Origin: Desulfobacteraceae bacterium
Lineage (GTDB): Bacteria; Desulfobacterota; Desulfobacteria; Desulfobacterales; SKZT01
Reading direction: 5' to 3'
NCBI GenBank assembly: GCA_007127235.1
Contig: SKZT01000078.1
Location: 1 to 34,743, forward strand
DNA length: 34,743 nucleotides
The notes under the pieces are model-generated. The model worked only from the letters and a program-made list of their open reading frames with translations, did not search any database and had not been told where the DNA came from. A program made the position numbers and the translations under genes. Shown here in pieces: positions 1 through 34,743 of the stretch (the stretch's first letter is position 1; each line of letters starts with the position of its first letter).

Positions 1-40
1 ACCTGAAACCTGAAACCTGAAACCTGACACCCGAAACCAA
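1..40. repeat. Short tandem heptamer repeat (ACCTGAA)n, degenerate at the right end, truncated by the window edge
   Basis: acctgaa acctgaa acctgaa acctgac acccgaa acc read directly. Confidence 0.8.
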
Positions 41-272
41 ATTTCCTGGCACTTAATTTTCGGAACAGATTCGAGAGGATAAAACAGATCCCAAAACTGG
101 GTGATTTTCATCACCCCAGGTAAAAACTGGAGTGATTAAACTTTTTGCAGATTTTCTTATGTTTTCCCATATGCGGTGTTTACTGAGCAGTCCTTTTAGG
201 GATATTCTTTCATTCTGTAATAAGCGGAAGTGAATCGTGGTTTTTGTGTTCTTAGAAAAGGAGGTAAAACGC

Positions 273-1130
273 ATGAAGGAGATAGAGCAAATTCATGTGC
301 CTTATATGTGGCGGGGATTGCCCCTATCGAAAATGCATGGGACAATCATGGTGATAGGGGAGACAGACACGGGGAAGTCAACTTTTTGCCGCTGGCTGGT
401 CGAGGGGCTCGCTGAGAGCAGCCGCACAGCTTGGTTGGACTGCGATATGGGCCAGTCCACTCTTGGGGTTCCATCAACGATGAATCTCGGATTTTCAGGG
501 ACAAATGGTACCACGCATTCGACAACGGGCTTTTTTGTAGGCAAAACTTCACCTGTGGGGCACATGCTGCCTACTGTGGTTGGAGCAAGACTTCTTTTGG
601 GAGAGGCTCAGCGTCATGGGGTGCAAAACGTGGTTGTGGACACATCGGGTCTTGTTTCTCGCCGAGCCGGCGGCGGTGCTTTGAAGGAATGGAAGATGGA
701 GCTTCTTCGTCCTTGCTGGATTGTGGCTCTTGCCCGCGGCAGGGAGCTGGAGCACATCATCGCTCCTCTGCATAAAAGTGAAATGCCCCGCCTTTTCATG
801 CTGCCTCCTTCCCCCAGAGTGGTGGCGCGAAGCAGGATGGAGCGGGCAAGTTTAAGGCAGGAGAGGTTCCACAATTATTTCAGTCAGGCCCGTACCTGGA
901 CGATTGCTCTGAATAGTATTCCGGTTTTCGGTCTGCAAAAAGCGAAACAGTACCAGCTGGCGGGCCTTCTTGATGGTTCGGGTTTGCTTGTGAGCCTTTG
1001 CATCGTTATGCGAACGGCGGCATCGGTTTTGGAAATATTAGCTCCGGAGCACGATCCGGGGCAAGTCCGGGCAGTACGTATCGGAAACATGAGAGTGGAG
1101 CCGGAAAGCGGAATGGAAGTGAAAAGCTGA
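273..1130 (+). CDS. Clp1-family-like P-loop polynucleotide kinase/ATPase
   Basis: Walker A GETDTGKST followed by LDCDMGQSTLGVPS (Clp1/Grc3-type D-x-D-x-G-Q). ORF track starts at 237, but ATG at 273 has an aaaggagg SD sequence just upstream. Confidence 0.6.
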   Translation: MKEIEQIHVPYMWRGLPLSKMHGTIMVIGETDTGKSTFCRWLVEGLAESSRTAWLDCDMGQSTLGVPSTMNLGFSGTNGTTHSTTGFFVGKTSPVGHMLPTVVGARLLLGEAQRHGVQNVVVDTSGLVSRRAGGGALKEWKMELLRPCWIVALARGRELEHIIAPLHKSEMPRLFMLPPSPRVVARSRMERASLRQERFHNYFSQARTWTIALNSIPVFGLQKAKQYQLAGLLDGSGLLVSLCIVMRTAASVLEILAPEHDPGQVRAVRIGNMRVEPESGMEVKS

Positions 1131-1180
1131 ATTCAGCATGGGGGGCGGGCATAGGCGCTAACCTAAGAGATGTTGTAGCA

Positions 1181-1258
1181 AGTCCCCTTTGGCAAAGGGG
1201 GATTTAAAAAAGCTTCAAATCCCCCCTGTCCCCCCTTTGGCAATTAAAGGGGGGAACG
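1181..1258. repeat. Compound palindromic intergenic repeat (C-run/G-run hairpins)
   Basis: ccccttt-ggc-aaaggggg, aaatcccccc and ccccccttt-ggcaatt-aaagggggg arms; non-coding gap between convergent genes. Confidence 0.65.
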
Positions 1259-1282
1259 TTTGCGATCACCTTTCTTTTACGT

Positions 1283-1564
1283 TCAAACTATTTCAAATAC
1301 CGCATTTGAAATACGTTCTTCCTTGCAGACCGGACATCGGCTGGGGGGATGGTAGCGTTTTCTGTCCTTGAATCTGAATCCACAGGAGAGACAGGCGTAA
1401 GGGTTTATTTTCAGCCTGTTTCCTTTTGCTTTCGCACTTTTTTCAATGTGGGAAAGATGCTGGTAGACTTCCTTTTCCTTGACACCTGCCAGACGTGAAA
1501 GTTCCAGGGCGGTCAGAGATCTTTTTTCCAGAAGACCCGTGATAACCATCCGGGTTGTTGCCAT
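1283..1564 (-). CDS. Small HTH + zinc-ribbon predicted transcriptional regulator (COG3357-like)
   Basis: N-terminal wHTH-like LTALELSRLAGVKEKEVYQHLSHIEKS followed by CLSCGFRF...CPVC zinc ribbon. Confidence 0.6.
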   Translation of the reverse strand: MATTRMVITGLLEKRSLTALELSRLAGVKEKEVYQHLSHIEKSAKAKGNRLKINPYACLSCGFRFKDRKRYHPPSRCPVCKEERISNAVFEIV

Positions 1565-1596
1565 AACAGTTAACCTTTGGGTTTTGCTAAAGGGGT

Positions 1597-1974
1597 TTAT
1601 CGTCCGGGGATTATTATCCTTGAATCTCTTTGGTTTTCTGACGAAGCTATGGATGATTGATTTTCCTGTTGGTATTTTCGGATTTCTTCCTGAATTTTTT
1701 CCATAGCCTGAACCATAGCCTCAGGGTAATTTTGAATTGCCTCTGGAAGATCCTGGGCCGAAATCATGGTTGAAATGGGTATAGGTCCCGCCTCGGACAT
1801 GAGGTTGGCCTGCCCCACAAAAATAATGCTACGTGTTTTGTCAATGGTTCCATCCTGGTTGACAGGGGTCAGCCGGCGAATTGTGGCCAGTTTCATATCG
1901 GTGAAATATTCTTCCTGATAAAGATTTTCTTTTTCTACTTTAAATTCTGGTCGTTGCATTGTTTCTCCGATCAT
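1597..1974 (-). CDS. Hypothetical protein, 125 aa
   Basis: Intact ORF in the same orientation as the upstream regulator; no family recognised. Confidence 0.55.
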   Translation of the reverse strand: MIGETMQRPEFKVEKENLYQEEYFTDMKLATIRRLTPVNQDGTIDKTRSIIFVGQANLMSEAGPIPISTMISAQDLPEAIQNYPEAMVQAMEKIQEEIRKYQQENQSSIASSENQRDSRIIIPGR

Positions 1975-2170
1975 TGGAATTTTTAAATGGTGGTCAATTA
2001 ATTTTATTTGCCTTTTATTAATCTAAAGAGAATATCAGAAATGTAAAGGAACATAAAGAAAAAGTTTCTTTTGAAATGTTTCTCAGTCATGATATTAATA
2101 ATAGTAAACATGGAAAACTAAAAAGTTATCTTCAAGACAGAAAAAAAAACCAGCTTAGAGGGGAGCATGA

Positions 2171-3322
2171 ATGAACATTCTTCATATTTTGCAAAACAAG
2201 GATAAAAACTCAGCTCTTTTTCGCAGCCTGGTAAAAGGTCTTGAAGAAAATTCTTTGAATCAATCCATTTGTTACCTCAAAGGAAAGGACGACGGCAACA
2301 GCCCCTTTGAAATTGCTGGCCTGAAAATATTCACCCAGGGCAGGGAAACTCCGAAAATGTTTTCTCCATTCTTGGTAAGTCGAATTGCAAAAATTATCAA
2401 AGATTGTGATATTGATCTCGTGCACTGCCAAAGACATAAACCAACCGTATATGGCACACTGGCAGCGTGGATGGTTGGCGAACAGGTAAAAGTTGTTACC
2501 ACGGTTCATGGTAGAAAACGGACACGAGGTTTTACCAGAAAATTGACCAATCGATTTATTTTTAAACGGATTTCAAAGATCATTGCAGTTTCTGCGGCGG
2601 TTGGAAAAGATGTGGTCCAATCAAACCCAAGCTTGAACCCTGATAAGGTGGTGACAATTTATAACGGAATCGATGCTGAAAAGTTTTTGCTTTCCGGTGT
2701 GTCCGAAGAAACTGCCAAAAAACATCTGGGAATAGCACAAAACCCGGGCATTGTATTTGGCACTGCGGGACGTTTGGCACCGGTGAAAGGTCATGATGTT
2801 TTATTGCGGGCATTTTCAAAATTGCTTCGAAAACATCCCCATAGCTTGCTGCTGATCGCCGGAGCAGGATCGCTGGAGCAGGAATTGAAAAAGTTGTCGG
2901 AAATGTTGGCCATTCAAAATCGGGTCATCTTTTTGGGATATCGAAAAGATATCCAGTTTTTACTCAGAGCCTTGGACTGTTTTGTGCTGCCTTCCTTATC
3001 CGAGGGACATCCCTTGGCGCTTTTGGAAGCGATGGCTGCCGAAAATATGGTGATTGCTTCTCAGGTCGGAGGTGTTCCTGAAATTTTGTCCGTTTCCGGG
3101 CCTGGTATTATGGTTCCTCCTGGCTGTGTGGAATCCCTGGCGGAGGCCATGGAAAAAGTGTGCCAGATGACTGGTGATGAGCGATCTGCTCAAGGTGAAA
3201 TGCTCAGGCAGCGAGTTGTTGAAAATTATACCGTCAATAAAATGGTGTCCGCCGTGGCATGTTTGTACCGGGAGGTGATTGGTGAAAAATGCTGTAGCCT
3301 CTCGAAATGTTCGGGCAATTGA
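2171..3322 (+). CDS. Glycosyltransferase family 4 (GT-B fold)
   Basis: VVTTVHGRKRTRGFTRKLTNRF, TIYNGID, GTAGRLAPVKGHDVLLRAF, LPSLSEGHPLALLEAMA motifs. Confidence 0.9.
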   Translation: MNILHILQNKDKNSALFRSLVKGLEENSLNQSICYLKGKDDGNSPFEIAGLKIFTQGRETPKMFSPFLVSRIAKIIKDCDIDLVHCQRHKPTVYGTLAAWMVGEQVKVVTTVHGRKRTRGFTRKLTNRFIFKRISKIIAVSAAVGKDVVQSNPSLNPDKVVTIYNGIDAEKFLLSGVSEETAKKHLGIAQNPGIVFGTAGRLAPVKGHDVLLRAFSKLLRKHPHSLLLIAGAGSLEQELKKLSEMLAIQNRVIFLGYRKDIQFLLRALDCFVLPSLSEGHPLALLEAMAAENMVIASQVGGVPEILSVSGPGIMVPPGCVESLAEAMEKVCQMTGDERSAQGEMLRQRVVENYTVNKMVSAVACLYREVIGEKCCSLSKCSGN

Positions 3323-3344
3323 TTCCCCCCTGGAAAATGACCAT

Positions 3345-4175
3345 ATGAAAGAAGGAAAAATGTATCAAGAAACAACTGAAAAACAAGATAATGAAGGACG
3401 CCTGACTGGAAAGCAGCATTGGGAAAACCGTTGGGAAAGGGTTAAACTTCCGGCGATTATTGAACCTGATACACCTAATGCCGTTGCCAAAGAGATTCTA
3501 AAGATATGGGATCAATATTTTCCTGAACCAGAACCTGATGAAGCGTTCCATGTCCTTGAAATTGGCGGGGCCCCTGGTCCCTTTCTGGCCAATATGGCTA
3601 AATACCGGGGTTATCAAGCCTCTGCCATTGATTATTCTGATGTGGGTTGTGAAAAAATGGAAGAAAATTTCAACCTTCTGGATCTTGACGTAATTATATA
3701 CCGCCGGGATCTTTTTGATGACCTGACAGATCTTCCACGGTTCGATCTGGTGTTTTCCATGGGATTTATCGAGCATTTCGATGATTTAGACGACGTGGTC
3801 GGAAGGCATGTGAATCTTGTAAGAAAAGGTGGCATGATGGTTTTGGGGGTTCCCAATTTCAGGGGAATCAGCCATAAGGTTTTAAGCCGCCTTACCCCCC
3901 GCTTAATTTCCATGCACAATCTTGAAGCAATGGATATAAATCGATGGGATTCTTTTGAATCCCTGTACGGTCTTGAGCCTCTGTTCAAAGGATACATCGG
4001 AGGATTTGAACCTAAAAACTTCCGAAGGTGTGAAAATAAGACTCTGAAAAACCAGACTATTCGATTGTTTTTCAAAACGGTGAGGTTTTTGGTTACAGAT
4101 CCGTTTCCGTTTTTAAGAAGTTATAATTCTGTAAACTGGAGTGCATACTTGTTAGGCGTGTATCGGTGTCCCTGA
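3345..4175 (+). CDS. Class I SAM-dependent methyltransferase
   Basis: VLEIGGAPGPFLANMA motif I, FDLVFSMGFIEHFDD, LVRKGGMMVLGVPN. ORF track starts at TTG 3279, which overlaps the upstream gene; ATG 3345 preferred. Confidence 0.85.
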   Translation: MKEGKMYQETTEKQDNEGRLTGKQHWENRWERVKLPAIIEPDTPNAVAKEILKIWDQYFPEPEPDEAFHVLEIGGAPGPFLANMAKYRGYQASAIDYSDVGCEKMEENFNLLDLDVIIYRRDLFDDLTDLPRFDLVFSMGFIEHFDDLDDVVGRHVNLVRKGGMMVLGVPNFRGISHKVLSRLTPRLISMHNLEAMDINRWDSFESLYGLEPLFKGYIGGFEPKNFRRCENKTLKNQTIRLFFKTVRFLVTDPFPFLRSYNSVNWSAYLLGVYRCP

Positions 4176-4187
4176 TGTATTCGGAAA

Positions 4188-4222
4188 AGTGCAAAAGCAC
4201 AGCTTTTGCACTCCATATTTTT
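4188..4222 (+). terminator. Rho-independent-type terminator
   Basis: Perfect 11-bp stem AGTGCAAAAGC-aca-GCTTTTGCACT followed by ccatatttttt, just after the methyltransferase stop. Confidence 0.8.
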
Positions 4223-4272
4223 TCAAAACCCGGTTATTTTTTAATGTGTTTTAAAAATAATGGCTCAACTGT

Positions 4273-4824
4273 TTATAATACGCATTCTTTCATGGTTTCT
4301 TTAATATCCTCGTAAACATCGGAGAATTTTACCAGGCCGACGATTTCATCCCCATCATATACGAAAAGAGAATCATAACGGCCCATGACGAACCAGTTGA
4401 ATGCTTTAATGAGCCTGTCATCTCTTTGAACCGCCTGGCGGTCTGGTGAAGCCTTCACAAAATCTTTAATTTTGATATCCTTTGCTTTTTTGCAAAGGTC
4501 GGCAAAAGGAGTCTGCCATAATCGATATTGCTGCCGAATCGCTTTAAGAGCATAGCTGAGTCCGGAAGAGGGAAGTTTTTCCTCTGCCTCAATCTGATCA
4601 TAACTGGGTTCTAATCCGCGCAGCATATCAAAAGGAGAGACTTTGCCCACCACTTTGCCGTTGTTATCTTCAACCAGCAAAATTCTTTGCTTGTTTTTAC
4701 CCACCAGATATTTTTCCTGAGCATCTTCCAAAGCCATGAGGGCTTCATAAAAAGTGGCTTGGTTTGAAATTTTAGGAAATTCACCAACCGGAACCATAAA
4801 ATCCCGCACGTGCATTTTTTTCAT
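4273..4824 (-). CDS. CBS-domain protein (two CBS motifs)
   Basis: VRDFMVPVGEFPKISNQATFYEALMALEDA...ILLVEDNNGKVVGKVSPFDML and the C-terminal LFVYDGDEIVGLVKFSDVYEDI. Confidence 0.8.
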   Translation of the reverse strand: MKKMHVRDFMVPVGEFPKISNQATFYEALMALEDAQEKYLVGKNKQRILLVEDNNGKVVGKVSPFDMLRGLEPSYDQIEAEEKLPSSGLSYALKAIRQQYRLWQTPFADLCKKAKDIKIKDFVKASPDRQAVQRDDRLIKAFNWFVMGRYDSLFVYDGDEIVGLVKFSDVYEDIKETMKECVL

Positions 4825-4861
4825 GTTTAATTCTCCTGAGACAATAATATTTCAGCACTTT

Positions 4862-5239
4862 TCAATTCCAATAAACAAGCCGATCCAAAGGGTTTTGAGC
4901 CCGAATTTCAACTTCATCAGCCACAATTTGTGAAAAATCTTTCCACGGGTTCAGGTAGGGATTTACCAGCTCGGATATTCGCCGGTAAAAGGGATTGCGA
5001 TTGAGACCAGGGCAGCCACAGGCTTCGACTTTTGGAATATAATGCCCTTCGTTGAACATTCTGAGTGAACACAAATTAAATTCTTTGTCCATCAACACTA
5101 CAGCGGCTCCATGAGGCGGACGGCGGTGTATTGTGTCGATGACCCATCCTCTTTTAACTGACGTCAGCAGGCTGTCTTCTCCACCAAAATGCGTATCCGA
5201 AAGGCACACATAGCCAATGTCACGTTTGGTCTCAACCAT
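4862..5239 (-). CDS. Short metallophosphoesterase-like protein, possibly an internally deleted remnant
   Basis: N-terminal YVCLSDTHFGGEDSLL (D-x-H motif I of calcineurin-like phosphoesterases) joined directly to a different segment; the GNHD and later HxH motifs are missing. Confidence 0.45.
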   Translation of the reverse strand: MVETKRDIGYVCLSDTHFGGEDSLLTSVKRGWVIDTIHRRPPHGAAVVLMDKEFNLCSLRMFNEGHYIPKVEACGCPGLNRNPFYRRISELVNPYLNPWKDFSQIVADEVEIRAQNPLDRLVYWN

Positions 5240-5337
5240 GGAAACCTCCCTTTATTTTTTGGATTAAGATCAGAATAAGGATAGGCTGTTTTCGTAATAA
5301 TAACATTAAAAAAGCCTCCAACGCCACCGAATTAGCA

Positions 5338-5466
5338 GTGCCTGTCCGGAAACGTCTATACTCCCTCTCCCTTTGGGGGAGGGCCGGGGTGGGGTGAATG
5401 ATATCAGGAGGTTATCTTTCCCTCCCCCAGCCCCTCCCAGAGGGAGAGGAGTTTCCGGAAAGGCAC
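5338..5466. mobile_element. MITE-like non-autonomous palindromic element
   Basis: Terminal inverted repeats GTGCCTGTCCGGAAAC / GTTTCCGGAAAGGCAC (one mismatch), GC-rich internal palindrome, flanked by direct repeats gaattag (5329-5335 and 5467-5473). Confidence 0.65.
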
Positions 5467-5495
5467 GAATTAGAAAAAACGAAAGCGATATGCAC

Positions 5496-6452
5496 CTATA
5501 ACCTTTTTAATGCACGTTTTCTAAAATGATGGGCGACAAAGGTATCCATAAACATTTGGGTCATATGAAAAGCGATGGGGGGAATCATGGCCAGGGGAAA
5601 GTCACCGGCGAAGTAACCGGCCCAGACGAGATAGGAAACCGTAAGGGTTTTCTGTGAGTTGTGGATGGTAAATGCTGAAGTGGAGGCCGGATCCAGGCTG
5701 ATAATTTTGGAAATGGCGTAGTTCATCATTAAAATCAACACCCTTAATCCGATCATGAACCCGAAAACAGAAACGATGATCATCCCGGCATTGAGGATTT
5801 GATGAATCGAAGCTGACACTGCATTGAAAATAATCAGCAGAACGATGCACTGGGAAAAGACAGAAAATGCCTTTTGATAGGGAACAATGAGTTCTTTGAG
5901 CCTTGGGCGCATCAGTTGGCCAATTACAGTGGGAAGAAGCACAGTAACCGTCAGGCTGCTTAGGATTCCGAATACCGGCAGGTCGATGGTCTGGCCGAAC
6001 TGTAGCAGAATTTGCAGAAGGAAGGGAATGGTCAGCAAAGCCACGAAGTTGCTGAGTATACAGATGAACAGGCTCAGAGGTACGTTTCCCAGGGCAATGG
6101 TGGTCATTACAGTGCCTGAAGCTACTGTCACCGGTGCCACTGCAATGATTACCGATCCGACAACCAGGTCCGGTCTTTCGGGAAAGGCCAAGGTAGCCAG
6201 GAAAAAAGTCATGAACGGAATAAAAATCAGAGAGGACACCAGTGATGCCATCAGAACCCGCACATTGGTAAGCTGTTCTATAACTGTGTTGGTATCTATG
6301 GAAAGTCCTGTGATAAAAAATGTGACAAAGATGCCTGCATTTAAAATTCTGTATTTTTTTATCACTGGCCCCAGTGCCGGAAAGATAACTGCCAGTGCCA
6401 CCACCAGTGCAATGCCGATAAAAAACCATTGTTTGTGTAAAAAATTAACCAT
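5496..6452 (-). CDS. Bile acid:sodium symporter (BASS/SBF-like) family transporter
   Basis: Multi-TM protein with GLSIDTNTVIEQLTNVRVLMASLVSS, VAPVTVASGTVMTTIALGNVPLS, FTIHNSQKTLTVSYLVW. Confidence 0.75.
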   Translation of the reverse strand: MVNFLHKQWFFIGIALVVALAVIFPALGPVIKKYRILNAGIFVTFFITGLSIDTNTVIEQLTNVRVLMASLVSSLIFIPFMTFFLATLAFPERPDLVVGSVIIAVAPVTVASGTVMTTIALGNVPLSLFICILSNFVALLTIPFLLQILLQFGQTIDLPVFGILSSLTVTVLLPTVIGQLMRPRLKELIVPYQKAFSVFSQCIVLLIIFNAVSASIHQILNAGMIIVSVFGFMIGLRVLILMMNYAISKIISLDPASTSAFTIHNSQKTLTVSYLVWAGYFAGDFPLAMIPPIAFHMTQMFMDTFVAHHFRKRALKRL

Positions 6453-7692
6453 ATCTGCAATTTAGTTTTTTGCCGATTAGTTCATAAGCGGCGCAGAGAG
6501 CCATGGGAAACCAGAAAAAGATCCAGAAAGGTTTGGGATGCTGGATTAAAACATTGCCGTCGGTAAAAATACAAAAAGCGCCGAAAAACAGTGAGCAGGT
6601 TATAAAAAATTGTTCAGGAAGCTTTTCAATGGCCAGTGATCTGTAAATGGCATATCCAATGAGTATAAGCTGAATAGCCAAACCGGCAATCCCTCCGTAG
6701 TAGAAAGTGGCCACATAGACGCTATGTGGATGCAAAAAAGTCTGACCATCGGACATAATGGTAGTTGTGTCCGCATTCAGTCCATGTCCGAAAAAGGGCC
6801 TTAATGCAATGACCTCTAAAAATTTTTCCCACATTTCAAGACGGTAGGACGCGCCGCGTTCAATAAAAAAATATCTGAAAAATTCCGGAAAAGACAAAAA
6901 TATAACAACAGTTGCCGTCAGGATAAACATAAAAAGAATACCGAATTTGCCCAAAATGCTTTTTTTGAACCCTGATCGAAAAATGAGGATAAGCTGCCAG
7001 ATAAAAAGGGTTAGTATCATGGCAAAGATCGGCCCCCTGGCCTGGGAAAGCATCATGTATGAAAACAGAGGGATCAAAAGGGCCGCATGGAGCCATCGGG
7101 CTTTTTCGGCTGATTGATGATGTAATAAATACAGGCAGCCTAGAAAGCAGATACCATAAATAGATGATGTTCTGATGGGGTTGTAAAGGACTCCATAACC
7201 GGAAAGACGATGTTCGGGAAAAGGATGGTGAAGATAAAAATATATGGAATAGACAACCGATACAATAGCCGCTATCCAGCAGAAAACGGTTAAGAGTCGC
7301 TTTAGAAAATCCGGATACGTGTGAACCAGATAAATGGTGGTTGCAATAAATCCTAAAATATATATAACCCTTCTGGCATAGTTATATATTTCTTTGCTTT
7401 CAAAATTTTCCGACCAAAAAAGCGTTGCCCAAAGGTAAACGAGAAACAGGGCGCAGAGTATGAAAACTTTACTGGTAAAAAGGATTCTGACATTGACTTT
7501 TTTTAATACCACCATTCCAAGAAAAGGAAACGCAAGTGTGATATAAAAAAAATTGCTTAGAAATGTACTTGATGGAAAAAAGAAAAAGCCTGCGAAAAAC
7601 AGGCAGTATAAACCAGGGAAAAGGTTTTTTTTTAATGTTTCAGGAATCATTTGCATTCCTGATAACAGATAGTTCCGGATAGCGGGTTTCAT
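6445..7692 (-). CDS. O-antigen ligase/polymerase-like membrane protein
   Basis: Multi-TM with Wzy_C-type loop GRGASYRLEMWEKFLEVIALRPFFGHGLNADTT and HPHSVYVATFYYGGIAGL; start moved to internal Met (7692) from the 7800 ORF start. Confidence 0.8.
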   Translation of the reverse strand: MKPAIRNYLLSGMQMIPETLKKNLFPGLYCLFFAGFFFFPSSTFLSNFFYITLAFPFLGMVVLKKVNVRILFTSKVFILCALFLVYLWATLFWSENFESKEIYNYARRVIYILGFIATTIYLVHTYPDFLKRLLTVFCWIAAIVSVVYSIYFYLHHPFPEHRLSGYGVLYNPIRTSSIYGICFLGCLYLLHHQSAEKARWLHAALLIPLFSYMMLSQARGPIFAMILTLFIWQLILIFRSGFKKSILGKFGILFMFILTATVVIFLSFPEFFRYFFIERGASYRLEMWEKFLEVIALRPFFGHGLNADTTTIMSDGQTFLHPHSVYVATFYYGGIAGLAIQLILIGYAIYRSLAIEKLPEQFFITCSLFFGAFCIFTDGNVLIQHPKPFWIFFWFPMALCAAYELIGKKLNCRYG

Positions 7693-8458
7693 ATTTTTTT
7701 TGTTTTCTGTTGATATGCTTTTCCAAGCTTTTTTCCAACCCCGGAGGGTATATCCTTCTGCGCATAAAATAATGGTTGGCAAGGGAGTCGGCAAATTCAT
7801 CCCCCATTTGAAATTCTATGGCCGAGAGGATAAATCTGGCCAGATCTCTACCCTGCTTCCTACCGGAACCCGACCTTTCAATATGATCCAGATCGGTGAG
7901 AACAATTCGGTTTGTTTTTAAGGGCAGCCATAAAAAATTGCTCCATTTCAGATCTCCATGAACAAAACCGGCATTGTGAAGGTTGGCAACCACCCGGGCT
8001 GCTTCTCTGAGCAATTGTGCCAACAGGTCATCGAAGATCGAATCCTTTTCCATAGCGGCCTTACCGAGATTGGTGCTTTCTTCCCATTTCGTGACCAGAA
8101 ATGTACGTTTGGTAAAAGGCCCATTTTTCAATTCAAGATAAAGTAATGGCTTGGTAATGGGAAAATTTTTTTTAAGCAATGAGAGGCTGTGTTTCCAGAC
8201 TTTTTTGCCTCGGGAAGGACGAAAAGGCGATAATAATTGCTTTTTGACTATATAAGTGTGATCATGAATACAAACGTCACCCCAGGGGGCAAGAGCTGTT
8301 CTGACGGTGCGCTTTATACTGCTTTCCTTGACAACTTTCACGGCAGAATCCACGGCATTTTCAACAACTCCGAACCATCGAATTGGTGAAAGTTTAAGTT
8401 TCGTTTCCCTTATAAGGCAAATAACTTTTGGTTTGTCAAAATTTTTGGTGGGTATCAT
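7640..8458 (-). CDS. InaA/RfaY-like lipopolysaccharide kinase family protein
   Basis: GFVHGDLKWSNFLW catalytic loop and IVLTDLDHIE metal-binding motif. Confidence 0.7.
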   Translation of the reverse strand: MIPTKNFDKPKVICLIRETKLKLSPIRWFGVVENAVDSAVKVVKESSIKRTVRTALAPWGDVCIHDHTYIVKKQLLSPFRPSRGKKVWKHSLSLLKKNFPITKPLLYLELKNGPFTKRTFLVTKWEESTNLGKAAMEKDSIFDDLLAQLLREAARVVANLHNAGFVHGDLKWSNFLWLPLKTNRIVLTDLDHIERSGSGRKQGRDLARFILSAIEFQMGDEFADSLANHYFMRRRIYPPGLEKSLEKHINRKQKKYETRYPELSVIRNANDS

Positions 8459-9398
8459 TGTGTGTGCTCTTTCTGTTGGTTTTCATTTTCTCGGATTGTT
8501 TTCTATTTCTGATATTTTTTGTATGCTTTGCGATCCGGGATACTTTCCGCTTGATCCACCATTGCTGAAATTGTTCCCAACAGCCTGAATTTTGAGTTCC
8601 CTTATACGCGATAAAAAGCTGCCGGCGATCGTTGTCTGAAAAATGTTTATCCGGAAGTGTATAATTGATTTCCGCAAGACTTTTGATAATCCAACGAAAA
8701 CTCAAAAGGTTTTTCCGGCCGACCCTTTGAAGGTCAAACAGTCCGATTAAGGGTTTACCCAGGTTTTGCTCCCCATAGTATAAAAGTATATGGGTGGCGT
8801 TGAAGTCCTTATGGTTAAGGCCGGCATTGTGCATTTTTCGGGCAAAACCCCCGATTGTTTCAAGGAGATTTTGTTTTCGCTGTCGCCCCTGTGAGCCGTT
8901 AAAAAAGTCGGGTTGATTGAGTATGATCCATTCCAAAGAAATAAAGGGTGAAAAATCTTCCGTTATCAAAAAGGAGATTGAACTGCAATTTCCGATTTTT
9001 TTGGCACCTGCGGCTACCGGAATAACGGTGGCCAGTCCATGATCCCGAAATTCGACGATATTGTAAAGTTCTTGAATTCCCTGGGATAATCGATCTTGAA
9101 CAAAGCTCACAAAATACCGGTATCCGTTACCAAATCTTTCCGGATTATGCCGTTTAAGGTAAAATGTTTTAACATTACCATTATGCTCGAAATCTAATCG
9201 GGTAACCGAGCGATCCGGAATTTTTTTGAAAGTATCACCGCCCTGAAGATTCCAGATAAGATCGAAATTTTTAAGATTTTGCTGTGTAAGCAAATCCTGA
9301 TAATCTGAATTTATCAGAATGTCATTTAAGGGGGCAAGTTTGATGGGTGCCCGAAATTTTTCCGGATCAACCGGTTTTTTGAAATCGAATTCGATCAT
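8436..9398 (-). CDS. WaaP/RfaP-like LPS core heptose kinase family protein
   Basis: AGLNHKDFNATHILLYYGE resembles the WaaP-family H-x-D-x(4)-H-x-L-L loop; IGLFDLQRVGRK; KTFYLKRHNPERFGNGYRY. Confidence 0.7.
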   Translation of the reverse strand: MIEFDFKKPVDPEKFRAPIKLAPLNDILINSDYQDLLTQQNLKNFDLIWNLQGGDTFKKIPDRSVTRLDFEHNGNVKTFYLKRHNPERFGNGYRYFVSFVQDRLSQGIQELYNIVEFRDHGLATVIPVAAGAKKIGNCSSISFLITEDFSPFISLEWIILNQPDFFNGSQGRQRKQNLLETIGGFARKMHNAGLNHKDFNATHILLYYGEQNLGKPLIGLFDLQRVGRKNLLSFRWIIKSLAEINYTLPDKHFSDNDRRQLFIAYKGTQNSGCWEQFQQWWIKRKVSRIAKHTKNIRNRKQSEKMKTNRKSTHNDTHQKF

Positions 9399-10497
9399 AT
9401 AGGCTCAGCAATTCCGAAAGGTGTTTTTCGAAGGTAAAGACCGATGCTTTTTTTGCCGCCTGCCACCCAATACGGGTTCTTTCCGGAGCTGATTTTAGAA
9501 AAACCAGATATCGGGCAAGTTGTCGGGCATCAGGATTTTTCAGCACAAAGCCGTTTATTCCATCACAAATCATTTCCGCTGCTCCGTTGGTTTCTGTGGT
9601 CAATACGGGAAGTCCGCAGGCCATGGCCTCGAGACAAACATTGGCAAAAGCATCGTAAAGTGTTGGTAATACAAAAATATCCGATGCCGCATAAAAGTTT
9701 TCCACCTGTTTTTGAGCACCCAAAAATAAAACCCGGTCTTTCAGCCCTTTTTTTTCGGTCCATTTTTGATAAGGCAATGGATTGTCGGAACCTATGACCA
9801 TGAGCTTGAATGAAGAATCCTGCAAAAAGACCATCGCTTGAAGTATCAAAAAAAGCTGCTTGAGCTTAAAATTATTGGAGATAAAAAGCAGTGCGATTTC
9901 TTCGGGTAAAATCTTAAGTGCTTTTCTGACGGGTTCCCTCAAATTTTTTCCAACGCCGGGATGAAACCGCTGTATGTCAACTCCGTTGTAAATCACCGAT
10001 ATATTATCCGGATTGATACCGTAGTGATCAAGAATATGACGGCGTGTAAGCTGGGAGTTGGTCATAACCGCCCGGCATCCGTTTTTAAGAAAAATCTTTT
10101 GCTCAAGATAAGATAGCACAAGACGGCGTGGCCCGAGCGATTTTATAAATCGAATTTTTGGGTTTGGATATCTTTGCTGCATTTGTACCGGATTGATACC
10201 GTCGGAGACCCTGTAAATATCCTGATAAAATGTTCGCTCCATGCTGTGAATGATATCAAAAGATTCTTTTTGAAGACGTTTTTTTAATAAATATGAAAAA
10301 GTCAGATTTTTGACAGGTAAGGACAACCGGATAACCGGTACATGATGAAATATCACACCGGGTTCGTTTGTAAATGTGTTGGCAAACACATGTACTTCAT
10401 GCCCTTTGCGGATCAGAGCCCGGCTCAAAAATACCGTATATTTCTCAAGCCCGCCTTTTTTCAAACTAAAATGATGACAAACCAGAGCGATTTTCAA
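9367..10497 (-). CDS. Glycosyltransferase family 4 (WaaG-like)
   Basis: MKIALVCHHFSLKKGGLEKYTVFLSRAL, SVIYNGVDIQRFHP, VLPTLYDAFANVCLEAMACGLPVLTT. Confidence 0.85.
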   Translation of the reverse strand: MKIALVCHHFSLKKGGLEKYTVFLSRALIRKGHEVHVFANTFTNEPGVIFHHVPVIRLSLPVKNLTFSYLLKKRLQKESFDIIHSMERTFYQDIYRVSDGINPVQMQQRYPNPKIRFIKSLGPRRLVLSYLEQKIFLKNGCRAVMTNSQLTRRHILDHYGINPDNISVIYNGVDIQRFHPGVGKNLREPVRKALKILPEEIALLFISNNFKLKQLFLILQAMVFLQDSSFKLMVIGSDNPLPYQKWTEKKGLKDRVLFLGAQKQVENFYAASDIFVLPTLYDAFANVCLEAMACGLPVLTTETNGAAEMICDGINGFVLKNPDARQLARYLVFLKSAPERTRIGWQAAKKASVFTFEKHLSELLSLYDRIRFQKTG

Positions 10498-10777
10498 TTT
10501 ATCCCACCCAGGGCCATAGCAATATTGTTCAGAAACCTTATAAACTCAAAATTCTATGAATTATATACATTTATGGTCAAGGAAAAAATAAAATTTTTGT
10601 GAATTAAATTTTGCCAGTTTCAATTTTGTTTGCTATAAACCAGCCATAGATTATAAATTGCAGGAAAAGAGAGAAAAGGCAGTGCAATAATGAAATTATT
10701 TGGCAACAAGTGAAAAAGATAAGCCTTTGGCATTCAGTGACAAAAACTCTTTTTCGTTTGAAAAAAATGGAGGTCTT

Positions 10778-10945
10778 ATGGTGATCAGTAATGATCTTCT
10801 CGAAATTTTGGCCTGTCCCAAATGTAAAGGCGAGATTTATTTAAACGAGTCCAAAGACGGGCTGATTTGCGACAAGTGTAAGCTGATGTATGAAATCCGG
10901 GATGATATCCCTATCATGTTGATCGATGAAGCCAAGCCCATATAG
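10778..10945 (+). CDS. Trm112/UPF0434-family small zinc-binding protein
   Basis: LLEILACPKCKGEI...LICDKCKLMYEIRDDIPIML; ATG 10778 preceded by aatggagg. Confidence 0.85.
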   Translation: MVISNDLLEILACPKCKGEIYLNESKDGLICDKCKLMYEIRDDIPIMLIDEAKPI

Positions 10946-10962
10946 GAATAGTACGCAAACAC

Positions 10963-11508
10963 ATGAGTACCCCCCGGGAACCCTTAAAGGCAAAACTGAT
11001 TGTCAGCCTTTTTATGAAAGAAAAGGAAATGCTGAAACCTTTTGCCTTGGCGTTGCAGGATATCTTTGGTCCTGTGGACATGGTCAGCCCGTGGTTGGCA
11101 TTCGATTTTACAGGTTATTATGAAAAGGAAATGGGAGCGCCCCTTTTCAGAAGGGTTTTGACCTTTCAAAAACTTGTTGATCAGGATCGTCTGGTTCACA
11201 TCAAATATTATACCAATGAGCTTGAAGCTCAATATATAGAAAAGGGTAACCGCCGGGTCAACGCCGATCCCGGAATACTTTCCCATGAACGATTTGTTTT
11301 GGCCACCGGAAAAAATTTCACCCATCGAATTTACTTAAAAAAGGGTATATTTGCCGACCTTACCCTGATATTTACCAAGGAGCGGTTTCAGTTTTTACCT
11401 TGGACTTATCCGGATTACAGAGATCAAAAGATGCTTTGTTTTCTTGAGAAAGTGAGAAAGAAATATATAGTTGATTTGAAACAGGACAATGAAAGTACAA
11501 AAACATGA
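10963..11508 (+). CDS. DUF4416-family protein
   Basis: AKLIVSLFMKEKEML, DFTGYYEKEMG, NADPGILSHERFVLATGKNFTHRIYL, FPWTYPDYR-type C terminus (FLPWTYPDYRD). Confidence 0.75.
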   Translation: MSTPREPLKAKLIVSLFMKEKEMLKPFALALQDIFGPVDMVSPWLAFDFTGYYEKEMGAPLFRRVLTFQKLVDQDRLVHIKYYTNELEAQYIEKGNRRVNADPGILSHERFVLATGKNFTHRIYLKKGIFADLTLIFTKERFQFLPWTYPDYRDQKMLCFLEKVRKKYIVDLKQDNESTKT

Positions 11509-12386
11509 TAAAGAGCATGACTGCCTATGCCGCCAGTGAAAAAATCAGCGGATCCACTATCGTGACCGTTGAGATTCGTTCTTACAACAGCAGATATCTG
11601 GATTTGGTTCTTCGCATTCCCGGTGAGCTTGTTTTGTTGGAAGAAAGGGTCCGGAAGATGGTTTCCCAATGGATTCAAAGGGGTAGAATCGAGGTGAAGG
11701 TTCAGTTAAAAAGCGAAACTGAGGAGGTTTCGGCTTTTGAAATTGACATTGCCCGCGCTGTCGCCTACCATAATGCCCTGTTGCAGTTGAGGGAATCTTT
11801 CGGACTGAAATCGGATATTTCTTTGGAATTGATGGTTGGAGCAGGAGGTATTATTAAGCCTGCCGATATCCAAAAGGATGCGGAATCCCTTTGGGAACTC
11901 ATTCGTCCGTGCTTTAGCACGGCGCTGGAAAACCATGATAGCATGCGGAAAAAAGAAGGTGATTTTATTTTGCTCGATTTTGAAAAAAGGCTTGGCTTCA
12001 TCACAGATGGTATTAAAAAAGTAAAAGAAATTGAAAACAGACTTCTCGACCATTATCGAAAAAGGCTTGAAGAGCGCATTGGCGTCTTGACGAAAGGTAT
12101 GGTGGAGATAGATCCTGCCCGCATTGCTCAGGAGGCGGCTTTTTTGGCAGACAGAAGCGATATTTCAGAAGAGCTTCTTCGCTGTGAAAGCCATATCGGA
12201 CAATTTCGGGAAGTCATGAATGCCAATGAACCTGCCGGCCGAAAGCTTAATTTTTTGCTGCAGGAAATTAATCGTGAATTTAACACCATGGGGGTAAAGG
12301 CCCAGAGTGCCGATACCAGCCATGTTATTGTATCGATAAAAGCCGAACTGGAAAAAATTCGTGAGCAGGTTCAAAACCTTGAATAG
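11505..12386 (+). CDS. YicC-family endoribonuclease
   Basis: [10 protein letters not shown] terminus, [13 protein letters not shown]-terminal [53 protein letters not shown] overlap with the upstream gene. Confidence 0.92.
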
Positions 12387-12477
12387 AACAAAAATGGATG
12401 TGTCGGATCCAGTGGTTATCGAAGCGGCCAAAAAATCCGGTTCGAATCCGAAATGGTCGCCGGAGATCAGGAGGTTT

Positions 12478-12741
12478 ATGGAGCAAATTTTACTTAATAT
12501 CGGCTTTGGTAATGCTGTGGCCGCAGAAAGGGTTATAGCGATTGTATCACCCAGTTCCGCCCCTATGAAGCGTCTCAAGGATCAGGCCAAGGAAGAAAAA
12601 AGACTTGTTGATGCCACTCATGGACGCCGTACACGCTCGATCATTATCATGGACAGCAACCACATTATTCTGTCATCCATTCAGGCAGAGACCATATCCC
12701 AACGCTTTACCTCTTTAAAAACCGCAAAGGAACCCAGGTAA
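12478..12741 (+). CDS. RemA/DUF370-family regulator
   Basis: [29 protein letters not shown]...[32 protein letters not shown] 12478 preceded by aggagg. ORF track extends to GTG 12361. Confidence 0.85.
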
Positions 12742-12748
12742 AACCGGC

Positions 12749-13345
12749 ATGCAGCAACCAAAGGATCTTCCAATAAAAAAGCCGGAAGGAAATCTGTTTA
12801 TCATATCGGCACCATCAGGTGCCGGGAAAACAACCCTTTGTAACGCCTTGCTCAAAAGTTTTCCGGATATTTGTTATTCGGTTTCCCATACCACCAGGCC
12901 GCCTCGTGGAAATGAAAAACAAGGTGTCGATTATTTTTTTATCCAAAAAAAGGAATTTGAAACAAAATTACAGCAGGGATATTGGGCTGAATGGGCCGAA
13001 GTGCATGGCAATTTTTATGCTACGTCTCATAAGTTTTTAACCCGGAATCTTAAACGGGGCAGGGATGTTTTATTGGACATTGATGTGCAGGGAACCCGGC
13101 AAATCCTCAAAAACTATCCGGATAGTATAACGATTTTTGTGATGCCACCTTCCCTGGAAATGCTTCGACTTCGTCTTGAATCCAGGGGTACCGATTCCCA
13201 GGAGGCCATTGAAAGACGCCTGAGGGATGCCAGCAAAGAGATGCAACAGCGTCATCTCTATCGGCATATTGTTGTCAATGACCAATTAAATGAAGCAGTC
13301 GATCATTTGGTCAATATTGTGAAAACATACCGGAGCATTTTGTGA
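12749..13345 (+). CDS. gmk: Guanylate kinase
   Basis: LFIISAPSGAGKTTL, YSVSHTTRPPRGNEKQGVDYFF, RDVLLDIDVQGTRQI. Confidence 0.95.
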   Translation: MQQPKDLPIKKPEGNLFIISAPSGAGKTTLCNALLKSFPDICYSVSHTTRPPRGNEKQGVDYFFIQKKEFETKLQQGYWAEWAEVHGNFYATSHKFLTRNLKRGRDVLLDIDVQGTRQILKNYPDSITIFVMPPSLEMLRLRLESRGTDSQEAIERRLRDASKEMQQRHLYRHIVVNDQLNEAVDHLVNIVKTYRSIL

Positions 13346-14106
13346 AAACGGAAATCCTGTATGGTTTTCATCCGGTTCAGGAGGCTTTAAAAGCCCGCAG
13401 AAGAAAAATTTTTGAAATATACCTGGCTCGGGAAAAGTTTTCCCACCGGATTGAAAAAATCCTGAAATTATGTGAGGAACACAAAATCACCGTAAAAAAA
13501 ATAAACCCGAAGCAACTTTCGGCTTTGGCCAGGGTGTCCGAGCATCAGGGAATAGCTGCCAGAGTATCGCTTTACCCCTTGGAAAATTTAAATGATCTTC
13601 TCCAAAGCTCCCATGATCATAATTGTTTGCTGGTTCTTATGCTGGACCAGGTGGTTGATCCCCGAAACCTGGGAGCATTGGCTCGAACAGCTTTAGCGGT
13701 AGGGGTTCAGGCGGTAATAGTACCCAAAGATCGTTCAGCCTCTCCAAGTCCGGCGGCTTCGAAAGTTTCCGCCGGTGCCCTGGAACATTTAAGGCTTATC
13801 AGGGTTGCCAACCTGGCCGGTGCCATCAAGCAGATGAAACAATCCGGTATTTGGGTGGTGGGTCTGGATGTTTCTGCAAAAAAATCAGTTTTTGAAAATG
13901 ATTTGACGGGTCCTCTGGCAATTGTTATTGGAGCCGAGGAAAAAGGACTTCGGCCGTTAGCCAAATCCATGTGTGACTTTTTGGTTTCCATACCTCAGGT
14001 TGGACCGGTGGAATCTTTAAATGCATCGGTTGCCGGAGCTGTTGTCATGTATGAAGCTTTCCGGCAGCGAAGCTGCCCCCCGGTACATTTGATTAACGAG
14101 AAATAA
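13342..14106 (+). CDS. rlmB: 23S rRNA 2'-O-methyltransferase, TrmH/SpoU family (RlmB-like)
   Basis: LYGFHPVQEALKA; LDQVVDPRNLGALARTA; VIGAEEKGLRPL; VGPVESLNASVAGAVVMYE. Confidence 0.85.
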   Translation: MKTEILYGFHPVQEALKARRRKIFEIYLAREKFSHRIEKILKLCEEHKITVKKINPKQLSALARVSEHQGIAARVSLYPLENLNDLLQSSHDHNCLLVLMLDQVVDPRNLGALARTALAVGVQAVIVPKDRSASPSPAASKVSAGALEHLRLIRVANLAGAIKQMKQSGIWVVGLDVSAKKSVFENDLTGPLAIVIGAEEKGLRPLAKSMCDFLVSIPQVGPVESLNASVAGAVVMYEAFRQRSCPPVHLINEK

Positions 14107-14129
14107 AAGAAGGATGAAAAAAGGAAAAA

Positions 14130-15359
14130 ATGAAACACAATAGTAAAATAAAAGTAAACGATGATGGTTCTTTAAATGTTCCCGATCAACCCATTATCCC
14201 CTTTATCGAAGGTGATGGTATCGGACCGGATATCTGGGCCGCCACAAAGCTTGTATTGGATCATGCTGTTGAATTTGCTTACGGGGGGGAAAAAAAGATC
14301 CAGTGGATGGAGATTTATGCCGGTGAAAAGGCTTTTGAAAAGACAGGAGAGTGGCTTCCGAAAGACACTCTTAAAGCGATCGAGCAATATGTTGTTGCTA
14401 TCAAGGGACCCTTGACAACGCCTATTGGTGAGGGAATCAGAAGCCTTAACGTGACAATTCGCCAACGCCTCGATTTGTATGCCTGTGTGCGCCCCACCCA
14501 GTATCTGGAGCCGACCCCCAGCCCCATGAAAAATCCTGAAAAAGTCGATATAGTCGTGTTTCGTGAAAATACCGAGGATGTCTATGCCGGCATCGAATGG
14601 CAAGCCGAAAGTGAGGAGGCCAATCGGGTGATTGCGTTTTTAAAAGACAAGATGGGAGCAAATGTGCCGGCTGGAGCAGGAATTGGAATAAAGCCGATCA
14701 GTGCTAAAAACTCCAAAAGGCTTGTGGCCAAAGCAATCGAATATGCGCTGGATAATAAAAGAAAAACGGTTACCCTGATGCATAAAGGCAATATCATGAA
14801 ATTTACCGAGGGTGCTTTTAACCGCTGGGGCTATGAGGTTGCCAGGGAGAGATTTGGTGACCAAACCATTACCGAAAATGAACTGTGGGAAAATTTTAAT
14901 GGAAAAGCACCTGAAGGCAAAGTGGTTATCAAGGATAGAATTGCCGATATGCTGTTTCAGCAGGTTTTGCTCAGACCGGATGAATTTGATGTCATTGCCA
15001 CACCAAACTTGAACGGGGACTATATTTCGGATGCTTTGGCCGCTCAGGTGGGTGGTCTTGGAATGGCACCGGGAGCAAACATTGGAGACCATTGTGCCTG
15101 TTTCGAAGCGACACATGGTACGGCTCCCAAGTACGCCAATCTGGACAAGGTTAACCCCAGTTCTCTCATACTTTCCGGAGCCATGATGCTGGATTATATG
15201 GGGTGGAAAGAAGCATCGAAACTGGTGCGGCAGGGCCTTCAGAAAGCCCTTAAAGAGGGAACCGTTACCTATGACCTGGCCCGGCAGATTCAGGGGGCCA
15301 CTGAAGTCAAATGTTCCGAGTTTGGAAAAGTCATTGTGGAAAAAATGAAAAATATCTGA
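14130..15359 (+). CDS. icd: Isocitrate dehydrogenase, predicted NADP-dependent
   Basis: [61 protein letters not shown] and Y..R positions match the NADP-type E. coli enzyme. Confidence 0.93.
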
Positions 15360-15366
15360 TCATGTA

Positions 15367-15873
15367 ATGGAATACTGCAAAAAAATATATGATCCTGATT
15401 TGTTAAGAGACATTTTGATAGATCTGCGACAGTCAAAAAAACTGATCGTATTTACCAACGGCTGCTTTGATCTTCTTCATGCAGGTCACGTACGATATCT
15501 TAATGATGCCAGATCCCATGGAGATTTCCTGGTGGTCGGTTTAAATTCTGATGAGTCGGTAAGAAGCATCAAAGGTGAAAGGCGGCCGGTTATACCGCAA
15601 TCTCAGAGAGCTGAAGTTCTGGCCGGTCTTGGGTGCGTGGATTATGTGACCATCTTTCATGAGCCTGACCCGTTCAAGCTCATCGAAAAAATTCAGCCTG
15701 ATGTTCTGGTCAAAGGGGCGGACTGGACCGAGGATAAAATTATCGGAGCCGATATTGTAAAAAAACGTGGCGGAAAAGTGATTCGAATACGATTGACTCC
15801 GGAAGTTTCCACCTCGAAAATTATCCGAAAAATTTTGATAACCTGTGGCAACCCGAAAGAGCGTTTATGCTGA
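15367..15873 (+). CDS. rfaE2: D-glycero-beta-D-manno-heptose 1-phosphate adenylyltransferase (HldE C-terminal / RfaE2-like)
   Basis: VFTNGCFDLLHAGHVRYLNDARSHGDFLVVGLNSDESVR; VLVKGADWTEDKIIGADIVKKRGGKV. Confidence 0.9.
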   Translation: MEYCKKIYDPDLLRDILIDLRQSKKLIVFTNGCFDLLHAGHVRYLNDARSHGDFLVVGLNSDESVRSIKGERRPVIPQSQRAEVLAGLGCVDYVTIFHEPDPFKLIEKIQPDVLVKGADWTEDKIIGADIVKKRGGKVIRIRLTPEVSTSKIIRKILITCGNPKERLC

Positions 15874-16655
15874 TTCGGAAAAAAGACGGGCTTTTTTATT
15901 TTCAATTCCATAATTTGAGTCAATTTCCCAAGGTTCGTCATGGAATTTTTACACGGCATGGTGGGTGCAGCCCCAAACCTTTCCAAAGCTTGAATTCCAG
16001 TTTTTCGGTTGGTGATGACCCGGTAAATGTCAAACGCAACCGCAGGTCAATAGCAGATTGTTTTATCAATAAAGCCCATGAGGGTTCGATGGTATATCTT
16101 AAACAGATTCATTCGGACCAAGTCAGGATATTTAAACACAGGTCGGAATCGAATTTATCGGAAAGACCCGAAATTACAATGAAGGGCGATGCCGTTATAA
16201 CAGAGCTTCCCCATAGATACCTTCTGATTCAGGTGGCAGATTGCCAGGCGGTTCTCTTTTATGATCCGGTCAGGCATGTGGTGGCCAATGTGCATTCGGG
16301 ATGGCGTGGCAGTGTAAAAAATATCATTGGAAAAACCGTAAGCTTTATGAAGCAGCACTTTATGTCAAATCCCAAAGATATCGTGGCCGGTATAGGACCT
16401 TCACTTGGCCCTTGCTGTGCGGAATTTGTCAATTACCGCTCCGAAATTCCTGAAAATTTGTTAAAGTATCGGACCCGCAGCAACTATTTTGATTTCTGGA
16501 CCGTTTCCCGGGATCAAATGAAATCCGAAGGTATCCCGGGTAAAAATATTGAAACCGGGAATTTATGCACCCGATGCCGAACGGATTTATTTTTTTCATT
16601 CAGGGGTGAACAGTCCACAGGGAGGTTTTCCGGAGTAATCGGCATCTTGCCCTGA
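15867..16655 (+). CDS. pgeF: Peptidoglycan editing factor PgeF (YfiH/laccase-domain family)
   Basis: HGIFTRHGGCSPKPFQSLN, KQIHSDQV, GDAVITELPHRYLLIQVADCQAVLFYDP, NVHSGWRGSVKNI, GIGPSLGPCCAEF, NLCTRCRTDLFFSFRGE. Confidence 0.92.
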   Translation: MLIRKKDGLFYFQFHNLSQFPKVRHGIFTRHGGCSPKPFQSLNSSFSVGDDPVNVKRNRRSIADCFINKAHEGSMVYLKQIHSDQVRIFKHRSESNLSERPEITMKGDAVITELPHRYLLIQVADCQAVLFYDPVRHVVANVHSGWRGSVKNIIGKTVSFMKQHFMSNPKDIVAGIGPSLGPCCAEFVNYRSEIPENLLKYRTRSNYFDFWTVSRDQMKSEGIPGKNIETGNLCTRCRTDLFFSFRGEQSTGRFSGVIGILP

Positions 16656-16808
16656 TTAAAATTTGACTTGCAAGTGTAATTTTAGATTGACTTGAATTAA
16701 TTCCTGTGTTAGATGGCTTTTCCCATACAGGGTGCAGATATCAAATCCTGTTTTTGCTTTAATATAATGATTTTGAAAGGTCCGTATTTTCGGAACCAAA
16801 AAGTTTTT

Positions 16809-17033
16809 ATGAAAAGAGAAACCAGGCGGCAAATTAAAGAGCTTGCCTATTATAGCAGTATCGGACTTTCCATTTCATTGTCCATATTTATCGGTTTGGC
16901 ACTGGGCGTATATCTTGATCGGCATGTTTTTGATACCACACCATGGTTTACCATCATATTTCTGATATTGGGTGTCATTGCAGGATATCGGAATATTGGC
17001 TTAGCCATAAAAAAGGCTAAAAAATTGGAATAA
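16809..17033 (+). CDS. atpZ: AtpZ/AtpI-family F0 accessory protein
   Basis: Two-TM protein YSSIGLSISLSIFIGLALGVYLDR...FLILGVIAGYRN directly upstream of the atp genes; ATG 16809 chosen over 16713. Confidence 0.75.
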   Translation: MKRETRRQIKELAYYSSIGLSISLSIFIGLALGVYLDRHVFDTTPWFTIIFLILGVIAGYRNIGLAIKKAKKLE

Positions 17034-17055
17034 AAACCATGGAAAAAATGGCCAT

Positions 17056-17427
17056 ATGAGCATTCAAGAACGTATTTTAAAGTGTGTCAGCAGGACTAAC
17101 TGGATATTATTTGCTCTCTTCACGGCCTGTGGTTTTCTGTTTTTCAACAAAGCTTTTGCCTTGGGGATTTTTTTCGGGGGTCTCATTGTGACAGTCAATT
17201 TTCATTTTTTGGCTCGCGCATTGAAAAAAGCGCTGAATCCCAGTGCCTTAAATTATTATCCGGTTGCACTGGTGAAATACTATATCCGTTTCTTTGTAAG
17301 CATTGTGATTATAATCGTTTTGGTTTCCAAACATGTTGTTGACCCACTTGGCCTTTTTGTTGGTCTGTCGGTGGTTGTGGGAAGTATTTTGTTTGCGACA
17401 ATGTGTGAATTAAAACCTAAATCTTAA
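17056..17427 (+). CDS. atpI: ATP synthase subunit I (AtpI-like)
   Basis: Four-TM small protein between AtpZ and AtpB, with GIFFGGLIVTVNFHFLARAL. Confidence 0.75.
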   Translation: MSIQERILKCVSRTNWILFALFTACGFLFFNKAFALGIFFGGLIVTVNFHFLARALKKALNPSALNYYPVALVKYYIRFFVSIVIIIVLVSKHVVDPLGLFVGLSVVVGSILFATMCELKPKS

Positions 17428-17440
17428 GGAGGCAACTTAG

Positions 17441-18130
17441 GTGGAACATCCTTATCTCTATGTCGGCGTGCTTTTTGAGTTGATGGGTTTTGAGCATTTT
17501 GCTCATAAATATCCGCATGTGATATATACATGGGTTGTTATGGGCTTATTGATCATTTTTGGTTATCTTGCTACCAAAGGGATTTCGATGATCCCTGGTA
17601 AAACACAAAACATATTTGAAATGCTGATAGGTTCGCTTGAAGATTTTATGGTGGATATTACAGGAGATGAAGGGCGTTGGTTTTTCCCCTTGTTGGCGAC
17701 CGTATTTCTTTTCATTTTTATTTCGAATCTGATCGGACTTGTTCCCGGATTTTACTCACCAACCAAAAGTCTCAACACGACCATCGCATGTGCTTTAGTG
17801 GTTGTGGTTTTTACCCATGTGATCGGTGTCATGTATCATGGTATAAGTTATATAAAACATTTCACCGGACCCATCTGGTGGATGATTCCGATTATGTTGC
17901 CTGTTGAGGTTGTCGGCCATATGGCCAGGATTTTATCCCTCTCATTCCGGCTTTTTGGAAACATTATGGGCAAAGAGCTTGTTCTGATCATTGGTTTTGC
18001 ATTGGCAGGAGCCTTTTTGGCACCACTGCCAATCATGGTCCTGGGTCTATTTGTCTCTCTGGTGCAGGCATTCGTCTTTTTCCTGCTTTCAGTCATGTAT
18101 TTTACCGGAGCGATGGAACACGCCCACTAA
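17441..18130 (+). CDS. atpB: F0F1 ATP synthase subunit a
   Basis: LSLSFRLFGNIMGKELVLIIGF with the essential Arg; GTG start with aggagg upstream. Confidence 0.95.
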   Translation: MEHPYLYVGVLFELMGFEHFAHKYPHVIYTWVVMGLLIIFGYLATKGISMIPGKTQNIFEMLIGSLEDFMVDITGDEGRWFFPLLATVFLFIFISNLIGLVPGFYSPTKSLNTTIACALVVVVFTHVIGVMYHGISYIKHFTGPIWWMIPIMLPVEVVGHMARILSLSFRLFGNIMGKELVLIIGFALAGAFLAPLPIMVLGLFVSLVQAFVFFLLSVMYFTGAMEHAH

Positions 18131-18251
18131 TATTATTTACGTGCGGGAACATTATCGAGTCTGTTTAGCCTGTAGTTTTATTACGGCTTTTAATGGGAGA
18201 ATGGAAGAAGCTGTTCATTAATTTTAATTATTAAAAGGAGGCAGAGTAAGT

Positions 18252-18524
18252 ATGGACGCATTACAGTTTTTTATCGTTTCGGTAACCGCGGCAGGTTTCG
18301 GTATGGCTCTTGCGGCTTCATTTTGTGCTATCGGTATGGGGTGGGCCATCAAATCCGCAGTTGAAGGTATTGCCAGAAATCCCGAAGCTTCCGGTAAGGT
18401 TACAGTAACCTTGTTAATCGGTTTGGCTTTGATTGAGTCTGTCGCGATTTATACCCTGGTTATCGCGTTGATCCTCATCTATGCGCATCCCGAAGCCGGC
18501 ACAATTGCAGGGCTGCTAGGTTGA
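18252..18524 (+). CDS. atpE: F0F1 ATP synthase subunit c
   Basis: [15 protein letters not shown] loop, [19 protein letters not shown] with helix-2 carboxylate. Confidence 0.95.
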
Positions 18525-18566
18525 TAAACGTTTTTCCATAGCACTTCTGTTAAATTACAATTAAAT

Positions 18567-18613
18567 GGGGCGGTACCCTAAGGCAAATCTTAAAGGGGCC
18601 GCCCTGTTTTTTT
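18567..18613 (+). terminator. Rho-independent terminator downstream of atpE
   Basis: GGGCGGtaCCCT...AGGGGCCGCCC stem followed by tgttttttt. Confidence 0.7.
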
Positions 18614-18688
18614 GCTTCTTGCCCAAACGGGTCCTTGAAAACGGCCGCCGCAGCTCTTAACATATTACCTACACAAAGGAGAACTGCC

Positions 18689-18856
18689 ATGACAGACAAG
18701 CCGGAATCAAATAAAGATAATTGTAACATGAAATGCCCTGATTGCAGCCTTGAGATAAATGCATGCCGTTCAAGAATCCGTGTTGCAGGAGAACAGGTAT
18801 GTCCAGGTTGCGGAGCAACTCTTGTGCCCATTGAAAAATTAGAAAAAAAATCATAA
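18689..18856 (+). CDS. Small zinc-ribbon-like protein
   Basis: CPDC...CPGC pair; ATG 18689 preceded by aaaggag. Confidence 0.6.
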   Translation: MTDKPESNKDNCNMKCPDCSLEINACRSRIRVAGEQVCPGCGATLVPIEKLEKKS

Positions 18857-18869
18857 AGGAGTTGAAATA

Positions 18870-19256
18870 ATGGGACAGTGGATACCCTTTGCCGAAGGAG
18901 AGTATTTGGTGGAAAGAGCTTATTTGGTGACTCCCCAGGAAACGGCTACACCTTTGGAAGATACCACCATTGAGATTTATACCGGCCGGGATGGACGCAG
19001 GCACATGCGGGGAAGTGGCAAGGTAAAAAACATTTTGATGGTTAAGCTGCTGGAAGAAGACGATATTATGGATCTTTTGCTGGATCTTGGAGAAGAGTTT
19101 AAGTACCTGATGGAAAATCCTGAATTGCAGGCTGGAAAAGTATTTTCCCCCCATGTAAAGGCAGTAGTCAAGTTTAGTCCCAAAAACCAATGGAAACAAG
19201 TGTCTCAGGAAAATTTTGAGAGCCTACTCGCACGCCTTCAATTTGTCGAGCATTGA
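18870..19256 (+). CDS. Hypothetical protein, 128 aa
   Basis: ATG with aaaggagttg SD 13 bp after the zinc-ribbon gene; no family recognised. Confidence 0.6.
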   Translation: MGQWIPFAEGEYLVERAYLVTPQETATPLEDTTIEIYTGRDGRRHMRGSGKVKNILMVKLLEEDDIMDLLLDLGEEFKYLMENPELQAGKVFSPHVKAVVKFSPKNQWKQVSQENFESLLARLQFVEH

Positions 19257-19269
19257 TTGAGAAATCGGC

Positions 19270-19806
19270 TTACTGATTCACTTTTCTCTGGAAAATATCC
19301 AGTGCCCCAGGCAAAAGGCGCCGAATAAATCCCTCCCGGTCTCTTTCGTGGAGATTTTTGTAAGAATTATAATCCGGGTGTGATTCTGATAATTCGGGAG
19401 GGTTGAGGCGGCAAAAATCCTTATATTCCAGGAAGTTACCAATCAGTTCGATAAGGCTTTTCACGGAGCAATCTTTGAATCTTATCCATCCAAGACGACC
19501 CATCATTTCGAAACGGCATAAATCGGATAAAAACAAATGAATTTCCATCACATAACGCTGGTCATCATTTTCAATGTAGGAAAATTTTGATGCGTGCCCG
19601 AAATTTAAAACTCCCATGATAAGTTCATAAAACGCCACGGCACTTGCTTCACCCGGTTGAGACAAATAAAGCAAGGTTTTATCGGAAATATCCGAAAGCC
19701 TGGTTTCAGGAGAAAAATTTTCCCCAAATCGTTTTTTCCATGGCCCGAAAGCTTTTTGTTCCAATGTTTTTGTTCTAAAATCGTTTAGCTCGACAATCTT
19801 TGCCAT
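19270..19806 (-). CDS. Hypothetical protein, 178 aa
   Basis: Intact ORF convergent with the 128-aa gene; no family recognised. Confidence 0.6.
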   Translation of the reverse strand: MAKIVELNDFRTKTLEQKAFGPWKKRFGENFSPETRLSDISDKTLLYLSQPGEASAVAFYELIMGVLNFGHASKFSYIENDDQRYVMEIHLFLSDLCRFEMMGRLGWIRFKDCSVKSLIELIGNFLEYKDFCRLNPPELSESHPDYNSYKNLHERDREGFIRRLLPGALDIFQRKVNQ

Positions 19807-19882
19807 TATTCTTTTACCTGCTATTCCACTACTGAAAGATGAAAGATCTATAAGCTATATTAGTTGTGAATGAATCAGTTTG

Positions 19883-21541
19883 TCAAGATTTCAGAGGGAT
19901 TCTTGGGGTTTTCATTTTTGCCTCCTGCTTTTTTATATGATTCCGACAAGCCAGGGCAAAATCTTCGGGATAGTGACCATTGATCCAGCGAAGTTGAGCT
20001 TCGCTGAATGAACCGGGGGATTGGGGAATTTTGGGTAAAAAGGCATAGATAAGACGTTGGTCGCTATCTTTCGAGTCTATTCTCTTTGCATATTCGATGG
20101 TGGTGACCATCTTCGCACCCATACATGATAATATCTTCATGGTCATCAGTATGGCCTGATCCAGTGAATTCCGCAAAGGGATATCGGTTTCCAAAATATT
20201 GCCTATAGGATTTATACACATCAGCTGGATTTCCCACTGGGATGTTTGAGCTTTTGGAACAAATACCATGACATGCTTGTCTTCATAAATAATCAGACTG
20301 CTTTCACTCCGGGTATCATCTAATCTCCGGTTGTTTCGGATGGCTTTAATATAGCATTCGAAAAAATGCCGGCCGGTTTGCTTATGAAATTGACGGATAA
20401 ATTCTGCGATCATATCTCCGCAAGCAAATGATGCAATTTGATCTGGGCCGGTTTGGGAGTCGACCATTGAGGGAATCAATGCAAATTGTTGGTGAATTTG
20501 CTGATGAGAAGCATGGAGCCTGTATTTTGTCGGAGAAAAATCAAAACCGTAGTTCCAGCCCCAAAGGGTACAATTAAAAACTGGAGAGCCTGTCTTCTGA
20601 TTTTTCGATTGTTTGTTTAAAATCTTTTTTCTAAGACTTTCCAATTGGGCAATGGTGAGGGTTTTTCGTGTGACGGATACGGGAATTGCAAGCTGGCGGG
20701 CAAGGCGTGTGTAAGTCCGCTGGTAGTATAGGTGTCGCATTCCGTATATGTCGGCTAGGGTTAGTTCCCCGATATGATAACGAATCGAATCGTGAGCCAT
20801 GTTAGCTGCATAATGACCCCACGGTATATAGCTGTTTCGTCTCAAATATTCGAACACGTGACTGGGGCCCTCTTTTAACTCTCCCACAATTTCACTTTTA
20901 CCCTGCGCCCCCGGTCGCAGCACCATCACTTCTCTGTATGCGGCGGGAAGATTCCGGTTATTGGCGAGTGTTTCAAACAAATCGTGGTTTTTGATCAAAG
21001 GGGTTTCTTCTCCGTTTTTATCTCTTTGATAAATCAGCCCTGTAGGATTTATGCCATCGGATTCGAAACAAAATTCGCAGGTGATTTTAGCCAGGGCAAT
21101 CAGGTCTTCGGGATCAGTGCCGGTTTTTGCCAATGCCAAAAGCAGCGGTTCCGGTAATGATTCAAAAAGCAACTCTCTGTTTTGTTTCAAATGGGGTTCA
21201 TGGGTAAACCATTTTTCCATAAAATTGGCAAAAGATACTTTTTCAGGTTCCGAAAGATAAATTAATTCCGGATTTTGGGCTTTTTTATCTGCCCAGCTTT
21301 TGGAAATATAGGTGGTTCCCCGGAAATCAAATGGATTTGGGATTTCATAAATGGTGTCGGCTTCCGGTTCTTTTACGGTGCCGGCGGGAAAATTGGCAAC
21401 GTTTTTATTCAACCGGCCATCTTTGAATCGGCCCAAATATTCGATAAAGTCGTTTTCTCTGAAATTATCTACATCAAAATTGGGTTTGTGAACACCGTAA
21501 ATGAAATGCCCTGAAGGCAAAACACAGGTTCTGACTTTCAT
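19883..21541 (-). CDS. Putative diverged GalT/HIT-superfamily (nucleotidyltransferase-like) protein, 552 aa
   Basis: HASHQQIHQQFALIP aligns by eye with GalT GCSNPHPHGQ (second His and Gln kept); then SLIIYEDKHVMVFVPKAQTSQWEIQLM like the second-repeat GalT motif (ENEHxxALVPxWAxWPxExLL); upstream IPWGHYAANMAHDSIRYHIGELTLADI. Confidence 0.45.
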   Translation of the reverse strand: MKVRTCVLPSGHFIYGVHKPNFDVDNFRENDFIEYLGRFKDGRLNKNVANFPAGTVKEPEADTIYEIPNPFDFRGTTYISKSWADKKAQNPELIYLSEPEKVSFANFMEKWFTHEPHLKQNRELLFESLPEPLLLALAKTGTDPEDLIALAKITCEFCFESDGINPTGLIYQRDKNGEETPLIKNHDLFETLANNRNLPAAYREVMVLRPGAQGKSEIVGELKEGPSHVFEYLRRNSYIPWGHYAANMAHDSIRYHIGELTLADIYGMRHLYYQRTYTRLARQLAIPVSVTRKTLTIAQLESLRKKILNKQSKNQKTGSPVFNCTLWGWNYGFDFSPTKYRLHASHQQIHQQFALIPSMVDSQTGPDQIASFACGDMIAEFIRQFHKQTGRHFFECYIKAIRNNRRLDDTRSESSLIIYEDKHVMVFVPKAQTSQWEIQLMCINPIGNILETDIPLRNSLDQAILMTMKILSCMGAKMVTTIEYAKRIDSKDSDQRLIYAFLPKIPQSPGSFSEAQLRWINGHYPEDFALACRNHIKKQEAKMKTPRIPLKS

Positions 21542-21572
21542 GTTCTGGTTTTTCTCCTTTTTTGTACAAAAT

Positions 21573-22478
21573 TCAGGTCAATGATAATAAATAGGATCTC
21601 AGGTTAGCCTTTTTATTGTTTAAACCAAATTTCATTCTTAGATTTTTACGGTGAAAGTTTATGGTGGAAATGGAAACGTTTAAAACATCGGCAATTTCCT
21701 TACTGGATTTGCCGTCTTTTATCATTGTTGCCACCTGAAGTTCCTGGGGTGTCAGAATTTTGCTCAGTGAAGATAGACGTTCCAAAAAAGGTGAAATAAT
21801 ATCTTTAAGATGAGCTTCAATGATGTTTACAATAATGGCCTGGTTTTTATTGAGGTTGGAAATTTTAAGTTTTTCCATGTAGGGAAAAACCAGTTCTTTG
21901 ATATTATCGAGAACTCTTTGTTCAAGATCAACCCTGTCCAACTCTCGCTGTTTTAAAATAACCTTGAGAGCAATATTGGATTCTTCCAGTTCTTTTTTTT
22001 GTTTCCTTAAAAGCTTTTCATTTTCCCTGAGTGATTCTTCCACCAATTTTAAAGCTGTGATTTCTTCGTGGCTGACGATGACTTTTGCGGATTGAGGATC
22101 GGAAAATCGAACAACCCGCATGTTAAACCAGTGTTTCTGGGAGGGTGAGTGACATGGATAATCGAATATGAATTCATTTATATCCCCGTTAATGACGCTT
22201 CGGATACCTTCAGCAGCCTTTTGACTGATTTGAGCATCATCGCCGGTGGCCCGGTCGCAGATTTCGAGATAATTATAACCTGCTGAATCAAAATCGGCTT
22301 TCATATCATTACCTTCGGCAAACTTTTGCCAGGACCGGTTGGTGGCAAGTATCACCCCGTTTTTATCCAGGATTGCTATGTTGGCTGAAAGAGAATCAAA
22401 AATAGTTCTGGCAAAAGAATGATTCAGCCAAATTTGTTTTTTTTGAGGCGAAATTTCAGCATATGGTTGCTTGCTCAT
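21573..22478 (-). CDS. PAS-domain LuxR-family transcriptional regulator
   Basis: N-terminal SLSANIAILDKNGVILATNRSWQKFAEG (PAS-like), coiled coil, C-terminal LTPQELQVATMIKDGKSSKEIADVLNVSISTINFHRKNLRMKFGL (LuxR HTH). Confidence 0.85.
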   Translation of the reverse strand: MSKQPYAEISPQKKQIWLNHSFARTIFDSLSANIAILDKNGVILATNRSWQKFAEGNDMKADFDSAGYNYLEICDRATGDDAQISQKAAEGIRSVINGDINEFIFDYPCHSPSQKHWFNMRVVRFSDPQSAKVIVSHEEITALKLVEESLRENEKLLRKQKKELEESNIALKVILKQRELDRVDLEQRVLDNIKELVFPYMEKLKISNLNKNQAIIVNIIEAHLKDIISPFLERLSSLSKILTPQELQVATMIKDGKSSKEIADVLNVSISTINFHRKNLRMKFGLNNKKANLRSYLLSLT

Positions 22479-22595
22479 TGTGTTCTTGTTTCCAATTTGT
22501 TTTTCCTTGATTCTAAAAAATTTAAGATCCATAATGCAAAAAAATTAAATGGTGATGCATAAAATTGCATTTTATAATCAAATACTTTTTAAAAT

Positions 22596-22629
22596 CAATC
22601 TTAATGAGGTTGCAATCTTAATGAGGTTG
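22596..22629. repeat. 17-bp perfect tandem duplication
   Basis: CAATCTTAATGAGGTTG CAATCTTAATGAGGTTG immediately upstream of the U32 start. Confidence 0.9.
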
Positions 22630-22649
22630 CAAGAAATACTTGAAAATTT

Positions 22650-24641
22650 ATGAACCACGTAAAATACGAAAAAACCAATCATAAAATTCCTGAAATTCTG
22701 GCACCTGCCGGAAACCGCGCCTCTTTTTTAGCGGCGTTATCTGCTGGTGCAGATGCCGTTTATTGCGGGCTGAAAGCGTTTTCTGCAAGAATGGAATCTG
22801 AAAACTTTGAATTGGAGGAATTATCAAGGTTGACGCGGTTAGCTCATGAAAAAGGCTCAAAGGTATACATTGCGCTCAATTCAATACTGAAAATGTCAGA
22901 ACTTCCAAGTGCAGGAGAGTTAATTTATCGACTGGAAAAACAGGTAAAGCCCGACGGGCTGATTATCCAGGATCTGGCCATGTTTTCTTTGGTAAAACAG
23001 GCAAATTTTTCAAAAGAGTTACATCTTTCAACCCTTTCGAATATCACATTGTCATCTGCGCTGAATATGATCGACAAAACATTGAACGTTAAACGCGTGG
23101 TAATTCCAAGGGAACTTCATATAGACGAAATCAAGTCCATGGCCACGGCCTGTCCTCCTGGTATCGGACTCGAAGTCTTTGTACACGGGGCGCTTTGCTA
23201 TGGCGTTTCAGGCCGCTGTTACTGGAGCAGTTATTTGGGGGGTAAAAGCGGGTTGCGGGGAAGATGTGTTCAACCTTGCAGAAGGCAATATAATCTTGGA
23301 AAAAAGAGCGAACGTTTTTTTTCATGCCAGGATCTGAGTCTGGATGTGCTCGTGAAAGTTTTAGCGACTGTTCCTGAAATTCGGGCCTGGAAAATCGAGG
23401 GCAGGAAAAAAGGGCCCCATTATGTATATTATACCACTAAAGCTTACCAGTTGATGCGCGATGAGGGCAGTGACCCCCGGTGTAAAAAAGAAGTTCTTGA
23501 AATGCTTGGATATGCTTTGGGACGTCCCGTCACCCATTATTATTTTTTGCCACAACGTCCCCAGAACCCTATCAAACTGGAAGGGCATACCGGTTCCGGA
23601 TTGTTGATCGGAAAAATTAAGGGGGGAAAAAATCATCCTTATTTGGTTTCTAGGGAAATGCTATATTCAGGAGATTTGTTACGTATTGGATATGAGGATG
23701 AAAAATGGCATACTCTGATCAGGGTGAATAAATGGGTGCCGAAAAACGGCAAGCTGGTAATTAAAAGGCAGACCGATCATAAGATGATGCGGGGAGCCTC
23801 TGTTTTTCTGATTGATCGGCGGGAGCCGGAACTGGAAAAACAAATTTCAAAGCTTCAAAATGAGTTGGATCAAATCCGTTTGAAGAAAGGAAAAATTGGA
23901 AATTATAAATTTGTGACACAAAAACCAGGTCTCGTAAAAGGCCGATACAAAGAAATGAATATTTTCAGATATATGCTTAAAACAACACCTTCAGGGCGTG
24001 TAGGGTTTTGGCTTGATGAAAATATCGTAAAGCGGATTTCCCAAAAGATTCTCATCCCCTCGTGGTGGTGGCTTCCGCCGGTCATCTGGCCGGACGAGGA
24101 AAATCAATTCAAGTCGGTTGTGGAATCTATTTTACAACAGGGAGGAAAAAATTTCGTTTTAAATGCACCCTGGCAGGTTTCTCTTTTTCCGTCAGCCAGA
24201 AAACTGAACCTTTGGGCCGGCCCCTTTTGCAATATAACTAATCCCGGTGCTTTGATAATTCTAAAAAAAATGGGCTTTAAAGGTGCCATTGTTAGCCCTG
24301 AGTTAGGGGCCGATGATCTGCTTAAGCTGCCTTCCACCAGCCCGATTCATTTGGGTATTGTGTGTTTTGGAAATTGGCCGCTTTGTGTTTCACGGACACT
24401 TTCCGACGATATGGAGGTAGGTAAAATTTTTTCAAGTCCCAAAAATGAAGATGTCTGGGTTCAGAAATATGGTCAAAATTTCTGGCTTTATCCCAATTGG
24501 AGACTGGATATTCGAAACCGTAAAAAAGAATTGGTAAATGCAGGCTACACGCTCTTTGTCAATATTTCGGAGCCTGTACCCAGGGGCGTTCATCTAAAAA
24601 AGCGTCCAGGACAGTGGAATTGGGACATTGACCTGTTATGA
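22650..24641 (+). CDS. U32-family peptidase/tRNA-rRNA hydroxylase-type protein with C-terminal extension
   Basis: ILAPAGNRASFLAALSAGADAVYCGLKAFSARM and the U32 signature EVFVHGALCYGVSGRCYWSSYLGGKSGLRGRCVQPCRRQY. Confidence 0.88.
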   Translation: MNHVKYEKTNHKIPEILAPAGNRASFLAALSAGADAVYCGLKAFSARMESENFELEELSRLTRLAHEKGSKVYIALNSILKMSELPSAGELIYRLEKQVKPDGLIIQDLAMFSLVKQANFSKELHLSTLSNITLSSALNMIDKTLNVKRVVIPRELHIDEIKSMATACPPGIGLEVFVHGALCYGVSGRCYWSSYLGGKSGLRGRCVQPCRRQYNLGKKSERFFSCQDLSLDVLVKVLATVPEIRAWKIEGRKKGPHYVYYTTKAYQLMRDEGSDPRCKKEVLEMLGYALGRPVTHYYFLPQRPQNPIKLEGHTGSGLLIGKIKGGKNHPYLVSREMLYSGDLLRIGYEDEKWHTLIRVNKWVPKNGKLVIKRQTDHKMMRGASVFLIDRREPELEKQISKLQNELDQIRLKKGKIGNYKFVTQKPGLVKGRYKEMNIFRYMLKTTPSGRVGFWLDENIVKRISQKILIPSWWWLPPVIWPDEENQFKSVVESILQQGGKNFVLNAPWQVSLFPSARKLNLWAGPFCNITNPGALIILKKMGFKGAIVSPELGADDLLKLPSTSPIHLGIVCFGNWPLCVSRTLSDDMEVGKIFSSPKNEDVWVQKYGQNFWLYPNWRLDIRNRKKELVNAGYTLFVNISEPVPRGVHLKKRPGQWNWDIDLL

Positions 24642-24664
24642 TTGCCGATTGAATCCGAAAATAA

Positions 24665-24760
24665 AAGCGGAGCGGAGACCCGGAATCTATGAACTCGCTG
24701 AAACCGTCTGGATTCCTGCTCCCGGTTCAGGCCCGGGACAGGCTTCGCAGGAATGACGAA
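24665..24760. repeat. REP-like palindromic intergenic repeat
   Basis: cccggaatc...ctggattcctgc tcccggttcaggcccggga ...gcaggaatgacg nested inverted arms. Confidence 0.6.
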
Positions 24761-24824
24761 AAAAACTTGATCATCGAGTATACATGAAAACATTACAATA
24801 TTTAAATAACTTCAGAGGCACGAA

Positions 24825-25190
24825 ATGGCGCGTATTTTAATAATTGATGATGACGACCAGGTTAGAAAAATGCTCAGGCTTACATTGATAGCAGCCGGAT
24901 TCGATGTGATAGAGGCTCAGGATGGCAAGCTTGCCATGCAGCTTTTTCATCAAAATCCTGAAGTGGACCTTGTCATTACGGACTTGATCATGCCGGAAAA
25001 GGAAGGCATTGAGACGATTATCGAGCTTACGCGCGATTTTCCTCATGTTCCGATTATTGCTATTTCCGGTGGCGGTCGCATTGATCCAAATGATTACCTG
25101 TATTTGGCCAAAAAGCTGGGAGCACGTAAAACGCTGGAAAAGCCTTTCAGCAGACAAGAGATCATTGATGCGGTCAATGAATTGATATAA
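24825..25190 (+). CDS. Single-domain response regulator (CheY-like receiver)
   Basis: ILIIDDDDQVRKML, DLVITDLIMPEKEG, LEKPFSRQEI. Confidence 0.9.
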   Translation: MARILIIDDDDQVRKMLRLTLIAAGFDVIEAQDGKLAMQLFHQNPEVDLVITDLIMPEKEGIETIIELTRDFPHVPIIAISGGGRIDPNDYLYLAKKLGARKTLEKPFSRQEIIDAVNELI

Positions 25191-25225
25191 TCGCGGAAAA
25201 GCAGGTATCCTGACGGTCAGCGTTC

Positions 25226-26266
25226 ATGAAAATTTTGATTGTGAAAACCAGTGCCATTGGAGATGTTACACATACATTGCCGGTGTTGAATGCAATTAGA
25301 GCACATTTTCCGACAGCACACATTACCTGGCTCGTGGAAGAGGCTTCCGCTGAAATCATAGAGGGTCACAGAGCCATAGAAAGAGTTCTTGTATGCAAAA
25401 GAAAACAATGGATTACAGATTTTTTTCGTCCTGCCCGGTTTAAGAAATTTTTATGGGAGATCCTTGAATTTATTAAGGCCTTAAGAGATACGCATTACGA
25501 CCTTGTTGTCGATTTCCAGGGACTTCTGAAAAGTGGTATCTGGGTATTTTTATCCAGGGGTAAGCAAAAAGTGGGTTTCGGGCCAGGTATGGCGCATTCG
25601 GAGTGCAGTTATATCTTTTATAACCGGAAAATACCTGCTGTCAGTATGGATTATCATGCCATTGATCGTGAACTGATGTTGTTGAGAGCGATAGGTATAA
25701 CCTGTGAGAACATAGAGTTTGGATTTCCGGTTGGAAAATTTCACCGCAAAAAAATAAAAAATATTTTGAAATCCTTCGATATTCCAAATTCCGAACCCAT
25801 TGTAGCCATAAATCCAATGGCCAGGTGGGATACTAAATTGTGGGAAATCCGAAAGTTTGCTCAGGTAGCCGATTGGCTGTCCGGCAGAGGTTTCCGGGTA
25901 TGTTTTACCGGCGCCGGAAGTGACCATTATGAAATTGAAAGGATACGATCCCTGATGACCCATAATGCGGTCAATCTTGCAGGGAAAACCTCGCTTAAAA
26001 CTCTTGCGGCTTTATACGAAAATGCTGTGCTTCTGCTGACCACCGATACCGGACCGATGCATATCGCGGCCGCAATTGGCACACCGGTGGTGGCTTTGTT
26101 CGGGCCGACCGCCCCCTGGCGCACAGGACCCTATGGGCCAGGTCATCAAATTGTTCAAGTAAAATCAGACTGTGCCCCCTGTTTTAAAAGAGCCTGCACC
26201 ACCCGCGCATGCATGAAAGACATTACCGTTGAAATGGTTATCAATAGACTGGAAAAAGTTCTATAA
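25226..26266 (+). CDS. Glycosyltransferase family 9, LPS heptosyltransferase I-like
   Basis: MKILIVKTSAIGDVTHTLPVLNAIRAHFP, VDFQGLLKSG, LLTTDTGPMHIAAAIGTPVVALFGPTAPWRTGPYG. Confidence 0.88.
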   Translation: MKILIVKTSAIGDVTHTLPVLNAIRAHFPTAHITWLVEEASAEIIEGHRAIERVLVCKRKQWITDFFRPARFKKFLWEILEFIKALRDTHYDLVVDFQGLLKSGIWVFLSRGKQKVGFGPGMAHSECSYIFYNRKIPAVSMDYHAIDRELMLLRAIGITCENIEFGFPVGKFHRKKIKNILKSFDIPNSEPIVAINPMARWDTKLWEIRKFAQVADWLSGRGFRVCFTGAGSDHYEIERIRSLMTHNAVNLAGKTSLKTLAALYENAVLLLTTDTGPMHIAAAIGTPVVALFGPTAPWRTGPYGPGHQIVQVKSDCAPCFKRACTTRACMKDITVEMVINRLEKVL

Positions 26267-26674
26267 TTAATCTGGTTTTTTCTTTTCCAGATCTTTTTTT
26301 AATTTCTGCTCGATTTCGGCAAAAAGATTTTTTTTCTTGGCAGCCTGCTGCGCCTTGATGGATTCAATTTTTTTAAAACGCTGCTTTTGAGCGGTTTGAA
26401 ATTTTTCGAGTTCGTAAGCCAGCTTATCTTCGTTTTCATCCCGTTGAATATTTTCAATGGCCAGATGGTTTTTAATAAAAAGACGAACGCCGAAGGCTCC
26501 TTCGGTAACATCGAGAATGCCCAGTTCTTTAAGGTTGCGGATAATGAGATTTCCTTTTTCAATAGAAAAGGACAACATTTGGCAAACCATTTCTATAGAG
26601 GGTGATGCTGAATTCTGATGCTCCAGCAGCCTTATGGCTGCCACGACAAGATGCGCTTTTTTATATAAATCCAT
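26267..26674 (-). CDS. Hypothetical protein with wHTH-like N terminus and lysine-rich coiled-coil C terminus
   Basis: PSIEMVCQMLSFSIEKGNLIIRNLKELGILDV resembles a winged helix; C-terminal AQQAAKKKNLFAEIEQKLKKDLEKKK. Confidence 0.55.
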   Translation of the reverse strand: MDLYKKAHLVVAAIRLLEHQNSASPSIEMVCQMLSFSIEKGNLIIRNLKELGILDVTEGAFGVRLFIKNHLAIENIQRDENEDKLAYELEKFQTAQKQRFKKIESIKAQQAAKKKNLFAEIEQKLKKDLEKKKPD

Positions 26675-26741
26675 ATGTTCCAATATTGTTCAATGGTTTT
26701 TCCCAATCGGTTCAATGCAATCTTTAAACTTTTAGACCTGC

Positions 26742-26770
26742 TTGACAGAATATTCCGAGAAGAGTAACAT
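26742..26770 (+). promoter_or_regulatory. Sigma70-type promoter upstream of eno
   Basis: TTGACA - 17 bp - TAACAT. Confidence 0.5.
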
Positions 26771-26842
26771 CCATTTTTTTGTTTTGTCAAGTTGGCCGAG
26801 AGATTGGATACTGTATACAGAATATAACAGGGGGGTAGGATA

Positions 26843-28120
26843 ATGACCGAAATTATGGATGTAAAAGCCAGAGAAATTTTGGATTCCAGAGGAAATCCCA
26901 CAGTTGAAGTCGATATTTTTTTGACTTCAGGGTCTATGGGACGGGCAGCCGTACCTTCGGGTGCTTCCACAGGTCAGAGGGAAGCTTTGGAACTAAGAGA
27001 CAAGGACACTTCCCGGTATAATGGAAAAGGTGTCCTGACAGCCGTGGATAATATCAATGGTGAAATTGCATCTGCAATTAAGGGGATGGATGCATCGAAT
27101 CAGTCCGAGCTGGATCATTTTTTGATCGAGATGGACGGCACACCCAATAAGGCACGCCTTGGTGCAAATGCCATATTAGGGGTTTCCATGGCAGCTTGCA
27201 GAGCGGCTGCGGCAAATTATGGAATGCCGCTTTACCGCTACCTTGGAGGTATAAATGCCAGGTATCTGCCGATCCCCATGATGAACATTATCAATGGCGG
27301 TGCTCATGCGAGCAATAATTTGGATATCCAGGAATTCATGATCATGCCAGTTGGCGCCGACAGTTTAAGCAAGGCCGTTTGTATGGGTGCGGAGACATTT
27401 CATGCACTCAAAAATATCCTTAAAAAAAGAGGCGTCAGCACTGCGGTAGGTGATGAAGGCGGTTTTGCTCCGGACCTGAAGTCCAATGAAGATGCTATCC
27501 AGTGCATTCTGCAAGCCATTGAGGCTGCCGGTTATGAGCCTGGAGAAGACATCGGACTTGCTATGGATAGTGCGGCTAATGAATTTTATAAAAACGGTCA
27601 ATATCATTTGAAATCCGAAAAAAAGAGCCTTTCGGCGGAGGCCCTGGTCGATTATTATGAAATGCTCATTGATAAATATCCGGTTCTTTCCATTGAAGAT
27701 GGCCTTGCGGAGCAGGATTGGGACGGGTGGAAAATAATGTCCGAGCGTTTGGGGGAAACAATTCAGATTGTGGGAGATGATATTTTTGTGACCAACCCCG
27801 ATATTTTCGCCAGGGGGATTGAAGAAGGCATCGGCAATGCAATTCTCATCAAATTGAACCAGATCGGAACCCTCACCGAAACCCTGGATGCCATAGAAAT
27901 GGCCAGGCAGGCCTTCTATATGACTATTATTTCTCACCGCTCCGGGGAAACCGAGGATACCTTTATTTCTGATCTTGCCGTGGGAATAAACGGTGGCCAG
28001 ATTAAGACCGGATCCATGTCCAGAACCGACAGAGTCGCAAAATACAATCAACTTATCCGAATTGAGGAAGAACTTGGAAATACTGCCGTATTTTCTGATT
28101 TTCTCTTTGTTGCTGAATAA
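26843..28120 (+). CDS. eno: Enolase
   Basis: [86 protein letters not shown]. Confidence 0.97.
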
Positions 28121-28185
28121 AGATACTTGATAAAAATTTAAGGGAAGCGGCGTTAAAGAGTGCCGCTTTCCTGATTTGATGGTGA

Positions 28186-31314
<3,129 letters not shown>

Positions 31315-31357
31315 ATTTTCAAACCTTTCATCTGTTTAGATTAGCATTATATTTCAA

Positions 31358-32386
31358 CTATTGTATTTCGGTGGGGGTCCATTCCTCAAGATCCAGAGTA
31401 GTGCGCTTACCGATATCGTCAAAATGATTTGTAAGCCACATATCCGCCTGATTTCGTCCCATATCAAAGAGACGCTTTAGCAAAACCCAACTGGTGTCAA
31501 GTTTGCTCCGAACTCCCAAATGGTGGAATTCGGGGGCTATGGGAATGATATGAAAATAGGCTCTTTCGATCCGGGGATCTTTAATGGTTCCCCTCTCAAT
31601 CATTCTTGTTACATCGAAATAAGACCGGATCTCTCGCATTAAACTGGAATTGAAAGTGACTTCATTTAGGCGATCGGCAATGTCTACCGCAAAGCGTGGC
31701 AATTCTTGCCTGAATGTGGGATTAACCTGAACGATAATGGTATCCGAGGTTTCACAACGTCGCACCAGGGGTTCCAGTACCGGATTGCCCATAAATCCGC
31801 CATCCCAGAAGTATTCTCCATCGATTTGGACCGCCTGATGCATATATGGCAGACAGGCAGAGGCCATAAGGACATCGACGGTAATTTGCTTGTTGGTGAA
31901 AATATGAAGATGATTGGTGTTGACATTGGTAGCGGAGATAAAAAGGCGGATTTTTCCGCATTGCCGAAGTTTTTCAAAGTCGATGGTCTCCTCGATCATG
32001 TCCCGTAAGGGGTTGATATCGGAAGGGTTTAGCTGATAGGGTGAAAAGAGTTGAGAGATCACATCGAACCAGAGGGCCAGGAAGGACCAGTCAGCGCCAA
32101 GAGGATTAAACCACCCTGAATGGTAAGGGCTGAAAGCCCCTTTCAAACTGATGGCTCTCCAAAAATCGTACAAAGCTTTCCTTGCGCCCTCTTTTCCGTT
32201 CATTTCATAACCCGATGCAAGTACCACGGCGTTCATGGCTCCCGCACTGGTGCCGCTGATACCTTCGATAACCAGGCGATCTTCCTCCAGAAGTCTGTCA
32301 AGTACGCCCCATGTAAAAGCTCCATGAGACCCGCCGCCTTGGAGAGCTAAGGTGATTTTTTTTGTTTCAGTGGTTGTTATAGCCAT
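31358..32386 (-). CDS. Patatin-like phospholipase family protein
   Basis: LALQGGGSHGAFTWGVLDRLLE oxyanion loop, GISGTSAGAMNAVVLASG (G-x-S-x-G), FWDGGFMGNPVLEPL (D-G-G). Confidence 0.92.
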   Translation of the reverse strand: MAITTTETKKITLALQGGGSHGAFTWGVLDRLLEEDRLVIEGISGTSAGAMNAVVLASGYEMNGKEGARKALYDFWRAISLKGAFSPYHSGWFNPLGADWSFLALWFDVISQLFSPYQLNPSDINPLRDMIEETIDFEKLRQCGKIRLFISATNVNTNHLHIFTNKQITVDVLMASACLPYMHQAVQIDGEYFWDGGFMGNPVLEPLVRRCETSDTIIVQVNPTFRQELPRFAVDIADRLNEVTFNSSLMREIRSYFDVTRMIERGTIKDPRIERAYFHIIPIAPEFHHLGVRSKLDTSWVLLKRLFDMGRNQADMWLTNHFDDIGKRTTLDLEEWTPTEIQ

Positions 32387-32412
32387 AATACCTCCTTGGC
32401 TTTCGGTGAAAA

Positions 32413-33894
32413 TTAATTGCCGGATAAATCCATAATCTTGAAATTAATCAGATTCAGCAATAGTTTAAGGGTGTTTAAGTCTGTATACGGACTGTAATCA
32501 AGAATATCTCTAACGTATTGATGTTTTTTTGCCAATTCGAAAATATTATTTATGCGGTCATGGTTTTCCTGAAATTCTAAATTATCCGAAAAATCTGTAC
32601 AAAGCAAAACTCGCTGGTTTAAAATCTTTTTGTCAACAAGTGCTAAAGCCTCCATTTCTCTGGTGGCCTCAATTAAAAGTTTGTCGAGAGGATCTTGAAT
32701 GTTTTTATCAACAGATAATGGCCGGGATTCAAAGGTGAAATTCCAACCAGTCTCGGAAAAAATTCTAAAAAGAGCTTTCTTTCCAGAAGTCATATCATAA
32801 GTGGCATGAACAATATCACCGTTTTGGAAATAAATGGCGGCATTAAATGCATTCTTTTTCATTTCAAGAATACCGGTTGCTCCTTTAAAGGAAACTTCAG
32901 CAATCTCGTGGAGCAATAGATTGTCTATTTGCAATTTGGATTTTTCTTCGCTTTTTTGAACTTCCAGTATTTTTTCTTTTAATAGTGAGATCAGAGCAGA
33001 GGCTGCCCTGGGTTTGCTCATAACTTGGGAATTAAGTATTTGATGACAAAAAGCGTTTTTTTCCACCAGTTCGAAAATAACGTTTATGTTCTCCTTGCCG
33101 ATTTTATTTTCAAGGCTGGAACTGATATCCCGGCTCACGATTTGAAGCCGGCAATTCGTCGAGGAAATGAATATTGGCAATCCCTGAGCTTCATCGATCA
33201 GGCGGGTACCGTTTAAGAGAACTGAGATAGTAGGTTCAGTGATTTTCTCCGCTATTTCCATAGGGGTGCTGAAAAATTCAAAATATCCGCTTTTTTTTCC
33301 CATGAGTTCAAAAAATGCCTCTTCTCCTGACAATTTACCGGTTTGGGCATCAATTAATTTACCATTTTTAAAAAAAGCTTTCCCTTTGGTTTTTCCCTTT
33401 TGATTTTTAAAAACGAGTTCGCCGGTTTTAATATTGGTTTCAATAAGCTGAAGAATATCAGCCAGTTTCATTCGGTTAAGTTTTCCACTGAAATCCGCAT
33501 GGTTGTTTTGTGGATTTACCAATGCTGCTCTGCTCATTACCTCATGCACACGTTCAATGAAGTTGTCGAAGTCGAAAGGCTTGCAAACATATTCGTCGGC
33601 TCCCATGCGAAGACCGGCCAGCTGATCGGCCGGAGCTGCCTTTGCTGACATAAATATAAACGGAATAGCTGCTGTTTCAGGTTTCTGTCTCAAGCTCCGG
33701 TGAAGTTGGTAGCCGTCGAGATGAGGCATCATGATGTCAGAAATGATAATATCCGGTTTAAACTGGTGAATCTTTTCTAAAGCTTGCTGACCGTCATTTG
33801 CTGAATCAATCTTGAAACCCGCTTTTGTAAGTTTTTTTTCGAGCAGTTTGATGATCAGCGGATCATCGTCAACAATAAGGATTTGACCTTTCAT
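32413..33894 (-). CDS. Response regulator receiver fused to DUF4388/PATAN-like domains
   Basis: ILIVDDDPLIIKLLEKKL, DIIISDIMMPHLDGYQL, EYVCKPFDFDNF; then FSGKLNRMKLADILQLIETNIKTGELVFKNQ...GKAFFKNGKLIDAQTGKLSGEEAFFELM. Confidence 0.82.
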   Translation of the reverse strand: MKGQILIVDDDPLIIKLLEKKLTKAGFKIDSANDGQQALEKIHQFKPDIIISDIMMPHLDGYQLHRSLRQKPETAAIPFIFMSAKAAPADQLAGLRMGADEYVCKPFDFDNFIERVHEVMSRAALVNPQNNHADFSGKLNRMKLADILQLIETNIKTGELVFKNQKGKTKGKAFFKNGKLIDAQTGKLSGEEAFFELMGKKSGYFEFFSTPMEIAEKITEPTISVLLNGTRLIDEAQGLPIFISSTNCRLQIVSRDISSSLENKIGKENINVIFELVEKNAFCHQILNSQVMSKPRAASALISLLKEKILEVQKSEEKSKLQIDNLLLHEIAEVSFKGATGILEMKKNAFNAAIYFQNGDIVHATYDMTSGKKALFRIFSETGWNFTFESRPLSVDKNIQDPLDKLLIEATREMEALALVDKKILNQRVLLCTDFSDNLEFQENHDRINNIFELAKKHQYVRDILDYSPYTDLNTLKLLLNLINFKIMDLSGN

Positions 33895-33924
33895 ACTATC
33901 TCCGGAAACAGTTTCGAAAAAAGA

Positions 33925-34740
33925 TTATTCTTGGATTTGAAGTATGCCGGTATTCAGCAGATACAAAAGCTGTTCACAAGTCTTGCTGTCGGTAAATTTG
34001 CTGAAGTCTATGATCTCGGAAACTAGGGTATGCTGCTCAGCCAGCGCAATAAAATACCGAAGCCCCGATGAATTTTTATTTTTAAGCAATTTTTGAGCCT
34101 TCTTATGGTTGACTATTATGCTCTTTGTCCAAAAGGCAGGGTCGATCTTGGCTAAAAGTTTAGTTTCGTTGAAACATTCCTCAAGTATTTTGTTTAACGA
34201 TATTGCTGATACAAATGTTGGAGATATTGATATGGGCTGCCGAATAAATTTTAAAATGCCGCCCTGCTCACGAAAGATTCGAAAAAGGGCTTTTTTCCCA
34301 ATGGTTTTTCCATGGCAGGCATGCACAATTTGTCCATTTTGAAAGAAAACCGCCTGAACATGCCGGCGATCTTGATATTCCAAAACACCGGTAAGCATTC
34401 GCTGCTCAATGCGGCGGACGATTTTGGGCGAACCCGCATTGAGGTAGGTTGATAACGTCTGAATAGGTTGTTCCGTACAGGCTGGTTGCTGGCTCCGGAT
34501 TCTTAAGCTTTTGCTTTTCAATAGTTTCAGCAATATTGAAGCAGCTCTAATCGGACTCATGATGCCGGAGTCGAGTATATCCTGGACACGGAGTCCTTCT
34601 TGAATTTGGGAAATAATCGGCATTGTCAATTGATCAGAATCGTTTTCCCAAGTTTCGTCAATACCCTTTCTGCTGTTAAGCTCTAAAGTTACATTCAAAT
34701 CGGTTATGAGAGCTAAAAGCTCTTCGTATTGATCCATCAT
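33925..34740 (-). CDS. DUF4388/PATAN-like protein lacking a receiver in the visible part; paralog of the 32413-33894 C-terminal half
   Basis: GVLEYQDRRHVQAVFFQNGQIVHACHGKTIGKKALFRIF versus GILEMKKNAFNAAIYFQNGDIVHATYDMTSGKKALFRIF. The start is 3 bp from the window edge, so the true start may lie outside. Confidence 0.7.
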   Translation of the reverse strand: MMDQYEELLALITDLNVTLELNSRKGIDETWENDSDQLTMPIISQIQEGLRVQDILDSGIMSPIRAASILLKLLKSKSLRIRSQQPACTEQPIQTLSTYLNAGSPKIVRRIEQRMLTGVLEYQDRRHVQAVFFQNGQIVHACHGKTIGKKALFRIFREQGGILKFIRQPISISPTFVSAISLNKILEECFNETKLLAKIDPAFWTKSIIVNHKKAQKLLKNKNSSGLRYFIALAEQHTLVSEIIDFSKFTDSKTCEQLLYLLNTGILQIQE

Positions 34741-34743
34741 CTG

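Follow-up and report, generated by a model that had tools for sequence, protein, structure and literature searches.

The window analysed here, a stretch of 34,743 nucleotides taken at its full length from a Desulfobacteraceae bacterium, raises the question of what kind of protein is encoded by an open frame of 552 residues (P0001, ATG start, positions 19883..21541, minus strand) that matches no family in either Pfam or NCBIfam. An earlier note, which gave no strand, had read the product as a highly diverged protein of the GalT/HIT superfamily with its two repeats in the GalT order. The minus strand is the coding strand of this frame, and AAGGAG, which resembles a ribosome-binding site, lies directly 5' of it. 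The segments quoted in that note, IPWGHYAANMAHDSIRYHIGELTLADIYGMRHLYYQRTY (residues 239-277), HASHQQIHQQFALIP (343-357), SLIIYEDKHVMVFVPKAQTSQWEIQLM (415-441), and FSEAQLRWINGHYPEDFALACRNHI (512-536), are all present in the translation. The curated GalT model PF01087 has no match to the protein, and the Ap4A phosphorylase model PF19327 has none to it or in its own genome; DUF4922 was searched for in the relatives without a match, and weak matches among 76 family members are stray ones, for example to PF01230 (HIT) at E 0.019. A phmmer search with the protein retrieved no meaningful relative of solved structure, and the literature yielded no paper on such a GalT-fold family.

An AlphaFold2 model built from 76 homologs and no templates (pLDDT 89.9, pTM 0.90) was compared with the PDB by Foldseek. 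At E <= 1e-3 there are 19 matches, every one of them to GalT, a GalT-like protein, or ADP-glucose phosphorylase. The best of these is Arabidopsis ADP-glucose phosphorylase (E 2.7e-8), followed by the uridylyltransferase 6k5z and by E. coli and human GalT, and the GalT-type structures are in turn followed by the single-HIT proteins Ap4A phosphorylase, Fhit, and HinT. Coverage of the core is loose, with TM 0.62 by target, rmsd 6.4, and 11% identity. The order of three strands, a helix, and two strands that is expected of a HIT repeat occurs twice in the model (residues 217-357 and 417-504). The first HIT-like repeat (residues about 218-357; 20471..20890, minus strand) comprises strands 217-224, 227-234, and 243-248, helix 262-283, and strands 322-332 and 350-357. 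The second, which runs on into a GalT-like C-terminal tail (residues 416-536; 19934..20296, minus strand), was placed by profile alignment with GalT and by matrix rank, and contains the segments PKAQTSQWE and PxSPGAFSEAQLRWINGHYPEDFA. Both AlphaFold2 and Foldseek thus find the HIT alpha/beta core, with two repeats per chain. Its predicted fold places the protein in the GalT branch of the HIT superfamily, as an uncharacterised variant; the earlier note had supposed as much, and the match of the model lies far above chance. The only significant viral fold match, a weak one, is a 1065-residue protein of the giant virus Hokovirus HKV1 (BFVD A0A1V0SEY9; E 5e-4, TM 0.19).

Comparison with a profile (A2) built from 31 GalT-family proteins of this phylum lends weak backing to the GalT relationship, with the order of the repeats as claimed. 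Hhalign aligned residues 153-534 in order with a score of 37.3 (P 7e-4, probability just 26%), against at most 27.9 for 40 column-shuffled controls and 19.3 for the reversed profile; the bulk of this signal comes from the second repeat and the tail. Position matrices were also scanned over a background of 765 unrelated ORFs from the family loci, 225 of which are long proteins. The second-repeat segment ranks 2nd among the 765 and 1st among the long proteins, which is above chance, and the GalT motif AGASxxHxHxQ ranks only 197th of 765, so that the first motif alone is not above chance. This motif and the low identity could be taken as signs of an accidental resemblance and a different fold, a reading that is scarcely credible given that the model is template-free, that its top matches are exclusively GalT-type and then HIT, and that the ordered profile match exceeds its shuffled controls. 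Chance resemblance was rejected on the basis of the fold search.

GalT-type enzymes are usually recognised by the motif HxHxQ. Among 109 homologs, the place of the first His is occupied by Gln in 106 and by Met in 3, and the nucleophile-position His and the Gln that follows it (H350 and Q352) are present in all 109, as are N330 and G332; S345 is conserved in 108. The loss of the first His, which the earlier note had seen in the QIHQQ of a single sequence, is a property of the family, and so is the retention of His350 and Gln352. These residues belong to a putative active-site segment, S345-H346-Q347-Q348-I349-H350-Q351-Q352-F-A-L-I-P357 (20471..20509, minus strand). The corresponding GalT pattern in this phylum is NxGxxAGASxxHxHxQxxxxP, and the spacings from Ser to His (5), His to Gln (2), and Gln to Pro (5) are equal in the two groups; the loop from N330-x-G332 to S345 is longer than in GalT. 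In the profile alignment, the residue that faces the GalT nucleophile is not His350 but His346, which is invariant as well. We favour the His350 register because of these GalT-like spacings and because it is the best offset in the query when the AGASxxHxHxQ matrix is scanned with any offset allowed; the earlier note had read the segment in this register too. A strand of the AlphaFold2 model starts at His350. His350, rather than His346, would accordingly occupy the place of His166 of E. coli GalT, and Gln352 that of Gln168, as far as the sequences can tell; the E. coli numbering (N153, G155, S161, H164, H166, Q168) was verified against the chain of 1hxp. In GalT, His166 is the residue that becomes uridylylated, the phosphates are held by Gln188 of human GALT (E. 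coli Gln168), and the site is lined by E. coli Ser161 and by human Asn173, which corresponds to E. coli Asn153 by the offset of +20 (PMC5081055).

The metal sites of GalT have fared differently from these residues. Zinc in E. coli GalT is bound by C52, C55, H115, and H164, and human GALT is without a complete site of this type (PMC5081055). In the present family, the E. coli-type ligand set is not found: C155 is present in 103 of 109 members and C158 in 11, the place of H164 holds Gln or Met, and the place of H115 is uncertain at such a distance. The second metal site, of one Glu and three His, is likewise absent, as the HwH of GalT aligns to QRLIY, in which there is no His. Since human GALT also does without a complete E. 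coli-type zinc site, its loss need not end activity. The second option of the earlier note was a degenerate, binding-only relative, that is, a catalytically dead protein of GalT fold whose nucleotide binding would serve sensing or regulation. Such a protein would explain the replaced first His and the missing metal ligands, and signalling genes often adjoin the family, a PAS-LuxR protein being the neighbour in the window. However, this option is unlikely, as none of the nucleophile, Gln, Ser, and Asn positions has been lost: His350, Gln352, and Asn330 are invariant and Ser345 is nearly so in a family that extends down to 42% identity. Moreover, the first His of GalT is itself a zinc ligand (PMC5081055), so that it and the other zinc ligands could coherently have disappeared together while activity was retained. 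The other option of that note, a nucleotidyltransferase or phosphorylase, is the one that the results support.

The best explanation, and a probable one, is that this member of the HIT superfamily is an enzyme with the GalT fold and that, as a transferase or a phosphorylase, it passes on a nucleoside monophosphate in two steps via nucleotidyl-His350. His350 would attack the alpha-phosphate of a nucleotide donor, upon which the leaving group would depart, and phosphate or a phosphorylated acceptor would then lift the nucleotide from His350. Gln352, Ser345, and Asn330 would hold the phosphate, and neither the zinc nor the iron site of GalT would be used. The 150-residue N-terminal domain, which is peculiar to this family, probably gives the pocket for the donor or the acceptor its shape. 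Family, predicted fold, and invariance were computed, and from them we infer the chemistry, the covalent intermediate, and the role of the N-terminal domain.

This N-terminal extension (residues 1-150; 21092..21541, minus strand) is strongly conserved, for example at F13, H18, N26, R28, G37, N47, N50, P52, E66, N69, F73, and G75. A separate model of residues 1-212 (pLDDT 87.3, pTM 0.60) found no fold match in the PDB (best E 1.1), and a profile of residues 1-150 found nothing in the GalT profile. The resemblance of P9-x-G11-x-F13 to the N-P-L-T-G-x-W start of GalT may be noted as a lead only. These approximately 150 extra residues, the lost metal-ligand pattern, and the linkage of part of the family to glnD go beyond what the earlier note contained.

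A scan of GTDB contigs located 221 related places, and the titles of the best 80 of these, which were retained, are Desulfobacterota/Deltaproteobacteria almost throughout. Whole genomes of relatives carry the family in 23 of 58 cases, a count that includes two broken or partial copies (G037, in three pieces, and G043, an 84-residue piece), and a phylum-wide draw gave 21 carriers among 198 genomes; a search of a plasmid collection gave no matches. In G037, the gene appears as three separate matching stretches (L102, L104, L106), which reflect either a broken copy or assembly errors. Apparent fusion partners in the long frames L097, L098, and L100 are upstream read-through and nothing more. In the 109 members, whose identity to the query goes down to 42%, 74 positions show no more than one exception; they are scattered over the full length, and by this measure the family is constrained along its whole sequence and is not decaying.

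The gene upstream in the window encodes a PAS-LuxR type regulator (21573..22532, minus strand), 31 nt away and on the same strand, and neighbourhood comparison shows the pair again in L001, which is the closest GTDB-contig sequence to the query among the best 80 of 221 places (70% identity). A frame of 178 residues (19270-19806, minus strand) lies 76 nt downstream on the same strand; it adjoins few relatives and has no match in Pfam or NCBIfam. A further frame of 128 residues (18870-19256, plus strand) is also without a family match. Among the 72 loci with usable flanks, neighbours vary and no operon conserved throughout the family was found; the recurrent neighbourhoods are the PAS-LuxR pair of the window and L001, a polyketide-synthase-adjacent group in Desulfosarcina, and a glnD group. 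In the Desulfosarcina group (L031, L033, L037, L039, L041, L047, L070), the family gene is oriented divergently next to very large polyketide/fatty-acid-synthase-like proteins of 2000-2700 residues or to a related neighbour; PS-DH and thioesterase-like domains were recognised in one piece from L039.

The glnD group comprises seven of the 72 loci (L014, L015, L021, L030, L040, L060, L076). There, glnD follows the family gene at a distance of 113-365 nt in the same orientation, and amtB, glnB, and glnA come after it. An unannotated protein of 240 residues precedes the family gene in several of these loci. When mapped on the tree, with the inclusion of L023, where the upstream gene alone is shared, the label requires four changes as compared with 7.8 in shuffles, and is thus clustered yet spread across deep branches. 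This arrangement might suggest an enzyme of nitrogen control, related to the glnD system, that acts on PII (GlnB) or glutamine synthetase by removing or transferring UMP or AMP. The linkage reaches deep branches (L060 and the L040/L076/L014 group), which favours this reading, and so does the ability of HIT proteins to bind proteins that carry a nucleotide: a PDB entry of AMPylated GlnA in complex with HinT is among the fold matches. However, such an enzyme is quite improbable: only seven loci show the linkage, six of which fall in a single part of the tree, GlnD-type domains are nearly universal (54 of 58 relatives, as against 23 with the GalT-fold family), which makes their co-occurrence uninformative, and the gene in the window is without glnD linkage. 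The glnD group hints at nitrogen-related nucleotidylation chemistry but does not prove it. A bolder version of the two-step nucleotidyl transfer set out above, which we offer tentatively, is a new transferase or phosphorylase activity on a substrate that GalT-type enzymes are not known to use, possibly a nucleotidylated nitrogen-control protein, with a metal-free QxHxQ site and the new N-terminal fold as a cap.

The closest solved structure would lead one to consider instead that ADP-glucose phosphorylase, or another activity already known in the GalT family, is present behind a diverged sequence. Full-length GlgC is found in 5 of 58 relatives, all five of which are carriers (hypergeometric p 0.007). 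However, 18 of the 23 carriers are without a full-length GlgC match, the genome of the window among them, where the search gave weak nucleotidyltransferase matches only, and ordinary GalT-family genes accompany the family in all 12 of the carriers checked outside the order; a known activity is accordingly very improbable. ADP-glucose phosphorylase as a general role is disfavoured by the absence of GlgC from most carriers. PF01087 is absent from the genome of the window and occurs in 4 of the 58 relatives, and it is present in each of the 12 carriers outside the order that both searches covered in the phylum samples. This coexistence with GalT-family genes speaks against UDP-hexose:galactose-1-phosphate uridylyl transfer. 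An ordinary GalT, or a replacement for GalT, was rejected on the same grounds, together with the unmatched PF01087 model.

Overall, a large and highly conserved Desulfobacterota family outside Pfam and NCBIfam, kept in approximately 40% of the sampled relatives, now has a likely enzyme class and named candidate key residues (His350, Gln352, and His346). In addition, its invariant QxHxQ version of the motif shows that motif searches overlook some GalT-type enzymes.

Three known systems come nearest to the family, which differs from each of them. ADP-glucose phosphorylase At5g18200 (PDB 1zwj, 1z84, 2h39) has the double-HIT core in common with the query and provides the best fold matches, whereas the query is approximately 200 residues longer and has a new N-terminal domain and QxHxQ in place of HxHxQ, and most carriers of the family are without GlgC. 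With GalT (PF01087, PF02744; 1hxp, 5in3), it shares the order of the repeats, the N-x-G, the Ser-His-Gln spacing, the P...E of the second repeat, and the PE..A...R tail, but it is without a Pfam match or the zinc and iron ligand patterns, its loop from NxG to Ser is longer, and its first His is Gln or Met. Finally, the single HIT domains of Ap4A phosphorylases, Fhit, and HinT match part of the model, and the central His is kept; unlike these proteins, the query has two repeats per chain, and its third motif position is Gln, not His, as in transferases and phosphorylases.
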